Below, in pieces: positions 1 through 64,000 of a stretch of DNA of 64,000 nucleotides. Below the pieces are notes generated by a model that was given only the letters and a program-made list of their open reading frames with translations, did no database searches and was not told where the DNA came from. Origin of the DNA: Candidatus Eisenbacteria bacterium (GTDB taxonomy: Bacteria > Orphanbacterota > Orphanbacteria > Orphanbacterales > Orphanbacteraceae); NCBI GenBank assembly GCA_016867715.1, contig VGIW01000002.1, positions 47,056 through 111,055 on the forward strand, given 5' to 3'. The position numbers were made by a program, and so were the translations under genes. The first letter of the stretch is position 1. The number at the start of each line of letters is the position of its first letter.

Positions 1-2
1 AG

Positions 3-362
3 AGGATCTACAACGAGGCGGCCGCCTACGCGAACGAACGCGTCTCGCCGGACGAGATCGTGGTCGTCGACGCGCTCCCCTTCGAAAGCCCGCTCTATCT
101 GCACTCGTCCACGTGCAATGCGAGGTTCGCGTGCTATCGGGAGGGGCGCCTCGCACTTCTCGTCCCCTGGGTCTTCGAGAACTACAAACGTCGCGGGTTC
201 GACGGCGCCGCGTGGGGCGAGGTTCACGAGCGCGAGATCCGCGAAACCTGGCGATTGGAGAAGCGCTTTCTCGCGAACGGCCGGCCGATCCTCGAGATCT
301 ACGCGAACCCTGCCTTCTTGCCGCGGAGCGAGAAGAACGGGCCGCCGGAAGCCGGACCCTGA
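3..362 (+). CDS. C-terminal part of an unrecognised protein (5' end outside window)
   Basis: The reading frame is open from the left edge and ends in TGA at 360-362, so only about 119 C-terminal residues are visible. I do not recognise the family. The visible part is mixed hydrophobic and charged, with several aromatic residues and no predicted membrane segment. It ends in a polar tail rich in Gly and Pro. A GTG at position 60 could be read as a start, but the frame continues upstream without a stop, so I treat the gene as truncated by the window. It converges on the PEP-binding gene, with only 15 bp between the two stop codons. Confidence 0.55.
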   Translation, partial: RIYNEAAAYANERVSPDEIVVVDALPFESPLYLHSSTCNARFACYREGRLALLVPWVFENYKRRGFDGAAWGEVHEREIRETWRLEKRFLANGRPILEIYANPAFLPRSEKNGPPEAGP

Positions 363-377
363 TCGCGCCCCCTTTCC

Positions 378-2711
378 TCAGACCTTCGGGCCGAGGACGG
401 CGAGCGCCTTCTGTTTGTCCGTGTTCATATAGAGGTGAAGGAAAAGGCCTCCCCTGGCGCTCGGCACGTGGATCACACGGACCGCCTCCGCCTCTTCGGC
501 TGCCTCGGGGAAGAGCGAAACGAGCATGTTTGGGGACTCTCGGAAGAAACGCTCGTTGAAGAGATTTCCGCTCTCGTCCGGATAGAGGGGAAGATAGAAG
601 ATCCCGGACTCGATGAGATCCTGGAAGAAGTGCGTGCCGAACGAGACCTCGGGCGTGTATCCCCCGCGGGCGCGCGCGATCTCGATGAGCGCCTTCGTCC
701 GGTGGATGTCCGCGTAGCGGACACGCACGCCGAGGTCGATGTTGTTCGACCCCCAGCGCCCCGGCCCCATCAGGACGAAGCGGGAGTGCTCGAGCCGGTC
801 GTTGAGGCGTCCGACGAGGCGGCCGATCGCGCTCTTCTTCTCCGCCGTCGGGACGCGCCCGTAGTCGACAGGATCGATGTAGATGACGTACTCGATGTCG
901 ACGATCTTCCCGGTCGGAACGAAGCGTGAAGCGCTGAACACCTTCTGCTCGTCCGGCGTGTCTTCGGGAAGCGCGACTTCGGACGCTTGAATCCGCTCCG
1001 CCTGCGGGCGTGCTTGAAGGATGAAGAAGGTCCGCCCGTCGAACGCGAACTCGACGTCGATCGGAGAATTGTAGGCCGCCGAGAGAACCTCGAGAATCTC
1101 GCGAAGAAAAGACGGGAACGGCCCGGAGAGGAGCCCGTCGAAGGTCACGACGAGGGACGATTTCTTCGCCGCGAACCGGCTTGAGGCCGGCGCGGCGATC
1201 ATCCCGTGCTCCGCGATCGAAACGATGCGGTGAAGATCGGGAAAGGATTCGTCCCCGAGAAGATCGAGGAGAGGAACCCGCTCGAAGCGGTTCGTCTCCA
1301 GGTTGATCGCGTCGACGGTTCTTTGCGAATAGCGGATGATCTCCTCCGCCCCGATCTCCGGGCGAAGAGTCGGGTTCCCGAGGGGGACCATCCTCGGGTA
1401 GTCGTCTCCCACGCGGTCGACCGCGCGCGTCCCAAGACCGAGGACGATCCGCGCGAGCCCTTCCTCCCTGCGGATGCGCGGGCTCCAGCGCCACTCGTTT
1501 TGAGAAAAAGCGACCCCGGCCCACGCGGGGAGCCAGTAGCGGCCGTGGCGGAAACCGACCACCTTCTGGATGAGGACCGCCATCTTCTCGTCGTAGTCGA
1601 TCAGACTTCTCTCGCGCCGGTAGAGGATCGGGTCGGGGCCGAGCGTCGAGGCGTACACCTCCGCGATCGCGCCGATCAGCTGCTCCAACCGTCGTTCGAT
1701 CCGCCCCTGGTTGCCGAGAAAGATCGACTCGTACTTTCCGGAGAACGCGGAGCCGAAGTTGTCCTCCAGAAGACTCGAGGAGCGGATCACGAGGGGAGAG
1801 TCGCCGACCCGTTCGAGAAGACCCCGCAGCTCCCGCATGATATACGGCGCGAACTGTCCGTTTTTGAAGATCTCGCGGATCAGGGGATACGAACGGCGAA
1901 TCTCGGAGATCGGTTTGTACTTGATGTCGTAATAATCCATGAGGCCGTTCCGCTGCACGAACTCGGTGAAGTGATCCGAGCGCACGTAGTACGACTCGGG
2001 GGTGCCGAGCGGGAAGGGAGCCTCGCGCCCCGACTTCTCGAAATGCCGCCGCACGATCTTGTGCGCGAGGACCATCCCTGCCGCCTTCCCGCCCACCTTC
2101 CCGAGCCCCGCGCGCGGGCCGATGGCGTTTCCGACGATCGGGAGCATATCCTCGACCGCGAGATGGCGCTTCGCGACCCCGATGAACTCGAGACGGTCAC
2201 TCAGGAAGTGGCGGATGAGCGCAACCCGCACCCCCGTTGACTCCTCTTGCAGCGGGTCGTATCCCGGCTCTTTGGGGAGAGCGCAATACTCGCGGACTTT
2301 GTCGGCGAGGAGCTGAAACGAGACGCCCGGCACGTTCGCGATCTCCTCGAGGGTGCGTGCTCTCTCGGCGCGCCTCGCCTGATGGACGGCGTTGTCCACA
2401 TCCTCGGGCGTGAGGTGCTCCGCGGTGTACCGCTCGACCAGAGCATACACGGCGTCCCGGAGACCGGAGTCCCAGCGGATCGAGAGACCGCGGTTCGGAT
2501 CGTCGCTTGCGGCCCGTGGGATTCCTTCCCCCTCGATCATGCGGCCCGCCTCGTCGTGGATCGTGTCGATCGTGACGCAGCCCTTTGTGTGGAGCAGGAT
2601 GAGCAGGTTTCTGTAGATCCGCGCGGCTATCGCCGAGCCTTCCTCGAGCCGCTCGCGAAGCCGCTCGGCGGTCGCGCGGCCGCGAGCGGGGGGAGGAGCC
2701 TCTTCCTTCAT
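378..2711 (-). CDS. PEP/pyruvate-binding domain protein (PPDK_N type)
   Basis: A 777-residue protein related to the N-terminal ATP/PEP-binding domain of phosphoenolpyruvate synthase and pyruvate phosphate dikinase. The diagnostic stretch near residues 310-335 reads VIRSSSLLEDNFGSAFSGKY, the usual nucleotide-binding signature of this domain. A glycine-rich LGKVGGKAAGM lies near residue 205. The first 190 or so residues are an extra helical region. I see no swivelling phosphohistidine domain (a TxxGG...H motif) and no TIM-barrel PEP-utilising domain, so it is probably not a complete dikinase or synthase. The real substrate is unknown. The ATG follows GAGGAG with good spacing. It lies downstream of glutamate dehydrogenase on the same strand, separated by a strong hairpin. 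Confidence 0.8.
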   Translation of the reverse strand: MKEEAPPPARGRATAERLRERLEEGSAIAARIYRNLLILLHTKGCVTIDTIHDEAGRMIEGEGIPRAASDDPNRGLSIRWDSGLRDAVYALVERYTAEHLTPEDVDNAVHQARRAERARTLEEIANVPGVSFQLLADKVREYCALPKEPGYDPLQEESTGVRVALIRHFLSDRLEFIGVAKRHLAVEDMLPIVGNAIGPRAGLGKVGGKAAGMVLAHKIVRRHFEKSGREAPFPLGTPESYYVRSDHFTEFVQRNGLMDYYDIKYKPISEIRRSYPLIREIFKNGQFAPYIMRELRGLLERVGDSPLVIRSSSLLEDNFGSAFSGKYESIFLGNQGRIERRLEQLIGAIAEVYASTLGPDPILYRRERSLIDYDEKMAVLIQKVVGFRHGRYWLPAWAGVAFSQNEWRWSPRIRREEGLARIVLGLGTRAVDRVGDDYPRMVPLGNPTLRPEIGAEEIIRYSQRTVDAINLETNRFERVPLLDLLGDESFPDLHRIVSIAEHGMIAAPASSRFAAKKSSLVVTFDGLLSGPFPSFLREILEVLSAAYNSPIDVEFAFDGRTFFILQARPQAERIQASEVALPEDTPDEQKVFSASRFVPTGKIVDIEYVIYIDPVDYGRVPTAEKKSAIGRLVGRLNDRLEHSRFVLMGPGRWGSNNIDLGVRVRYADIHRTKALIEIARARGGYTPEVSFGTHFFQDLIESGIFYLPLYPDESGNLFNERFFRESPNMLVSLFPEAAEEAEAVRVIHVPSARGGLFLHLYMNTDKQKALAVLGPKV

Positions 2712-2734
2712 GCGCCCTCTCCTCGCGTAGACGC

Positions 2735-2766
2735 CCGAGGGCCGGACGCGGCGGCCCGGCCCTCGG
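2735..2766 (-). terminator. Strong intergenic hairpin after glutamate dehydrogenase
   Basis: A perfect 11-bp inverted repeat (CCGAGGGCCGG, 2735-2745, and CCGGCCCTCGG, 2756-2766) with a 10-nt loop sits in the 79-bp gap between gdhA and the PEP-binding gene. There is no T-tract, so it may attenuate, terminate by another mechanism, or stabilise the upstream mRNA 3' end. Confidence 0.5.
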
Positions 2767-2790
2767 CCTCGTTGTGCGATCGTCGGTCGC

Positions 2791-4044
2791 CTACACCCAT
2801 CCGCGAAGCTTGCAGGCCTCGGCGACGCGGTTGACGGCCACCATGTATGCGGCCAGACGCATGTGGACCTTCTCCTTCTTATGCATCTCGTACACCGTGT
2901 GGAAGGCTTTGGTCATCTTCTCGTCGAGGCGGGAGTGCACTTCCTCGAGCGGCCAGTAGAAGTTGTACGTGTTCTGGACCTGCTCGAAATAGCTGACCGT
3001 GACGCCGCCCGCGTTCGCAAGGAAGTCCGGCAGCACGAAGACCCCTTTCTCATAAAGGATCTTGTCCGCTTCCGGGGTCGTCGGCCCGTTGGCGAGCTCG
3101 CACGAGATCTTCGCCTTGATCCGGCCGGCGTTCTTTCCCGTGATGACGTTCTCGAGCGCGGAGGGGAAGAGAACCGTGACTTCGAGCTCCAGAATCTCCT
3201 CGTTCGAGATCGGCTTCGAGTTCTTGAAGCCGTCGATCTTGCCGGTCCTCAGCTTGTAGTCGACCAGGGCTTGCGCGTCGAGGCCGTCCGGATTGTACAC
3301 GCCGCCGCGGGAGTCGCTCGCCGCCACGATCTTGAGGCCGAGGATCTCTTGGCCGAGGATCGCGCCGAACTGGCCGGCGTTGCCGAAGCCTTGAATCGCC
3401 GCCGTCTTTCCCTTGAGGTCGAGGCCGAGCATCTTGGCCGCCTCTCGCACGCAGTAGACGCCCCCGCGCGCGGTCGCATCGCCGCGCCCTTGGGAACCTC
3501 CGAGCGCGAGCGGCTTGCCGGTGATGACGCCCGGATGGGCCTCCTTCTCGATCGTCTCGAACTCGTCCATCATCCACGCCATGATCTGCGGGGTGGTGTA
3601 GACGTCCGGAGCCGGCACGTCCTTCGTCACGCCGAGGATTCGGCCGACGGCGCGGATGTACGCGCGGGCGAGCCGCTCCTTCTCCGCCTCGGAAAGATCC
3701 TTCGGGTTGCAAGTAATGCCACCTTTGCCGCCGCCGAGCGGAATATCGACAACCGACGTCTTCCATGTCATCCACGCGGCGAGCGCCCGCACCGTGTCGA
3801 TCGTCTCGTCCGGGTGCCAGCGAAGACCGCCCTTGGTCGGCCCGCGCGCGTTGTTGTATTGGACGCGGTACCCGCGGAAGATCTTCACACTTCCATCGTC
3901 CATGCGGAGCGGAATCGTGACGACGAACTCCCGGAGGGGCCAGCGGAGAAACTCCCGCGTGGCCTGATCGAGGCCGAGCTTCTCCGCCGCCTCGTCCAGC
4001 TGCTGCTGGGCGATGGCAAACGGGTTCATACCGGTGGATGTCAT
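2791..4044 (-). CDS. gdhA: Glutamate dehydrogenase (Glu/Leu/Phe/Val dehydrogenase family)
   Basis: A 417-residue cytoplasmic oxidoreductase that interconverts glutamate and 2-oxoglutarate plus ammonia using NAD(P). Visible family features are the catalytic-lysine loop PLGGGKGGI near residue 105, the preceding KGGLRWHP substrate-binding segment, a conserved Asp region (PAPDVYT) and the Rossmann dinucleotide-binding loop [11 protein letters not shown] near residue 215. The length fits hexameric bacterial and archaeal GDHs of about 415-430 residues. The ATG at 4044 is preceded by GGGAGGT at good spacing. An in-frame ATG five codons later (4029) is less well placed. A promoter-like sequence and a possible MarR operator lie upstream. 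The divergent MarR gene may regulate it. Confidence 0.93.
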
Positions 4045-4109
4045 GGACAGCTACCTCCCAGTTCCTTGTGGGTTGTGGATCCGGCCGTTTCCGGCCCTTG
4101 ACGCAAAAC

Positions 4110-4123
4110 ACCTAACTCTAGGT
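4110..4123. promoter_or_regulatory. Candidate MarR operator overlapping the gdhA -10 box
   Basis: The inverted repeat ACCTA-actc-TAGGT overlaps the gdhA -10 element in the divergent gdhA/marR intergenic region. MarR proteins usually bind short palindromes near their own promoters, so this is a plausible operator. The assignment is positional only. Confidence 0.35.
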
Positions 4124-4144
4124 CTGCATTCGCGTTTTCGTCAA
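4115..4144 (-). promoter_or_regulatory. Sigma70-like promoter of gdhA
   Basis: On the minus strand, TTGACG (complement of 4139-4144), an 18-nt spacer and TAGAGT (complement of 4115-4120). The predicted RNA start is about 60 nt upstream of the gdhA ATG. Match judged by eye. Confidence 0.5.
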
Positions 4145-4202
4145 GCCGCGGCAAGGGCGCGGGGGCGCGAAAAATATCTCCCATGGCTGACAATTTCTTC
4201 TT

Positions 4203-4760
4203 ATGTCTACAGGCATGAAATCGAATGGAAGCCTGCGGGCGCTGATCGAGCAGACCAAACCGTTCCCAAACCTGGAGACGGAACTGATTGTTTCTTTGCA
4301 AGTTACGCTTGATCGCGCGCTCGACGTCGCCCACCGGCCTCTCCGGCTCTTCAGGCTTTCCCGGGAGCAGTACAACGTCCTCCGGATCCTTCGAGGAGCG
4401 GGGGGGAAGGGGCTTCCCACGCATCGCGTGGCGTCGCGCATGGTCTCGCGCGAGCCGAACATCGCCAGGCTCGTCGCGAAGCTCGAGGGGAAGATGCTCG
4501 TTCGCCGGAACCGCTCTCCGCGCGACGGGAGAATCCGCACCCTCCGGATCACGCCGGAAGGGCTTCGGGTGCTCGCCGATCTGGACGGCCCGATCGGCGC
4601 GAGCACGGAGCGCGCGGTGCGCGGCCTCGATGAGAAGGAGATCGACACGCTTCTTGCGCTGCTCGACAAGATCCGCCGGCCGCTCGTCGCGGACGGAGAA
4701 CCGCTCCCCGCTCCTGGAACGGACGGGGGCACCGAAACGACCGAAAGGAGGAAGCAATGA
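4203..4760 (+). CDS. MarR family transcriptional regulator
   Basis: A 185-residue winged-helix regulator. The central region reads as the MarR DNA-binding domain: RLSREQYNVLRILRGAG, then THRVASRMVSREPNIARLV as the recognition helix and the KLEGKMLVRRNRSPRDGR wing with the conserved D-x-R (around residues 55-115). Flanking helices would make the dimer interface. It is divergent from gdhA. Its stop overlaps the start of the YceI-like gene (ATGA), so the two are almost certainly co-transcribed. A regulated YceI-type protein next to a MarR sensor fits a response to small lipophilic or phenolic ligands, but the ligand is not readable. The ATG choice is the first in frame and no strong Shine-Dalgarno is visible. 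Confidence 0.88.
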   Translation: MSTGMKSNGSLRALIEQTKPFPNLETELIVSLQVTLDRALDVAHRPLRLFRLSREQYNVLRILRGAGGKGLPTHRVASRMVSREPNIARLVAKLEGKMLVRRNRSPRDGRIRTLRITPEGLRVLADLDGPIGASTERAVRGLDEKEIDTLLALLDKIRRPLVADGEPLPAPGTDGGTETTERRKQ

Positions 4761-5347
4761 AGGCACAGAGTCGAACGCTCGCGCTCGTCGCCGTCTTTGC
4801 GCTGATCCCGGGGCTGGCCGGGGCCGCGGAATGGGAGATCGACCGCGCGCACTCGGGGATCGCGTTCACGATCCGCCATCTCGGGATCTCGAACGTGAAA
4901 GGGATGTTCACCGACTTCACCGGGTCGGTGGCTTTCGACGAGGAGAAGCTCGAGGGCGGATCGGTGTCGATCCGCGTGAAGGCGGGGAGCGTCGATACGC
5001 AGAACGAAAAGCGCGACGAGCATCTTCGCGGCGCCGACTTCTTCGATGTCGCGAACTACCCGGAGATCGTCTTCACGAGTACCGGGGTCGCGAAGAGCGA
5101 GGAAGGTCACGTCCTGCGCGGCATGCTCCGTATTCTGGACATGGAACGCCCCGTCGAGATCCCTTTCGAGTACCTCGGATCGATCCAAGATCCGTGGGGC
5201 GGGACGCGCGCCGGGTTCGAGGGTCGGCTCAAGCTGACGCGCGAGGAGTTCGGCGTCGGCTGGAAGGATACGAAGTACCGGCCTCCGCTCATCGCGAACG
5301 AGGTGGTGCTGACGTTCAGTCTGGAGCTCATCAAGAAGGCCGGATAG
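4757..5347 (+). CDS. YceI-family periplasmic lipid-binding protein
   Basis: A 196-residue protein with an N-terminal signal peptide (hydrophobic core about residues 8-20, cleavage after AGA). It is followed by the YceI beta-barrel fold, which starts at EWEIDRAHSGIAFTIRHLG. Characteristic elements are the NEKRDEHLRGADFFD segment near residue 83 and repeated beta-strands. YceI proteins are lipocalin-like and bind polyisoprenoid or other long lipids in the periplasm. Its start overlaps the MarR stop and is preceded by GAAAGGAGG, so expression is probably tied to that regulator. The next gene is convergent and separated by a strong hairpin. Confidence 0.9.
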   Translation: MKAQSRTLALVAVFALIPGLAGAAEWEIDRAHSGIAFTIRHLGISNVKGMFTDFTGSVAFDEEKLEGGSVSIRVKAGSVDTQNEKRDEHLRGADFFDVANYPEIVFTSTGVAKSEEGHVLRGMLRILDMERPVEIPFEYLGSIQDPWGGTRAGFEGRLKLTREEFGVGWKDTKYRPPLIANEVVLTFSLELIKKAG

Positions 5348-5370
5348 GAAAAGCCGGAAGCCGGGAAGCC

Positions 5371-5408
5371 GGGGACAGGCACCCGTGTCTCAATAGGTGC
5401 CTGTCCCC
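5371..5408. repeat. 13-bp inverted repeat (REP-like), possible bidirectional terminator
   Basis: GGGGACAGGCACC (5371-5383) and its exact complement GGTGCCTGTCCCC (5396-5408) flank a 12-nt loop, exactly between two convergent genes. It shares the core GGTGCCTG with the repeat at 33916-33959. It is either a dispersed REP-type element or a bidirectional terminator, or both. Confidence 0.6.
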
Positions 5409-5415
5409 AACCGAG

Positions 5416-6033
5416 CTATTCGGTCGATACGCGCCTCACCGAGAGGATCTCGATCGGATCGAGAGGGACATCCTTCGGCAGCTGCCCCATCGCTCCGGTC
5501 TTCACGGCGCGGATCTTGTCCACGACGTCCATCCCCTCCACCACCCGTCCGAACACGCAGTAGCCGAAACGAGCTTCGCCGTCGAAGTGATCGAGGTTCG
5601 TGTTGTCCTGGACGTTGATGAAGAACTGGCTGGTTGCGGAATGCGGCTCGGGGAGCCGCGCCATCGCGATCGTCCCGCGCGTGTTCGAGAGCCCGTTGTC
5701 CGCTTCGTTCTTGACGGCGGGTTTGGTCGGCTTGCGCGCGAGATCCTTCGTGAAGCCGCCTCCTTGAATGACGAAGCTCTCGATCACCCGATGGAAGATC
5801 GTTCCATCGTAAAACTTCTCGTCCGCGTAGGAGAGGAAGTTCTCTACGGTGATCGGCGCCTTGTCGGCGAATAGCTCGATTCGGATGTCTCCCAGCGTGG
5901 TCTTCATGAGAACCATCGGGTTCGTTCGGACCTCCTCGGCAACCGATTGCTGAACGGTTTCCGAAATCTGCGCGCTTCCCGCGCCCGCCGCAAGAAAGAG
6001 CAGCGCGGAAATCGTCGGTAGGTGTCGTCTCAT
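5416..6033 (-). CDS. Secreted peptidyl-prolyl cis-trans isomerase (cyclophilin)
   Basis: A 205-residue cyclophilin with an N-terminal signal peptide (cleavage near GSAQ), so probably a periplasmic folding catalyst for prolyl peptide bonds. The domain begins about residue 40 (KTTLGDIRIELFADKAPITV). It carries the active-site stretch FHRVIESFVIQGG, with the catalytic Arg, and SQFFINVQDN further on. The helix-loop between them is short, as in bacterial PpiA/PpiB. The ATG follows AAGGAAAGGGA. The gene converges on the YceI-like gene and its own upstream neighbour is divergent. Confidence 0.92.
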   Translation of the reverse strand: MRRHLPTISALLFLAAGAGSAQISETVQQSVAEEVRTNPMVLMKTTLGDIRIELFADKAPITVENFLSYADEKFYDGTIFHRVIESFVIQGGGFTKDLARKPTKPAVKNEADNGLSNTRGTIAMARLPEPHSATSQFFINVQDNTNLDHFDGEARFGYCVFGRVVEGMDVVDKIRAVKTGAMGQLPKDVPLDPIEILSVRRVSTE

Positions 6034-6165
6034 CGGCAGTCCCTTTCCTTGTCGGTTCGTCTCCGTTTCCTTCTCCCGAGTCTTAGAACCCGGAGACTAT
6101 CAGAAGTTCCCGGAGGGGGCAATCCTCGGGATGGCCCCTCATGGAGTGTGCACCGCCACGGCCTC

Positions 6166-6174
6166 TGCTATGCT
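6166..6174 (+). promoter_or_regulatory. Extended -10 promoter element
   Basis: TGC followed by TATGCT (6169-6174) gives an extended -10. No clear -35 is seen. It is about 95 nt upstream of the GTG start of the metallopeptidase gene. Confidence 0.35.
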
Positions 6175-6270
6175 GAACGGAGACCGGCCTCGCGGGGAAG
6201 GGGCCGTCGAGCGACGCGAACGAACGTTCGGGAGAACTCATCCCCGCGCCCGAACACGCGAGGTGCGCCC

Positions 6271-7086
6271 GTGGACGAAACGGACCGGAGGATCGCCGAG
6301 AAGATCGAGGCGATCGAGGAGAAGCTGGACGAAGGGGAAGCGGAAGAGGCGCTCCGCCTCGCCGACCATGCGGTCCGGGAGTTCCCGGACGCGCCGGATC
6401 TCCTCGCGCTTCGCGGGGACGCGCTCTGGGCGCTCGGGGGAGTGCGCGCGGCCTGTGAGGACTACGAGCTTGCCGTCGAGATGCTCCCCGACGCGGCGGA
6501 TCTTCTCGCGGGGCTCGCGCGGATCCGCTTCTCGCTCGGGGACTTCCTCGGCGCGAGGCGACGCGCCGAGGAGGCGCTGAAGATCGAGGAGAGGGCGGAG
6601 GCGCTCGACGTGCTGAGCCGCCTCGCCGAGCGCGCGGGGCGTCTCAAAGATGCGGACCGCTTCGCGGAACGCGCGGCCCGCGCCGACCCGGAGGGCTTCC
6701 CGCGGCCCTTCCGAATTCCGGAGAAGGACTTCCTGCGGGCGGTCGAGGAGGCGATCGACCGGCTTCCGGAGCGGTTTCGGGACGCGGTCCGGGAGAAGAA
6801 CGTCGCCATCCTCGTCGAGCCGGTTCCTCCGGAGGAGATCCTTCTCGAGGAGGAGCCTCCTTTCGACCCCTCGATCCTCGGGCTCTATCGGGGGATCCCG
6901 CTTCCCGATCGGGAGGCCGGCTCGCAAAGGGTCCCGGACACGATCCATCTCTTCCGCCACAACATCGAGAGGGCGGCCGCGGATCGCGAGACCCTGGTCG
7001 AGGAGATCGCGATCACCGTCTACCACGAACTCGGACACTTCTTCGGGTTGGACGAAGAGGATCTCGACGAGCTCGACCTCGGCTAG
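6271..7086 (+). CDS. TPR-containing zincin-like metallopeptidase (MMP-family fold)
   Basis: A 271-residue protein. Residues 1-150 are helical TPR-like repeats (alanine-rich pairs such as ALRLADHAVREFPDAPDLLA). The C-terminal part is a small metallopeptidase domain of the 'zinicin-like' family found in many bacteria. It ends with the zinc motif VYHELGHFFGLDEEDL, where the HExxH histidines and a downstream acidic residue are visible. No signal peptide is present. I chose GTG 6271, preceded by GAGGTG, because the open frame upstream is Arg-rich and without codon-bias support. The TAG stop overlaps the stop of convergent sixA in the palindrome CTAG. The substrate is unknown. Confidence 0.75.
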   Translation: MDETDRRIAEKIEAIEEKLDEGEAEEALRLADHAVREFPDAPDLLALRGDALWALGGVRAACEDYELAVEMLPDAADLLAGLARIRFSLGDFLGARRRAEEALKIEERAEALDVLSRLAERAGRLKDADRFAERAARADPEGFPRPFRIPEKDFLRAVEEAIDRLPERFRDAVREKNVAILVEPVPPEEILLEEEPPFDPSILGLYRGIPLPDREAGSQRVPDTIHLFRHNIERAAADRETLVEEIAITVYHELGHFFGLDEEDLDELDLG

Positions 7087-7532
7087 CGATGCGGTTTGTA
7101 CCGGCCGTGGAAGCTCCAGGCTATCCCTTCACGCTTCAAGTGAACGGCGGCGGCCGGAGGGAGCTTCAGGGCGTACTCTTTCCCCACGAGCCGGGTGAGG
7201 AGAAGCTCGAGGTGGGGCAAGTGCCCCACGACGGCGATGTCCTCTTCGATCGAGGAAAGCTCCTGCGCGATCGCGTCAATTTCGTCGTTCGGGTCGAGCC
7301 CCTTCCTCACCTCGATCGCGGCCGAGCGCCCGACCCTGTCGGTCAGGATCTCCGCGGTCTGGCGGGCGCGCGTCTTCCCGCTGTGGAGGATCCGCTCCAC
7401 GCGGATGCCCGCCGCGGCGAGCTGATCGGCGACGTAGATCGAGTCGGCGATGCCCGTCTCGGTGAGGCCCCGGTCGGGGTCCGTGTCGGAGGGCATCGCG
7501 TGCCCGTGGCGCATGATGACGATGTCCGGCAT
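7083..7532 (-). CDS. sixA: SixA-type phosphohistidine phosphatase
   Basis: A 149-residue histidine-phosphatase-superfamily protein. The N-terminal catalytic signature IVIMRHGHAMPS supplies the nucleophilic His in the RHG motif. The second conserved His is in VVGHLPHLE near residue 98. Length and order match SixA, which dephosphorylates phosphohistidine in HPt domains. No phosphorelay gene is adjacent, so its partner is unknown. The ATG at 7532 is preceded by GAGGTG. The frame stays open further upstream but with non-coding character. A good promoter lies 50-80 nt upstream. It is divergent from the Mut7-C/CheR fusion. Confidence 0.88.
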   Translation of the reverse strand: MPDIVIMRHGHAMPSDTDPDRGLTETGIADSIYVADQLAAAGIRVERILHSGKTRARQTAEILTDRVGRSAAIEVRKGLDPNDEIDAIAQELSSIEEDIAVVGHLPHLELLLTRLVGKEYALKLPPAAAVHLKREGIAWSFHGRYKPHR

Positions 7533-7582
7533 AGGATTCACCTCGCGAGAAAGTCGGCGCTTGGTTCCGGCGCTCCCGCGTG

Positions 7583-7611
7583 ATTCTATCGAAGGGGCGA
7601 GGGCGGGGCAA
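7583..7611 (-). promoter_or_regulatory. Sigma70-like promoter of sixA
   Basis: On the minus strand, TTGCCC (complement of 7606-7611), a 17-nt spacer and TAGAAT (complement of 7583-7588), about 50 nt upstream of the sixA ATG. Confidence 0.5.
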
Positions 7612-7638
7612 GAGCCGCGCCGCGCGGCGGGATTCCGA

Positions 7639-8946
7639 ATGGGCGATCCGTGTTTCTTGGCCGACGACATGCTCGCGCGTCTGGCGCGCTGGCTCCGAGG
7701 GGCGGGGCTCGACGTGGCGTACGCCGGTCGGGGCGCGTCCGACGACGAGATTCTCCGATCGGCCCGCAGGGAGGGACGGGTCGTCCTCACGCGGGACACG
7801 CGCTTTCCCGGCGGAGAAGAAGAGCGAATCGTCCTCGAGAGCGCGGATCTCGACGAGCAGCTCGTCGAGGTGCTCCGCCATTTCCCCTCGTTCGATCCTC
7901 TCGCGCGCTCCTTTTCCCGCTGCATGGAGTGCAACGGGCGGCTCGCCGAGGAGAACGATCCGCCCGCCCGGCCGGCGGGGGTCTCGGGGCCGTTCCGCCG
8001 GTGCGCGGAGTGCGGGAGGCTCTTCTGGCTCGGGACGCACACGCGGCGCATTCGGGAGCGGCTCGCGCGGATCGCGGGGAGGCTGGACGAGGCGAGTCGC
8101 GGGGAAGAGAGCGGGGAGCCTCCCCCGTTCGAGCGGGCGGCCTTCGACGCCTTTCTGCGAGACGCGTTCGCGAGACTCGACCTGTCGTGGCGCGGCTACC
8201 GGCGCGTCCGATTCGGGCTTCGGGGGCGCGTCCGGAGAAGACTCCGCGCGCTCGGGCTCCGCACGCTCTGGGAGTACCGGGAGACGCTCGCGCGCTCTCC
8301 GGAGGAGCGCTTCCTTCTCGGCGCCCTTCTTCACGTGACCGTCTCCCGGTTCTTCCGAGATCGAAGCGTCTGGCTCTCGCTCCCCGAGATCCTCTTTCCC
8401 CGGCTCGTCGAACAGGCGGGGAAGGGGCCGGTCCGCGTCTTCTCGCTCGGATGCGCGTCGGGCGAGGAACCCTTCACCCTTCGAATGCTTTGGAATGAAT
8501 CGAGCGTGTCCGAGATCCCGATCGAGATCCTCGCGGCGGATGTTTCCGAATCGTGTCTCCGGCGCGCGCGCGAAGCGGTTTACCCCTCGAGCGCGGTGCA
8601 CAACGTGCCCGAACCGTACGTGCGGCGCTACTTCCGCCTCGAAGGCGGAAACTGGATCCTCGACCGCACCCTCGCGGACTCGGTCCGTTTCGAGCGGTTC
8701 GATTGGAGAAGCGACCGTTGGCCGGGCCCGTTCCACTGGATCCTCGCGCGGAACGGGGTGTTCACGTATCTCGGCGAGGACGCGCGGCTTCGGGTGTTCG
8801 AGAAGATTCGCTCCACGCTCCTGCCGGGCGGCTTTCTCTGGGTCGGCGGAAACGAGAGGCTTCGCGAGGCGCCGAAGGATTGGGAGATCCTCGCGCCCGG
8901 CCTCTTTCGCGCCGGCGGATCGTCCGCGCGCGCCGGACCCGCTTGA
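7639..8946 (+). CDS. Mut7-C RNase-like domain fused to a CheR-type methyltransferase
   Basis: A 435-residue two-part protein. Residues 1-140 match the Mut7-C (DUF82) PIN-like RNase domain: FLADDMLARLARWLRGAGLD, the acidic VLTRDTRF segment, and a zinc ribbon of two CxxC pairs (SRCMECNG and CAECGRLFW). Residues 165-430 look like CheR: an N-terminal helical domain with RFFRDRSVW, then the SAM-binding motif FSLGCASGEEPFTLRM and a later LARNGVFTYL. Each half is normally a separate protein. CheR methylates chemoreceptor glutamates and Mut7-C is a predicted nuclease. No chemotaxis genes are nearby. The ATG at 7639 precedes the first conserved residues directly. Upstream frame sequence is antisense to sixA. 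Confidence 0.8.
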   Translation: MGDPCFLADDMLARLARWLRGAGLDVAYAGRGASDDEILRSARREGRVVLTRDTRFPGGEEERIVLESADLDEQLVEVLRHFPSFDPLARSFSRCMECNGRLAEENDPPARPAGVSGPFRRCAECGRLFWLGTHTRRIRERLARIAGRLDEASRGEESGEPPPFERAAFDAFLRDAFARLDLSWRGYRRVRFGLRGRVRRRLRALGLRTLWEYRETLARSPEERFLLGALLHVTVSRFFRDRSVWLSLPEILFPRLVEQAGKGPVRVFSLGCASGEEPFTLRMLWNESSVSEIPIEILAADVSESCLRRAREAVYPSSAVHNVPEPYVRRYFRLEGGNWILDRTLADSVRFERFDWRSDRWPGPFHWILARNGVFTYLGEDARLRVFEKIRSTLLPGGFLWVGGNERLREAPKDWEILAPGLFRAGGSSARAGPA

Positions 8947-9002
8947 CGGATGGAAGGATCGGGTGTAGTTTTCCGATCGGCGGGCCGAATGAGGATCGCG
9001 TC

Positions 9003-9398
9003 ATGATCGCCGGTATCGGGATGGACATGGTCCTCATCGAGCGGATGCGCCGCGCGATCGATCGTTTCGGCGATCGCTTCTTGAGGCGCGTGTTCACGGA
9101 AGGAGAGATCGCGTACTGCCGCACGAAGCGCGATCCGGTCCCTTCCTTCGCCGCCCGCTTCGCCGCGAAAGAGGCGGCGATGAAGGCTCTCGGTACGGGC
9201 GTGTCGCGGGGTGTGTTCTTCCGGCACGTCGAGGTGTCACGTCGGAGAGGAGAGGGGCCGCGCGTCCTGTTCCACGGGGGGGCGAGGCGCCGGGCCGACC
9301 TTCTCGACGTGGCCGCCTCGCATCTCACGCTCACTCATGAGAAGAACATCGCCGCCGCGTTCGTCGTCCTCATGAAGAAGCCGTCGCGTGAGCGTTGA
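9003..9398 (+). CDS. acpS: Holo-[acyl-carrier-protein] synthase
   Basis: A 131-residue 4'-phosphopantetheinyl transferase that loads the CoA arm onto acyl carrier protein. The family hallmarks are present: IAGIGMDMVLIERM at the N-terminus with the metal-binding Asp, then FAARFAAKEAAMKALGTG with the conserved Glu and Lys, and the late SHLTLTHEKNIAAAF strand. Length is normal for AcpS. The ATG at 9003 is the only start that keeps the first motif and trims the Arg-rich upstream frame. It sits between the Mut7-C/CheR gene and the convergent tyrS, and its function does not depend on these neighbours. Confidence 0.93.
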   Translation: MIAGIGMDMVLIERMRRAIDRFGDRFLRRVFTEGEIAYCRTKRDPVPSFAARFAAKEAAMKALGTGVSRGVFFRHVEVSRRRGEGPRVLFHGGARRRADLLDVAASHLTLTHEKNIAAAFVVLMKKPSRER

Positions 9399-9467
9399 TC
9401 CGTCGGAGGGATGCTTCTTGCGCGACCCGGCCGAGAAGAGACCCGGCGTGCCTCGGTCGGATCGGGG

Positions 9468-10739
9468 CTATTCTTCGAAGCGAACGAGGCGGTAGTTCTT
9501 CTTCCCCTGTCTCAGGACGAGCGTCGATCCGGCCGCCAGGTCGTTCGGCCCGACGGAGCGGTCCGGGCTCTCCACGCGCACGTTGTTGAGATAAACCCCG
9601 CCTCCTTCGATGAGCCTCCGCGCCGCCCCCTTTCCCGTCGAAAGACCGCTCTCGACGAGAAGGTCGACGATCCCAAGGCCCCCCGCGAGGCGCGCGCGCG
9701 GGAGGACGGCGGAGGGAACGTCCGCGAAGACGTCGGCGAGGGTGCGCTCGTCCACCCCATCGAGCGTTCCCCCGAAGAAGATCTCCGAGGCGCGGACCGC
9801 CGCGCGAAGCGCCCCGTCTCCGTGCACGAGCCGCGTCGCCTCCTCGGCGAGGCGTTTCTGCGCGGCGCGGCGCTCGGGCGCGGCCGCGAGCTCGCGCTCG
9901 ATCTCGGCGATCTCTGGAAGCGGAACGAACGTGAACATCTTGAGAAAGGGGATCGCGTCCGCGTCGCTCGCGTTGATCCAATGCTGATAGAACCGGTAGG
10001 GGGAGGTGAGGGCCGGATCGAGCCAGATCCGCTCCCCGTCGCTCGTCTTTCCGAGCTTCTGGCCGGAGGAGTCGACGAGAAGAGGGAAGACGATCCCGTA
10101 CGCCTGCTTGCCGCGCAGCTTCCGGATGAGATCGATCCCCGTGGTGATGTTCCCCCACTGATCGCTTCCGCCCGCCTGGAGCACGCAGCCGTGCGTATCG
10201 TGGAGGTGCAGGAAGTCGTACGCCTGAAGGAGCATGTACGAAAATTCCGTGTACGAAATGCCTGTTTCTCCCGAGAGCCGGCTCTTCACGCTCTCCTTGG
10301 CGAGCATCTCGCCGAGGCGGAAATGCTTGCCGACGTCGCGGAGGAACTCGATGAAGCCGAAGGATCCGAGCCAGTCGGCGTTGTTCACGAGGAGCGCCTT
10401 TCCCCCGCCGAAGTCGAGGAAGCGCTCGAACTGCTTCTTGAGGGCGGCGAGGTTCCGCTCGAGCGTCTCTGGATCGAGGAGGTTCCTCTCCTTCGACTTC
10501 CCCGAGGGATCCCCGATCATGCCGGTCGCCCCCCCCATCACCGCGATCGCGCGGTGCCCGGCCCGCTGGAAGTGGGCGAGGCCCATGATCGGGATCAGGT
10601 TCCCCGCGTGGAAAGAGGGTCCGGTCGGGTCGAACCCGATGTAGCAGGAGACCTTCTCGCGCTCGAGGAGCTTCGGAATCTCCTCGGACGTCGCGTTCTC
10701 GATGAAGCCGCGCGCTTCCAGTTCGGCGTACAGGTTCAA
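9468..10739 (-). CDS. tyrS: Tyrosyl-tRNA synthetase
   Basis: A 423-residue class I aminoacyl-tRNA synthetase that charges tRNA-Tyr. The HIGH motif appears as the usual TyrRS variant FHAGNLIPIMGL (residues 44-55). The substrate region reads YTEFSYMLLQAYDF and GGSDQWGNI. The KMSKS loop is the variant KLGKTSDG near residue 233. An S4 RNA-binding domain closes the protein (GGVYLNNVRVESPDR). Length and order are typical of bacterial TyrS. The start is TTG at 10739, preceded by AAAGGAGAT at ideal spacing, and the first conserved residues (NLYAELEARG) follow at once. Confidence 0.96.
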   Translation of the reverse strand: MNLYAELEARGFIENATSEEIPKLLEREKVSCYIGFDPTGPSFHAGNLIPIMGLAHFQRAGHRAIAVMGGATGMIGDPSGKSKERNLLDPETLERNLAALKKQFERFLDFGGGKALLVNNADWLGSFGFIEFLRDVGKHFRLGEMLAKESVKSRLSGETGISYTEFSYMLLQAYDFLHLHDTHGCVLQAGGSDQWGNITTGIDLIRKLRGKQAYGIVFPLLVDSSGQKLGKTSDGERIWLDPALTSPYRFYQHWINASDADAIPFLKMFTFVPLPEIAEIERELAAAPERRAAQKRLAEEATRLVHGDGALRAAVRASEIFFGGTLDGVDERTLADVFADVPSAVLPRARLAGGLGIVDLLVESGLSTGKGAARRLIEGGGVYLNNVRVESPDRSVGPNDLAAGSTLVLRQGKKNYRLVRFEE

Positions 10740-10796
10740 GACGGATCTCCTTTGCGGCAGAGGTCCCCATCGGTGCTCGGGCGCTTCCGCCGCATT

Positions 10797-11348
10797 CTAC
10801 TCGCTTTTCGGCGCGTCCTCCGATCGAATGTTCCCGAGGACCTTCCGGAACGCGGCGGCATCCCTTTCGCCGAAGAGGACGAAGCGAACGGTCTTCGGAA
10901 GGGGGTGCGCCTGGAGGAACCGAATCGTCGTCCGGATCGCGATTCGGCTCGCCTCGATGAAGGGGTAACCGTACGCCCCGGTCGAGATCGCGGGGAAGGC
11001 GATGCCGGCGCACCCGCGCTCCGCGGCGAGCTCCAACGACCGGCGATAGCAGGACGCGAGCGCCTCCGGCTCGCCGTGCCTCCCGTCGCGATAGACCGGC
11101 CCGACCGCGTGGATCACGAACGGAGCGGAGAGGCGGAACCCCGGCGTGATCTTCGCGTCCCCGGTCTCGCATCCTCCGAGCGTCTCGCAGAACCGGCGGA
11201 GCTCGGGACCCGCCGCGCGGTGGATCGCCCCGTCCACGCCTCCCCCTCCGAGCAACGTCCGGTTGGCCGCGTTCACGATCGCCGCCACCCGTTCCCTCGT
11301 GATGTCCCCATCCACGATCTCGATCCGATCGAAGGGATTCTTCTTCAT
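10797..11348 (-). CDS. Macrodomain ADP-ribose hydrolase (O-acetyl-ADP-ribose deacetylase type)
   Basis: A 183-residue protein that is essentially one macrodomain. It shows the NAANRTLLGGGGVDGAIHRA ligand loop with the catalytic Asp after the Gly run (residues 27-46), HAVGPVY in the middle, and the second ADP-ribose loop AFPAISTGAYGYP (residues 118-130). This class removes ADP-ribose or acetyl groups from ADP-ribosylated products. It lies upstream of tyrS on the same strand with 57 bp between them. A possible extended -10 element lies about 35 nt upstream. Confidence 0.92.
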   Translation of the reverse strand: MKKNPFDRIEIVDGDITRERVAAIVNAANRTLLGGGGVDGAIHRAAGPELRRFCETLGGCETGDAKITPGFRLSAPFVIHAVGPVYRDGRHGEPEALASCYRRSLELAAERGCAGIAFPAISTGAYGYPFIEASRIAIRTTIRFLQAHPLPKTVRFVLFGERDAAAFRKVLGNIRSEDAPKSE

Positions 11349-11380
11349 GGCTCGCGCCTTCGAGGGGAATGATCGTCTTC

Positions 11381-11389
11381 AGGATACCA
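11381..11389 (-). promoter_or_regulatory. Extended -10 element upstream of the macrodomain gene
   Basis: On the minus strand TGG followed by TATCCT. No clear -35. It lies about 33 nt upstream of the ATG. Confidence 0.3.
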
Positions 11390-11498
11390 TCGAGCGGACC
11401 CCGCGAGAAACGATCCAGGGATCGGTCGCCGAAGAAAGTGTGGCGATTCCGCGGCGGTCTGCTTAATCTCAGAGCGGAGATCAAACGAAAGTCGCACC

Positions 11499-12005
11499 AT
11501 GAACGCGCTGCTGCGAACGGTCCTCATCGAGCATGCCCGGGAAGTCCGCGATCTCACGATCGTGGTCGCCGCTCGGTTCACCGCCGAGGACGCCTATCGC
11601 ATTCCGCACCGCTGCGGCAACTGCCCGATCTGGAACATCGGCCATCTTCTCGCCGTTCAGGAAAGCGTCCTCCTCCGCCCCTTCGGGGAGAGAGGCGTTC
11701 TTCCCGCGAGCTATCCGGAGCTGTTCGGCGAGGGGACCTGCTCCTGCGAGTGGAACGGGAACCGCCCCGACTGGGACGAGGTCGTCTCCCTTCTCGATCC
11801 GGCGCGCGCGCGCGTGGAGGAGTTCATCGAGGGGGGGATCGATCTCCGGGCGCCTCTTCCCGAGCCCGCGTTCACCGCGCTCGGGATCGTTCTCTCGAAC
11901 GCGGCGGAAGCGCTTAGCTTCTCCACGCTGCACGAGGCGATTCACATCGGAGTGCTTTCCACCTACGCTCGCCTCCTCGGGGAGCCGGGCGACCCGAAGG
12001 CCTAG
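11499..12005 (+). CDS. DinB-family protein
   Basis: A 168-residue protein with the four-helix DinB/YfiT-like fold. The conserved metal-binding His of the family is seen in CPIWNIGHLLAVQES (about residue 50). A second pair is in LHEAIHIGVLSTYARLLG near the C-terminus. The Cys-rich CGNCP and CSC are extra. DinB-fold proteins include thiol-dependent transferases, and many members have no assigned reaction. I cannot choose one here. It is divergent from the macrodomain gene and stands alone. Confidence 0.8.
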   Translation: MNALLRTVLIEHAREVRDLTIVVAARFTAEDAYRIPHRCGNCPIWNIGHLLAVQESVLLRPFGERGVLPASYPELFGEGTCSCEWNGNRPDWDEVVSLLDPARARVEEFIEGGIDLRAPLPEPAFTALGIVLSNAAEALSFSTLHEAIHIGVLSTYARLLGEPGDPKA

Positions 12006-12106
12006 GCGAGACCATAAACCCCTCCGTGACGGCGGCGGGGAATGCGTGCATGATTCGGGTCAAGTCTTGGCGATTCCCGGTCGATAACGGGAAGAGTGGA
12101 TCGCCT

Positions 12107-12124
12107 CGGAAACGCGCGTTTCCG
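12107..12124. promoter_or_regulatory. Perfect 18-bp palindrome next to a Shine-Dalgarno site
   Basis: CGGAAACGCGCGTTTCCG is a perfect palindrome ending 3 nt before the GGAGGTGA ribosome-binding site of the lipoprotein gene. A second, weaker stem (TTCCCG/CGGGAA, 12074-12093) precedes it. It could be an operator or an RNA hairpin controlling initiation. Confidence 0.45.
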
Positions 12125-12140
12125 GATGGAGGTGACGACG

Positions 12141-13251
12141 ATGCGACGGTTTTTCTTCCTTACTTTCCGCCCTCGCGTTTGCTCTCGCCGTGTCGCTCTT
12201 CCCAGGGTGCGGCGGCGACGATGACGGTGACAACAACCCATCCGGGCCGAACGGACCGGGAGACACGCTGACGACCGATCAGGTTCTCCAGGAGATCGAG
12301 AACGTGCTCGGCTCCGTGCAAGGCGCCGTCGAGGATTGCGATCCGATGGTCGTTCTCGCGGGGCTCGGCCTTCCGGAGAACCTGCCGGAGATGGGACTGC
12401 TCGTACTGGCGATCGACTCGGCGATGCGGACCGACGGCGATCTCTCCCCCTTCTATGGGACGTGGCAGGACACAACGCCGATGCGCCCGCTCGACGGGGC
12501 GGTGCGGATCAGCCCGCAGCCGACGGACGCCGTGAAGATCATCGTGGCGGGTATCGACACCCTTGGAAACCCGGTCCCGGGGAGCATCGTGCTCAGGGAG
12601 TTCTTCGCCGGCGAGCCGACCGATTCGATCCGGATCGATGTCTCCGTCCACGCGGACGGTTCGCCGAACGACAGCCTACGCCTCCGCGTCAGGGGCGAGC
12701 TTGACGCGAGCGCGGGCCACGGAAACGTCGAGGTCACCGGCCACTCGTGCGGGGCGAACTGGTACTTCGAGATCGAGATGGGCGGTGAGGACGGAGAGGG
12801 GGAGATCTCCGGATGGTACGCGTATCCGGGCGAGCCGACCCTCTACTTCGAGGCGTCGGGGAGCGTGGACACCTCGCTCGCCGAGGGGGCGGTCGAGGGG
12901 ACGGTTCATCTCTGGACGACCGATGATCCGTCATTCGACCTTGTGCTCACGATGGTCAGCGATCCGGACACGTGCCTCGATGGGACGATCAAGATCGACG
13001 GTTCTCCGGAAGCGGACATCTACATGGTGAACTGCGACGACGAGGAAGCGGTCGCGATGTACATCGTCATCGACGGCCATGTGTTCGACGCCGAAGAGCT
13101 GCTCGGCGAGATGTACGAGATGCTGATCACGCTCGATCTCGACGAGCTCGAGGAGTGGCTCGACTACGTTCCGGCGAAGCGGATCGTTCCGGACGTCCTA
13201 TGGCCCGTCGGAAAGGGCCATGCCGAGGCGCTCGAGCGCTACCGACAGTAG
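12141..13251 (+). CDS. Predicted secreted lipoprotein, apparent 1-nt frameshift in the signal peptide
   Basis: The main open frame (from GTG 12190) encodes about 353 residues starting SLFPGCGGDDDGDNN, a lipobox-like Cys followed by an Asp/Gly/Asn linker, with no complete signal peptide. An ATG at 12141 has a perfect GGAGGTGA Shine-Dalgarno but is in another frame. Removing one T from the T5 run at 12150-12154 joins the two and gives an almost perfect lipoprotein signal (MRRFSSLLSALAFALAVSLF, then PGC). So the real gene is probably 12141-13251 with either a sequencing indel or a genuine frameshift. The mature domain is acidic and beta-rich, with Cys residues, and I do not recognise it. Its 3' end overlaps the convergent aminotransferase by 54 bp. 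Confidence 0.65.
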
Positions 13252-14295
13252 AGCGGGAGGGAGGCCGAAGCCGAGACGGAAGCCGCGCGCATCCTCGAAG
13301 TAGCTCCCGGGGACGGCGAGGACGCCCTGCTCCCGGCGGGCGCGCTCGAGGAGCGCCGGCAGGTCTCTTCTCTCTCGGAGGCGCGGAAAAGCCGTGATCC
13401 CCGTGTCGGGCCGGACCCACTCGAGGTCCGGCCTTTCTTTTATCCATGAAGAGACGATCGCGAGGCACCGGGCGGCGCGCTCTTCGGCGGGGCGGCGGAG
13501 CTCCTCGCGCTTCGCGAGCGCGGCGACGCCGAGCGCGACCGACGGACCGGAGAGATCCCCGATCGTGTAGTCGTAGAATGGGGCCGCGCGCCGGATCACC
13601 TCCTCGCGCGCGAGGATCCATCCGACGCGAAGCCGTCCGAGGCCGTACACTTTGGTCAGGCTGCCGACCGAGATCATGCGTGTTCCGTGGCGGAAGGCGT
13701 TCGCGTACTCGGGCGATTCCGCGCTTCCGTCCGGGCGGGCGAAATCGGCGTACACCTCGTCGACCAGAATATCGACGCCCCGGTCCTCGGCGACCGCCGC
13801 GAGCCAATCCCTCTCCTCGCGCGTCAAGCGGACCCCGCTCGGGTTGTGCGGATCGGTGAGCGCGACGAGCCGCACGTCGGGGGCGAGGGCGTCGAGAAGG
13901 CGTTCCCGATCGAAGCGGAAGCCCTTCTCGAACGGGCGCGGGAGACGGTCGATCCGCGCGCCGAGGAGGGCCGGGATTCTCCGGATCGGCTCGTACGCCG
14001 GCTCCTCGACGAGAACCCGGCTCCCGGAATCGAGGAGCGCCGCGTAGACGAGGAAGAGGGCGAACGTCGTCCCGTTGGCGGGAAGGACGTTCTTCTCCGG
14101 CAATCCGTACGAGGCGGCGATCGCGGAGCGAAGCGTCGGGCTTCCCCATTCGGACGACTCCGGAACGAGAAGCTTCTCCGGCGGGACGCCGAGTCTTTCG
14201 AGCGGGATCTCTTCCATTCCGCTTCGGGAGAGGTCAAACGGGACGTCCTTCGTTTCCCTCGCCCACCGGAGATACTCGATGATCGGAAGCTTCAT
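13198..14295 (-). CDS. PLP-dependent class I/II aminotransferase
   Basis: A 365-residue fold-type I aminotransferase similar to histidinol-phosphate or aspartate-type enzymes. Visible landmarks are ANGTTFALFLVYAALLDSGS for the PLP phosphate cradle, LTDPHNPSGVRLT with the cofactor-binding Asn, DILVDEVYADF with the PLP Asp, and SVGSLTKVYGLGRLRVGW containing the Schiff-base lysine. The C-terminal substrate Arg region is RGFRLGFG. The exact amino donor is not readable. ATG 14295 follows an extended untranslated region. The upstream frame is Arg/Pro-rich and rejected. The 3' end overlaps the lipoprotein gene by 54 bp tail to tail. Confidence 0.85.
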   Translation of the reverse strand: MKLPIIEYLRWARETKDVPFDLSRSGMEEIPLERLGVPPEKLLVPESSEWGSPTLRSAIAASYGLPEKNVLPANGTTFALFLVYAALLDSGSRVLVEEPAYEPIRRIPALLGARIDRLPRPFEKGFRFDRERLLDALAPDVRLVALTDPHNPSGVRLTREERDWLAAVAEDRGVDILVDEVYADFARPDGSAESPEYANAFRHGTRMISVGSLTKVYGLGRLRVGWILAREEVIRRAAPFYDYTIGDLSGPSVALGVAALAKREELRRPAEERAARCLAIVSSWIKERPDLEWVRPDTGITAFPRLRERRDLPALLERARREQGVLAVPGSYFEDARGFRLGFGLPPALLSVALERLGMALSDGP

Positions 14296-14759
14296 GATCC
14301 CCCCCGCGCTCGAAAAGGAGCGCTCGAAGAAGCCGGGTTCCGCTTGACCGAAACGCAGGGCGCGCCTAGTATAAACCGATCGCGGCCGTCGATTCCTCGA
14401 TCGTTCGTCGGCGCCGTCCCCCCGCCCCCGTTCGCGGCCCCAAGGCTCGCCGCGCGCGGGCGGAGACCGGCCCCGCCGTTCCCGGAACGAACGGGCCGGG
14501 GGAGCCGTTTTCGAGCCGAGAGACCACGCCCTTTCGAAAGGCGGTGTTCGCTGATGACCGGATTCCGACACGCCCGATCCGACAACCTGCGAGCGGGTGA
14601 ACATAGAGACCGATCGGCGCTTCGCAGAAACGAGAGGCGCCGGGCGATCGAGCGCCGCTTCGGCCGCGTCGTCCGCCGTTTCCGAATCGACATTCCCGCC
14701 GAGACCGAGCGCGTGCGAGGGGCGAGCGGCGCCAAGAAGGACCGCGAACGCTAGCCTAG
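14296..14759. other. 464-bp intergenic region with promoter-like elements, no supported gene
   Basis: No frame here has a credible start, ribosome-binding site and coding character together. On the minus strand TATACT (complement of 14368-14373) lies about 70 nt before the aminotransferase ATG and is its likely -10. On the plus strand TTGACC (14344-14349) with a 17-nt spacer to TAGTAT (14367-14372) overlaps it, which would send a transcript into the empty region. A palindrome CCTTTCGAAAGG lies at 14530-14541. A small RNA is possible but not shown. Confidence 0.4.
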
Positions 14760-16865
14760 CTACACTCTCTCTTCCGGGGGCGGGAACGCGCGGAGCGCTT
14801 CCTCCGTGGCGCGAACCCTCTTCGAGCGCGCGAGGTAGAGCGCGAGAAGCCCCATGCCGGCGAGCGCGGGGAGGCCGGCCTCCGGGCCGAACGCTCCGCC
14901 CGTCATCCATTCAGGTCCTGATGGTCGATAGATAAACGGTGTGTTCTTCATGACCTCGCCGCTCACCGGCGCCGCGAGGATCCACCCGAGAACAAAGTTC
15001 CACGTCGTGTGGATCCCGATCGGGAGCCAGAGACTCCTCGTGCGGAAGTAGGCGATCGAGAGGAGGAGTCCCGCGCATCCGGTTGCAAGCGCGCCCGCGG
15101 CGGTGCCTCCCGTGTTGAAGGCGTGGGTGAGCCCGAAGGCCGCGGAAAGGAGAATCGCGGCCCGGGCCTTTCCGATCCCCTCGGCGAGGACTTGGAGCAG
15201 GTATCCGCGGAACAGGAGCTCCTCGAAGACCGCGACCAGCGCGAAGAGGAGGAAGACGCGGACGGTGTCGCCGAGCGCCGCCGGGAGGTCCCGACCGGCA
15301 GGGGTGAGAGAGAGCGTCCCCGCCGCGGCCGACACGCCGGCGACGGCGCCGATCAGGAGAGTTCCGAGGAGAAGCCCGTGCGCGAGATCCCGGATCCATC
15401 TCGGGTGGAGACCGAGGCCGAGGCTCGCGGCCGGGCGCCGGTCGAAGCGGCGCGCCAATAACGCCCCCGAGACGAAGACCGCGGCGATCCCGAGAACGTA
15501 TCCGGCGGCGGCGAGCGAGAGAGGGATGCCTTGCACCCCGAGCGCGTCGTCCCGGCCGAGAAGCGAGCGAAGCAGCGGAGCGAGGAGAAGGACCGAGGCT
15601 GCCGAGAGCGAGAAGCCGAGGAGAAGGAAGAGCGCGATCCTCCAAGGAACGCGAAGGAGCCCGTGGCGGTTCGTCCAGATGCGCGAGGGCGCTCGTCCCG
15701 AGAACTCCTCGCGGCGCCTTCCGGCGGCGAGGCGGCGTTCCTCCCACACCTCTTGAAACATCGCCTCCATTCGGTCGGTCTTCTTCCTTCGATCGAAGAG
15801 ATCCTCCGCGCGTCTTCGTCCTCTCTCTCCCATCGCGCGTCCACGATCGGGATCTTCGAGAATTCGGACGAGGGCCTCGGCGAGCTTCTCCACATCATCG
15901 GGAGGGAAGAGGATTCCGGTTTCGCCGTCCCTGACGATGTCGAGGATTCCGGCACATCCGCTCGCGACGATCGGAAGACCCGCGGCCATCCCCTCGACGG
16001 CGACGATCCCGAACGCCTCGGAGCGGGACGGGACGGCAAGTACATCGAGCGCGGATAGGATTCTCGGAATATCGCTGCGGAAGCCGGTGAACCGAACGTC
16101 CTCCTCGAGACCCGCCTCGCGCACGAACGCCTCCACCGCGCGCGCGGTCGCCTCTTCTCCCTTCGTGACGGAACCGACGACGAGGAAGCGGGCGCCGGGG
16201 ACGCGCTCCTTCACCGCCGCCGCCGCCCGGAGGAACTCGAGATGTCCCTTTCCCCGCGAGATCCGCCCGACGAGGCCGACGAGCGGCGCGTCCATGCGGA
16301 TCCCGAACTCGGCGCGCACCTCCGCGCGGAAGGATCTTCCATCCTTGAAGCGTTGAAGATCGACCCCGTTCGGGATCGTCACGATCCGCTCGGGAGGGAT
16401 CGGCGTCCTTTTCAACAAGTTCTCCCGGATCGCCGAGGAGATCGAGACGACGCGCGCCGTGCGCGAGAAGAGGAAGCGATGAGCCGGGTCCTTCTTGTCG
16501 ATCGAAGAGGCGACGTGCTTCGTGAGGATCACCGGAACCCCTCCGGCCAGGCGCGCCGCCGGAACGAGGGTCCAGAGATCCTTCGAGTACTCGGCGTGGA
16601 CGACCCGGACGGCGTTCTTCCGGAAGAGCCGAGCGGCGCGAAGGACTGTGAGGGGAGCGATGTAGCTTCCCGAGAGAATCGGGAAGACCGCGAGATCCCG
16701 CTCGCGCGCCTCCCGCTCGATGGGAGTTCCCCTTCCCGCGAGGAAGAGAACCGGATACCCGCGCTTCGCGAGCGCGGCGGCGGAGAGAACCGCCTCCATC
16801 TCCATTCCTCCCCACGAGGGGGAGGAGCAGGCGACGGCGAGGGCGGGCTTCTCATGCTGCGTCAT
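14760..16865 (-). CDS. Family 4 glycosyltransferase fused to a CPBP intramembrane protease
   Basis: A 701-residue fusion. Residues 1-390 are a GT-B family 4 glycosyltransferase: WGGMEMEAVLSAAAL near the N-terminus, LVGLVGRISRGKGHLEFL, and the donor-binding loop VPSRSEAFGIVAVEGMAAGL with the EX7E-type glutamates. Residues 420-690 are a multi-pass membrane domain with the CPBP (Abi) motifs EELLFRGYL, FGLTHAFN and GIHTTWNF, the predicted glutamic or metal-dependent intramembrane protease. The two are normally separate proteins. ATG 16865 overlaps the stop of the upstream GT2 gene (ATGA), so this is the last gene of the minus-strand polysaccharide operon. Confidence 0.85.
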   Translation of the reverse strand: MTQHEKPALAVACSSPSWGGMEMEAVLSAAALAKRGYPVLFLAGRGTPIEREARERDLAVFPILSGSYIAPLTVLRAARLFRKNAVRVVHAEYSKDLWTLVPAARLAGGVPVILTKHVASSIDKKDPAHRFLFSRTARVVSISSAIRENLLKRTPIPPERIVTIPNGVDLQRFKDGRSFRAEVRAEFGIRMDAPLVGLVGRISRGKGHLEFLRAAAAVKERVPGARFLVVGSVTKGEEATARAVEAFVREAGLEEDVRFTGFRSDIPRILSALDVLAVPSRSEAFGIVAVEGMAAGLPIVASGCAGILDIVRDGETGILFPPDDVEKLAEALVRILEDPDRGRAMGERGRRRAEDLFDRRKKTDRMEAMFQEVWEERRLAAGRRREEFSGRAPSRIWTNRHGLLRVPWRIALFLLLGFSLSAASVLLLAPLLRSLLGRDDALGVQGIPLSLAAAGYVLGIAAVFVSGALLARRFDRRPAASLGLGLHPRWIRDLAHGLLLGTLLIGAVAGVSAAAGTLSLTPAGRDLPAALGDTVRVFLLFALVAVFEELLFRGYLLQVLAEGIGKARAAILLSAAFGLTHAFNTGGTAAGALATGCAGLLLSIAYFRTRSLWLPIGIHTTWNFVLGWILAAPVSGEVMKNTPFIYRPSGPEWMTGGAFGPEAGLPALAGMGLLALYLARSKRVRATEEALRAFPPPEERV

Positions 16866-17635
16866 CGTTCGACTCCCCGTGTTCGTTTCGCGCGCAGCGC
16901 CTCCCGCACGCGGGCATACTTGAGGTACGAATGACGCGCCGAGAGCGCGGCGATGAGAAACCCGCGCCAACCGTCCAGGAAGCCGAACCGGAGGATCAAG
17001 CTCTTTACGAACGTCGCGGGCGGATGGACGAGAAGACGGAGAACGGATCCACCCTCTCCCTTCGCGGCGAGGTCCTCGGCCGCGAGACGCGTGAAGCGGT
17101 CGATCGTGGAGAAGTGGTCCGCGAGCGTGCGGAACGAGTAGTGGAGGATCGGGTTCCGGAGCGCGCCGGCCGGGCCGTCGATCGCGACGCTCTCATGCAC
17201 GCTCCCCCCCGTCCATCGCCCGCGGTCCTTGCGGAAGAGCCGGAGCTTCCGGTCCGGATACCACGTGCCGTGGCGGACGAAGCGTCCGAGATACCAGGTG
17301 AGCCGCGGGATGCGGAAGCCGGCCGAGGATGTTCCTTGCTCGAGGACCGCTTCGATCTCTGCGCGGAGCGCCTCGGGGACCCTCTCGTCGGCGTCGATGT
17401 TGAGAATCCAGGGCCCCCGCGCGCGGTCGGTCGCCCATTGCTTCTGGTCGGTGAACCCCGAGAACGCCCGCTGATGGATCCGGTCGGTGAAGCGCCTCGC
17501 GATCTCCACGGTCCGATCGCTCGAATGAGAGTCGACGAGCACGATCTCGTCCGCCCAGGAGACGCTCCGAAGGCACTCCTCGATCTCGTCCTCCTCGTTT
17601 CTCGTGATGATGACGACGGAGAGCGCCTCCCTCAT
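16862..17635 (-). CDS. Family 2 glycosyltransferase (WaaE/KdtX-like)
   Basis: A 257-residue GT-A enzyme. It starts LSVVIITRNEEDEIEECLRS, the nucleotide-sugar binding strand and helix of GT2. The metal-binding DxD-like motif is in ILNIDADERVPEALR (about residue 85). SVHESVAIDGPAG follows and is seen in the subgroup related to lipopolysaccharide core glucosyltransferases. A C-terminal amphipathic region (FGFLDGWRGFLIAAL) may touch the membrane. Both ends overlap neighbours by ATGA, which fixes the start at 17635 and the stop at 16862. It is part of the operon with two GT9 enzymes. Confidence 0.9.
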   Translation of the reverse strand: MREALSVVIITRNEEDEIEECLRSVSWADEIVLVDSHSSDRTVEIARRFTDRIHQRAFSGFTDQKQWATDRARGPWILNIDADERVPEALRAEIEAVLEQGTSSAGFRIPRLTWYLGRFVRHGTWYPDRKLRLFRKDRGRWTGGSVHESVAIDGPAGALRNPILHYSFRTLADHFSTIDRFTRLAAEDLAAKGEGGSVLRLLVHPPATFVKSLILRFGFLDGWRGFLIAALSARHSYLKYARVREALRAKRTRGVER

Positions 17636-18690
17636 GCCGGTCGAGCCTCCTGTTCGACGCGCGCGCGGATCGCCTCGCGGAGATCGCGCGGGTCGATCCG
17701 CTCCATGCAAGGATGGTGCGGGCAGCGCGCGCCTTTGCATCGAATGCGCGCCGGGCATTCGACCGGCGGGACGAGCACCGCGGCGCGCTCCGTCCGCGGT
17801 CCCCATCGAGCCGGGCTCTGCGAGGGAAGAGGCGGGTAGGGGGACGCGACCGGAACGCCGAGCGCGGCCGCCGCGTGGAGGGGACCCGTGCTCGGCGCGA
17901 TGAATAGGTTGAGGTGTGAAAGAAGACCGAAGAAGGAGCGGAGGGTTCCCCCTCCGGCGGCGACGAACGCGCCGGGGCCGATCGCGCGCGCGAGGCGCTC
18001 GGCGCGCGGGCGCTCGGAGGCGCTTCCGGTAAGAACAATCGACCATCCGTCGTCGCGGAGAAGACGTCCGAGGAGGAGGTCGTGCTCCTCCGGCCAGCGG
18101 AGAGCGGAGTCGCCGGAGCCCGCGTGGAGGCCCGCGAGAGGGCTTCTTCCCCCCGCGCCGCACCGCTCGAGAAGGCGCGCCCCCTCCTCGCGCTCGCTCT
18201 CCGCGAGAAAGAGGAGGGGAGAGGACGCGCCGCACGCGCGCCCGCCGGTCACGAGAGGGGCGAACGCCGCGTCGAGCTCCGACTGATGGCGCGGCGAGCG
18301 GGAGCGCGTCTGGCGGATTCCTCGGTTCAGAAAGAGGAACGACGAAGGGCGCGAGAGAGGTCCCGTTCGAAACGGGATCCCCGCTCTCCAAACGGCCGCG
18401 CACGCCCGAAAGGAGGGGTTCAAGAGGATCGCCGCCTCGGGGCGGCGGGCGGCGAGGGCGCGCGACATCTCCCGCGCGTCGTTCCTCCAGAGGATCGTCT
18501 CGTCGACGTGCGGGTTCCGCTCGATGACGGGCGCCGCGTAGGGCGAGGCGAACGAGAGCACGCGCGCCTCGGGCGAGGCCTCCTTGATCGCCTGGAACAG
18601 GGGGGTCGTGAGGATGAGGTCTCCCATCCGGTCGGTCCGGATCACGGCGATCGTTTTTGCATCAACGATCTTCGCCCGCGTCTCACGCAC
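17632..18690 (-). CDS. Family 9 glycosyltransferase (heptosyltransferase-like), first copy
   Basis: A 352-residue GT-B enzyme of the ADP-heptose:LPS heptosyltransferase family. It begins TIAVIRTDRMGDLILTTPLF, the hallmark N-terminal acceptor-side motif. The C-terminal half has GLHAGSGDSALRWP and FIAPSTGPLHAAAALGVPV, the donor-site STGPLH motif. A Cys-rich end (CPARIRCKGARCPHHPC) resembles that of other GT9 proteins. I prefer GTG 18690, which overlaps the upstream GT9 gene by 8 nt. The longer frame to the left runs antisense through that gene. Heptosyltransferases build LPS inner core, so a lipopolysaccharide or related glycan is implied. Confidence 0.85.
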   Translation of the reverse strand: MRETRAKIVDAKTIAVIRTDRMGDLILTTPLFQAIKEASPEARVLSFASPYAAPVIERNPHVDETILWRNDAREMSRALAARRPEAAILLNPSFRACAAVWRAGIPFRTGPLSRPSSFLFLNRGIRQTRSRSPRHQSELDAAFAPLVTGGRACGASSPLLFLAESEREEGARLLERCGAGGRSPLAGLHAGSGDSALRWPEEHDLLLGRLLRDDGWSIVLTGSASERPRAERLARAIGPGAFVAAGGGTLRSFFGLLSHLNLFIAPSTGPLHAAAALGVPVASPYPPLPSQSPARWGPRTERAAVLVPPVECPARIRCKGARCPHHPCMERIDPRDLREAIRARVEQEARPA

Positions 18691-19750
18691 CGGGAGATCC
18701 TCCCGGCCCCCGGCGGGGCTCTGCTCCTTCCAACAACCGTTCCGCCTCGCGCGCGATCCGGTCCGCGTCGATTCCGGGAAGGCAGATCCAATTCCCGAGG
18801 GGGCACTCGCGCGAGCCGTGGTCGGAGCAGGGGGCGCACGGCGCGTCGCTTCGAACGACGAGGACCTTCCCGTCGAAACGAAACTGCTCGGGGCCGGTCG
18901 GCCCGAAGAGGGCGACCGCCGGGGTCCCCGCGGCGCACGCGAGGTGGAGGGCGCCCGAGTCGTTCCCGACGAAGAGGGCGGCGCGCGAGAGAAGCGCGGC
19001 GAGGACCTCGAGAGAAGTCCTTCCGGTCCAATCGACGGCCGGTCCGGCCCGCGCGGCCTCATCCGCCGCCCCCGCGTCCTCCGCCCCGCCGACGAGCACG
19101 CTCTGCATTCCGCGCCGAGCGAGGATCGCGGCCAGCTCGCCGAAACGAACCCCCGGCCACCTCTTCGTCGGCCAGGCCGAGCCGAGCGCGAGGACGGCGA
19201 AGGGGGGATGAACACTTGATGCACGAAGAAGATCCTCGGCCGCCGCCGCGTCTTCCTCGTTGAAGTAAGCCTCGGTCCGCTCGTCCTTCGCCTCGATGCC
19301 GAGCGGTTCGAGCAGGCGGAGTTTGCGCCGAACGAAAGTCGACTCCCATCGGCTGTACGGGACCGTGTCGGTGTAGAAAACCGCGCTCGGGGGGTGGTCG
19401 AAGCCGATTCTTCGCCCGGCCCCCGTCGCGAGGGCGAGCCATCCGCTCCGAAGGGAGCGATGCGCGGAGATCACGAGATCGAAGCGTCTCCGGCGAAGGT
19501 CTCGGGCGAGCCGCGCCGAGGCCCGCGCGCCCCTCTCGCTCCCCCGCTTGTCGAAGACGATCCGGTCGTCGATGTGAGGCGATCGCCGCACGATCCCCGC
19601 AGTTCTCGGCGCGTGGAGGAGCGCGATCGCGGCTTCCGGGGCCGCCCGCCGGAGCTCGCGGAGGAGAGGGGTCGTGAGCACCATGTCGCCGACGAACCCG
19701 GTCTGGATGACGAGGATGTTCCGGTAGGGGATGATCGGTGCGGCTTCCAT
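18683..19750 (-). CDS. Family 9 glycosyltransferase (heptosyltransferase-like), second copy
   Basis: A 355-residue paralogue of the preceding GT9 gene. The N-terminus NILVIQTGFVGDMVLTTPLL is the GT9 acceptor motif. The donor-binding FVGNDSGALHLACAAGTPAV is the counterpart of the STGPLH region. A Cys-rich patch (CAPCSDHGSRECP) follows near the C-terminus. The protein is cytoplasmic or peripheral, with no signal or membrane segment. The ATG at 19750 lies 36 nt after the stop of the GT39-TPR gene. The two GT9 copies in a row suggest sequential addition of two similar sugars. Confidence 0.88.
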   Translation of the reverse strand: MEAAPIIPYRNILVIQTGFVGDMVLTTPLLRELRRAAPEAAIALLHAPRTAGIVRRSPHIDDRIVFDKRGSERGARASARLARDLRRRRFDLVISAHRSLRSGWLALATGAGRRIGFDHPPSAVFYTDTVPYSRWESTFVRRKLRLLEPLGIEAKDERTEAYFNEEDAAAAEDLLRASSVHPPFAVLALGSAWPTKRWPGVRFGELAAILARRGMQSVLVGGAEDAGAADEAARAGPAVDWTGRTSLEVLAALLSRAALFVGNDSGALHLACAAGTPAVALFGPTGPEQFRFDGKVLVVRSDAPCAPCSDHGSRECPLGNWICLPGIDADRIAREAERLLEGAEPRRGPGGSPGA

Positions 19751-19786
19751 CGCGGTTTCCGAGTCTATCGGAAGGGGATCGGCGGC

Positions 19787-21763
19787 TCAATCTCCGGGAG
19801 GATCGCTCCCGAGCGCCGCCCGCGCCCTCTCCGCGAGAGGCGAACCCGGCGCGATCCGGAGAACCTCCCGCCAGGCGGCCTCAGCTTCCTCGGTCCGCCC
19901 GACTCCGGCGAGCGCGTTCCCGAGGAGCCACCTCGCCGCGGCGTCCCCCCGCTCCTCGCGAAGGGCGCGCTCGAGATGGGGAAGCGCCTCCGCGGGGCGC
20001 TCCCCGGCGAGCAGGATCTCGGCAAGATGGAGGCGCGCGCTCCGGTACGTCTCGTCCGCCTCGAGCGCCGCGCCGAAGGCCCGCGCCGCCCCCTCGAGAT
20101 CCCCCTCCGCCTTTCGAGCGAGGCCGAGGTTCGCGTGGAAGGAGGGATCGTGCGGCCAGAGCCGCGCGGCCCGCTCGAACGCCTCCGCCGCCTCGCGCAT
20201 TCGGCCGGCTCGATAGCAGGCGCGGCCCAGATTCGACCATGCGTCGAAATACGTCGAATCGATCGCCACCGCATGAAGCAAATCCTCGATCGCCGCGTCG
20301 AGATCGTCCCGCGTCATCTCGAGGACCGCGCGGTTGTTGAGCGCGGGGGCGTACCAATCGCTCGATCGGTCCACGCGCGCGTATTCCTCGAGCGCCCGCT
20401 CGAAGTCCCCGTTTTTCTGCGCGGCCCATCCCTCGTTGAAACGGGTTTGTGATTCGTCCCTCTCCGGCTCGCTCGGGTTCCAGTTGACGAGGAGAAGAGC
20501 CGCGGCGAGGAGGGCGAGAAGGCGTACGAGCGTCCCTCGGGGGCCGCGCCGCGCCCGGACGATCGCGGCGAGCCCCGCCGAGGCGTACACGACGAGGATC
20601 GGGACGAGAGGGAGCCGGTACCTCGCGTTCACGAAGAAGAGAACGATCGAGAAGACGTACACCGCTCCGGCGAGGAGGAGGGGCCCCTCGCGCTCCCGGC
20701 GCCGCCGTCCGAGGATCCCGGCGACGGCGAGAGGCGCGACGATCCCGAAGGAGAAGAGGAGCGGGAAGGAGAGGATGCGCGAGCGCCCTCGGTAGAAGTT
20801 CGGGTCCTCGATGTTCGGGATCTCGTACGAGGAAAAGAGGTGCGCGAGCTTCCGCGCGTTCAGCGCGAGGAAGGCGCCCGGCTTCTCGGCGGCGAACGCG
20901 AGCCCCTTGCGCATGTAGAAACCGGAGACCTCCGAGGGCCGGAGGGGTCTCCCCTTCTCGATCTCCGCGAGGCGGTGGATCTTCTCGAAGGTCCACTGCA
21001 CGATTCCGGGGAAGTCCGAGTCGCGTCCGTTCGCATGTTCATTGTTCCCGATGTAGAAGTTGATCCCGGCGCTCGTCGAGACGAGCACCGCGTCCTTCCC
21101 CGCGGCGAGGTTGTACGCGAAGACGGGAAGGAGCGGGATCGCGCATCCGGCCGCGAGGAGGAGCCCTCGCCGGACGCGCCGGCGGATGATCTCGCGGAGC
21201 GCGAAGGCGGGAAGAAGAAGAAGCGCGTTCGGCCGCGCGGCCGACGCGATCCCGAGGAGGATCCCCGCGCCGAGTGTCCGCCTCTTTCCTCCCTCGCGCG
21301 CGACAAGGACGAGGAAGCCGAGGAGGATCGGAAGGAAGACCGGTTCGGAAAGAAGCTCCCCGCCGAAATAGAGGAAAGGCCAGTAGAGCGCCGAGAGAAG
21401 ACCCGCGAGGATCCCCTCCGCGCGCCCGAAGACGGCGGTCGCGAGGAGCGCGGCGAGAGGCGCGGCGAGCGAGGAGAAGAGGACCTGGAGGATGTGCGTC
21501 GCGAGAAGATCGCCCCCCGCGAGCGCGTGCCAAATCCCGAGGAGGACCGGGTAGAGAGGGGCGTAGCGGAACGGCGCCTCCGGGAGGCTCCCGCTCTCGC
21601 GGAACGCCCGCGCATCGGCGAGATACACCGCGCCGTCCACGATCGGCGATCGGAAGGTCGGCTCGCCGCGAATCGAAAGGACATAAAGGATCTGAACGAG
21701 GAGCGCGAGAAGATAGATCGCCGCGAGGGGGAGGAGAACGCGCGTCGTTTCCGGACGGCTCAT
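19787..21763 (-). CDS. GT39-type membrane glycosyltransferase with C-terminal TPR repeats
   Basis: A 658-residue protein. The first 430 or so residues carry around ten membrane segments and the early luminal acidic loop expected of GT39/ArnT-like polyprenol-phosphate-sugar transferases (VDGAVYLADARAFRESG, about residue 45). Residues 445-655 are tandem TPR helices, such as AWSNLGRACYRAGRMREAAE and FHANLGLARKAEGDLEGAAR. The TPR tail may recruit partner or acceptor proteins. ATG 21763 is preferred. In-frame GTGs 12 and 15 nt upstream are alternatives. The gene lies 45 nt after the kinase gene in the same operon. Confidence 0.83.
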   Translation of the reverse strand: MSRPETTRVLLPLAAIYLLALLVQILYVLSIRGEPTFRSPIVDGAVYLADARAFRESGSLPEAPFRYAPLYPVLLGIWHALAGGDLLATHILQVLFSSLAAPLAALLATAVFGRAEGILAGLLSALYWPFLYFGGELLSEPVFLPILLGFLVLVAREGGKRRTLGAGILLGIASAARPNALLLLPAFALREIIRRRVRRGLLLAAGCAIPLLPVFAYNLAAGKDAVLVSTSAGINFYIGNNEHANGRDSDFPGIVQWTFEKIHRLAEIEKGRPLRPSEVSGFYMRKGLAFAAEKPGAFLALNARKLAHLFSSYEIPNIEDPNFYRGRSRILSFPLLFSFGIVAPLAVAGILGRRRREREGPLLLAGAVYVFSIVLFFVNARYRLPLVPILVVYASAGLAAIVRARRGPRGTLVRLLALLAAALLLVNWNPSEPERDESQTRFNEGWAAQKNGDFERALEEYARVDRSSDWYAPALNNRAVLEMTRDDLDAAIEDLLHAVAIDSTYFDAWSNLGRACYRAGRMREAAEAFERAARLWPHDPSFHANLGLARKAEGDLEGAARAFGAALEADETYRSARLHLAEILLAGERPAEALPHLERALREERGDAAARWLLGNALAGVGRTEEAEAAWREVLRIAPGSPLAERARAALGSDPPGD

Positions 21764-21808
21764 GAGCCGAGACACCACCGGACCGCGCGAGAGGGCGGGG
21801 AAGGCTCC

Positions 21809-22399
21809 TTACGCGCGCGATCCCCCCTTTCCCGCGAGCCCCGGCAGGTTCTCCGCGACCCACCGCTCGACCTTCTCCTCCAGCTCCGCGAGACCGTCGT
21901 CGTTGGCGATCCTGGATGTGGCGAGCGTCGCGGCCTTCTCGATGCCGAAGATCCTCTCTTCGCGCGCATCGTGCTCATGAAGCTCCTCCATCGTCTTCGG
22001 GTCGCGCGGGGTTCCGCGCTCGGTCGCCCGCCGCATGCGGACTGTGTCATCCGAAACGACGACATGAATGAGGAGGAAATCGCGTCCATAGCGATCGCGC
22101 AGGCTCTTGGCGTCGAGATACGTTCGAATGCCGGCCACCACCGTGAAAGGGGCGCCGGAGGCGTCGATCCGATCGATCACCGTCTTGATGAAGTAGTCCG
22201 GTCCGTGCTTCTCGAAGTGCGAGCGGGAGATCTCGTTGAGGCTCTCCCTCGTCGGCTCGATCCCCTTCTCGTGCGCGATGTCGCGGACGATGTCTCCCAT
22301 CGAGATCAACGGGACCCCGTAGTGCTTAGCGAGGATGTCGAGAACCGTGTCCTTCCCCGACGCGTTCTTGCCGACCGCCCCGATGACTTTCTTCACCAT
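21809..22399 (-). CDS. P-loop nucleoside/dephospho-CoA kinase-like protein
   Basis: A 196-residue P-loop protein. Walker A is GAVGKNASGKDT at residues 7-18, followed by PLISMGDIVRDIAHEKG. That MGD-V-R pattern is seen in the UPF0200/dephospho-CoA-kinase-like and adenylate-kinase-like families. A second conserved part is VVAGIRTYLDAKSLRDRYG. It is soluble and has no signal. The phosphate acceptor is not readable. It is the first gene of the minus-strand polysaccharide operon, with AAGGAGG before the ATG and a clear extended -10 about 70 nt upstream. Confidence 0.7.
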   Translation of the reverse strand: MVKKVIGAVGKNASGKDTVLDILAKHYGVPLISMGDIVRDIAHEKGIEPTRESLNEISRSHFEKHGPDYFIKTVIDRIDASGAPFTVVAGIRTYLDAKSLRDRYGRDFLLIHVVVSDDTVRMRRATERGTPRDPKTMEELHEHDAREERIFGIEKAATLATSRIANDDGLAELEEKVERWVAENLPGLAGKGGSRA

Positions 22400-22466
22400 C
22401 GGCCTCCTTCTTCTCCGCCGCGGCGGGTGGACCGGCGACGCTTCCGCGCCGACTTCGAATGGCGGA

Positions 22467-22475
22467 ATTGTACCA
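22467..22475 (-). promoter_or_regulatory. Extended -10 promoter of the polysaccharide operon
   Basis: On the minus strand TGG followed by TACAAT, 68 nt upstream of the kinase ATG. No convincing -35. It would drive the six-gene operon down to 14760. Confidence 0.45.
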
Positions 22476-22659
22476 GTTCCGAGCGGGGGAATCGACCTCC
22501 TCGGCGGGGCGCGTTCGGACGCCGGAGGCCGGCCCGGGGGCGCTTTTCCGCTGAGCGGTCCGCGAGCGGCGTGCTACGATCGGCCGCGGCGGACGGCGGC
22601 GAGAGATGTGGTTCGGACCTAAAGGAGATCGGCGGCGTTCGATCGGCGCGCGGGCCGAC

Positions 22660-23805
22660 ATGAAGAAGACGCGGGTCTGTCAGATCTGTTCGGGAGATCT
22701 CTGGGGAGGGAAGGAGGCGGTCTCCGCCGCCCTCGCGCGGGGGATCGCCGTCTCTTCCCGAATCGAGGGGAGCGCCGTCGTCTTCCGCGAGGGGCGTCTT
22801 CTCGAGGAGTTCCGCGCGGCGGGCCTTCGCGTCGATCTCGTCGACGAGCGGACGCACGGCCCCCGCGCGATCGCACGCGCCCTTCAGCGAATCCTAGGGG
22901 AAACGAACCCGCACGTGCTCCACGCCCACGGCTACAAGGAGCATGTTCTCGGCGCGCTTGCCGCGCGCGGGACACGCACGCGCGTCGTCCGGACGCTCCA
23001 CGGTCTTCCCGAACCCCCGCCCCCCGCGAGAAAGATCCGCGCGCGCGCTCTCCGCGCGATCGAACGGTTCGTGATCCGCCTGGGGACGCACGTTCTCGTC
23101 GCCGTGTCCGGCGAGATCGAGGATCGCTTGCGCGGGCGGACCGGCCGCGCGCGCCTCGTTCGGATTCGAAACGGGATCGAGAGGGACCGCCTTCCGAGAT
23201 CGTGTGATCGCGAGGGGTTGCTTCGCGAGCTCGGTCTACCCGGAGGGACCGTTCTCTTCGGCGCCGTCGGAAGGCTCGTTCCGGTGAAGGGGCTCGACGT
23301 CCTTCTCGACGCGGCCGCCCGTTTCGCGCCGGACCGCCCGGAGCATCGATATCTTCTCGTCGGGGACGGGCCCTTGCGCGAGGAGCTCGAGCGGCGCGCG
23401 GAAGAGCTCGGCATCGCCGACCGCGTCCTCTTCCTCGGGCATCGCGACGACGCGGACCGTGTCATCGGTTGTCTCGATGCTCTCGTCATGCCCTCTCGGC
23501 ACGAAGGAATGCCGATGGCGCTTCTCGAGGCGCGCGCTCTCGGGGTTCCGATCGTGGCGAGCCGAACCGGAGGGATCGCAGAGGCGGTCTCCGCGGAGGA
23601 CGGGCTTCTCGTGGAGCCGGGAGACGCCGCGGCGCTCGCGGAAGCGCTCCGAGGGATCCGCTTCTTCCCGCGGCGCCCACGCGAGCGGTTCTCTTCGAGC
23701 GAAACCGACGAGTTCTCCGCATCGCGCATGATCGAGGAGTACGTTCGAGTGTACGAGGAAGAGGCTGCGGCGCTCGTGCGAGCGAACCGGAGCGAGCCTT
23801 CATGA
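22660..23805 (+). CDS. Family 4 glycosyltransferase
   Basis: A 381-residue GT-B enzyme. It starts TRVCQICSGDLWGGKEAVS, the glycine-containing N-terminal loop of GT4. It has LHAHGYKEHVLGALA in the acceptor half and FGAVGRLVPVKGLDVLLDAA in the donor half. The EX7E-type donor loop is VMPSRHEGMPMALLEARALG. ATG 22660 is chosen because homologues begin just before this motif. An in-frame ATG at 22606 would add 18 polar residues and has a slightly better purine stretch upstream, so the start is uncertain. Its stop overlaps the next gene (ATGA). Confidence 0.88.
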   Translation: MKKTRVCQICSGDLWGGKEAVSAALARGIAVSSRIEGSAVVFREGRLLEEFRAAGLRVDLVDERTHGPRAIARALQRILGETNPHVLHAHGYKEHVLGALAARGTRTRVVRTLHGLPEPPPPARKIRARALRAIERFVIRLGTHVLVAVSGEIEDRLRGRTGRARLVRIRNGIERDRLPRSCDREGLLRELGLPGGTVLFGAVGRLVPVKGLDVLLDAAARFAPDRPEHRYLLVGDGPLREELERRAEELGIADRVLFLGHRDDADRVIGCLDALVMPSRHEGMPMALLEARALGVPIVASRTGGIAEAVSAEDGLLVEPGDAAALAEALRGIRFFPRRPRERFSSSETDEFSASRMIEEYVRVYEEEAAALVRANRSEPS

Positions 23806-24746
23806 GCCGGGACTACGCGATCGTCATTCCGGCGCGCGACGAGGAACGCGCGATCGGGAGAACGCTCGACGCGCTTCGCGGTCTCGACGAGGAGATCGGG
23901 GCGAGCGGCGCGATCCTCGTGATCGACGATCGTTCGGAAGACCGGACCGCGGAGATCGCGGCGTCGAAGGGGGCGCGGGTTCTCCGTGCGCCGGAAGGGA
24001 CGATCGGCACCCTTCGCAATCTGGGCGCCGAGGCGGCCTCGTCCTCGATCCTTTGCTTCCTCGACGCCGACTGCGAGGTCGCGCCTTCCTGGCGGACCGC
24101 GCTCGGCGCGATCGTCCGCGAGAAGCCGATCGGCTTGATCACCGGCTTTCCGGCCGCCGTCCCGCCCGACGCAGGCCGCCTGGAGACGATCCTCGCGTTT
24201 CGTCGGCCGTCGCGCGCGCCCTCCTACATTCCGAGCGGCAATCTGATCGTCACGCGCGACGTCTTCGAGAGCGTCGGGGGTTTCGATCCGCGGCTCGCGA
24301 CCGGCGAGGATCACGATTTCTGCGCGCGCGCCTCGGCGCGCGGGATCCGCATCGAGCCGCGTCCGGACTTCCTTGCCTTTCACCGCGGGTATCCGAAGAC
24401 ATTCGGCGAGTACTTTCGAAGGGAACGATGGCACGGGCGAGGCGACTTCCAGTCGTGGGGGTGTTTTCTCCGCTCGCGTCCGGCCGTGCTCGGGTCGCTC
24501 GTTCTTGTCTCGCTCGCCGCGAGCGCGGCTCTCGCGGCGGCCGGCGCGCTCCGCCCCGCGGGAATCGTCCTCGCTCTCGGCGCGGCGATCCCGATCCTCG
24601 CGACGGCGATCGCGCGCGGGGATCGCTCCATCGCCCGCTTCCCTCTCTTCCTCGCGAGGTCCGCCCTCTATCTCGTCGCGCGCTCTCTCTCGGGGATCGA
24701 CGTTCTTCTCTCGCAAGGCGCGCGCGGCGCTCGAAGGAGCGCATGA
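23802..24746 (+). CDS. Family 2 glycosyltransferase with C-terminal membrane segments
   Basis: A 314-residue GT2 enzyme. The N-terminal VIPARDEERAIGRTLDALRG, the metal-binding CFLDADCEVAPSW (about residue 85) and the acceptor loop GNLIVTRDVFESVGGFD with FDPRLATGEDHDF are standard for the family. The last 75 residues hold two or three hydrophobic segments that would anchor it in the inner membrane. Start and stop both overlap neighbours by ATGA, giving a three-gene plus-strand operon with the GT4 and the TPR membrane protein. Confidence 0.9.
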   Translation: MSRDYAIVIPARDEERAIGRTLDALRGLDEEIGASGAILVIDDRSEDRTAEIAASKGARVLRAPEGTIGTLRNLGAEAASSSILCFLDADCEVAPSWRTALGAIVREKPIGLITGFPAAVPPDAGRLETILAFRRPSRAPSYIPSGNLIVTRDVFESVGGFDPRLATGEDHDFCARASARGIRIEPRPDFLAFHRGYPKTFGEYFRRERWHGRGDFQSWGCFLRSRPAVLGSLVLVSLAASAALAAAGALRPAGIVLALGAAIPILATAIARGDRSIARFPLFLARSALYLVARSLSGIDVLLSQGARGARRSA

Positions 24747-26647
24747 ACCGGACGATCGCGGCCGCCGCTCTTCTCGCGATCGCGTATGTCTTCTTCTCGT
24801 TCCGTCCCTCGACGCATCTTTGGTCGCTCTCGAACGGAGCCGATCTCGGGTCCGCGGCTCGGATTGCATGGATCGTCTTCGGCCTCTCGATCGCCGCTCT
24901 TCCGGTTCACGCGCGCAGCGGCGAGAGGGCCGCCGCCTTCCTCCGGAGGGCGCGCGTTCCCGGTCCGGCCGGCGAGGGGGCGCTCGCTCTTCTCCTTTTC
25001 GGTCTCTTCTACGCCTTCCGCTCGAAGAACCACTTTCTCGGCGACGGCTGGCTCGTCATCACGCTTCTCGAACGGGACGAAGATCCGATCGTGACAAGGC
25101 CGGGGATGGGAACGCTCTTTGTTCATCGGGCGCTCTTCCGCCTGGTTCGCGCGCTCGGCGTGGGCGAGGAGTTCGTGTTCGTTCTCCTCTCGTGCGCGGC
25201 GGGGGTGCTCTTCGCGTGTTGGGTGGTCCGATGGGCCCGCGCGGTCGCCCCCGCGCTTCATCCCGAACAAACGCGGGGCGCGGTCCTTCTCCTCGCCGCG
25301 GTCCCGCTCACCGTCGGGACAATGCAGCTCTTCTTCGGGTACGTGGAGAACTACGCGCTCGCCCATCTTCTCCTTCTCGCCTTCTTGGCCGAGGGATCGC
25401 GGGTTCTTCTTCGCGGGGGGAGCAGGATCCCCGCGGCAACGTTCTTCGCTCTTGCCGCCGCCGCGCACTGGGCGGTTCTCGCGCTTCTCCCCGCGCTTCT
25501 CGTTCTTTGGCCCCGGTCGAACGGCTCGTTGCTCGGGAAGGCCCGCGCGCGTCTTCCCGAGATCGGCCTCGTTCTTCTCTTTCTCGTCCCCCCCTCGCTT
25601 GCGCAGGCGCGCCTCGTGCACCAGTTTCATCCGTGGATCGCAATCGGCGAGGAGGCGCCTTACGGAATCCTCTCGCGCGACCATCTCCTCTTCTCCCTCA
25701 ACTTCGCGCTCCTTCTCGCGCCGGTTCCGATCCTTCTCTTTCTTCTCCGCCGCTCGGAGAAGGGCGAAGGCGAGACACGACACGAGGCGTTCTTCCGCTT
25801 CCTCCGCGTCGCGTCCCTCGCGGGCATCGCTCTCTCGCTCGTCGTCCGTCCGTTTCTCGGCCCGAGGGACTGGGATCTTCTCTCGCTCTTCGTCGCGCCG
25901 CTTGCGCTCTGGGTGTCGGCTCGCGCGCTCGTTCGAGCTTCTCCGAGGAGAATCCCGTCCCTTGCGACGCTCGCGGGAGGACTCGGCCTCTTCTTTCTGA
26001 TCCCGTGGGTTGCCGGCAACACGACGGTCGAACGGGGAGCAGAGCGGGTCGCGCGAATGATCGCGGACGATCCGCATCACTACTGGGGTAGGAAGCCGAA
26101 GATCGTGGGGCTTGCTTGGGTGATGGCGGAGAGGGGCGCCCCGGAGGCGGCGCACCGACTCTTCGATCGGGCGGCCCGGAAGCGCCCGGACAACGCGGTG
26201 GCCCGCTCGAACCTCGGGATCCTCCTTTGGGGGCGCGGGGAGTATCGTGAGGCGAAACCTCATCTCGAGGCGGCGGTCCGTCTCGATCCGACGCTTGACC
26301 CTCCGCTATTTTATCTCGGAACCGTTCGCTTTCATCTTCAAGAAGGCGATCTCGGGGAAGAGGCGTTCCGACGTTTCCTGGAGCTCGTCCCGGGGAATCC
26401 GTCCGCCGAGAGCTATCTCGGCCGGGTGTTGCTCCGAAAGGGGGAGTGGGAGGAGGCGCTCGAACATCTCCTACAGGCCCGCCGCGCGCTTCCGGAAAAC
26501 GCCGATCTCGACACGTGGATCGGCCTCGGCCTCGTGAGATCGGGAAGAGGCGCGGAGGCGGTCCCCTATCTGGAGCGGGCTCTTCGGGCGGAACCGCACC
26601 GCGAGGACGCGCGGCGGCTTCTCCAAGAGACGGCCGGAACTCGATGA
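24743..26647 (+). CDS. Multi-pass membrane protein with C-terminal TPR repeats
   Basis: A 634-residue protein. About 12 hydrophobic segments fill residues 1-435. The LFFGYVENYALAHLLLLAFL stretch and GPRDWDLLSLFVAPLAL are conserved-looking loops of a kind seen in predicted GT39-like or oligosaccharide-processing membrane proteins, but the usual acidic first loop is not clear. TPR repeats occupy residues 455-630, for example ARSNLGILLWGRGEYREAKP and AESYLGRVLLRKGEWEEALE. It may be a polymerase or transferase of the surface glycan. The call beyond 'membrane-TPR protein' is not supported. The start overlaps the GT2 stop, and the 3' end faces the heparinase gene 12 bp away. Confidence 0.75.
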   Translation: MNRTIAAAALLAIAYVFFSFRPSTHLWSLSNGADLGSAARIAWIVFGLSIAALPVHARSGERAAAFLRRARVPGPAGEGALALLLFGLFYAFRSKNHFLGDGWLVITLLERDEDPIVTRPGMGTLFVHRALFRLVRALGVGEEFVFVLLSCAAGVLFACWVVRWARAVAPALHPEQTRGAVLLLAAVPLTVGTMQLFFGYVENYALAHLLLLAFLAEGSRVLLRGGSRIPAATFFALAAAAHWAVLALLPALLVLWPRSNGSLLGKARARLPEIGLVLLFLVPPSLAQARLVHQFHPWIAIGEEAPYGILSRDHLLFSLNFALLLAPVPILLFLLRRSEKGEGETRHEAFFRFLRVASLAGIALSLVVRPFLGPRDWDLLSLFVAPLALWVSARALVRASPRRIPSLATLAGGLGLFFLIPWVAGNTTVERGAERVARMIADDPHHYWGRKPKIVGLAWVMAERGAPEAAHRLFDRAARKRPDNAVARSNLGILLWGRGEYREAKPHLEAAVRLDPTLDPPLFYLGTVRFHLQEGDLGEEAFRRFLELVPGNPSAESYLGRVLLRKGEWEEALEHLLQARRALPENADLDTWIGLGLVRSGRGAEAVPYLERALRAEPHREDARRLLQETAGTR

Positions 26648-26659
26648 CGAAGGACGACG

Positions 26660-29407
26660 CTACTCCGCCGCGCGAAGGTCGGTCACCTTGGCGGGCGGGA
26701 CGACATCGAAGAGGAAACTATGCGTCTCGGAGACCCCGTACTGTCCGCCGGCGCCGACGGAGTGCACGCGGAAGTAGGTGCGGACATCGTTCTCTGCTGC
26801 CGGCTCGGTCAAGACGACCGAATGGCTCGTCACGAGAGCCGGATCGAGAGGAGTGAAGAAGCCGAGAGCCGGGGTCGGCCCGTACTCGACGCGCGAGTCG
26901 GAAGGGATATTGGTCTCCCACTCGATCGCCACCGCGAAGGTTTGGCCGCCGATAATCGAGGCGGCCACGTTCCCGATCTGAACGAGAGCGTTCTCCCCGC
27001 TGAAGGTGAACGAGAGGATCCCGGCAGGAGTCGAGGTCGGCGGGGGCGTGAGGATCTCCTCCGCGCCGCCGGGGGCCGGCATCCCGAGACGCCGAAGGTA
27101 GAGCGTGCGGCCCGCGCGGAAGACCCGGTACACGGCGGACGAGGCCAGATTGCAGATCGTCTGCAAAGAGGCCGTGTCGCCCGGGGCGAGCGAGTAGGTG
27201 ACCGAGTCGATGTCGACCCCCTCGGCGCGTCCGAAGAGGATCACGCGGTCGTTCACGATCTCGGCCCCCACCATGTTCCCGGTTTCGATGAGGCGCGTGT
27301 CGGGCATCGACTGAACCGATGCGTCGCAAGGATAGAGCACGTGGAGGAAGAGATCCTCGAGGGCGGGGGTCGTCGCCTCGACCTCGATCCGCCCCCAGCC
27401 GATCGTGTGGTTCACGACCTTCGCTTCCTCGCCCTCGCTTCCCGGGGACCATTCGCCCCAATAGTAGTTCGCACCCTTGGTCGGATCGTACTTTCCGTTC
27501 GCGTCGAACCCGCCGGCCCAGTACGCGTATCCGTCGTGCGATCGGTTGTTCCCGCCGATCTTCCGCATCGTCCGGTTCTTGGGGAGGAGGGACTTGAGGA
27601 AGAGGCTCCCCTGGCCGTACGAAGGACTCGGATCGGTCACGCGCGCGATGCTCGCCCCCGCGTAATCCCAGATGCCGGCCTCTGCGTTCCCCCTCCTCTG
27701 AACGCCGGACCCCTGGATCGTCGGCTCGGCCTGAAAGTGCACGTTCCAGACCTTCGTGAAGTTCGGGTTCACTGATCCGACGCGATCGAAGACGACGAAG
27801 AAATCGGGGCGGAGGAAGACGAACTCCCGGGTGATGTGCGTCAGCTTGTTCGGCTGGAAGGGCTTGTTGCGGCTCGCGGAGATCGCTTCCTGATCGTAAG
27901 CGGTCGCGAGATCCGCGAGCGCATAGGTATAGGCATCGTTCGTTTCATAACGAAGAATCTTTCCCGGGCGGAAGGTGGGATCGGTCGTCGCCTGCGCGTA
28001 GGTGGGGGCGCTCGAGGGCATCACCTGGCCCCCTTCGTTCAGCACGACCGCGCCCCCCGCGGTCCAGTAGAAGATCTCGTTCGGGTTGTAGACGTGGACC
28101 GTATTGTGCGCGATCGATCGATGGAAATAGTTGGACGCGTGGCTGCCGCCGTCCGTCGACCAGTAGTGCGCGTAGTAGCCGCTGTCGATGATGAGGTTCC
28201 CCTTCCGATGGATGATGAAGGAGCCCTCGTCCTGGTGCTGATGGCCGTAGAGATACATCCCGGCGCCGAAGTTGGCCCACGTCGCGTTCGCATCGCGTCC
28301 GGTGCACATGTAGATCTGGTCGGTGCCCCCTTCTCCGAGTCGCACCGCCTTCGGGGCGGTCGCGGGATTGTAGGGGGGAAGCGTCGGGTCGTACCAGAGG
28401 ACGAAGCACCAGATACACGCGTTCCGATAGTCGCCCGCGCTCCGGCTCACGATATCGTTCCACTGCTTCACATTGTGCGCTTGGTGGTACGGATCGTTCG
28501 CTCGCGCGGCCATGAGCGCGACGTTTCGGTAGTCGTCGCCGTACTGCGGGCGGCTGTCTTCCTTCATCGCCATGGTCCCGCGGTGCGGAGGCGTCGAAAG
28601 AGCGATCCACTTCCCCCACTCAAGCGGCCATTTCCCCGAGAGCGTCCATCCGTCGACTCCCGTGGCGACGGTGAACGCCTCGATGAACCAGGCGCGGCAG
28701 AACTGGTGGCCGGTCTCGTACGAGGGCCCGATCGCGGCGGCTCCGCCGTGAAGATCGAACGCCTTCGTCATGACGTTCTCGATGTTCCAGCAAACCTTCT
28801 GGTACTCGGTGGCGTAGTTGCCGTTGTCCGCGTTCGACCCGGCATAGAGAAGCGATCGGCTCATCTGCGTCAACCGGTCCCACGTACAGGCGTCCCTCCA
28901 GGTGTGGCCGTCCGGAATCGACGTCTGGGGCGCGCCGTACTTGGGCGCGATCGTCGAGATGTCGGCGGTCGAGAGGCGATCCCAGATCCAGTCGGCGGCG
29001 AAGGCGCGCGCGGCCGCCTTGGAATCGATCCCCCAGTTGCTCGAGGAGGAGAGGAGCGCGTTCCGGACGAAGTTGCCGTACTTGTTCACCTCGAAGCCGC
29101 CGCCCGAGTAGCCGGTCTGGTTCCAATGCTCGTGGATGACGTAGACGAGCGCGTAGTTCGGAAGGAAAAGCGCGTCCGTCCGGTTCGCGTTGATGCCGGC
29201 GTCCGAGAAGGCGAGGAGCTTCTCGTAATGCTGCCGGTGCGTGCCGCCGGTGCGGCAGCGGTTCGCGATCGACGGGATGTCGGCGGACGTGAAGAAGATC
29301 CTCGGGTGTCCGGAAGGGATCGCGTAGGCGGCGCGGGCCGGCGCCGGCGCGGCCGCGACTCCGGCGAGAAGTGCCGCGACGAGAAGGAGCGAGAAGGAAA
29401 TCCGCAT
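26660..29407 (-). CDS. Secreted heparinase II/III-like polysaccharide lyase
   Basis: A 915-residue exported protein with a clear signal peptide (MRISFSLLLVAALLAGVAAA). An alpha-toroid domain (about residues 30-380) with many Trp and Tyr residues is followed by a beta-sandwich with the heparinase II/III catalytic-type stretch GHQHQDEGSFIIHRKGNLII and HSIAHNT-like SIAHNTVHVYNPNE. Such enzymes cleave uronic-acid-containing polysaccharides by beta-elimination. A fibronectin/purple-acid-phosphatase-like domain follows (about residues 815-900). The protein stops at PPAKVTDLRAAE, exactly where a second fibronectin III domain and a sorting domain would usually begin, so the C-terminus may be truncated. 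It has its own promoter-like element. Confidence 0.8.
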   Translation of the reverse strand: MRISFSLLLVAALLAGVAAAPAPARAAYAIPSGHPRIFFTSADIPSIANRCRTGGTHRQHYEKLLAFSDAGINANRTDALFLPNYALVYVIHEHWNQTGYSGGGFEVNKYGNFVRNALLSSSSNWGIDSKAAARAFAADWIWDRLSTADISTIAPKYGAPQTSIPDGHTWRDACTWDRLTQMSRSLLYAGSNADNGNYATEYQKVCWNIENVMTKAFDLHGGAAAIGPSYETGHQFCRAWFIEAFTVATGVDGWTLSGKWPLEWGKWIALSTPPHRGTMAMKEDSRPQYGDDYRNVALMAARANDPYHQAHNVKQWNDIVSRSAGDYRNACIWCFVLWYDPTLPPYNPATAPKAVRLGEGGTDQIYMCTGRDANATWANFGAGMYLYGHQHQDEGSFIIHRKGNLIIDSGYYAHYWSTDGGSHASNYFHRSIAHNTVHVYNPNEIFYWTAGGAVVLNEGGQVMPSSAPTYAQATTDPTFRPGKILRYETNDAYTYALADLATAYDQEAISASRNKPFQPNKLTHITREFVFLRPDFFVVFDRVGSVNPNFTKVWNVHFQAEPTIQGSGVQRRGNAEAGIWDYAGASIARVTDPSPSYGQGSLFLKSLLPKNRTMRKIGGNNRSHDGYAYWAGGFDANGKYDPTKGANYYWGEWSPGSEGEEAKVVNHTIGWGRIEVEATTPALEDLFLHVLYPCDASVQSMPDTRLIETGNMVGAEIVNDRVILFGRAEGVDIDSVTYSLAPGDTASLQTICNLASSAVYRVFRAGRTLYLRRLGMPAPGGAEEILTPPPTSTPAGILSFTFSGENALVQIGNVAASIIGGQTFAVAIEWETNIPSDSRVEYGPTPALGFFTPLDPALVTSHSVVLTEPAAENDVRTYFRVHSVGAGGQYGVSETHSFLFDVVPPAKVTDLRAAE

Positions 29408-29720
29408 CGCCAATCTCCGAATCGGGGTTGAGATCAAACCCACAGAATGAGTGTAGTCGAAAAGACGCCCTCGCGAGCGCGCGCATGCTCGTCGGTCCGG
29501 CCGCCGCACCGGCGGCCGGCTGCGCTCTTCTATTATAACATCCCCAACCACTTATCGGCGCGCGGGGAGGCAGCTTGAGAACGAGCGACAGACGCGTCTC
29601 TTCTTCTGCCGCGGGGGAGAATCCTGTACACTGCCGATGCCTCGGGCGAGGACGGGCCCGCGCAGGGCGGCGGCCGTTCCGCGTTTCCGAAAACGAGGGA
29701 GCGGGGGAAAGGTGCGTTTG
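29408..29720. other. Divergent intergenic region between the lyase and a glycosyltransferase
   Basis: About 313 bp. It contains the extended -10 of the lyase gene and AT-richer sequence near 29525-29560, unlike its surroundings. A plus-strand TACACT (29627-29632) could be a -10 for the glycosyltransferase but lacks a good -35. Plus-strand frames are Arg-rich and unconvincing. No RNA gene seen. Confidence 0.4.
29532..29540 (-). promoter_or_regulatory. Extended -10 promoter of the heparinase-like gene
   Basis: On the minus strand TGT followed by a perfect TATAAT, about 125 nt upstream of the lyase ATG. No clear -35. Confidence 0.45.
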
Positions 29721-30713
29721 GTGCGCGTGCTGACGAACGTCCGGCGCTTGACGGGGGCCTCGCCGCCGGGGAGGGAGATCCGAATCGATCACGTGCCCCT
29801 TCGGCGCCACAGCCTCCGCGCAGGGCTTCTTCTTTTCGCCAAGTCCCGGTCCTATGACGCGATCGTGCTTTACCAACCCGGAAGGGAGCTCTTCTTTCTC
29901 GCCGCCTTGCGTTGCCTCACGATCGGCCGCCGCCCCCTCTTCGCGGTCGTTGACGCGGTCTTCTCCCTGCCGAGACGCTCCGCGGCGGGACGCGCGGCGG
30001 ACGCCCTCAAGCGCCTTCTTTGGAAGAAGGTCGATCTCTTGATTCTTCATGTACGAGATTGTTCCGGGATTCGCGCGTCCTGGGGAATCCCCGAGTCGAA
30101 GTGCCGGTACGTTCCCTTCAAGGTGAACTCGCTGGAGGCCGTCGCCGGTCTCGGGACGCGGGAGGGGGATTATGTCTTCACGGGGGGGCGCTCGCGGCGG
30201 GACTTCCACACGTTCTGCCGGGCGATGGAGAGGCTTCCGTACCGCGGGATCATCCTCACGCCGCGCGAGGAGGAGAACGCGGAACACGGAACGTTGCTCG
30301 AAGGGCTCGCGGTTCCGGCGAACGTGGAGCTCGTCCGCGACGACGGGTCTTCGGAGTCGTGGATCCGCCACATCGCGTCCTCGAAGCTCGCGGTGTTCTG
30401 CATCGCACCGGAGGCGATCGGGGCTTCCGGCGTGGGCGCCTATCTTCTGGCGATGGCTCTCGGGAAGTGCGTCGTGATCACCGACTGCCCGGCCGTGCGG
30501 GGCATTCTCACGAACGGCGGGGAGGCGATCCTGGTGCCGCCGCGCGACCCGGCCGAGCTTGCCGAAGCGATCGCGCGCGCGAGCGAGGACGCGGAGCGTC
30601 GCCGAGCGGTCGCCGAGCGCGGCCGCCGCTATGCGCTTTCGCTCGGCGGCGAGGAGGACCTCATGCGGCGGATCGCGGAGACTCTCGCGCGCGAGGCGGA
30701 GAGCCGAACGTGA
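29721..30713 (+). CDS. GT-B glycosyltransferase (GT4-like)
   Basis: A protein of about 330 residues. The C-terminal half is a recognisable GT-B donor domain: DYVFTGGRSRRDFHTFCRAM, then FCIAPEAIGASGVGAYLLAM with GKCVVITDCPAVRGIL, and a terminal NGGEAILVPPRDPAELAEAI typical of GT4. The N-terminal half is short and shows YDAIVLYQPGRELFFLAALR, a membrane-proximal helix. I chose GTG 29721 because GGGGGAAAGG lies at good spacing and the longer frame from ATG 29637 starts with an Arg/Pro-rich non-coding-looking stretch. GTG 29712 or 29727 are alternatives. It is followed by a GT39 gene and a flippase. Confidence 0.75.
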   Translation: MRVLTNVRRLTGASPPGREIRIDHVPLRRHSLRAGLLLFAKSRSYDAIVLYQPGRELFFLAALRCLTIGRRPLFAVVDAVFSLPRRSAAGRAADALKRLLWKKVDLLILHVRDCSGIRASWGIPESKCRYVPFKVNSLEAVAGLGTREGDYVFTGGRSRRDFHTFCRAMERLPYRGIILTPREEENAEHGTLLEGLAVPANVELVRDDGSSESWIRHIASSKLAVFCIAPEAIGASGVGAYLLAMALGKCVVITDCPAVRGILTNGGEAILVPPRDPAELAEAIARASEDAERRRAVAERGRRYALSLGGEEDLMRRIAETLAREAESRT

Positions 30714-30771
30714 TGCGCGGGCGCCGAGCCCGGGCGCGCTGCCCGCGGGGTAAGAGCAAGGAGGAAGCGCG

Positions 30772-32442
30772 TTGAACGAAGAACCGGCCGGAACGGCAAC
30801 CCCCGCGCGCGTTCCCGTCCTGATCGCGCGCGCCGCCGGCGCGGTTGAGGCGGCCGTCGTTGGTCTTGTCGCCCTCGCAGCCCGACTCGCCGCCCTCGAC
30901 CACGCGCCGTACGTCGACGAGCTGAACCACGTCCTCGCGGCGCGCTCGTTCCTCGAGGAGGGAACGATGCGGATCGCGGGCGGGGCGATCTACGATCGCG
31001 CGTGGCTCTTCACGCGCCTCGTCGCCGAGGCATTCCGACTCTTCGGCGAGAGCCTCGTCGCCGCGCGGCTTCCCGCCGTTCTCGCGGGAACGGCGCTCGT
31101 CGTCGTCCTCTTCCTCTGGGTCCGATCGTTCGCCGGGCGTCTCTCCGCGTGGATCGCGGCGGTTCTCTTTGCATTCTCGCCCGGCGCGATCTTCGTCTCG
31201 CAGCTCTCCCGTTTCTACACGCTTCAAGGGCTCTTCTTCTTGGGGGGCGCTCTCCTCGTCCTCCGGCTCTTCGGCCGCTCTCTCACGATGGGGAGGACGA
31301 TCGCGTCTCTCATCGGGGCCGGCGTTCTCTTCGCTCTCGCGCTCCACTTCCAGGTTCTCACGGTCGTCGGGATCGGCGCGGTCGCTCTTTGGGTCGTTCT
31401 CGCTCGGGCGCCCCGCGCGCTCCGCGTGCGCGGACGATCGCGCGCGATCCTCCTGGTGGGCGGCCTCGTCGTGTTGGCCGCCGGTCTCCTCGGGGCGCCG
31501 TGGATCCTCCACCGCGCGCGAGGCTTCTGGGAGCTCTTCAACCGCGTCGATGTCTGGGCGGCGGGCGATCGAGGGAACGTCCGCTACTACCACTGGCTCT
31601 TCCTCGAGCAGTACGCGACGCTCTGGACGCTCTTCCCCGCGCTCGCGCTTCTTGCGATCCGCGCGCGCCCTCGGGAGGGGAGCTTCTCGCTCCTCGTCTT
31701 CGCGGTCCCCTTCCTCGTCCAATCGCTCGCCGCGTGGAAGTCGGAGCGGTATCTCTTCTACGCAATCCCCTTCTTCTTCGCGAGTGCGGGGGCGGGGCTC
31801 GGAGCGCTGATCCCTTGGCTTCGAACGGCGTTCGAGGAAGCGATCCGATCGGTCGGTTTCTTCGCGCGGCGGCCCTCCGCGGCGCGGGGCTCGGCGCTCG
31901 CGCTTCTCATCCTCGCCGGTCTCTTCGCGGCCGCGGGGAACGGCGCGTTCTCGCTGGCCGCGAAGATGGTCGCCGGCAGCGACGCCGATTGGCCGTTCGC
32001 CCGCACCTATCGCGGGGAGCCGAACTGGGGGGCGGCGGCCGGACGCCTCGGCGCCGAACGCGTGCAGGGGGCGGTTCTCGTCGCTTCGTCCGATCTCAAG
32101 GGCCTCTACTATTTCGGCGGAATCGACTACATCCTCTCGCGCGACCTGCTCGGCGATTCGCGGGGGATGAGGGAGGAGTTCGCGCCGCACTGGAAGACCC
32201 GCGTGCCGGTGGTCTCCGAGGCCGAGTCGCTCCGGCGGATCGTGGAAAGGCATCCGCGCGGTCTCGTGGTCGTCGAGAAGAAGCAGCTCCGGACGAGCTG
32301 GGGCGTTCCCGCGCCCGCGGCCGATTTCCTGGAGCGATATTTCGAGGAGATCCCTCTTCCCGCGGAATGGAGGCTTCGGGCGTTTCGCTGGGACCGCCCG
32401 GAGGAGGGGGAGGGCTTCTCTTCCGAGGAGCCGGCGAGGTGA
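30772..32442 (+). CDS. GT39-family membrane glycosyltransferase
   Basis: A 556-residue multi-pass membrane protein. The first loop has APYVDELNHVLAARSFLEEG, the acidic Asp-Glu loop of GT39 dolichyl or undecaprenyl-phosphate-mannose transferases. QLSRFYTLQGLFFL follows a later segment, matching the SRxY pattern of that family. Around ten hydrophobic helices precede a soluble C-terminal domain of about 150 residues. The start is TTG 30772 with a near-perfect AAGGAGG eight nucleotides upstream. Next comes the flippase gene, 4 nt after the stop, so the two are probably one transcript. Confidence 0.87.
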   Translation: MNEEPAGTATPARVPVLIARAAGAVEAAVVGLVALAARLAALDHAPYVDELNHVLAARSFLEEGTMRIAGGAIYDRAWLFTRLVAEAFRLFGESLVAARLPAVLAGTALVVVLFLWVRSFAGRLSAWIAAVLFAFSPGAIFVSQLSRFYTLQGLFFLGGALLVLRLFGRSLTMGRTIASLIGAGVLFALALHFQVLTVVGIGAVALWVVLARAPRALRVRGRSRAILLVGGLVVLAAGLLGAPWILHRARGFWELFNRVDVWAAGDRGNVRYYHWLFLEQYATLWTLFPALALLAIRARPREGSFSLLVFAVPFLVQSLAAWKSERYLFYAIPFFFASAGAGLGALIPWLRTAFEEAIRSVGFFARRPSAARGSALALLILAGLFAAAGNGAFSLAAKMVAGSDADWPFARTYRGEPNWGAAAGRLGAERVQGAVLVASSDLKGLYYFGGIDYILSRDLLGDSRGMREEFAPHWKTRVPVVSEAESLRRIVERHPRGLVVVEKKQLRTSWGVPAPAADFLERYFEEIPLPAEWRLRAFRWDRPEEGEGFSSEEPAR

Positions 32443-32446
32443 TGTC

Positions 32447-33919
32447 TTGAACGAAGGGAAGACGCCCGATCGTCGAGAGCTCGATCGTTCGCTCATCAAG
32501 GGTCTGGCGTGGACCGGCGCGGCGAAGTGGGGGACCCAGATCGTCGCCTGGGGGGCGACCCTCGTCGTCGCGCGGCTTCTTCTCCCGGAGCACTACGGCC
32601 TCGTCGGGATGGCGACGGTCTATCTCGGCCTCGTCACGCTCTTCAACGAGTTCGGGTTCGGCACGGCGATCGTCTCGCTCCGCGATCTCTCCGAACGGCA
32701 AATCGCGCAGCTCAACACCGTTTCCGTGCTCTTCGGCGCGGCGAGTTTTCTCCTCTCGCTCGCCGCGGCCCGGCCTCTCGCGGCGTTTTTCGACGCCGCG
32801 GAGCTCACGGCGGTCGTGATCGCGATGAGCAGCGCGTTCGTCGTGGCCGCGTTCCGCACGGTTCCGCAGGCGGTCCTCCAGAGAGAGCTTCGCTTCGGGA
32901 CGCTCGCGGTGATCGAGGGCGTGCAGTCGATCCTCCGCGCGCTCTTCATGATCCTCTTCGCGGCGGCCGGTTTCGGCTACTGGACCCTCGTCCTCGGGAA
33001 CGTGGTCGGTGCGCTCTTTCTCACCGGCATGACCCTCTTCGTCCGCCGGCTCCGCTTCGATCTCCCGGCGTGGAGGGAGATCCGCTCGGCGATCCGCTTC
33101 AGCGGGCACATCCTCGGCGCGCGGATCGGGTGGTACATCTACTCGCACGCCGACTTCGCGATCGCGGGACGCCTTCTCGGAAAGGGTCCGCTCGGTTCCT
33201 ACTCGCTCGCGTGGAGCACGGCGGGGATGCCGGTCGAGAAAGTGACCGCGCTCATGAGCCGCGTGACGCCCGCGATCTTCTCCGCGGTTCAGTCGGAGAA
33301 GGAATCCTTGAGGCGTTATCTTTTGAACCTGACCGAAGGGCTCGCGCTCGTGACCTTCCCGGTCGCTGTGGGGCTCGCTCTCGTCGCCGACACGCTCGTG
33401 CCGTCGGTTCTCGGCGAGCAGTGGCAGGGCGCGGTCGTTCCGCTCCGGCTTCTCGCTCTCTACGCCACGTTTCGCTCGATCGTGACGCTCCTCCCGCACG
33501 TCGTGAACGTGATCGGCGAGACGCGCTTCGGGATGTGGAACGCCTACCTCGCCGCCGCGGTCCTCCCGGTCGGGTTCATCGTCGGGGCGCGTTGGGGAAC
33601 GATGGGGATCGCCTCGGCCTGGCTCATCCTCCACCCGCTCGTCACCTTTCCGCTCTACCGGCGAGTCTTCAAACGCATCGAGCTCTCCGCGGGCCGCTAT
33701 CTCCGTTCCGTCTGGCCGGCCGCAAGCGCGGTGCTCGTGATGGCCGCCGCCGTTCTCGCGGCGAAACAGCTCGCGCCGGACAGCTGGTCGGCGGGCCGGC
33801 GCCTCGCCCTCGAGGTCCCCGTCGGCGCCGTCGTCTACTCGCTCGCGCTCGTCGTCTTTCATCGGCGCCGCCTCCGCGCCGTCCGCGAAACGCTCCGCCT
33901 TCTCCGGCGGGAGACGTGA
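32447..33919 (+). CDS. Wzx-type polysaccharide flippase (MATE-like MVF superfamily)
   Basis: A 490-residue inner-membrane protein with about 12-14 hydrophobic segments. The N-terminus GLAWTGAAKWGTQIVAWGAT and LLLPEHYGLVGMATVYLGLV are typical of the O-antigen/teichuronic flippase group (polysaccharide biosynthesis protein). FNEFGFGTAIVSLRDLSERQ and the Arg-rich loops between helices also match. It would flip lipid-linked glycan repeat units to the outer face. The TTG start at 32447 has GAGGTGA upstream. The gene ends inside the REP-like repeat at 33916, and it closes the polysaccharide locus. Confidence 0.9.
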   Translation: MNEGKTPDRRELDRSLIKGLAWTGAAKWGTQIVAWGATLVVARLLLPEHYGLVGMATVYLGLVTLFNEFGFGTAIVSLRDLSERQIAQLNTVSVLFGAASFLLSLAAARPLAAFFDAAELTAVVIAMSSAFVVAAFRTVPQAVLQRELRFGTLAVIEGVQSILRALFMILFAAAGFGYWTLVLGNVVGALFLTGMTLFVRRLRFDLPAWREIRSAIRFSGHILGARIGWYIYSHADFAIAGRLLGKGPLGSYSLAWSTAGMPVEKVTALMSRVTPAIFSAVQSEKESLRRYLLNLTEGLALVTFPVAVGLALVADTLVPSVLGEQWQGAVVPLRLLALYATFRSIVTLLPHVVNVIGETRFGMWNAYLAAAVLPVGFIVGARWGTMGIASAWLILHPLVTFPLYRRVFKRIELSAGRYLRSVWPAASAVLVMAAAVLAAKQLAPDSWSAGRRLALEVPVGAVVYSLALVVFHRRRLRAVRETLRLLRRET

Positions 33920-33959
33920 GTTTCGGTGCCTGGTGAGTTTCGGTGCCTGGCACCGAAAC
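33916..33959. repeat. Tandem 17-nt repeat ending in an 11-bp palindrome (REP-like)
   Basis: GTGAGTTTCGGTGCCTG occurs twice back to back (33916-33932 and 33933-33949). The second copy runs into the inverted repeat GTTTCGGTGCC / GGCACCGAAAC (33937-33947 and 33949-33959). It overlaps the flippase stop codon. The shared core GGTGCCTG links it to the element at 5371-5408. No transposase is nearby. Confidence 0.6.
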
Positions 33960-34008
33960 CCCTGCCGATCTTCTAGGAGGCGGGCGCGCGTCTCCTGTGC
34001 CTGCCCGG

Positions 34009-34038
34009 TTGACGGCGACCCCGCCGAACCGCTACAGT
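34009..34038 (+). promoter_or_regulatory. Promoter of the Sat/APS-kinase/AP-superfamily operon
   Basis: TTGACG (34009-34014), an 18-nt spacer and TACAGT (34033-34038). It lies about 60 nt upstream of the first small gene, and the genes that follow run on the same strand to 42207. A short stem (CGATC / GATCG, about 34056-34074) lies in the leader. Confidence 0.5.
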
Positions 34039-34098
34039 AGGCTCTTCTTGGGGTGCGATCGGTTATCTGATCGGAGCCTCAATAGGGAGCACGAGAGC

Positions 34099-34320
34099 GT
34101 GAGAGAGAGTCGCGTCACGATCAAGATCCCCCGTCCGCTCTACCGAAGAATCGGACAAGTGATTGAGGGGTCTGGGTTTAGCTCGCCGACCGACTTTGTC
34201 GTCTTCGTTCTTCGGGATCTGGTCGGGGAGCGGGGTCCGGCGGAGACCCCGGACGAGTTCACACAAGAGGAGCTCCGCAGCATCCGCCGGAAGCTCCGCA
34301 ACCTGGGCTATCTCGAATAG
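34099..34320 (+). CDS. Small ribbon-helix-helix-like protein with LGYL tail (first copy)
   Basis: A 73-residue protein from GTG 34099. It opens with a short beta-strand (RVTIKIPRPLYRRIGQVI), then a helix and SPTDFVVFVLRDLV, the strand-helix-helix order of Arc/MetJ/CopG ribbon-helix-helix proteins. The C-terminal tail EELRSIRRKLRNLGYLE is highly charged and ends in LGYLE. A similar small gene closes the operon at 41180, and APS kinase carries the same tail. It could be a DNA-binding regulator or a protein-interaction adaptor. It is the first gene after a good promoter and lies 28 bp before sat. The longer frame upstream runs through the repeat and is rejected. Confidence 0.6.
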   Translation: MRESRVTIKIPRPLYRRIGQVIEGSGFSSPTDFVVFVLRDLVGERGPAETPDEFTQEELRSIRRKLRNLGYLE

Positions 34321-34348
34321 TCCCCCGGAAACTTCGAGGGAACGAAGC

Positions 34349-35518
34349 ATGATTCGCGCACATGGAGGCAAGCTGGTCCACCGGGTCGCGGAGGAGAAGG
34401 AGCGGGAAAGCCTGGTCCGTCTCGTCGATTCGCTTCCGCGCCTTCCCCTGAACGAGCGGGAGACCGCCGACATCGAGATGATCGCGATCGGGGCGATGAG
34501 CCCTCTCGAGGGGTTCATGAACCGCGAGGACTACGTCAGTGTTTTAGATCTCAAGCGTCTCGCCAAGGGCCTCCCGTGGACGATCCCGGTCGTTCTCTCG
34601 GCGAAGGAGGGGCACGGCGACGAGTTCCGCGAGGGGGAGAAGATCGCCCTCGTCGGGCCGGAAGGAGAGGTGCTCGGCGTTCTCGATCTGGAAGAGAAGT
34701 TCGCCGTCGACAAGGAGCAGGAAGCGGAGAAGGTTCTCCTCACGACCGACGAGTCGCATCCGGGCGTCCAATACCTGAAGAGCATCGGCGATGTCTATCT
34801 CGGCGGGCCGATCACCCTCATCCAGAGGCCGAAGCACCGGCGCTTCGAGGACTTCCGCCTCGATCCGCGCGAGACCCGCGTCCTCTTCAAGGCGAAAGGA
34901 TGGGAGACGATCGTCGCGTTCCAGACCAGGAACCCGATCCACCGCGCGCACGAGTATCTTCAGAAGTGCGCGCTCGAGGTGGTCGACGGGCTCCTCGTGC
35001 ACCCGCTCGTCGGGCAGACGCGCGGCGAGGACATCCCGGCCGACGTGCGGATGGAGTGCTACCGCGCGCTCTTCGAGAACTACTATCCGCGCACCCGGAC
35101 CGCGCTCTCGATCTTCCCGGCGGCGATGCGCTACGCGGGACCCCGCGAGGCGATCTTCCACGCGCTCGTCCGCAAGAACTACGGCTGCTCGCACATGATC
35201 GTCGGGCGCGACCACGCGGGGGTCGGGAACTTCTACGGCCCCTTCGACGCCCACTACATTTTCGGAGAGTTCGATCGCTACGAGATCGACATTACGCCGA
35301 TGTTCTTCGATAATAGCTTCTTCTGCCGCACGTGCGGCAACATGGCTTCCTCCAAGACGTGCCCTCACGGGAGCGCCGATCACGTCGCCCTCTCCGGCAC
35401 GAAAGTCCGCGAGATGTTGGCGCGCGGGGAGATGCCGCCGCCGGAGTTCACGCGGCCGGAGGTCGCGGAGATCCTGATGGAGTACTACCGCAAGCGAAAC
35501 AAGGAGCAGAACGGATGA
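34349..35518 (+). CDS. sat: ATP sulfurylase (sulfate adenylyltransferase)
   Basis: A 389-residue enzyme that makes adenosine 5'-phosphosulfate from ATP and sulfate. It has the ATP-binding FQTRNPIHRAHEYLQK (about residue 195, with the QxRN and HxxH signatures) and VGRDHAGVG near residue 290. A Cys4-type zinc site is suggested by CRTCGNMASSKTCPHG in the C-terminal third, as in the homo-oligomeric archaeal/bacterial type. Length is normal. ATG 34349 follows GAGGGAACGAAG. The stop overlaps the next gene (ATGA). APS kinase follows two genes later, so PAPS synthesis is encoded here. No APS/PAPS reductase or classical sulfotransferase is visible. Confidence 0.95.
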   Translation: MIRAHGGKLVHRVAEEKERESLVRLVDSLPRLPLNERETADIEMIAIGAMSPLEGFMNREDYVSVLDLKRLAKGLPWTIPVVLSAKEGHGDEFREGEKIALVGPEGEVLGVLDLEEKFAVDKEQEAEKVLLTTDESHPGVQYLKSIGDVYLGGPITLIQRPKHRRFEDFRLDPRETRVLFKAKGWETIVAFQTRNPIHRAHEYLQKCALEVVDGLLVHPLVGQTRGEDIPADVRMECYRALFENYYPRTRTALSIFPAAMRYAGPREAIFHALVRKNYGCSHMIVGRDHAGVGNFYGPFDAHYIFGEFDRYEIDITPMFFDNSFFCRTCGNMASSKTCPHGSADHVALSGTKVREMLARGEMPPPEFTRPEVAEILMEYYRKRNKEQNG

Positions 35519-36894
35519 GTCGTTTCGCCCTGATCGGTCTGGACGGCGCCCCTCCGAAGTTCCTCTTCGATTCGTGGCGCGACGAGCTGCCGAACATCCG
35601 ATCGGTGATGAATGATGGGATCCACGGAATCCTGCAATCGACGATTCCGCTCGGGATGATCCCCGGTTGGACCTCGATGATGACCTCGCAGGACCCGGGA
35701 CAGCTCGGGATCTACGGGCCGCGCGGCCGGAAGGGACGCGAGTACGGCGATCCGGCGCCGGCGACCTCGGAGCAAGTGAGGGCGAAGACCGTTTGGAACG
35801 TCCTCTCGAACCATCGCTTGAACTCGCTCGTGATCGGGGTTCCCCAGACGTATCCCCCCAAGCCGCTCAAGGGGGTTCTCGCGGCGGGGCCGTACACGCC
35901 GGGGAAGGACGCGCACTGGACCCACCCGCGCGAGATCGCCCGCGAGATCGAGGAGAGCGCGGGGGGAGAGTACGTGCTCGGCATCCCGGACTTCCGTTCC
36001 CTCGAGGAGGACTGGCTCTTCGATCAGATCGAGGAGATGACGCGGAAGCGCTTCGCCGTCTTCCGCCGTTTCGCGGCGAAGAAGGAGTTCGATCTCATGG
36101 TGCTCGCGGAGTCCGGTCCGGATCTCATCCACCGCTCGTTCTGGCGGTACATGGACCCCGAGCACCGGCTCCACCAAGCGGACCACAAGCATGCCGACTC
36201 GATCCGGAAGTACTACCGTTTCCTCGACGAGGAGCTCGGCCGCCTTCTCGACTCCCTTCCGTCCGACACCTCCACGATGATCGTTTCGGAACACGGAGCC
36301 GCGCGCTCGGACGGCGCGATCTGCATCAATGAATGGTTGATGAATGAAAAGCTTCTCGCGCTCAAGGAGAAGCCGGAGGAGCCGGCGGCGCCGGCCGCGG
36401 ACCATATCGATTGGGGGAAGACGCGCGCGTGGGCGGAAGGGGGGCACCTCGCACGGATCTACCTGAACGTGAAGGGGAGGGAGCCCAAGGGAGCCGTCCC
36501 CGAGGCGGACTACGAATCGTACCGCGAGGAGCTCAAGGCCAGAATCGCCGCGATTCCGGACGACAAGGGGGATGCGCTGAAGACCGAGGTCCTGAAACCG
36601 GAGGAGATCTACCGGACGGTGAGCGGGATCGCGCCGGATCTTCTCGTCCTCTTCGGCGATCTTCGCTGGCGGGCGTCCGGGCTCGTCGGAACCGGATCGG
36701 TTTCTCTCCTCGACAAGGAGGCGGGCCTCGACGACGCGAATCACAACCGAAACGGGATCCTCATCTGGGACCACCCGGCGAAAGTCCGGCCGAAGGCGAA
36801 GGATCCGTATTCGATTTTCGACATCGCTCCCACGATCGTGCGCTTTTTCGGCCTCGATGTCCCCGCGCACTGGATCGGCGAGCCCCTGTTCTGA
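35515..36894 (+). CDS. Alkaline phosphatase superfamily (type I phosphodiesterase) enzyme 1
   Basis: A 459-residue AP-superfamily metalloenzyme without signal peptide, so probably cytoplasmic. The N-terminal metal-binding ALIGLDGAPPKFLFDSW, the nucleophile region IPGWTSMMTSQDPGQLGIYG (by alignment to nucleotide pyrophosphatases the Ser after W-T), the second site SGPDLIHRSFWRYMDP and VSEHGAARSDGAICINEWL with the metal Asp/Glu-His are visible. It resembles the nucleotide pyrophosphatase/phosphodiesterase branch. It overlaps sat by 4 nt and precedes cysC, suggesting a substrate in the APS/PAPS system or a glycan. The reaction is not known. Confidence 0.85.
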   Translation: MSRFALIGLDGAPPKFLFDSWRDELPNIRSVMNDGIHGILQSTIPLGMIPGWTSMMTSQDPGQLGIYGPRGRKGREYGDPAPATSEQVRAKTVWNVLSNHRLNSLVIGVPQTYPPKPLKGVLAAGPYTPGKDAHWTHPREIAREIEESAGGEYVLGIPDFRSLEEDWLFDQIEEMTRKRFAVFRRFAAKKEFDLMVLAESGPDLIHRSFWRYMDPEHRLHQADHKHADSIRKYYRFLDEELGRLLDSLPSDTSTMIVSEHGAARSDGAICINEWLMNEKLLALKEKPEEPAAPAADHIDWGKTRAWAEGGHLARIYLNVKGREPKGAVPEADYESYREELKARIAAIPDDKGDALKTEVLKPEEIYRTVSGIAPDLLVLFGDLRWRASGLVGTGSVSLLDKEAGLDDANHNRNGILIWDHPAKVRPKAKDPYSIFDIAPTIVRFFGLDVPAHWIGEPLF

Positions 36895-36954
36895 CGAGCG
36901 CCGAATCGGCGCGCGCGGGGGGCGAGGGGAGTCGGGGAAGGAAGGGAAGCGTTC

Positions 36955-37563
36955 ATGGAGATGAAGGGTTTCACGATCTGGTTCACGGGTCTCTCCGGTT
37001 CGGGGAAGACGACGCTCGCGCGCGTCGTGGAAGAGATTCTTCGCGAGCGCGGGATGAAGGTCGAGGTGCTGGACGGAGACGTCGTCCGCACGAACCTGTC
37101 CAAGGGTCTCGGGTTCTCGAAAGAGGACCGGGACACGAACATCAAGCGGATCGGGTTCGTCTGCCATCTCCTTTCGCGGAACGGGGTCGTCGCGATCGCC
37201 TCGGCGATCAGCCCGTACCGGGACGTGCGCGATTCGAACCGCCGCCTCATCGGGAGGTTCGTCGAGGTGTACGTGAAGTGCCCGCTCGACGTCCTCGTGA
37301 AGCGGGACGTGAAGGGGATGTACGCGAAGGCGCTCGCCGGGGAGATCAAGGGCTTCACCGGCGTGGACGATCCGTACGAGGAGCCGCTCAATCCCGAGGT
37401 CCTGGTCGAGACCGACAAGGAATCGGAAGAGGCGTGCGTGCAGAAGATCATCCGCACGCTCGAGCTCATGGGATACATTCCGGGCGCGGACGCGTCGGGC
37501 GAGACGAGCGAGGAAGAGGAAGAGAAGATTCGGCGGCGTCTTCGCGATCTCGGTTATATCTAA
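36955..37563 (+). CDS. cysC: Adenylylsulfate (APS) kinase with an extra C-terminal LGYI tail
   Basis: A 202-residue kinase that turns APS into PAPS. Walker [16 protein letters not shown] (residues 10-24), the APS loop [20 protein letters not shown], then [20 protein letters not shown] and the substrate segment [11 protein letters not shown] are all present. [20 protein letters not shown] near residue 125 completes the lid. Normal CysC proteins end about residue 180. This one continues with [17 protein letters not shown], which matches the tails of the two small operon proteins. It lies 60 bp after AP enzyme 1 and 15 bp before AP enzyme 2. Confidence 0.94.
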
Positions 37564-37578
37564 AACAATCATGCCTCG

Positions 37579-38967
37579 ATGGAGGCGATGGGAAGGTTCC
37601 GGCGAGACCTTCGCCGGGCCGGACGGGGGAAGAGGAGAGAGCACGGGTTGGCCGCGTTCTGGAAGAAGCGATCGAGCGGCCCGAAGGTGTGCGTCTTCGG
37701 CGTGGACGGGATGCCGCACGCGCTCCTTCGCCGCCTGATGGACCAGGGGGTGATGCCGCGGGCGCGCGCGATCTTCGGGAGCGCTCTCCGGCGGATGCGG
37801 GTGACGCTCCCCGAGGTCTCGTCGGTGAGCTGGTCGAGCTTCATGACCGGCTCGAACCCCGGGACGCACGGGATCTACGGCTTCACCGATTTCGACAAGG
37901 GATCGTACCGGATCCGCTTCCCCTCGTTCGCCTCGCTCCGGGCGCCGACGCTCTGGGACCGCCTCGGCAGGCGCGGGAAGCGCTCGATCGTCCTCAACCA
38001 GCCGTCGACCTACCCGGCGCGCGAGATCCCGGGAGTCCTCGTCTCCGGGTTCGTCGCGATCGATCTCAAGAAGGCGGTCTGGCCGCCGGATCTCGCGCGG
38101 AAGCTCGAGGAGATGAACTACCGGATCGATCTCGACACCCAGAAGGCGGGGAAGCACTCCGATTACCTCTTCCGGGAGCTCCAGGCGATCCTCCGTGGAC
38201 GGGAAGAAGCTCTCGATTATCTTTGGGAGAGGGAGAAATGGGACCTCTTCGAGATCGTGGTGACCGGAACCGACCGCCTGCAGCACTTCCAGTTCGACGC
38301 GATCGAGGATCCGTCCCATCCGAACCATGTGCACTGTCTCGACTACTACGAGAAGGTGGACGCCCTGCTCGGGCGCGTGTTCGATCGGTTTGTCCGGGAG
38401 ACGGGAGATGATTCGGGGCGCGGCTTCTTCGCCCTCTCGGACCACGGCTTCACCAGGATCCGACAGGAGTTTTACGTGAACGCGTGGCTCGTCGAAGAGG
38501 GCCTTCTCTCATTCCGGACCGGGGAGCCGAAGTCGTTCGAGGACGCGGAGCCTTCCTCGAAGGCGTTCGGCCTCGATCCGACGAGGATTTATTTACATCG
38601 CAAGGATCGCTTCCCGAACGGGTGCGTGGAGCCGGACGAGGTTCCGGAGCTTTGCGCGCGGATCGCGGAGAAGATCCTTCCCCTCCGCTTCGCCGGCGAG
38701 CCGGTCTTCCGGGGGGCGTTCCGGGCGGAGGAGATCTACTCGGGACCCGAGACCGCCTCGGCGCCCGATCTCGTCCTCCTCGCGAACGACGGTTTCGACG
38801 TCAAGGGATGGATGCGGACCGGACCGGTGTTCGGCCGGTCCCACTTCACGGGGATGCACAACTGGGACGACGCGTTCTTCTGGAACGGAGGCCCGATGCC
38901 GGAGGACTTCGACATCACGGCGATCGCCTCGGCGATCGAGAGCCGCCTCGCGGGCCAAGAGGAGTAG
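37579..38967 (+). CDS. Alkaline phosphatase superfamily (type I phosphodiesterase) enzyme 2
   Basis: A 462-residue AP-superfamily enzyme. It shows VCVFGVDGMPHALLRRLMD with the first metal Asp, the nucleophile region VSSVSWSSFMTGSNPGTHGI, VVTGTDRLQHFQFDA (second metal Asp and His) and FALSDHGFTRIRQEFYVNAW. A late HFTGMHNWDDAFFW supplies another His. No signal peptide is seen, though the N-terminus is Arg-rich. ATG 37579 has no good Shine-Dalgarno. TTG 37648, with GAGGAGA upstream, would remove 23 basic residues and is a serious alternative because TTG starts are used nearby. It lies between cysC and AP enzyme 3. Confidence 0.82.
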   Translation: MEAMGRFRRDLRRAGRGKRREHGLAAFWKKRSSGPKVCVFGVDGMPHALLRRLMDQGVMPRARAIFGSALRRMRVTLPEVSSVSWSSFMTGSNPGTHGIYGFTDFDKGSYRIRFPSFASLRAPTLWDRLGRRGKRSIVLNQPSTYPAREIPGVLVSGFVAIDLKKAVWPPDLARKLEEMNYRIDLDTQKAGKHSDYLFRELQAILRGREEALDYLWEREKWDLFEIVVTGTDRLQHFQFDAIEDPSHPNHVHCLDYYEKVDALLGRVFDRFVRETGDDSGRGFFALSDHGFTRIRQEFYVNAWLVEEGLLSFRTGEPKSFEDAEPSSKAFGLDPTRIYLHRKDRFPNGCVEPDEVPELCARIAEKILPLRFAGEPVFRGAFRAEEIYSGPETASAPDLVLLANDGFDVKGWMRTGPVFGRSHFTGMHNWDDAFFWNGGPMPEDFDITAIASAIESRLAGQEE

Positions 38968-38971
38968 AGCG

Positions 38972-41122
38972 ATGCGCCGATCGGTCGGTCGCTTCGCGTT
39001 TCTTCTTCCGGCCGCGCTCGTTCTTCTGGCGGCCTCTCCCGCGGAAGCCTACATCGGGCCGGGCGCCGGCTTCGCGTTCCTTTCCTCGTTCTTCGTCCTC
39101 TTCGTGACGTTCCTTCTCGCGATCGCCACGATTCTGATTTGGCCGATCCGTCTTCTCATCCGTCTCGCGCGCAGGAAGGGGAAGCTCGCGAAGACCGACG
39201 TGGATCGGGTGATCATCGTCGGGTACGACGGTCTCGATCCGAAGCTCGCCAGGAGGTGGATGGACGAGGGGAAGCTCCCCAACTTCAAGCGCCTCGCGGA
39301 GAAGGGGGAGTTCCGGCCGCTCGACTCGTCGTGGCCTTCGATGTCGCCGGTCGCGTGGTCGAGCTTCGCGACGAGCAGTGACGCGTCCCGTCACAGCCAG
39401 TACGACTTCCTCTCCCGCGATCCGAAGACGTACATCCCCGATCTCGCGTCGGTGAAGATCGTGAACCCGACGCGGCGCATCAAGCTCGGCAAGTATCGAA
39501 TCCCGCTCGGCAAGCCGGTCGTTCGCCTCCTGCAGCGATCGATCCCCTTCTGGAAGATCCTCGGCGAGCACGGAATCTTCTCGCAGATCATTCGCGTGCC
39601 GATCACCTTCCCGCCGCAGAAGTTCAACGGCGCGGTCCTCTCGGCGATGTGCGTTCCGGATCTCGCCGGCACGCAGGGGACGTTCACCTTCTTCACGACC
39701 GACACCGAGGGGGCCAAGGCGGCGACCGGAGGCGTGCGGAAGCCGGTTGCGAGGAACGGGAACATCGTTGAGGCGTTTGTTCCCGGTCCGGCGAACAGCA
39801 TGACGGAGGGACAGGAGGAGCTTCGCGTCCCCGTTCGGATCGTGATCGACGAGGCGAACGAGAGCGCGACCCTCCATCTGCCGGACGAGACCTTCCGGCT
39901 CCGCCTTCGCGAGTTCTCTCCGTGGAAGCGCGTGACGTTCAAGCCCGGGCTCGGCGTGCGCGTGAACGGGATCGTCCGCTTCTGTGTCCTTTCGATCCGC
40001 CCGCACTTCGAGCTCTATCTCACGCCGACCCAGATCGATCCGGACAAGCCGGCGATGCCGATCTCGGAGCCGCTCTTCTACTCGGTCTACCTCGCGAAGC
40101 TCCTCGGGCCGTACTCGACGCTCGGGCTCGCCGAGGACACGTGGGCGCTGAACGAGAGGGTTCTCGACGAGGAGCTCTTCCTCGAGCAGGTCTGGCTGAA
40201 CCACGAGGAGCGCGAGAGGATGTTCTTCAACGCGGTCGATCAGACGAAGCGCGGCCTCGTGGCGTGCGTCTTCGACTGCACCGACCGGATCCAGCACATG
40301 TTCTGGCGCTATTTCGACGAGAACCATCCGGCGAACCGCGGCAAGGACACCGTCCGTTTCAAACACGCGATCGAGAACCTCTACGTGCGCGCGGACGAGC
40401 TGCTCGGCCGAATCATGAAGACGTGCGACGACCCGCGGACCGTGCTCATGGTCATGTCGGACCACGGGTTCACCGAGTTCTCGCGCGGGATCAACCTGAA
40501 CTCGTGGCTCGCCCTGAACGGCTACATGGCGATGAAGAACGGCGACAAGACGTGCAAGGATTGGTTCCAGGGGGTGGATTGGTCGAAGACGCGCGCGTAC
40601 AGCTTCGGCCTCACGGGGATCTACATCAATAAGTCGGGGCGCGAGGGGCAGGGGATCGTCGATCCGAAGGAAGCGCTCGCGCTGAAGCGCGAGATCGCGG
40701 CGAAGCTCTCGGGTTTGCGCGACGAGGAGCGCGGGAAGACGGCGGTGAACGACGCGATCGTCGCCGAGGATCTCTACACCGGTCCGTATCTCGACGCGAG
40801 CCCCGACATCCTCCCCGCGTTCAACACCGGCTATCGGATCTCCTGGGAATCGGCGGTCGGCAAAGCGGACGGCAAGGTTTTCACCGACAACACGAAGAGC
40901 TGGAGCGGCGATCACTGCGTCGATCCGAGGCTCGTGCCGGGGGTTCTCTTCTGCAACCGCCGCCTCGCGCGCAAGAACCCCGCGATCGTCGACATCGGAG
41001 CGAGCGTCCTCGATCTCTTCGGGATCGAGCGGCCTCGCCACATGACCGGGAGGTCGTTTTTCCGCGCCGCCCCCGAGGAGGATTCCGCGGGCTCCGTTCC
41101 GCGGGGCGCGGCGAACGGATAG
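38972..41122 (+). CDS. Membrane-anchored alkaline phosphatase superfamily enzyme 3
   Basis: A 716-residue enzyme. It has an N-terminal signal peptide ending near PAEAYIGPGAG and a membrane helix (about residues 33-55), then the AP domain: IIVGYDGLDPKLARRWMDEG, nucleophile region MSPVAWSSFATSSDASRHSQ, CTDRIQHMFWRYFDENHPAN and MSDHGFTEFSRGINLNSWL. An inserted beta-rich domain (about residues 265-335) interrupts it. The final metal His is probably in TKSWSGDHCVDPRLVPG. The large extracytoplasmic domain would act on envelope or exported substrates. It starts 4 nt after enzyme 2, with GAGGAG upstream, and is followed by the second small gene. Confidence 0.85.
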   Translation: MRRSVGRFAFLLPAALVLLAASPAEAYIGPGAGFAFLSSFFVLFVTFLLAIATILIWPIRLLIRLARRKGKLAKTDVDRVIIVGYDGLDPKLARRWMDEGKLPNFKRLAEKGEFRPLDSSWPSMSPVAWSSFATSSDASRHSQYDFLSRDPKTYIPDLASVKIVNPTRRIKLGKYRIPLGKPVVRLLQRSIPFWKILGEHGIFSQIIRVPITFPPQKFNGAVLSAMCVPDLAGTQGTFTFFTTDTEGAKAATGGVRKPVARNGNIVEAFVPGPANSMTEGQEELRVPVRIVIDEANESATLHLPDETFRLRLREFSPWKRVTFKPGLGVRVNGIVRFCVLSIRPHFELYLTPTQIDPDKPAMPISEPLFYSVYLAKLLGPYSTLGLAEDTWALNERVLDEELFLEQVWLNHEERERMFFNAVDQTKRGLVACVFDCTDRIQHMFWRYFDENHPANRGKDTVRFKHAIENLYVRADELLGRIMKTCDDPRTVLMVMSDHGFTEFSRGINLNSWLALNGYMAMKNGDKTCKDWFQGVDWSKTRAYSFGLTGIYINKSGREGQGIVDPKEALALKREIAAKLSGLRDEERGKTAVNDAIVAEDLYTGPYLDASPDILPAFNTGYRISWESAVGKADGKVFTDNTKSWSGDHCVDPRLVPGVLFCNRRLARKNPAIVDIGASVLDLFGIERPRHMTGRSFFRAAPEEDSAGSVPRGAANG

Positions 41123-41179
41123 AATGGACTCGGGCGAAAGCGGAGAGGGCTCCGCCGCGCCGGAAGCGGGAGGGAAGAG

Positions 41180-41371
41180 ATGTTCGGACCGAAGGTCAAG
41201 ATCAGCAAGGACCTGATGGAGAAGATCAAGAAGTACTCGGCGCTCGCCGGCTACTCCTCGCCGGACGAGTTCGTCCTGCACGCGCTCGAGAAGGAGATCG
41301 CGAAGCTCGAGGAGGCCGGATCGGACGAGGAGATCAAGAAGAAACTCCAGGGGCTCGGCTATATCTCATAA
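41180..41371 (+). CDS. Small ribbon-helix-helix-like protein with LGYI tail (second copy)
   Basis: A 63-residue protein from ATG 41180 with GGGAGGGAAGAG immediately upstream. Order is a short strand (PKVKISKDLMEKIKKYSALA), a second helix (SSPDEFVLHALEKEIAKLEE) and a charged tail EEIKKKLQGLGYIS. It parallels the first small protein: same strand-helix-helix layout, the same SP-(D/T)-(E/D)-F start of helix two and the same tail. If it is a true ribbon-helix-helix DNA binder it would be a dimer, but the conserved tail suggests a protein contact. It sits between AP enzyme 3 and the EMC3-like gene. Confidence 0.65.
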   Translation: MFGPKVKISKDLMEKIKKYSALAGYSSPDEFVLHALEKEIAKLEEAGSDEEIKKKLQGLGYIS

Positions 41372-41388
41372 AGCTTGAGGATCGAAGC

Positions 41389-42207
41389 ATGTGGGGATTG
41401 GTGCGCGCGGTGACCGCCGTCTTCGACGGCCTGATCGGGATCTTCGGCCGTTGGAACCCGATGGTCGGGCTTCTCGCGGTCTCCATTCTCACGGGCGGCG
41501 TGATGCTCGTCATCTTCCGCTACACGTCGAACCAACAGGCGATCGCCCGGCAGAAGGAGCTGATCAAGGCGCACATCCTCGAGATCCGGCTCTTCAAGGA
41601 CGACCTGCGCATGCAGTTCGCCGCGCAGAGGAAGATCCTCGTCGAGAACCTCCGCTACATGCGCTACGCGCTCGCCCCGATGCTCGTGATGCTCGTTCCG
41701 GTCCTCGTCATCTTGATCCAGCTCGACGTGCGGTACGCGAGAAGGCCCCTCCTTCCCGGCGAGACGACGGTCCTCCGCGTCGCCGTGGAAGAGGGGACCG
41801 ACCTTTCGTCGGTGCGGCTCGACGCGCCCGAGGGGATCACGGTCGAGACGGAGCCGATGCGAATCCCCGGCGCGCACGAGGTGAACTGGCGGATCCGCGC
41901 GGAGAGAGAAGGATCGCACGATCTCGTGATCGCCGTCGGCTCGGAGCGCGCGGTGAAGCGGCTCGAGGCGGGGGAGCGCGTCGCCAAGCTCTCCGAAGTC
42001 CGCGACCGCGCCGGCATTCTCGCCGTGTGGGCGCGCCCCGCGGAGAGCCCTCTCCCGAACGGATCCCCGATCCGCGAGGTCGCGCTCGCTTATCCGGAAA
42101 GGGACCTTCGGCTCTTCGGGATCGGAGCGCACTGGCTCCTCGTCTTCTTCGTCGTCTCGGTCGTCTTCGGCTTCGCGATCAAGGGCTTCGTCGGCGTCGA
42201 GGTGTGA
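41389..42207 (+). CDS. EMC3/TMCO1-like (Oxa1 superfamily) membrane protein
   Basis: A 272-residue integral membrane protein with three predicted helices (about residues 24-45, 94-114 and 247-267). A long charged helix or coiled coil lies between helices 1 and 2 (RQKELIKAHILEIRLFKDDL) and contains many basic residues. That three-helix pattern with a cytosolic coiled coil, plus the NPMVGLLAV entry to helix 1, is the layout of DUF106/EMC3/TMCO1 proteins, relatives of YidC insertases. Between helices 2 and 3 is an extra domain of about 130 residues with beta-strand character, which is not usual. No motif proves insertase activity. It is the last gene of the sat operon and faces the sulfatase-like gene. 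Confidence 0.6.
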   Translation: MWGLVRAVTAVFDGLIGIFGRWNPMVGLLAVSILTGGVMLVIFRYTSNQQAIARQKELIKAHILEIRLFKDDLRMQFAAQRKILVENLRYMRYALAPMLVMLVPVLVILIQLDVRYARRPLLPGETTVLRVAVEEGTDLSSVRLDAPEGITVETEPMRIPGAHEVNWRIRAEREGSHDLVIAVGSERAVKRLEAGERVAKLSEVRDRAGILAVWARPAESPLPNGSPIREVALAYPERDLRLFGIGAHWLLVFFVVSVVFGFAIKGFVGVEV

Positions 42208-42261
42208 TCGGCGGAGCGCTTCTCCCAAACACTTCGGTCATCAAGCTTCGGCAGCGTCGCG

Positions 42262-44220
42262 CTACTCGATGTAGCCGAGCGCGCGGAGGCGGTCCATTGT
42301 GGTCGCGTCGAGCTCCGCGCTCTTCTCGGAGCGGGTGAGCCGAGCGCCTCGGAACAGAACCGAAAGCGACTCGATCTCCGCGAGGAGTTCCGACGCCCGG
42401 TCGGGAAGCTCCTCGAAGAGATCCTCGTGCTCCCCGGGATCCTTCTCCAGATCGTAGAGCCATGCGCCCCCGTCCTCGGATCGGATCAGCTTATAGTTCC
42501 CCTTTCGGAGAGTGTCGTACCTGCGGCCGGAGAGCTGGATCTCGCTGTAGGAAGAAGACGCTCCCGCGCCGCGTCCCTCCAAGAGGCCCGCGAAGCTGCT
42601 CCCCTGCATCCCCTCGGGGGGATCGAGACCGAGAAGATCGAGGAGCGTGGGCATCACGTCCACCATGCGCGCCATCGAGTCGATTCTCCGGCCGGAGGGG
42701 ACCGACCCGGGGCGGATGAGCGCGAACGGAACGCGAAGCTCCTCTTCGTAGAGCGAATGGCCGTGGCCCCAAGAGCCGTGTTCGTAGAACGTCTCTCCGT
42801 GGTCCGCCACGACGACAATCAGGGTTCGCTCGATGAGGCCGCGGGTCTCGATCGCGTCGATCAGGCGGCCGATCTCTTCGTCCAAGTAGGCGATCTCCCC
42901 GTCGTAGCGGTCGATCATGTTTCGCCGTTCCGCTTCGGGGAGGGCGCGCGCTCGGTTGGCGGGGGCGAACACCCCCGCGGTGGAGGGAGGACGAATCACG
43001 GGGTCGCCGTCGTAGCCGCCGGAGAAGAGCGCGTCGTAGGGAGCCGGCGGCTCGTACGTCGCGTGAGGCTCCAGGAAATGCAGATAGGCGAAGAACGGCT
43101 CCTTGTCGTTTTCGCCGATCCAATCGAGGAAGGGATCGATCACCTCGGGCGCCGCGAGCGCCGCCGCGTCGTGCTCGATTTCCCAGAAGAGCCGCTTCTC
43201 GATCGAGATCAAGAGATCCAGGCCGGTCGACACGACGGGAAGAGGACCGAACCTCCGCACGCCTCGAAGAAGAGCGTGGCCGAGACCGTTCTTGTACGTG
43301 GTGATCACGGGGAGCGTGACGAGCGTTTCGAACCCTTGGTCGAAACCGAAGACCGGCGAGATGTACGTGTTCGCGCTCGAGCAGAAGGTCCGGTAGCCTC
43401 TCCCTTGAAGGTCCTCAGCCAGCGTGTGCGCGGACTCCGGAAGGGCGTCGTGCTCCACCGCGGTGTGGGTGGAAGGATAGAGGCCCGTGAGAAGCGTCGC
43501 GCACGATTCCTTCGTGTGCGGCGCCTGGGAGACGAGATGGGTGAAGACGGTTCCCCTCTCCACGAAGCGATCGAGCCTCGGCGTCGTTCGCCTCGGATAG
43601 TCGTTCCACGAGACGTGATCGTTGCGGAGCGTGTCGATCATGAGGATGAGAAGATTGGGCCGGCCGCGAACATTCCCGCCTTCGATCGATGATGGTTCAA
43701 TCGTTCTCCCCGCGGAGCCCGGGACGATCGAGAGAAGACCGAAGAGCGCGCCCGCCGCCGCGAACGTGAAGATCGCCGCTCTTCCGGCAGTGAGCCGCGG
43801 GAGCCTTCGGCCGACGCGCGCGATCGCGATCCCGAGGGCGACGGAGAGGAGAATCGCCAGGCCGTCGAAGAGAAGGCTCGCCGGCGCCGTCTCCTCGGGG
43901 AGGTAGTGCCGGTTTCCGATGCTGGTGACGGCGACGAGAAGGAGGAGCGGGAGAAGAACGGCGAACGGATGCGGGTGAAGCCTGCGCCCGCCCGGGAAGA
44001 CCGCGAGGAGCGGCCAAAGGATGAGGCCCGCGGCGCCGCCGAGGATTCCGTATTGGATCGCCGTCAAGAGAACGAAGTAGCTCGGGAGGGATAAGGAAGA
44101 GAGCACGCGGGTGAGAAAGAGGGAATCGAGAGCGCCCGCCGCGCCTCCGGCGAAGAGGCCGGCCAGGATCCAGAGGATCCACGAGAGGCCGCCCGTTCGC
44201 TCCCCGCGTTCTCTCGACAT
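42262..44220 (-). CDS. Membrane sulfatase-fold (AP superfamily) protein lacking the formylglycine Cys
   Basis: A 652-residue protein. Residues 12-175 hold about five membrane helices. The sulfatase-like domain begins LLILMIDTLRNDHVSWNDYP with the metal Asp. The nucleophile region is PHTKESCATLLTGLYPSTHT. Aligned on LLTGLYP, the position of the sulfatase C-x-P-x-R Cys is Thr, so it should not be a formylglycine sulfatase. VVVADHGETFYEHGSWGHGH is the second metal site. A phosphodiesterase, phosphotransferase or Thr-nucleophile role is more likely. The C-terminus TMDRLRALGYIE carries the shared LGYI tail. ATG 44220 follows GGAGGGGAGGA. It converges with the sat operon. Confidence 0.85.
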   Translation of the reverse strand: MSRERGERTGGLSWILWILAGLFAGGAAGALDSLFLTRVLSSLSLPSYFVLLTAIQYGILGGAAGLILWPLLAVFPGGRRLHPHPFAVLLPLLLLVAVTSIGNRHYLPEETAPASLLFDGLAILLSVALGIAIARVGRRLPRLTAGRAAIFTFAAAGALFGLLSIVPGSAGRTIEPSSIEGGNVRGRPNLLILMIDTLRNDHVSWNDYPRRTTPRLDRFVERGTVFTHLVSQAPHTKESCATLLTGLYPSTHTAVEHDALPESAHTLAEDLQGRGYRTFCSSANTYISPVFGFDQGFETLVTLPVITTYKNGLGHALLRGVRRFGPLPVVSTGLDLLISIEKRLFWEIEHDAAALAAPEVIDPFLDWIGENDKEPFFAYLHFLEPHATYEPPAPYDALFSGGYDGDPVIRPPSTAGVFAPANRARALPEAERRNMIDRYDGEIAYLDEEIGRLIDAIETRGLIERTLIVVVADHGETFYEHGSWGHGHSLYEEELRVPFALIRPGSVPSGRRIDSMARMVDVMPTLLDLLGLDPPEGMQGSSFAGLLEGRGAGASSSYSEIQLSGRRYDTLRKGNYKLIRSEDGGAWLYDLEKDPGEHEDLFEELPDRASELLAEIESLSVLFRGARLTRSEKSAELDATTMDRLRALGYIE

Positions 44221-44624
44221 GTGGGTCCTCCCCTCCGGCGCGCGCGTGCGTCCCTTCGCTCGGGAGACCCGCGTCCTCATCCGTCGGTCGCCGCGCGAGC
44301 GATCGCGGTCATCGTAGACGAATGCTCGACTTGATTCCAGTTTCTCCGCGCGGTCTTCGTGAACGCGGTTCGGATTGTTCGGGTGAGCGGCTGCCGAATT
44401 CGGTATGGCGTCCCCGGAAATCCGTTCTGTCCGATCTCTGACCGGACAAGCTCTCCGTGACGATCCTCGATAAGTGTTGGGTGCGGAGCCCAATCTCCGC
44501 ACACCCTTCGAAGCGGAGACAGACCGTCGAGATGGACAGGACACCCTCGCCGTCTCTCGCAAAGACGGCAGCTCGGGGAGATCTTTTCACTTGCGCCCGG
44601 GGGCCTTGTAGGTGTTAGCCGACC
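44221..44624. other. 404-bp intergenic region at the edge of a low-GC island
   Basis: Sequence becomes visibly less GC-rich from about 44300. No frame on either strand has convincing coding character: the open frames are short and Arg/Ser-rich. I saw no tRNA, attachment site pair, hairpin terminator or transposase fragment that I can defend. Confidence 0.4.
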
Positions 44625-45731
44625 TCACTCCTGATCTCCCCTGAAGGGCTGTGGAATCGACTTAGCGGGATCCGCCTTTGCGTTCTTCAGAAACTCTGTG
44701 ACTTGCCGCGAGAGCGTTGCCGCCCATTGGGGCTCTCGCACATCGTAGACGATAACGCGCAAGTGACGAAGATCGAACGGGATGTCGTCGATCTGCCCGG
44801 CTGCGAAGACTACAGGCTTTCTCGCCGCGTGAGCGAGGCCAAGCTCATAGAACACGTTCGCGTTCTTGCCGGTCAAGTCGGCCAGAAGAACGGTCGACTT
44901 GCCGATCTGTTCCCAAATCTGCTCGACAACAGTCCCGGTGTTGAAGAGTTCGTCTGCGCGGACGGGCTCGAAACCCGCTGCTCGGATGGCAGGCACGTAG
45001 ATCTGTTGGTAGTACTTATCGAACCACTCGCCGAACGGCATCATTACGAAACAGCTATCAAGGAATCTACGAACCCGATCTTCCTTAAGTGGTTCCGGGG
45101 GCTCTGGGAGTGCCTCTTCCCCTGTGCCGCTAGGTTTCTCCCGCGGCGGCGTCTTGGGTGGTCTAGCTGCGAACGACATCAGAAAGGCCAGGTTTTCACG
45201 AAAGACCTCAGCGAAGCGGTCAACGCGGTCTCTGGGAACGCTGAACTGCCTGGACAGAGTGTTCTTGAAGAACTCGTCCTCTGGAAGCGGCTTGCTCCCG
45301 TAGAACTCTTCCACCTTCTTGAAGTCCTCTACCTTTCTGAACGCTTCAAGAAGAGCCCTTTGCCTGTCCGAGGCATCTTCTGGGGCCACGATATCCTGAC
45401 CGAGCTTTTCGAGGCGCACCGTAGCGTGGGCCCCACTTCCCGAAACGAGTCCGTACTGATTCGCGGCGCGGAGGAGGTCCAGAAAGCGCCAGTCATTGGA
45501 CTGATGGAAGCCGACTGCCTTTGCGAGGTCTGCGGCGTTCATTGGGTTTCCACCGTGCTTCTCATCGATCGCTCGGGGGACGCGGATAGCCGACTCCAGG
45601 GTTTCCTTCGGAAACGTCCACGCCGCCCCTTTCTTGCCACCACTCGTCGGCGTTGTGCGAGGGCGTTTGGGCTTGCCGGATTCCTTTGGAGTCGATGTTT
45701 CGGTGACCGTACCTGTCTTCTTCTTTGGCAT
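44625..45731 (-). CDS. Winged-helix protein with TIR/nucleoside-deoxyribosyltransferase-like C-terminal domain
   Basis: A 368-residue soluble protein. Residues 1-35 are basic and disordered. Residues 40-110 look like a winged helix (ETLESAIRVPRAIDEKHG, then ADLAKAVGFHQSNDWRFLDL). The C-terminal 130 residues read CFVMMPFGEWFDKYYQQIYV, VVEQIWEQIGKSTVLLADLT, then GKNANVFYELGLAHAARKPV. This is the alternating alpha/beta pattern of nucleotide-handling TIR-like and nucleoside 2-deoxyribosyltransferase-like domains found in accessory and defence loci. No partner effector or sensor is adjacent. Base and codon use differ from neighbours and flanks are empty, suggesting transfer. ATG 45731 is preferred over GTG 45734. 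Confidence 0.65.
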   Translation of the reverse strand: MPKKKTGTVTETSTPKESGKPKRPRTTPTSGGKKGAAWTFPKETLESAIRVPRAIDEKHGGNPMNAADLAKAVGFHQSNDWRFLDLLRAANQYGLVSGSGAHATVRLEKLGQDIVAPEDASDRQRALLEAFRKVEDFKKVEEFYGSKPLPEDEFFKNTLSRQFSVPRDRVDRFAEVFRENLAFLMSFAARPPKTPPREKPSGTGEEALPEPPEPLKEDRVRRFLDSCFVMMPFGEWFDKYYQQIYVPAIRAAGFEPVRADELFNTGTVVEQIWEQIGKSTVLLADLTGKNANVFYELGLAHAARKPVVFAAGQIDDIPFDLRHLRVIVYDVREPQWAATLSRQVTEFLKNAKADPAKSIPQPFRGDQE

Positions 45732-46259
45732 CACGTATCCCCCGAGTATCTCCCTGTTCGCCTAACAAGTTGTTGAAAAACCTCAAAACCACCCCCCGAA
45801 CTGCGGAACTTGGGCTAGTACCCCAACGCCGGCATCGCCGGCTGCCGATTCCCGCGACTCGTTGCGGGCTCCGAGCCGCTTGTCGGTTCTCCCGCAACGA
45901 CCTCCGGTCTCGTCCGGGAGTTCAACGAGGGGGAATAGGCTGCGAGCGGTCTCGTCCAAACCCGCGGAAAGGCCGGTCCGTCGATTCGCGCAGTTTGAGG
46001 TCGAACCCTTGGCGTCTCGTGATTCATCGTGCCGGCTCCTGCGATCATCCGACCAAACCGCTTCGTGCTCGGAAATCGACCGGCCGATCGATCCGCATCC
46101 TACTCCGTCCACTCTTCAGGAGTCAAGGCTCTGTGGATGGAGGGGACCGAAAGCTGCACGCGGACGGCGAGAGGTCGCGCGGGTGCCCTTCCTCGAACGC
46201 CGAAAGATCGAAGAAGGGTGAACGAATTGTGACGGAGGGCAGCAGCCATCCTGTGGGGT
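45732..46259. other. 528-bp non-coding stretch beside the island gene
   Basis: The sequence CCTAACAAGTTGTTGAAAAA (about 45761-45780), with the palindrome AACAAGTTGTT, resembles mobile-element or cassette-junction sequence, but no transposase, integrase or matching second end was found. The rest is intermediate-GC and lacks a credible gene. Several short frames are rejected. Confidence 0.35.
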
Positions 46260-48476
46260 TCACCTCACCACGATCACCTTGCGCGTCGTGCGGCGCGCGT
46301 CGGCTTCCATGCGAAGAACGTACGCGCCGGGAGGAACCTCGCGCCCGCCCGCGTCTTTTCCGTCCCAAGTGATCGCGCACGAGGCGCAGCGCCCGACCCC
46401 ATCGCCGGCGAGGCTTCGAATGAGACGCCCGGAAGGGTCGAAGATGTCGACCCGCGTCGTGTTCTCGCTCGACGAGACGAGCGGGATCGTGAGCATCCCG
46501 CGGCTCGGGTTCGGATACGGCCGCCACACGATCGCTTCTTCCGCGCGCGGAGCGGCGGGAGCGATCCCGGCGATCTTCGCGGCGAGCGCGCCCGCGAATC
46601 GGGCCGAGCGCGTGAAGAAGTCGAAGTCGAGGTTCCCGAGCGTGTCGCCGGGCGTGTGAAGCGGGTTGTCGTCCTCGATCGTCTCGCTGATCTGAACGGC
46701 AGAGAAGCCGTTCGCCCAGAACGAAGCGTGATCGCTGAACGTGGCGAGAGGAGAGACCTCCATCGAGAAGGGGAGGCCGGGGGCGGCTGCAGGCCCAATC
46801 GCTGCGGCCTCGGAGAGAATCCACGAAGAGGGCTCGTTCGTGACGATGCGAAGCGGCTCTCCCGGAATGCCGATCATGTCGATCTGGATGTTCGCCGCGA
46901 TTCGTTCTTCCTCTTCGCGCGCGCGGATCGCGTACGCCGTGCTCCCGAGAAGGCCGAGTTCCTCTCCCGAGAAGAGGAGAAAGCGGAGCGTCTTCCGGGC
47001 GGGCGAGGAAGCGAAGACGCGCGCCGCCTCGAGGACCGCGGCGACGCCGGTCGCGTCGTCGTCGGCGCCGGGGGCGTCGGTGAACGGGGCGGCGACCGAG
47101 TAGGAGTCGTAGTGGGCGGAGAGGATCACGAGGCTCTCCGCCTCGGCGCACCCCCGAAGATCGGCGTACACATTTCTTGAAACATGCACGATCTCTTCCG
47201 GCAGGGGGACGAGGCTCCACGAATCGCCCCCGTCGCCGCTTTGAACGAAGAGCCCGTCGTATCCGCCGAAGAGGATTCCCCCGTTCGGATCGAAGCGCAT
47301 CAGGTTGACGCTTCTCCAGAGGACACCGAAGGGGAAGACCGCTTCCCTCCAGGTGAAGCCGCGGTCGTCCGACCGGATCACGCGGGTGAGGCGAAGAGGG
47401 TCGAGCCCGGCGAGCCATACGGTCGAGTCGGAAGCGGCTCCCGCGCTGTAGCCGAACGCGACCCCGGTCGCCGCGACCCGCCATCCGCTCGTCTCCCAGA
47501 TGAGGGCGGAGGCGTCGCTGAGGGCGGCGATCCCGAACGTTGAATCATAAAAATCCACGTCTTGAATCGTTCGGCTCGTCCCGACCGGCTGAAGCTCCCA
47601 CCCGCTGGGGGTCCAAGCGAGCATCGTTCCGTTCGCGCCGCATGCCCAGGCGTGCCGTTCGTCGACGTACGCGACGTCCATGAGATAGCTCGTCGTGAGC
47701 GTGTCCGCGCTCCACGTCTCCCCTCCGTCCTCCGTCCGGTGGACGACGCCGATCTGGCTCGCGATCATTCCGCGCGTCTCGTCGAGGAAATCGACGGCGG
47801 GGAGCGGATCCGATCCGAGCGTGCCGAAGAGGGCCCACGCGCCGCCGTCCCTTCGGAAGACGCGCCCCGCGTCGCCGACCGCGAAGACGCGCCCCTCGCC
47901 CGCGACGCTCACCCCGTGAAGGCGGACCGGCGCGCGGAAGTCGACCGTCCACGTCGCCCCGTCGTCCTCCGTGCGGAGAACCGCGCCGGTGTCGGCGTGG
48001 GAGACGGCCATCCATCCGTCCCGCCCGTTTTCCGAGAACGAGATGTCGAAGAGGTCCCACTGGGAGAGCCCGTACGAATGGAAGACCGGCTCGTATCCCA
48101 TCGCGGCGAACCGCCGGGAGAGATACTCCGCCGCGCTCTCCTGCTCCGCGGTGTATTCATAGCGCGTGCCGAAGGCGACGAGATCGGCGACGGTCCGCCT
48201 CAAGGAGTCCGCCTCGAAACGCGAGGCGAGCGACGCGAGGAGGAAGTCCCCCGCCGAGGATGCGCTCGCGAACGCTGGGAGCGGAGCGGAAGTCCCGGCG
48301 CGCGTACGCTCGAGGAAGAGACCGCGGCCGGGCGGTCCGGCGTCCGGATCGGGCGGCGTCCCGGCCGCGGCGATCCCGGCGAGAAGAAAAATAAGGGAGC
48401 GGACGATCCAACGCTCAAGCGAGGGAGACGCGTCTCCCGTCGCCGAAGGCGATCGCGCGGTACGCTTTTTCCACAC
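46260..48476 (-). CDS. Secreted M28 aminopeptidase with an inserted YCF48-like propeller and sorting domain
   Basis: A 738-residue exported protein. An N-terminal hydrophobic stretch (LIFLLAGIAAAGTPP) is followed by a helical propeptide-like part, TRYEYTAEQESAAEYLSRRF. Residues 135-430 are repeats of a YCF48-like beta-propeller (EDDGATWTVDFRAPVRLHGV, TEDGGETWSADTLTT). The M28 zinc-peptidase core follows: LSAHYDSYSV, GADDDATGVAAVLEAARVFA, FSGEELGLLGSTAYA, and the late LHTPGDTLGNLD with the final His. A FlgD-like sorting domain ends it (PYPNPSRG, then DGKDAGGREVPPGAYVLRM). The GTG start overlaps the phosphoglycerate mutase gene by 62 bp and is the only in-frame option I found. Confidence 0.82.
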   Translation of the reverse strand: MWKKRTARSPSATGDASPSLERWIVRSLIFLLAGIAAAGTPPDPDAGPPGRGLFLERTRAGTSAPLPAFASASSAGDFLLASLASRFEADSLRRTVADLVAFGTRYEYTAEQESAAEYLSRRFAAMGYEPVFHSYGLSQWDLFDISFSENGRDGWMAVSHADTGAVLRTEDDGATWTVDFRAPVRLHGVSVAGEGRVFAVGDAGRVFRRDGGAWALFGTLGSDPLPAVDFLDETRGMIASQIGVVHRTEDGGETWSADTLTTSYLMDVAYVDERHAWACGANGTMLAWTPSGWELQPVGTSRTIQDVDFYDSTFGIAALSDASALIWETSGWRVAATGVAFGYSAGAASDSTVWLAGLDPLRLTRVIRSDDRGFTWREAVFPFGVLWRSVNLMRFDPNGGILFGGYDGLFVQSGDGGDSWSLVPLPEEIVHVSRNVYADLRGCAEAESLVILSAHYDSYSVAAPFTDAPGADDDATGVAAVLEAARVFASSPARKTLRFLLFSGEELGLLGSTAYAIRAREEEERIAANIQIDMIGIPGEPLRIVTNEPSSWILSEAAAIGPAAAPGLPFSMEVSPLATFSDHASFWANGFSAVQISETIEDDNPLHTPGDTLGNLDFDFFTRSARFAGALAAKIAGIAPAAPRAEEAIVWRPYPNPSRGMLTIPLVSSSENTTRVDIFDPSGRLIRSLAGDGVGRCASCAITWDGKDAGGREVPPGAYVLRMEADARRTTRKVIVVR

Positions 48477-50013
48477 GGTCCCAGTTCTCCTCGCGATCGA
48501 GCGCCCAGTATCGGCCGGTCACGGTGCACACGCGCCCGAGCCCGAGCGCGGCGCACTTCTCGTCGACCGCCTCGATGTACGCCGCTCCCGCCTCCGGACG
48601 CTCGCCCCGTCTTCCGAGCAGGCTGTGCACGCAAACCCTCTTCACGCCGCGTTCCTTCGCCATCTCGAGAAGCGCCATGAGGTGGTCGAGCGATCCGTGC
48701 GAGCTGAAGAACGAGACGATGCCGAGAAGGTGGAGCGTCTTCCCGTCCTTCGCGGCCCCGTCCATCGCCCAGAGGAACGCCTCGTTTGTCCGATAGGAAC
48801 CGTCCGCGATCGCCCGGTCGATGCGGAGCCGGTCCGAAAAGAGCACGCGTCCCGCCCCGAGATGGAGATGTCCCGCCTCCGAGTTCCCGACCGTCTCCTT
48901 CGGAAGACCGACCGCCTCGCCGGAAGCGGCGAGAAGGGTGGACGGATAGTTCGCACGCAAACGATCCATGTTCGGAGTGTACGCCTCGGCGATGAGGTTG
49001 CCGAAGATCTCGTCCGAGTGCCCCCACCCGTCCGCGATCACGAGGAGCACGCGGCGCTTCCCCTCTCCGGCCGGGAAGCATTCGAAGAGGGGGCGTCCGG
49101 TCATCTCGCTCGGTCGGGGGACGCCGAGGAGAGCGAGCACGGTCGGGGCGACGTCGATGAGCGAGCCGCCGCCGCGCGGGACGATTCCGTGAGGGACCTC
49201 GCCGCTCGGAACGAAGACGAAGGGGACCGGGCTCGTCGTGTGACCCGTGTCGACCGTCCCCTCCGGGTAGAGCCAATGCTCGACGGTTCCGTGGTCGGCG
49301 GTGATGATCGTCTCGACCCCCGCCCTTCGCGCCGCCTCGGTCACGCGGCCGAGATGGCGGTCGACCGTCTCGACCGCCTGTCTCGCAGACTCGGCGTTCT
49401 CGATATGTCCGAGCACGTCGATGTTCGCGAAGTTGGCGACGATGAGATCGAAGCCGCCGTCCTCGAGGCAGGCGACGATCCGGTCCGCGACCTCGTTCGC
49501 GTGAAGCCCCGGAATCGTCGAGTAGTCGGCCACCGCCGGCGACTCGATGAAGAACCTCTCCTCGCCCGGAAAGGGCTCCCGTCTCTTTCCGTTAAGAAAA
49601 TACGATAGATGAACGGATTTTTCGGTCTCCACGACCTTCGCTTGCCGGAGCCCGGCCCGGCTCACCGCCTCGCCGAGCGTTCCGGCGATTGCTTCTTCCG
49701 GGGGGAAGGCGACGCGGACGTCGAGATCCTCGTGATAGCGGATCATCGTCGCGAACCGGAGGTCGAGCGGCTCCCGGACGGGGAAGTGCCGGAAACCGCG
49801 CTCGACGAAGGCTTGCGTGAGCTCGATCTCGCGTTCCCCGCGGATGTCGTAGAAGATCACGGAGTCCTCCTTCGCGGGAAGGCCGGCCGGTGTTCCGTCC
49901 GGGCCGTAGAGCACGAGCGGGTTCATCGCTTCGTCTTCCTCGCCGCGGCGGTACGCATCGAGGACGGCGCGGGCCATCGGCGAGCGGTACTCGGGGTTCG
50001 TCTTCTCGGTCAT
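48415..50013 (-). CDS. Circularly permuted cofactor-independent phosphoglycerate mutase-like enzyme
   Basis: A 532-residue protein of the iPGM family with its two halves in swapped order. Residues 1-330 match the usual C-terminal half: FYDIRGEREIEL, VVETEKSVHLSYFLNGK, ANFANIDVLGHIEN, TADHGTVEHW, HTTSPVPFVF. Residues 335-532 match the usual N-terminal half: LLVIADGWGHSDEIFGN, GLPKETVGNSEAGHLHLGAG with the catalytic Ser, LLGRRGERPEAG, and TGRYWALDREENWDRVEKAY. All metal ligands are present by eye alignment, as are most substrate Arg and Lys residues. The usual DGRD motif is GRRG, which loses its second Asp. It interconverts 3- and 2-phosphoglycerate if active. No signal peptide. It has its own promoter-like element. 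Confidence 0.85.
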   Translation of the reverse strand: MTEKTNPEYRSPMARAVLDAYRRGEEDEAMNPLVLYGPDGTPAGLPAKEDSVIFYDIRGEREIELTQAFVERGFRHFPVREPLDLRFATMIRYHEDLDVRVAFPPEEAIAGTLGEAVSRAGLRQAKVVETEKSVHLSYFLNGKRREPFPGEERFFIESPAVADYSTIPGLHANEVADRIVACLEDGGFDLIVANFANIDVLGHIENAESARQAVETVDRHLGRVTEAARRAGVETIITADHGTVEHWLYPEGTVDTGHTTSPVPFVFVPSGEVPHGIVPRGGGSLIDVAPTVLALLGVPRPSEMTGRPLFECFPAGEGKRRVLLVIADGWGHSDEIFGNLIAEAYTPNMDRLRANYPSTLLAASGEAVGLPKETVGNSEAGHLHLGAGRVLFSDRLRIDRAIADGSYRTNEAFLWAMDGAAKDGKTLHLLGIVSFFSSHGSLDHLMALLEMAKERGVKRVCVHSLLGRRGERPEAGAAYIEAVDEKCAALGLGRVCTVTGRYWALDREENWDRVEKAYRAIAFGDGRRVSLA

Positions 50014-50084
50014 GGTCTCTCCGATTCGTCCGGGTTCTCCGGCGGCGCATGCGGATCCGCGCGGGAGGTTCGTTGTTTCCCGTG

Positions 50085-50093
50085 ATTATAGCA
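50085..50093 (-). promoter_or_regulatory. Extended -10 promoter of the permuted mutase gene
   Basis: On the minus strand TGC followed by a perfect TATAAT, about 72 nt upstream of the ATG. No clear -35. Confidence 0.45.
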
Positions 50094-50128
50094 ACGGGCC
50101 GGTCGGGATGCCACGCGGCGCGCGTGCG

Positions 50129-51475
50129 TCATCGAGTTCCGGAGGGCGCATTTCGCCGAGCGCCGGCGTCGAAGAGCGCGGTGAGACAAGCCGCGACCGC
50201 GAGAGGGAGGAGGACGAGAAGGTTTCTACCGAGCGCGGTTCCGTTCAGAAGAAACGTGTAGCTTTCGGTGAGGCAGTAGGCGGCGGCGAAGAGAATCGCG
50301 CCCCCCGCGAGAACGATCTCCGGAACGCCGCGGCGCAGCGCTCGTCCGGGAAGAAGGAGAAAGACGAGCGCGAACCACGCGAGCCCCCAGCTTCCGGTGA
50401 GCGTCATGTTCGCTGCGGAGAGACGCGCGCAGTCGTACGCGCGGCGGGCGATCGACGCCGGGTCGGGGAACGAGAGAACGTGGTACGGGGACTCGGCGAT
50501 CCCCCCGAGATGCTTGAAGAGGAGCCAGGGAAGAGAGAAGGGAAGGGAGATCGCGAACCATCGGAGAAGCGCGCGTCCGCCCCCTCGCCCCGTGCGGCGA
50601 ACGACGACGATCGCCGAGAGGAGCAGGAAGAAGGGGAGCCCCTCGTTCTTGATCACGGGAAGAAAACCCGCGAAGAGAGCGGCGGTCGCGAGCGATCCCC
50701 CGTCCTTCTCCCGCTCCCATCGGGAAAGATGAAGAACCGACGAGGCGAGGAAGAAGGCGAGGGGAAGGTCCATGTACGCGACCGATCCGTGATGGACGAG
50801 AAGGGGGGCCGAAGCGAGAAGAAGAAGCCCGAGGCCCGCGGTTCTTCCGTCGGTTCGCTCTGCAAGAAGGCGCCACGAGACAAAGAGGAGAGCCGCGAGA
50901 AAGAGCGGAAAGAGCATCTTGATCGCCGGCTCGTGCCACATTCCGGCGGCGCGCGCGAGGTAGGCCTCGACGAACGGAATCCCAAGCGGGTAGCCGGGGA
51001 AGCCGGCCCAGTCTCCGTCGAAGAAGCCCTCGGGGAATCCCTTTTCGATGTAAAGTATTTTCGCGCGGAAGGACCAGATGCGCCACGCGTCCCAGCTGTG
51101 GATCGGCCGAAGGACCGCCTGGCGGAACGCGTAGGCGACCTGCGCGAGGGCGACGGCGAGAGCGAGGAGCGCCCAGACGGATCGGGGCGCGCTCTCTCGC
51201 GTCCAGACCGAGTCGATCGGACCGCCCCTCCCGAGGATTCGTCCCGCGGGATAGAGAAGAACGGGGATCGCGAGGAGCGGCCCGCTCGCAGGGACGCCGA
51301 GAAGCGCGAGGGCGAGCGACCAGGTTCCGACGACGGCGGCGCCGCTCCCGAACGAGGCGACGAGACGGTCGAGGAGCCCCGCGCGCCGCATGCCGACCCG
51401 AAGGAGAAGGAGGAGCCCCTCGCCCGCGGCGACGAGGAGAACGAGCGCGATCCCGGCGGAGAAGAACGCGGTCAT
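50129..51475 (-). CDS. Multi-pass membrane protein, GT39-like glycosyltransferase candidate
   Basis: A 448-residue integral membrane protein with about 11 hydrophobic segments. RPIHSWDAWRIWSFRAKILY (about residue 140) has the acidic/aromatic first-loop character of predicted membrane glycosyltransferases. KNEGLPFFLLLSAIVVVRRT occurs late, and MYLYG- or QxxRW-type motifs are absent, so the call is provisional. ATG 51475 overlaps the stop of the upstream gene (ATGA), pairing it with the exported membrane protein at 51472. The pair reads as one transcript. Confidence 0.6.
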   Translation of the reverse strand: MTAFFSAGIALVLLVAAGEGLLLLLRVGMRRAGLLDRLVASFGSGAAVVGTWSLALALLGVPASGPLLAIPVLLYPAGRILGRGGPIDSVWTRESAPRSVWALLALAVALAQVAYAFRQAVLRPIHSWDAWRIWSFRAKILYIEKGFPEGFFDGDWAGFPGYPLGIPFVEAYLARAAGMWHEPAIKMLFPLFLAALLFVSWRLLAERTDGRTAGLGLLLLASAPLLVHHGSVAYMDLPLAFFLASSVLHLSRWEREKDGGSLATAALFAGFLPVIKNEGLPFFLLLSAIVVVRRTGRGGGRALLRWFAISLPFSLPWLLFKHLGGIAESPYHVLSFPDPASIARRAYDCARLSAANMTLTGSWGLAWFALVFLLLPGRALRRGVPEIVLAGGAILFAAAYCLTESYTFLLNGTALGRNLLVLLPLAVAACLTALFDAGARRNAPSGTR

Positions 51476-52530
51476 CCGCCTTTCCTCCTGTAGACCGATC
51501 CGAACCCCGGCTTTCGGAAGAGAAGCTCGCACGCGGCGGAGTCGTCGGGCGCGGGCACACGATAGGAAAGGACATAGTTCGCGCGATCAGCCACGCGGTT
51601 CGGGTACAAGTAGTACGCGCCCCTCTCCCACGGGTACGGCTTCTCCGCGCGGAACTCGACGGGCGCGCCCCGAGGGATTCTCCGTTTCGCTTCGTAGAGG
51701 AGCGGATAGAACCCGGGCGGGTTCGTCGCCTCGATCTTCTCGTCCAAGCTCTTCCCGGCGAGGACGCGCGTGTCCGCTCGGAGGATCCGGACCTCGTCGC
51801 AGCCGGCGCGCGCGAGAAAGAGAAGCGTCCCCGCGAGAAGCCCGCGCGAAAGGACGCGCGCCCCTTTCGCGGGGAACCTGCGGGCGCTCCGAAGGGTGAG
51901 GAGGAAAGGCAAAACGACGAAGAGAACCCCGAGAAGAAGGGAGAACGGAATCGGGCCGATCCGGGCTCCGAGAATCCCGTTCACCGAGTAGTGCGCGCGA
52001 AGCTCCGTCTCCGAGAAGTCTCTCGCGATCGCGCGCAATCGCTCGCGAAACCCCCGCGCGCCGCGCAGTTCGAAGAGAACGAGGCTTGCCCCCCGCGCCC
52101 GCGGACCCGGGGTGAGGAGAAAGCGATCGATCGTTCCCCTCCAGCGCGGATCGCGCGAGAGATCGAGGACGCTCCGGCCGCTCGGGATCGCGAGACGCCA
52201 ATCCGGCACGAAACCGCGCTCGGCGTCGTCGGTCCAGTAGACCACGGCCCCCGCCTCGGGAGGTTCGACGCGAACATCGATCTCCAAACGATTGAACCGA
52301 GAAGCATCGACCGCGAGGCGGCCCGGGCTGAGAAACGAGGAGATCTCGTCCTCGACATCGAGCCGGGCGGCTCCCGCGCGCGGGGCGAGGCGCCCGGTCG
52401 GCGCCGACCACCCGAGGAGGTCGCCGCCCGCGAAATCGAAGCGGAGAGACTCCGCGCGCGGCCCTTCCGCGAACGCCGCGCGGCATGCGAGAAGAACGAG
52501 AGCGACAAGGATGAAACCGGTCTTCCGCAC
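51472..52530 (-). CDS. Exported membrane protein of unknown function
   Basis: A 352-residue protein with a signal peptide (MRKTGFILVALVLLACRAAFA). The mature N-terminal region (about residues 22-185) is rich in beta-strand-like sequence and resembles a carbohydrate-binding or jelly-roll module, but I cannot name it. Two hydrophobic helices follow (about residues 195-212 and 228-245), then a soluble domain with KPYPWERGAYYLYPNRVADR. GTG 52530 has GGAGTGA upstream. It is paired with the downstream membrane transferase candidate. The real function is not known. Confidence 0.6.
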   Translation of the reverse strand: MRKTGFILVALVLLACRAAFAEGPRAESLRFDFAGGDLLGWSAPTGRLAPRAGAARLDVEDEISSFLSPGRLAVDASRFNRLEIDVRVEPPEAGAVVYWTDDAERGFVPDWRLAIPSGRSVLDLSRDPRWRGTIDRFLLTPGPRARGASLVLFELRGARGFRERLRAIARDFSETELRAHYSVNGILGARIGPIPFSLLLGVLFVVLPFLLTLRSARRFPAKGARVLSRGLLAGTLLFLARAGCDEVRILRADTRVLAGKSLDEKIEATNPPGFYPLLYEAKRRIPRGAPVEFRAEKPYPWERGAYYLYPNRVADRANYVLSYRVPAPDDSAACELLFRKPGFGSVYRRKGG

Positions 52531-52616
52531 GACGTTTCACTCCGAGACGAGAAAGCTCCTATTATCGTACACGAGGGACGAGGCCCTTGGCGATCGGAAC
52601 GCCCGCCGCCCGTTTC

Positions 52617-52645
52617 TTGCGCCCCGCGCGATCGGTCTCTATAAT
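52617..52645 (+). promoter_or_regulatory. Sigma70-like promoter of the M1 peptidase gene
   Basis: TTGCGC (52617-52622), a 17-nt spacer and a perfect TATAAT (52640-52645). It is about 50 nt upstream of the peptidase ATG. Confidence 0.55.
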
Positions 52646-52693
52646 CGCATCAGTCGCGCGTCCGGCGGGCGCCGCCTCGAGGAGAGAAACACG

Positions 52694-54823
52694 ATGAGAT
52701 CTCTGAAAGCTGCCCTCGCGATCGTCCTCGCGCTTGCATCGACGGCCTACGGAGCCGGGCGGATCGTGGAGCACGACATCCGAGCGGCGATCGATCCGTA
52801 CCGATCCCGGCTCGAGGCGTCCGACCGCTTCACGATCGTCGGCCACGAAACGAGCGTCTTCCGGTTCCTCCTGAACGAGAGTCTCGAGATCGTCTCGATG
52901 GAGCTGGGCGGCGCCCCGATCCAATGGCGGGAAGAACCGCTCGATCGGAGCCGGTGGGGGGGAGCCCTGTACGGCGAGGATTCCTTGTGGGAAGGGGTTC
53001 GCGAGATCGCGATCAACCTTCCCGGACGCGCGGGGGACAGCTCGAGGGTCTCGATCGAATACCGGGGCGCCGTCCTCGACTCGCTTCGCGCGCCGTCCGC
53101 GGGCTACGAGCGATCGTTCGAGACGACGTCCGGCCTGATCGAGGCGCGCGGGGCCTATCTTTGCGGCCCCACCTTTTGGGTGCCGACGGTTCCCGGGGAC
53201 CTCTTCACGTTTCGCTTGGAGGCGCGCGTTCCGCGGGACTGGGAGAGCGTGAGCCAGGGGACGCTTCTCGCGCGCTTCGAAGAGGGGGGATCGAGGATCG
53301 CCCGGTGGCGCGCGGACGACCCGATGGAGGAGGTCTATCTCGTCGCGGGACCGTATGTCTTTCGGGAGGCGGACTTCCACGGGACCAAGATCCAGACCTT
53401 CCTCTACGACGCGGAGGACGCAGAAAAACTCCATGATATGTATATCGATGCCACCCAAACTTTTCTGGACCGCTACAGCCGCGCGATCGCCCCGTATCCG
53501 TTTCCGAAATTCGCCCTCGTCGAGAACTTCTGGCAGACCGGCTTTGGGATGCCGTCGTTCACCCTTCTCGGCGCGCAGGTGATCCGGCTTCCGTTCATTC
53601 CGCGCACCTCCTTCGGGCACGAGATCCTCCACAACTGGTGGGGGAACGGGGTGTACGTCGATTGGGAGAAGGGGAATTGGTGCGAAGGGCTAACGGCCTA
53701 CGGGGCGGACTATGCCTACAAGGAGGACCAGGGGGCGCTCGAGGCGGCCGGTTTTCGCCGCGGTGAGCTCCAGAAATTCCGGAACTACGTGAGCGAGCAC
53801 GAGGATTTCCCGCTCGTCCGGTTCCGCAGCCGATCGGACGCGGCGACGCAGGCGATCGGCTACTCCAAGGGTACGATGGTCTTCCACATGCTCCGCAGGG
53901 AGATCGGGCACCGCGCGTTTGTTGAAGGTCAAAGGAATCTCTTCCGAGACAGGCGCTTCCAGCCGTCCGATTGGGGACACGTGAGAGAGGCGTTCGAGAC
54001 GGCGAGCGCCGCCGATCTCGAGACGTTCTTCCGGCAATGGACGGAGCGCACGGGGGCGCCCATGCTGCACCTTGCCGATGTCCGCTCGAAGACGATCCGC
54101 GGGGGGCGCTACGAGGTGAAGGGGACGGTCGTTCAGGAGAAGCCCCCGTATCGGCTCGACGTGCCGGTTCGCATCGAGACCGAGGCGGGCCCGGAGAGCC
54201 TCGTCGTTTACCTCACTGGGGAGAAGAAAGGATTCGAGTGGAAAGGGAATGCCCGGCCGCTCGCGGTCGCGGTCGATCCCGCCTTTCATCTCTTTCGGCG
54301 GCTCCACCGGGAGGAGATCCCTCCGTCGCTCTCCGAGACTCTCGGAGCGGATTCGGTGTGGATCGTGCTCCCCGAGACGGGCGGCTCGCCGTCCGATTCG
54401 GCGCTTCGCGCGCTCGCCGAGTCGTGGGCGGCCCGTCCCGGCGTCCGTGTCGCGACGGAGGCGCTCCCCGAGGACGTCTTCGCGCGCTCGACGATCTGGC
54501 TCTTCGGACGGACCGTCTACGCCGAGCGATTCGCCAAGACCCTCCCCGCGGGGACGAGCCTCTCCGAGGGCGTCTGGAAGATCCCGTCCGGGGATTTCCC
54601 CGCCGCCTCTCACTCCGTCGTTCTCACCGCGCGGCATCCGGTCGATCCGGAGCGCTCGTGGTCCCTCTTCGATCCGCACGATCCGGAAGCCGTCCCCGCG
54701 CTCGCGCGGAAGATCCCTCATTACGGGAAGTATGGATATCTCGTGTTTGAAGGAACGGAGAACACCGCCAAGGGGGAATGGGAATCGTCGCGTTCCCCGC
54801 TCCGCGTCGAGCTTGAACGGTGA
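52694..54823 (+). CDS. Secreted M1-family aminopeptidase
   Basis: A 709-residue exported protein with a signal peptide (MRSLKAALAIVLALASTAYG). A beta-sandwich N-terminal domain leads to the gluzincin core: GHEILHNWWGNGVY with HEILH, and WCEGLTAYGADY with the third zinc ligand Glu (residues about 315-340). The HExxH to Glu spacing is one residue shorter than in leukotriene A4 hydrolase, which I recall for the Bacteroidetes-like subgroup. RDRRFQPSDWGHVREAFE and the C-terminal beta domain follow. The acidic GAMEN exopeptidase motif is not obvious, so specificity is unclear. ATG 52694 has GAGGAGAG upstream and its own promoter. Confidence 0.88.
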   Translation: MRSLKAALAIVLALASTAYGAGRIVEHDIRAAIDPYRSRLEASDRFTIVGHETSVFRFLLNESLEIVSMELGGAPIQWREEPLDRSRWGGALYGEDSLWEGVREIAINLPGRAGDSSRVSIEYRGAVLDSLRAPSAGYERSFETTSGLIEARGAYLCGPTFWVPTVPGDLFTFRLEARVPRDWESVSQGTLLARFEEGGSRIARWRADDPMEEVYLVAGPYVFREADFHGTKIQTFLYDAEDAEKLHDMYIDATQTFLDRYSRAIAPYPFPKFALVENFWQTGFGMPSFTLLGAQVIRLPFIPRTSFGHEILHNWWGNGVYVDWEKGNWCEGLTAYGADYAYKEDQGALEAAGFRRGELQKFRNYVSEHEDFPLVRFRSRSDAATQAIGYSKGTMVFHMLRREIGHRAFVEGQRNLFRDRRFQPSDWGHVREAFETASAADLETFFRQWTERTGAPMLHLADVRSKTIRGGRYEVKGTVVQEKPPYRLDVPVRIETEAGPESLVVYLTGEKKGFEWKGNARPLAVAVDPAFHLFRRLHREEIPPSLSETLGADSVWIVLPETGGSPSDSALRALAESWAARPGVRVATEALPEDVFARSTIWLFGRTVYAERFAKTLPAGTSLSEGVWKIPSGDFPAASHSVVLTARHPVDPERSWSLFDPHDPEAVPALARKIPHYGKYGYLVFEGTENTAKGEWESSRSPLRVELER

Positions 54824-54990
54824 TCGCAGGGGACCCGACGGTTCCCCGAGTCCCTTGCGGGGCATCGCCGGCCGTCTTCGTATGCCGTCTTCTTTCCCGA
54901 GACTCACCCGCTCTTTGTCGGCACGAGAACTCTCTCCGCTTCCGGAAGACCCTATCAAGCCATTTAAGAATGTAACCTAAGGGGTAATCG

Positions 54991-55100
54991 TCAGGCCGTT
55001 TGAGAGGTAACCCTCCTCCTCTGGTTGGGAAGCCTTGCGAGTGCTGCCAACTGGTCGAGTTTCCGTTCGATGGTTGCCGCGAGAGCGAAGGGGTCGAGGG
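54991..55100 (-). pseudogene. Possible C-terminal remnant of another gene
   Basis: On the minus strand the frame ends FALAATIERKLDQLAALARL, then PNQRRRVTSQTA and a stop. It reads like the genuine end of a protein, perhaps a mobile-element gene, joined to sequence antisense to the truncated deiminase. The family is not recognised and the boundary near 55100 is approximate. Nearby sequence is more AT-rich than the flanks. Confidence 0.3.
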
Positions 55101-56356
55101 GATACGAAGAGGACGACCAAGTGAACGCCGCTCTGGCCGCGTTCTTCGGCGCTCCGTTGCACGCGCTCCCGCGCTTCTGCACGGGGGGGAACATCATGAC
55201 CGACGGACAAGGGACCGCGTTCTCCACGCGGCAGATGGCGGATGAGAACGCGTCCTTCGGCGACGAGGCGTCCTTCCTCTCCCTCGCGGAAGGGTACCTT
55301 TGCATCACGCGCTATTTCGTTCTCGACAACCCGGAGATCCACGGAATCCAACATATTGATTGCTATGCGAAGCTTCTCGACGAGGAGACGGTGCTCGTGA
55401 AGAGGGTCTCTCCGAGCCACGGGGAGTACGCGTGCGTGGAAGCGCTCGCGGACGCCTTCGCGGGAGCGACCGGATGCTACGGCCGGCCCTACCGGGTTCA
55501 CCGCGTCGATTGCGGCGCGTACAACTCGTACGGCGTTCCGGCCGCCTACACGAACTCCCTGATCCTGAACGGAAAGGTTCTCGTTCCCCTCTTCGGGATC
55601 TCCACCGATGCGGCGGCGCTCGCGGCGTACGAGGCGGCGATGCCCGGCTACGAGGTGATCGGGTTCCCTTGGGGCTCTTGGTACTACTACGACGCTCTTC
55701 ACTGCCGGGCGATGGGGATCCACGACCGGCACATGCTGCGGATGACGCATCGGCGAATGGACGAGACGGTCCCGTGGGCTTCGTCGCACGAGATGCGCGT
55801 GTTCATCGACGATCGGAGGGGCGCGGGGCTGGTTGAGGGAGGGAGCTTCCTCCGCTGGCGTCTTCAGGGCGAGACGGAGTGGAACGATGTTCCTCTCGCG
55901 CCGACGGCGGATCCGGACACGTTCGCCGCCGCCGTTCCGGAAGTGCCCGGCGGCGCCGTGGTGGAGTACTGGCTCGAGGCGTCGGATTCCAGCGGGCGGG
56001 TCGAGCGCCTTCCCCGCACCGCTCCGCTCGGATGGTACGCGTTCGAGGTCGAGATCTCCGTCCTCGTCCGGGGTGGAGAAGCGGGGCCTCGAGCGCTCCG
56101 CGCGGCCGCGGCGCCCAGCCCGTTCCGCGCCGAAACGACGATTCGCCTCGCGAGGCCCGCGCGCGGCGGTTCCTCGGCGCAGGTGTACGATCTCCTCGGA
56201 CGGCGGATCCGCGCGCTTCCGATGGCCGGCGTCTCGGGGGAATGGGTGTGGAACGGGAAGGACGACGTCGGGCGCGAGGTTCCGCCTGGCGTGTACTTCA
56301 TTCGCGTCCGGGAAGGCGGATCGGACGCGACGATCCGCTCCGTTCGGCTCCGCTAG
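55025..56356 (+). pseudogene. 5'-truncated secreted agmatine/peptidyl-arginine deiminase-like gene
   Basis: The open frame of 443 codons carries the C-terminal two thirds of the pentein deiminase fold: GGNIMTDGQGTAFSTRQMAD, GIQHIDCYAKLLDEETVLVK with the catalytic His-Asp, and ALHCRAMGIHDRHMLRM with the catalytic Cys. The N-terminal repeat that family members begin with is missing. Its place is taken by about 25 unrelated residues, where the frame is antisense to a different gene's end. A linker and FlgD-like sorting domain follow (VYDLLGRRIRALPMAG, then KDDVGREVPPGVYFIRV), so the ancestral protein was secreted. Homology starts about 55110. I treat it as a deletion-derived pseudogene, though a short product is possible. 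Confidence 0.65.
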
Positions 56357-56393
56357 AATCGATCGGTTCGAGCCTCGCGCTCGGTGCTCCGCA

Positions 56394-57497
56394 TCAATCT
56401 TCCTTCGGCTTCTTCTTCCCGAACAGCCGGCTCCAGAAGCTTCGCTTCTCTTCCTTCGGCGGCTCGGCGGGCGCGGAGCGTCCTCCTCTTCCGGGAGCGG
56501 TCTCATCGGCCGAGCGCGGGCGTCTTCGTCTTCGCCGCCTTCGCTCCGGCTTTCCCTTCGAAGGCTGCGGCCGCTCCTCGGTAGGCGGCGGACGAAATCT
56601 CTCTCCCTCGGGCTTCTTCCGGTCGCCGCGCGGCTTCTTCTTTCGGCGCGTCTTCGGAGGGATCTCGGCGCCCGGCGGAAGAGCGCGGGCGAAACTTTCC
56701 GCCTGAAGGAAGTCGAGCACGCGCCGGTTGAAATCCGCTGGGCTCTCGACGTTCGCGAAGCGGCCCGCCTGCGGAAGCTCGATCACGCGGGCTCCCCGGA
56801 TGCGATCCCCCAGCGCGCGCGCGGCCCCGCGAAGGCGCGCGTCCTCGTCCGACCCGCAAAGAACAAGAACGGGAAGATCGAGCGCGGGAAGATTCGACCA
56901 GTCGTCGGGGCGGATGAAGGGCTCCGCGCTCTTCCACGGGGCGCACCCGTGCGCGAGCACGATGTTCTCGATCCAGCGAAACGCCTGCTCGTTTCTTCGG
57001 GTCGCCGCGAAGAGGTCGGACTCGAGCCAATCCTTGAGCGCCTTCTTGTGCGCCCTGGGATCCTCCAAGAGACCGGGATCGATGGAGGGCCCCGGGAGCG
57101 CGCGATCGGACGATCCCCCCTCGCCCAGCGCGCCCCAGATCGCGGGGCTCGCGAGAACGAGGGCGGCCGCTCGCGTCCGATGCCGGAGCGCGAAGTGAAC
57201 GGCGATCGCCGCTCCGAACGAATGGCCGACGAGAACCGGGCGAGTGATCTTTAACGTATCAAGAAGCGTGCGAAGCTGCAGGACGAGGTTGTCCGCGGAA
57301 AAGGGCGCGGCGGGCGACGAGGATTCCCCGTGGCCGCGGAGATCGTACCGAACGACGCGCGCCGCCCGCGGGAAGACCTTCCACTGGGGATTCCAGATTC
57401 TTCCGTCGAGGGTGAGGTCGTGGATGAGGACGAGCGGGTGTCCCTCGCCGGCGACCTCGTAGTGCGTCTCCATGTCCCACGTGAGCGTGAAAGGCAT
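56394..57497 (-). CDS. Alpha/beta hydrolase with a long basic C-terminal tail
   Basis: A 367-residue protein. Residues 1-270 are an alpha/beta hydrolase: HPLVLIHDLTLDGRIWN near the oxyanion hole, VVRYDLRGHGESS, and PVLVGHSFGAAIAVHFALRH with the nucleophilic Ser (about residue 98). Asp (VLCGSDEDARLRG) is visible, but the usual catalytic His position reads QAGRFANVE, with no obvious His. The last 90 residues are low-complexity, with a run of eight Arg, and end FWSRLFGKKKPKED. ATG 57497 has GGGGAG upstream and a full promoter. A lipase, esterase or dehalogenase role cannot be chosen. Confidence 0.78.
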   Translation of the reverse strand: MPFTLTWDMETHYEVAGEGHPLVLIHDLTLDGRIWNPQWKVFPRAARVVRYDLRGHGESSSPAAPFSADNLVLQLRTLLDTLKITRPVLVGHSFGAAIAVHFALRHRTRAAALVLASPAIWGALGEGGSSDRALPGPSIDPGLLEDPRAHKKALKDWLESDLFAATRRNEQAFRWIENIVLAHGCAPWKSAEPFIRPDDWSNLPALDLPVLVLCGSDEDARLRGAARALGDRIRGARVIELPQAGRFANVESPADFNRRVLDFLQAESFARALPPGAEIPPKTRRKKKPRGDRKKPEGERFRPPPTEERPQPSKGKPERRRRRRRRPRSADETAPGRGGRSAPAEPPKEEKRSFWSRLFGKKKPKED

Positions 57498-57531
57498 ACG
57501 CTTGATTTCTCCCCGTTGAACCGACCGACGC

Positions 57532-57560
57532 ATTATAGGGGCGGGGAGGCCCGTTGGCAA
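57532..57560 (-). promoter_or_regulatory. Sigma70-like promoter of the alpha/beta hydrolase gene
   Basis: On the minus strand, TTGCCA (complement of 57555-57560), a 17-nt spacer and perfect TATAAT (complement of 57532-57537), about 35 nt before the ATG. One of the best promoter matches in the window. Confidence 0.6.
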
Positions 57561-57631
57561 CGGGGCAGTGAGGGGGAGCGGCCCGGCGGCGCGGCCTTCG
57601 GCGGACGCTCCCTTCCCGCGGGCGAGATCGG

Positions 57632-57661
57632 TTGGGTGCAACCCCCCGTAAAGGTTATTAT
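57632..57661 (+). promoter_or_regulatory. Candidate promoter of the lipoprotein AP-superfamily gene
   Basis: TTGGGT (57632-57637), an 18-nt spacer and TATTAT (57656-57661). It would place the RNA start downstream of the upstream in-frame ATG 57660, supporting the start at 57744. Confidence 0.4.
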
Positions 57662-57743
57662 GTTCCGGTCGGGCGAGAGGGCCTTCGCGCGGGCGCATCT
57701 CCTTCTTCGGATGCGAACGGGGGCGGGAGGAACAGGAACCGTG

Positions 57744-59294
57744 ATGACGAGGAATCTAGGAATCTTCGTGCTTCTCCTTGCGCTGGTCGCCGGTTGCGCG
57801 GAGCGAACGCCCCCGACGGGGCTTCGCGTCGCGGTCATCGGGCTCGACGGGGCGACCTGGAACCTCCTCGATCCGTGGATCGAGGAAGGGATCCTCCCCA
57901 ACATCGAGCGGATCCGCCGGGAAGGATTCTCGACGGGCTTGCTTTCGGTTGTTCCGCCTCTCTCCGCGCCCGCGTGGACGACCGCGATCACCGGAACGAA
58001 CCCCGGGCGGCACGGCATCTTCAACTTCGATCACTTCGATCGAGAGCGGTTCCTTCCGTTTCCGGCGACATCGCTCGATCGGAAGACGAAGGCGGTCTGG
58101 GAGTACCTCACCGAATCGAATCGCCGCTCGACCGTGGTCGCCATCCCCCTCACCTCTCCGCCCGACTCCTTGAACGGCGTGATGATCTCCGGATTTCCCC
58201 ATCTCAGCGAAACCGGGTTCACGTTTCCTCCCGAGCTGGAGAACGAACTCATCGAATATCGCCTCCACAAATACGGCGAGTATCTCGCGGACGAGCACGA
58301 GGAGGAGTTCCTGAACCATCTGTACGAGGTGCGCGAGTCGCACGGACGGGTGGGACTCGATCTCTATCGGCAGAAGGACTGGGATCTCTTCTGGTTCGTC
58401 TTCCTGGGAACGGACAAGGTCCAGCACTTCTTCTGGAAGTTCATGGACGCCGAGCAGCGAGGCGACGTGGATCCGGCGACGGCGGAGAGGTATCGGCACG
58501 CGATCCGCGATTTCTGGATCGACGTCGACCGGCTCGTCGGCGAGTTCGTCGAGGCCACCGACTCGAACACCGTTCTCTTCGTCGTCTCCGATCACGGGTT
58601 CGGCCCGATTCACCGCGAGATGCGGGTTCTCCGTTGGCTCTGGGACGAGGGTTACTGCGACATCAACCCGACGCGATCGCGCGTGCTCTATCTTCCCCAC
58701 TACGGCGGGGAGCTCACGATCAATCGGAAGGACAAGTTCCCGTACGGGGTCGTCGCCCCCGGCGAAGAATACGAGCAGTTGATTGCCGAGCTGACGGAGA
58801 AGCTCCTCGCGGTGCGGGATCCCGCGAACGGGAAACGCGTGGTGTCCGAGGTCTTCCGGGCGGATCGGATCTATTCGGGCCCGCATCTGGACGAAGCCCC
58901 GGATCTTCTCTTTCTCCCGGAGCCCGGCTACTTCTTCGGGCGCGGTTCTCCGATGGAAGAAGGCGGGACGTTCGGGGAGCCGTCGTACACCTTCTCCGCC
59001 TTCCACGATATGCGCGGCATCTTCCTCGTCCGCGGGCCGCACGTCCGGACCGGGCGGGGGGAGCGGGACTTGAGACTTCTCGATCTCGCCCCGACGGCGC
59101 TCCGCCTTCTCGGGGAAACGATCCCTCTTCGGATGGACGGTCGTCCGTTCGAGGGTCCCTTCGAGGAGAGCCTGGAAGAGGCGGCCCCGATCCGGTTCGC
59201 CGATCGGCCGATCGAGAGAGAGGTTTCGGATCGGAGAATCGGCGAGATGCGAGAGAAGCTCGACAAGCTCCAGGCGCTCCCTTACCTCAGGTAG
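57744..59294 (+). CDS. Lipoprotein alkaline phosphatase superfamily enzyme 4
   Basis: A 516-residue enzyme with a lipoprotein signal (NLGIFVLLLALVAGCAERTP). The AP domain follows: LRVAVIGLDGATWNLLDPWI, nucleophile region PLSAPAWTTAITGTNPGRHG (Thr by alignment), FVFLGTDKVQHFFWKFMDAE and VVSDHGFGPIHREMRVLRWL. It is a paralogue of enzymes 2 and 3 in the sat operon. It would be anchored at the outer face of the inner or outer membrane. The C-terminus REKLDKLQALPYLR echoes the shared L-x-x-L-(G/P)-Y tail. ATG 57744 is chosen over the upstream ATG 57660 because of the signal peptide and promoter position. Confidence 0.87.
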   Translation: MTRNLGIFVLLLALVAGCAERTPPTGLRVAVIGLDGATWNLLDPWIEEGILPNIERIRREGFSTGLLSVVPPLSAPAWTTAITGTNPGRHGIFNFDHFDRERFLPFPATSLDRKTKAVWEYLTESNRRSTVVAIPLTSPPDSLNGVMISGFPHLSETGFTFPPELENELIEYRLHKYGEYLADEHEEEFLNHLYEVRESHGRVGLDLYRQKDWDLFWFVFLGTDKVQHFFWKFMDAEQRGDVDPATAERYRHAIRDFWIDVDRLVGEFVEATDSNTVLFVVSDHGFGPIHREMRVLRWLWDEGYCDINPTRSRVLYLPHYGGELTINRKDKFPYGVVAPGEEYEQLIAELTEKLLAVRDPANGKRVVSEVFRADRIYSGPHLDEAPDLLFLPEPGYFFGRGSPMEEGGTFGEPSYTFSAFHDMRGIFLVRGPHVRTGRGERDLRLLDLAPTALRLLGETIPLRMDGRPFEGPFEESLEEAAPIRFADRPIEREVSDRRIGEMREKLDKLQALPYLR

Positions 59295-59326
59295 ATCCGC
59301 ACGCGCGTGGTCGCGAGGAGAACACC

Positions 59327-59722
59327 ATGGACATCGAGATCGCGTTCGGCGGCGGCAAGAAGGTCGACGTCCGCTACAAGGGCTTCACGCACCGGACCGA
59401 CCAACCGGGGGAGAGCGGCGGCGAGGGGAGCGCCCCCGAGCCGGTCGATCTTCTCTTCGCGGCGATCGCGGCGTGCACCGCGTACACGGTCCTCGGTTTT
59501 TGCGAGAGCCGGGGGCTTCCGGCGGACGGGCTCCGCGTCGCGGCGCGTCTCGTTCGGGACGAGGAGACGAACCGCGTCGTCAGGGTTCGCCATGAGATCC
59601 GTGTCGGCGCGGACTTCCCGGAGAAGTATCGGAAGGCGCTCGTCCGCGCGGCGAACACTTGCAGCGTGAAGCGTTATCTGGAGAACCCGCCGGAAATCGA
59701 GACCGCGGTGAAAACGGAGTGA
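59327..59722 (+). CDS. OsmC/Ohr-family protein
   Basis: A 131-residue OsmC-like protein. The two redox Cys positions are in AIAACTAYTVLGF (about residue 49) and ANTCSVKRYL (about residue 113). The long central helix and flanking beta-sheets fit. Members reduce organic hydroperoxides using a thiol pair. Specificity is not readable. GAGGAG lies just before the ATG, 32 bp after AP enzyme 4, so it may be co-transcribed. The next gene starts 3 nt after its stop. Confidence 0.87.
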   Translation: MDIEIAFGGGKKVDVRYKGFTHRTDQPGESGGEGSAPEPVDLLFAAIAACTAYTVLGFCESRGLPADGLRVAARLVRDEETNRVVRVRHEIRVGADFPEKYRKALVRAANTCSVKRYLENPPEIETAVKTE

Positions 59723-59725
59723 ACC

Positions 59726-60445
59726 ATGCGCGGCCGCGAAGAGGAATCCGGCGCGACGCGAGGGACGGGCCGTAGGACGCTTCGCGCGGGAAATGGGCGC
59801 ACACCCGTCCGCCTCCTCCTCCTCTCCTCTCTCTCTTCTCTCTTCTTTCTCTCTCTTTTCTTCCTCTCCGGTTGTCTCCTTAACCCGCGCGAGAACGTGA
59901 GGGCGCGCGCCCTTCGTTTCTCCGTGCTTCGTTTCTCCTCGCCGATCGCGCCGGCGGACTCATTGACGATCGAGACCGGGTTCTACGTCGGGCCGAACAC
60001 CTGTTGGGCGGTGGAGAAGCTCGAGGTCGCGCGCGAGGGGAACACGATCCGCGTCTCCGGGCTCGCGGTCGAGAGGACCAACGGGCACGATTGCGGCACG
60101 ATGCCGCGAGAGGCGACCCGCGTGCTCCCGCTTCCCCGCCTCGATCCGGGGATCTACCTTCTCTGGGCGGGGGATCTCCAAGACACGCTCACGGTCTCGG
60201 CCGAGCCGGATTCCTCTTCGAGGCGTTTCGTCGCCCGGGGGTTCCTCGACCCGAACGGTGAGGAATGCCTCGATCTCGCGGCCCCGCCCTTTCGCATCGG
60301 GCTCGCGGCCCGTCCCGATTCGATTCCTCTCGGGGAGATTCTCGTTTGGGGGGAGGAGATCGACGAGGATCCCTGCGGGAGGCCGATGCCGGGGCTCTGC
60401 GACTTCTTCGCCTCCGTTCGGAGGATCGCCCCCGCCCCGTCTTGA
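59726..60445 (+). CDS. Predicted lipoprotein of unknown function
   Basis: A 239-residue protein. The first 30 residues are polar, then a hydrophobic stretch rich in Ser and Leu ends in the lipobox FLSGC (about residue 50), so the real start could be later: GTG 59807 would give a normal 23-residue signal peptide. The mature protein is beta-rich, with a Cys pair (NTCWAVEKLEVA and NGHDCGTM) and a second (NGEECLDL). No family recognised. It lies 3 nt after the OsmC stop and about 100 bp before the YhaO-like gene. Confidence 0.55.
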   Translation: MRGREEESGATRGTGRRTLRAGNGRTPVRLLLLSSLSSLFFLSLFFLSGCLLNPRENVRARALRFSVLRFSSPIAPADSLTIETGFYVGPNTCWAVEKLEVAREGNTIRVSGLAVERTNGHDCGTMPREATRVLPLPRLDPGIYLLWAGDLQDTLTVSAEPDSSSRRFVARGFLDPNGEECLDLAAPPFRIGLAARPDSIPLGEILVWGEEIDEDPCGRPMPGLCDFFASVRRIAPAPS

Positions 60446-60542
60446 ACAGGATAAAGCCGGGCGCGGTCCGCGCCGGTTCGAGAGCGCCGGAGAACCTACC
60501 CCTTCCGCGGTTCGTTCCGTATACTCGCCCGCGGAGGAAACG

Positions 60543-61769
60543 ATGAGCGCGTTCCGGTTCGTTCACACGGCGGATGTTCACCTCGATATGCCTTTCGCGA
60601 GCAAGAGCCCGGAACTGCGAAGGCTTCTCGCGGACTCGCTCCGCCGGTCGTTCGAGAGGGCGGTCGATCTCGCGATCGGGGAGAGAGTGCACGCCTTTCT
60701 CATCGCGGGCGATCTCTTCCAGAAGCGCGATCCCTCGATCGCCGCCGAGACGTTCCTTCTCGCGCAGATGAGACGGTTGTCCGCCGCGGGGATCCACGTC
60801 TTCTACTGCACCGGAAATCACGATCCCTTGCGCGCGGCCGCGGGCGCGAGACGGATCGAATGGCCCGAGGGGGTCGAGGTCTTCCTCGAGGGCGTTCCCG
60901 CGCGGCGAGATGTTCTCGCGCCGGACGGAAGGCTCGTCGCGCGCGTGACCGGCGCGGGGCACGAGGGGCCGGCCGTGGGGGAGAACCTCGCGGCGCGCTT
61001 CCCGGCCGTCTCCGGTCCGCTCCCCGAGGTTGCGCTTCTTCACGCGTCGATCGAGGGGGTGGGGGATCTCGCGCCGGACGACCGCTACGCGCCGTGCGCG
61101 ACGCGCGACCTCCGCGGAAAGGGATACGACTACTGGGCGCTCGGGCACGTCCACAAGAGAAGCGCGCCGCTCAACGATCCTCCCGCGCATTACTCGGGGA
61201 GCCCGATGGGGCTCGATCGAACGGAGACGGGAGAGAAGGGGGCGCTTCTCGTCGAGGTGGTCCCGGGGGGCGGGGCGCGCGTGGAGTTCCGGCCGACCGC
61301 TCCCGTCCGATGGGAGGAAATCGGAATCGACGCGGCCGGCGCGTCGTCGGTCGAGGCGCTCCGCCGGCACCTCCGCGAACGGATCGTCGCGGAAGGGTAC
61401 GGGGAGGGGGTGCTCCTCTCGATCGAGATGGAAGGATCTTCACCTCTCAAGCGAGCGCTCGAGGAGGGGGAGGGGGCGGCCGAGCTTGCCGGGGATCTCG
61501 CCGCCGAGACCGGGCTCGCGTTTCTCGCGATCCGGACCGGACGTCTCCGGCCTCTCGCGGACGAGGGGCGGGCGCGGATCGGCCCTCTCGGCGCCGCGCT
61601 CGATCTCGTCGCCGCCCTTCGGGAGGGGAGGGAGCCGTTCGACCCGTTCCTCCCGGAGCTCGCCCGCCCGCTCCCGGAGGACGCCGAGGAGAGAGGCCGT
61701 TTCCTCCGCGCCCTTCTCGATGGGGCGGAGGAGGAGCTGATCGACCGGGCGCGGGGGGAAGAGCCGTGA
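60543..61769 (+). CDS. SbcD/YhaO-like metallophosphoesterase
   Basis: A 408-residue calcineurin-like phosphoesterase of the DNA-repair exonuclease group. The five metal-binding blocks are readable: FVHTADVHLDMPF, LIAGDLFQKRD, CTGNHDPL, LLHASIEG and WALGHVHKRSA. The C-terminal 150 residues form an accessory domain. This arrangement with an SMC-like partner gene is that of SbcD/SbcC, Mre11/Rad50 and especially YhaO/YhaN. ATG 60543 follows GGAGGAAACG. Its stop overlaps the partner's GTG (GTGA), indicating a tight translational pair. Confidence 0.9.
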   Translation: MSAFRFVHTADVHLDMPFASKSPELRRLLADSLRRSFERAVDLAIGERVHAFLIAGDLFQKRDPSIAAETFLLAQMRRLSAAGIHVFYCTGNHDPLRAAAGARRIEWPEGVEVFLEGVPARRDVLAPDGRLVARVTGAGHEGPAVGENLAARFPAVSGPLPEVALLHASIEGVGDLAPDDRYAPCATRDLRGKGYDYWALGHVHKRSAPLNDPPAHYSGSPMGLDRTETGEKGALLVEVVPGGGARVEFRPTAPVRWEEIGIDAAGASSVEALRRHLRERIVAEGYGEGVLLSIEMEGSSPLKRALEEGEGAAELAGDLAAETGLAFLAIRTGRLRPLADEGRARIGPLGAALDLVAALREGREPFDPFLPELARPLPEDAEERGRFLRALLDGAEEELIDRARGEEP

Positions 61770-64000
61770 TCATCCGGTCGATCCGCGTCCGCTCGTACGG
61801 AGCACTGAGGGGACGAGCCTTCGAGGGGCTCGGGCGCCTCGTCGCCGTCCACGGCCCGAACGAGGCGGGGAAGACGACCTTGCGGCGGTTCGTGCAGGAC
61901 CTCCTCTTCGGGTTCCACCCGGCGAACGTCGAGGGGCACCCCTACGCGTCGTGGGACGGATCGGACCCGGAGGGATCGATCGAGATCGAGCTCGCCTCCG
62001 GCGGGAGGGCGGAGGTCGAGAGGCGGCTCGGCGGGAGGCCCACGGGTACTTGGCGAAGCGAAGGTCAAAGCATAAAGCTCGTCAACCGCCCGATCGATGC
62101 GCTCGGCCCGACCCAGAGAGAGGTCTTCGAAAGGATCTACTCGCTCGAGCGGGGAGGCCTCGTGTTCCCCAAAGAGACTTGGGAGGAGATGAAGGACCGG
62201 TTTGTCGGGACGGGGGGCCTCGCCGGGGTTCGACCCGCCCGCCAGGTCGCCTCGGATCTCGAGTCGGAGGGGAAGAAGCTCTGGCGCGAGGACAACCGCG
62301 GGAGCACCCGGGTGAAGGAGATCCGGGAGAGGATCCGCGCGCTCAACGCCGAGATCCGGGACGCGGTCGGGAGGGACGCGGAGATTCGCGGCAAGGAGGA
62401 AGAGATCGCGCGCCTCGCGGCCGAACGGGAGGCGCTCGAAGAGGAGAAGACGGGGACGCTCGTCGCGATTCGGCGGACCGAGAGGCTCCTCCCGATGCGA
62501 AAGAGGTTCGATCGGATCGAGGAAAACGAGAGGATCGCCGGGGACGCCGCGGAGATCACCGGGTTCCCCGAGGAGATCGAGAACTTCTTCCGCGCGGTCG
62601 ACGATCGGATCGAATCCCTCTCCCGGCGTCTCGAGGAAGAGCGGGCGGAGAGGGGACGGGCGGTCGAACGAAGGGACCGTCTCACCCCCGAGCTTCGGAG
62701 CGTGCTCGACCTCGCGGACGCGGTCGAGCTCTCGACCGATCAGGCGGCGGTTCTCGGGAAGGAGCGGGCCGACCTCGAAGACCTTCGAAGCGGGTACGAA
62801 AGCAAGAAGGCGGCGATCCGAGAGAAGGGGCGCGCCCTCTTCGAGAGACCGGATACGGCGGTCGGCCTTTCGTCCTTCCCCGCGCAGGAGGCGAGGGGGC
62901 TCATCCACGCCTTTCGGAACGCACGCGGAGCGAGGGCGTCGTTCGAGGCGGCGCGCGAGGCGGCCGGCGCCCTCCCTTCTCCTCCCTCGCTTCTCCCTCT
63001 CTTCCTCTCGGGGGCGGGAGGGCTCGCGCTCATCGCCGCGTCCTTCCTGGCACCGGAGGGGGGGGCGAGGCTCCTCCTTCTCGGCGCGGGGGCCGCCTCT
63101 CTTCTCGTCGTCTTCCTCTTCGGGGGGTGGGTCCTCGGCGCGCGGCGCCGGCACGCGAGCGCGGTCTTGGACGCCGAGCGGAGGGAGGAAGCGCTCGAGA
63201 AGGCGAGGCGCGAAGAGGAGGCGCGCCTTGCTTCGGTCCGCGAAACGCTGCGCGCCGCGGGGATCCTCCCCACGCGCGTCGTGGAGCCGGACGAGGCGCT
63301 CGCCGAGGATCTCGTTAATCTCGCCCGCGCCTTGGAGGAGAAGGAGGAGACTTGCCGGCGGATCGCGGCGACCGAGGGGCGGATCCGGGCGCGGGAGTCG
63401 GAGATGCTCGCCCTCTGCGGGGAGCTTTCGATCGATGTCGCCGACGCGGAAGAGGCGGCGCGCCGCCTCCGCCGCGCGCTCGAGGAGGCGAGGGGTGCGG
63501 AGCGGGAGCACGAGGAAGCGGCGAGGCGGATCCCGGAGCTTGACGCCCGCGTGAAGCGGATCGAGGAAGAGCGGGAGCGGGCGCGCGGGGAGAAGGAGTC
63601 CGCGGAGACGAGACTGCTCGCTCTCGGCGCGGGGGATCTTGCCGCCTGCATCGCCCTCCTCGAGAAGAGGAGGGAGGCGCTGCGGAGCGCGGCGGTCGAG
63701 AGACGGCACGTCGAGGAGGAAGTCGAAAAGCGGGGGGAGTCGATCGATTCGCTCGCCGCGGAGATCGCGGGACTCGTCTCGAGCGGCGGAGAGGCGCCTC
63801 TCACCGACGAGGAGAAGGTGCGCCTCGATCGGCGGAGGGAGGAGATCGAAGATCGCCTCCGCGCGGTCGATGCGGCCTCCGCCGCGCTGGGGAAGGAAAT
63901 CGAGAAGCTCCGCACGCACTCGGGCGTGGCGGAGATCGAAGGAGAGAAGGAAGCGTTCCGATGGGAGCTCGAGGAAGTTCTCGCGCGGCGCGACCGGCTC
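61766..64000 (+). CDS. SbcC/YhaN-like SMC-type ATPase (3' end outside window)
   Basis: At least 745 residues, running off the right edge. Walker A is VAVHGPNEAGKTTLRRF near residue 30, as in Rad50/SbcC/YhaN. Long charged coiled coils follow (about residues 185-405 and 460 onward). Between them, around residues 408-456, are two hydrophobic stretches (LFLSGAGGLALIAASFLA and LLLLGAGAASLLVVFLFGG), a membrane hairpin in the middle of the coil, as reported for YhaN-type proteins. Walker B and signature would lie beyond the window. GTG 61766 overlaps the YhaO stop. The pair probably acts as a membrane-tethered nuclease on DNA ends. Confidence 0.85.
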   Translation, partial: MIIRSIRVRSYGALRGRAFEGLGRLVAVHGPNEAGKTTLRRFVQDLLFGFHPANVEGHPYASWDGSDPEGSIEIELASGGRAEVERRLGGRPTGTWRSEGQSIKLVNRPIDALGPTQREVFERIYSLERGGLVFPKETWEEMKDRFVGTGGLAGVRPARQVASDLESEGKKLWREDNRGSTRVKEIRERIRALNAEIRDAVGRDAEIRGKEEEIARLAAEREALEEEKTGTLVAIRRTERLLPMRKRFDRIEENERIAGDAAEITGFPEEIENFFRAVDDRIESLSRRLEEERAERGRAVERRDRLTPELRSVLDLADAVELSTDQAAVLGKERADLEDLRSGYESKKAAIREKGRALFERPDTAVGLSSFPAQEARGLIHAFRNARGARASFEAAREAAGALPSPPSLLPLFLSGAGGLALIAASFLAPEGGARLLLLGAGAASLLVVFLFGGWVLGARRRHASAVLDAERREEALEKARREEEARLASVRETLRAAGILPTRVVEPDEALAEDLVNLARALEEKEETCRRIAATEGRIRARESEMLALCGELSIDVADAEEAARRLRRALEEARGAEREHEEAARRIPELDARVKRIEEERERARGEKESAETRLLALGAGDLAACIALLEKRREALRSAAVERRHVEEEVEKRGESIDSLAAEIAGLVSSGGEAPLTDEEKVRLDRRREEIEDRLRAVDAASAALGKEIEKLRTHSGVAEIEGEKEAFRWELEEVLARRDRL

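Follow-up and report, generated by a model that had tools for sequence, protein, structure and literature searches.

Introduction

Canonical phosphoglycerate mutases (PGMs) of the bacterial cofactor-independent type (iPGM; gpmI, TIGR01307; 1ejj, 4nwj) work through a metal-activated serine and a phosphoserine intermediate, while a second domain retains the acid for the return of the phosphate. In linear order, they begin with the start of the phosphatase domain, continue with the transferase domain and finish with the rest of the phosphatase domain, an order that the 532-residue protein described here does not follow. Archaeal-type PGMs (aPGM; apgM, TIGR00306, NF003160) belong to the same metalloenzyme superfamily as this protein and differ from it in being approximately 400 residues long and unpermuted. 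The PhpG-type enzymes (NF038358), a family whose NCBIfam name, and the name only, refers to phosphonoformyl transfer to 3-phosphoglycerate, are of the aPGM lineage and are cited here only as an example of how a PGM relative may take on a new role. Phosphopentomutase (DeoB) and other enzymes of the alkaline phosphatase superfamily match the protein much more weakly, with approximately 174 residues aligned. Natural circular permutation is, to our knowledge, uncommon among large two-domain metabolic enzymes, and the first-pass annotation of this DNA knew of no case in the iPGM family. In the literature searched, which covers only a minority of subscription-journal papers, no such case was found described either.

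Results

The window, i.e., the whole stretch of DNA that was analysed, comprises 64,000 nucleotides and sits in a draft genome of 172 contigs. The features relevant here are the following.

46260..48476, minus strand: downstream neighbour, M28 peptidase with a C-terminal sorting domain; as called, it overlaps the permuted gene at the 3' end of the latter
48415..50013, minus strand: permuted iPGM gene, a single open frame of 532 amino acids with an ATG start and a TGA stop
48436..49059, minus strand: canonical N-terminal half, protein residues 319-526, equivalent to 1ejj 3-210 by pairwise alignment
48601..48615, minus strand: GRRGE motif at the place of DGRD, protein residues 467-471, from the residue table and motif comparison
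48880..48882, minus strand: catalytic Ser378, equivalent to Ser62 of the Geobacillus enzyme, an invariant column (162 of 162 rows)
49060..49086, minus strand: new linker bridging the canonical C and N termini, protein residues 310-318, by pairwise alignment
49087..49998, minus strand: canonical C-terminal half, protein residues 6-309, equivalent to 1ejj 210-508; covers the remainder of the transferase domain and, after it, the greater part of the phosphatase domain
50085..50114, minus strand: sigma-70-like promoter match (GTGGCA, spacing of 18, TATAAT, with TG before it), by consensus only, roughly 70 bases ahead of the ATG
50129..51532, minus strand: upstream neighbour of 467 amino acids, weakly resembling a putative glycosyltransferase family

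The frame consists of the C-terminal half of an iPGM, a short linker and the N-terminal half, which is to say that it is a circular permutation. Namely, TIGR01307, PF01676 and PF06415 each match the protein in two stretches in profile searches, with positions 125-216 of PF06415 lying at the protein start and positions 1-131 at its end, and none of the profiles run on the protein recovered the normal order of the halves. In pairwise alignment with the 1ejj chain, residues 319-526 pair with residues 3-210 at 199.7 bits and residues 6-309 with residues 210-508 at 220.3 bits, while BLASTP returns the same two pieces with 46% and 40% identity. The relocated N-terminal half opens with the beginning of the phosphatase domain, which supplies the catalytic Ser and an Asp that is a metal ligand, and goes on into the first part of the transferase domain; the break falls inside the latter, at approximately residue 210 of the Geobacillus enzyme. 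The first-pass annotation had described exactly this, i.e., a C-terminal half followed by an N-terminal half in one uninterrupted frame of normal total length, with ends meeting in the transferase domain, and the alignments bear it out; the profile comparison that it proposed as a check on the order gives the same answer. Chance similarity is excluded by the 1ejj alignment scores together with the same order in the relatives described below. As for family membership, the protein scores 473 bits against TIGR01307 when its two pieces are summed (cut-off 330.65) and 187.1 bits in two stretches against PF01676 (Metalloenzyme, alkaline phosphatase superfamily; cut-off 24.3), and it falls below the cut-offs of a second iPGM model, NF003897 (420 versus 862), and of TIGR00306 (33.5 bits over residues 176-271 only, versus 320).

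Structure prediction, which had also been proposed, gave a confident model (pLDDT 92.4, pTM 0.86), with a pLDDT of 69 in the block 311-320 around the new linker. The 22 best Foldseek hits of this model are iPGMs, and so are its 16 best VIA hits. Each structural alignment spanned one half only: VIA aligned model residues 10-311 to 1ejj 213-510, and the N-terminal half modelled alone folded poorly (pLDDT 68.6), with protein residues 393-532 aligning to 1ejj 77-226.

A GGAG stretch lies a few bases 5' of the ATG, and sites like the promoter match listed above number 3 in 46000-52700, versus 0.3 expected from shuffles. The M28 peptidase is likely unlinked in function to the permuted iPGM, and the same likely holds for the upstream neighbour, which has no Pfam match. 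Around the permuted-gene loci that we examined, no partner or pathway context kept across lineages was found; in three Chloroflexota loci, a histidine phosphatase gene (Pfam on one) directly follows the permuted gene.

The permuted form is not unique to this genome. The first-pass annotation had suggested a search for other permuted copies, and they were found in number: all 120 database relatives among the matches listed have the swapped order, which a motif-order rule showed for 114 and inspection by eye for the other 6, whose ADHG motif reads SDHG or ADHC. The same order is seen in 43 loci of full or nearly full length in other genome records. These 43 come from 48 loci found, of which L048 is canonical, L044, L045, L047 and L050 are fragments and L040 is slightly short. 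One permuted locus, L039, for which the gene caller chose an antisense frame, stands outside the 162-row set used below, which combines the 120 top-scoring database proteins with 42 loci, some of them possibly the same gene. An assembly artefact or chimeric contig, for which one could cite the draft state of the genome, is ruled out for practical purposes, with next to no probability left to it: the 120 listed relatives and the 43 loci, which come from separate genome records, repeat both the order and the break, and local misassembly is excluded because those 43 loci share the order. The permuted layout is one wide family, spread over many bacterial phyla (about ten) and an archaeon. In the tree, 49 permuted rows form one clade apart from 22 canonical rows (SH-aLRT 100, stem length 1.14), the canonical rows being drawn in part from Chloroflexota (15 of 29 canonical loci) and from the Clostridium group (5 of 120 proteins), with L088 giving no row. 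Trees from each half alone yield the same split with support of 100, and the protein therefore does not combine halves of two different iPGMs. Compared with the same-genus copy L003, the gene has a dN/dS of 0.14, indicating purifying selection.

The metal ligands, the catalytic Ser and most substrate Arg and Lys residues are preserved, as had been claimed. In particular, seven metal ligands, the catalytic Ser among them (Asp328, Ser378, Asp199, His203, Asp240, His241 and His258), are kept in 162 of 162 rows, and the canonical substrate residues His123, Arg153, Arg185, Arg191, Arg261, Arg264 and Lys336 in 161-162 of 162, canonical counts coming from 30 Clostridium-group proteins; in the permuted protein itself, Lys132, His439, Arg469, Arg501, Arg507, Arg58 and Arg61 are kept. 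The substrate motif is changed: GRRGE replaces DGRD in 160 of 162 permuted rows, with GRRCE and GRRGD in the other two. The first-pass annotation had seen this change and counted one Asp lost; the change stands, and the count has to be corrected, since two are lost and an Arg is gained at position 152. Namely, Asp151 is Gly and Gly152 is Arg in all 162 rows, Asp154 is Gly in 161 and Cys in one, and Arg153 is kept. The motif splits with the order, DGRD occurring in 0 of 162 permuted rows versus 181 of 181 canonical-order sequences, a non-random set made of the best 30 loci of each of two phyla (60, including L088), 120 Clostridium-group proteins and L058. Several further changes relative to canonical iPGM are fixed in the permuted rows. 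The protein is thus like canonical iPGM in that both halves are homologous to it and its metal ligands, Ser, Lys and most substrate residues are the same, and unlike it in its swapped halves, the position of its ends, GRRGE and these other fixed changes.

The permuted iPGM is seldom a genome's only PGM. A search of the source genome for another PGM, again suggested beforehand, found an aPGM on contig C60, above the NF003160 cut-off and matching NF038358 below its cut-off. Among 46 distinct genomes with the permuted gene, the source genome included, aPGM is above the cut-off in 43 and some other PGM family in 44; G006 (with G007 the same genome, counted once) and G027 have no other PGM above the cut-off in profile searches, which missing sequence could explain. 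In the class of G023, aPGM is above the cut-off in 47 of 56 permuted-gene genomes, versus none of the 10 genomes whose iPGM is canonical or uncertain. The 56 include G271 and G323, each represented by a single fragment of undeterminable order, and G261, G268 and G274, in which the gene is split over two contigs. aPGM is common in this class anyway, being present in 66 of 76 genomes with neither iPGM form. In Chloroflexota, aPGM coexists with canonical iPGM in 1 of 98 genomes and with the permuted form in 2 of 2. In the phylum of G026, canonical iPGM and aPGM occur together in at least 74 of 86 genomes, and 3 of 7 permuted-gene genomes carry the permuted form, canonical iPGM and aPGM.

Discussion

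What does the permuted protein do? On balance, we favour the reading that this iPGM paralogue is a metal-dependent phosphoryl-transfer enzyme whose likely substrate is some small phosphorylated acid distinct from 3-phosphoglycerate. It has likely been neofunctionalised, with phosphate transfer through Ser378 and a substrate that we infer. Two metal ions would activate Ser378, which would take the phosphate as phosphoserine, and the second domain would hold the dephosphorylated acid and offer a hydroxyl for the return of the phosphate. With Asp151 and Asp154 gone and Arg152 gained (canonical numbering), the pocket would be adapted to another acid, perhaps one with more negative charge. The permutation probably had a single origin, presumably a duplication of an ordinary gpmI followed by the use of new start and stop sites, and glycolysis would be served by the aPGM encoded in the same genome. 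The earlier suggestion that the substrate may differ thus gains support from the fixed motif change and from the presence of another PGM in the genome.

That said, several observations weigh against this reading. aPGM is common in these groups even where neither iPGM form occurs, two genomes (G006 and G027) have no other PGM above the cut-off, and the loci show no partner kept across lineages that would suggest a pathway. Moreover, nearly all substrate and metal residues are kept, and the summed TIGR01307 score is over its cut-off. These last two points would suit a second, ordinary PGM, in which the permutation and changed motif are neutral or compensated and which interconverts 2-PG and 3-PG beside aPGM. 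There is precedent for such a pair in E. coli, where, according to a passage in PMC2964296, both PGM forms, dPGM and iPGM, are active mutases. What is more, since canonical iPGM so widely coexists with aPGM in the G026 phylum, a different function does not follow simply from the presence of another PGM. We nevertheless consider an ordinary second PGM rather unlikely. The legend to figure 4 of PMC5382265 places residues 153-154 in the set around 2-PG, so the loss of Asp154 from every permuted row, versus DGRD in every canonical-order sequence, counts against it, as do the long stem of the permuted clade and the contrast, in the G023 class and Chloroflexota, between the rarity of canonical iPGM with aPGM and the frequency of the permuted form with aPGM.

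Alternatively, phosphate might pass from Ser378 to water, the changed transferase pocket no longer holding an acceptor. With all phosphatase-domain metal ligands kept and the acceptor motif changed, such a phosphatase would fit the name "alkaline phosphatase family protein" that NCBI gives to several relatives, as well as the adjacent histidine phosphatase genes in Chloroflexota; we regard it as improbable, because a plain phosphatase would likely have no need of the transferase-domain residues His123, Arg153, Arg185, Arg191, Arg261 and Arg264, which are almost universally kept. A catalytically dead regulator or scaffold, in favour of which one could cite the absence of a conserved partner or pathway context around the loci, is more improbable still, given the invariance of the catalytic Ser and of every metal ligand and the low dN/dS. 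Returning to phosphoryl transfer on a different acid, we see a slight preponderance in favour of a single permutation having given rise to a new family, one that works alongside the ordinary glycolytic mutase in a phosphoryl transfer not yet described, with a new small acid as substrate, and in which relocation of the ends and rebuilding of the motif went together.

The case is well preserved, in that many genomes share a single break point and a single diagnostic motif and their proteins form one clade, and the family allows a direct test of the coupling between permutation and substrate change. It also carries a risk for annotation: the summed two-piece score passes the gpmI cut-off, in conflict with the NCBI names of several relatives, and metabolic reconstructions could consequently count the permuted protein as a glycolytic PGM. 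Finally, if the substrate is new, a reaction would be missing from the current carbon-metabolism maps of Aminicenantes, Chloroflexota and others.

Domain order and active site

The permuted gene and its surroundings in the window are as follows.

46260-48476, minus strand: downstream neighbour, an M28 peptidase (middle part BNR-like, secretion sorting domain at the C terminus) whose called gene overlaps the 3' end of the permuted one
48415-50013, minus strand: permuted gene, one uninterrupted frame of 532 aa
50114-50085, minus strand: promoter-like match
50129-51532, minus strand: upstream neighbour of 467 aa, no Pfam match, weak similarity to the LA_3751/LA_3752 putative glycosyltransferases

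We consider it firmly established that the 532-aa product, from a draft genome of 172 contigs and 3.5 Mb, is a permuted protein of the cofactor-independent phosphoglycerate mutase (iPGM) type. Namely, PF01676 and PF06415 each match it in two stretches, and residues 13-310 correspond to positions 213-504 of TIGR01307, the canonical iPGM profile, with a second stretch covering the remainder. In the alignment to the Geobacillus iPGM structure 1ejj, residues 6-309 correspond to chain residues 210-508 and residues 319-526 to chain residues 3-210, with residues 310-318 joining the former C and N termini. Since the two half-matches meet at 210, the break lies at canonical residue ~210, inside the transferase domain. 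The first-pass annotation had thus read correctly both the C-terminal-then-N-terminal order in one frame and the meeting of the ends in that domain. In the literature searched, including passages of PMC2876114 and PMC6957218, we found no description of a natural permutation of phosphoglycerate mutase, of iPGM or in the alkaline phosphatase superfamily.

For comparison of active sites, 162 permuted proteins were rearranged to canonical order and numbered by 1ejj. All 162 keep Asp12, Ser62, Asp403, His407, Asp444, His445 and His462, as well as Lys336, His123, Arg153, Arg261 and Arg264, and 161 keep Arg185 and Arg191; in other words, the metal ligands and the catalytic Ser are present in every row and most of the substrate Arg/Lys residues in 161-162 of 162, in line with what was initially proposed for the window protein. 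In the catalytic cycle of iPGM, a phosphoserine intermediate is formed and the phosphate is then returned to another hydroxyl, and we assume that the permuted enzyme would follow a similar cycle. The substrate motif DGRD, found in 181/181 canonical-order sequences (60 loci of two phyla, 120 Clostridium-group proteins and the single locus L058), occurs at the same place in 0/162 permuted ones. Asp151 is Gly and Gly152 is Arg in every permuted row, while Asp154 is Gly in 161 and Cys in one. Equally invariant in all 162 are Ser124 to Gly, Pro262 to Gly, Asp263 to Glu, Ala265 to Glu, Leu79 to Arg and Asn68 to His; Arg194 is Asn in 156. In S. aureus iPGM, residues 153-154 are among those around 2-PG, according to a paper on nematode iPGM (PMC5382265).

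Distribution and phylogeny

Permuted copies, for which the first-pass annotation had proposed a search, proved to be widespread. A database search scored 8000 candidates, 6433 of which matched; the best 120 of these 6433 cover 95-100% of the query and all have the permuted order (114 by a motif-order rule, the other 6 by eye), the labels on related records including Candidatus Eisenbacteria, Latescibacterota and Gemmatimonadetes. A search of the genome collection yielded 48 loci: 43 are permuted (full-length or nearly so), 4 are fragments and one is a canonical gene of Clostridium. The records with permuted loci are labelled Aminicenantes, Chloroflexota, Armatimonadetes, Zixibacteria, Thermodesulfobacteriota, Gemmatimonadetes, Deltaproteobacteria (some ranked Myxococcota), WOR-3, TA06, B38 and KSB1 (a fragment), along with one archaeal record, of Methanomassiliicoccales. 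In the phylum of the window genome itself, 3 of the 7 genomes examined carry the gene.

Within the rows used, the permuted proteins firmly form one clade. In a tree of 71 rows, with bacterial-type canonical iPGMs for comparison, a single branch of length 1.14, with support 100, separates the 49 permuted rows from all others, and separate trees of each half give the same split, again with support 100. Purifying selection acts on the permuted gene: dN/dS is 0.14 when the window copy is compared with L003, a copy from the same genus.

Gene neighbourhood

Among the compared neighbourhoods of permuted loci, we found no partner gene recurring across lineages. Genes directly following the permuted gene in individual lineages are:

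L004 9554-10180, L005 9554-10180 and L025 9521-10216: histidine phosphatase genes, three Chloroflexota loci
L026 9554-10117 and L029 4841-5374: Macro-domain genes, two deltaproteobacterial loci (Pfam on L026, by eye on L029)

The L004 histidine phosphatase (PF00300) overlaps the stop codon of the permuted gene, its nearest model being the MSMEG_4193 putative phosphomutase, below cut-off. ABC transporter genes lie near the permuted gene in Aminicenantes-labelled loci. Two genes away from it, L006 (10686-12683) and L013 (10690-14774) encode proteins with a 'ViGfDGmDP' motif, apparently, by eye, other alkaline-phosphatase-superfamily enzymes, and a gene at L012 7109-8608 belongs to the same cluster. 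In a TA06 record (L042), a pyruvate phosphate dikinase-like gene, so assigned by eye, lies a few genes away (9409-12078, minus strand).

Is the permuted enzyme glycolytic?

The main rival to a changed substrate is that the permuted enzyme is a second ordinary phosphoglycerate mutase (PGM), and the PGM content of the genomes bears on this. Of the 47 genome handles with the permuted gene, one is a duplicate; in the 46 distinct genomes that remain, a full-length canonical iPGM accompanies it only in one, G048. The archaeal-type enzyme (aPGM, TIGR00306) exceeds its cut-off in 43 of these 46, the three in which it was not found above it being G006, G027 and G048, and in 47 of all 50 genomes examined; dPGM (TIGR01258) does so in 1/50 (G013), with 20 others having sub-cut-off matches only. 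Taken together, these counts place another PGM family over cut-off in 44/46 genomes. The same searches in 14 control genomes gave matches over cut-off to PF06415 in 6, to TIGR01258 in 6 and to TIGR00306 in 7. The window genome, for which a check for another PGM had been proposed, has an aPGM of 401 aa above the NF003160 cut-off.

In the 142 genomes of the class of genome G023, aPGM is over cut-off in 47/56 that carry the permuted gene (copies are split or partial in 4 more), in 0/10 with a canonical or uncertain iPGM and in 66/76 with neither form. Among 201 Chloroflexota genomes, aPGM accompanies canonical iPGM in 1/98, and both genomes with the permuted gene, one of them the centre of the sample, have aPGM. 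In the phylum of genome G026 (148 genomes), by contrast, aPGM accompanies canonical iPGM in at least 74/86; 7 genomes there have the permuted gene, all 7 with aPGM and 3 with canonical iPGM too. Coexistence of iPGM and aPGM is also reported by Foster et al. 2010 (PMC2964296), for example in Geobacter. Because canonical iPGM and aPGM coexist in these cases, coexistence is weak evidence on its own. More informative on whether the permuted enzyme is glycolytic are its altered motif and the length of the clade's stem, and its substrate likely differs from that of canonical iPGM.

Permuted iPGM, canonical iPGM and aPGM occur together in G374, G440 and G450, three genomes of the G026 phylum, which are good candidates for a possible division of labour among the three PGM forms.
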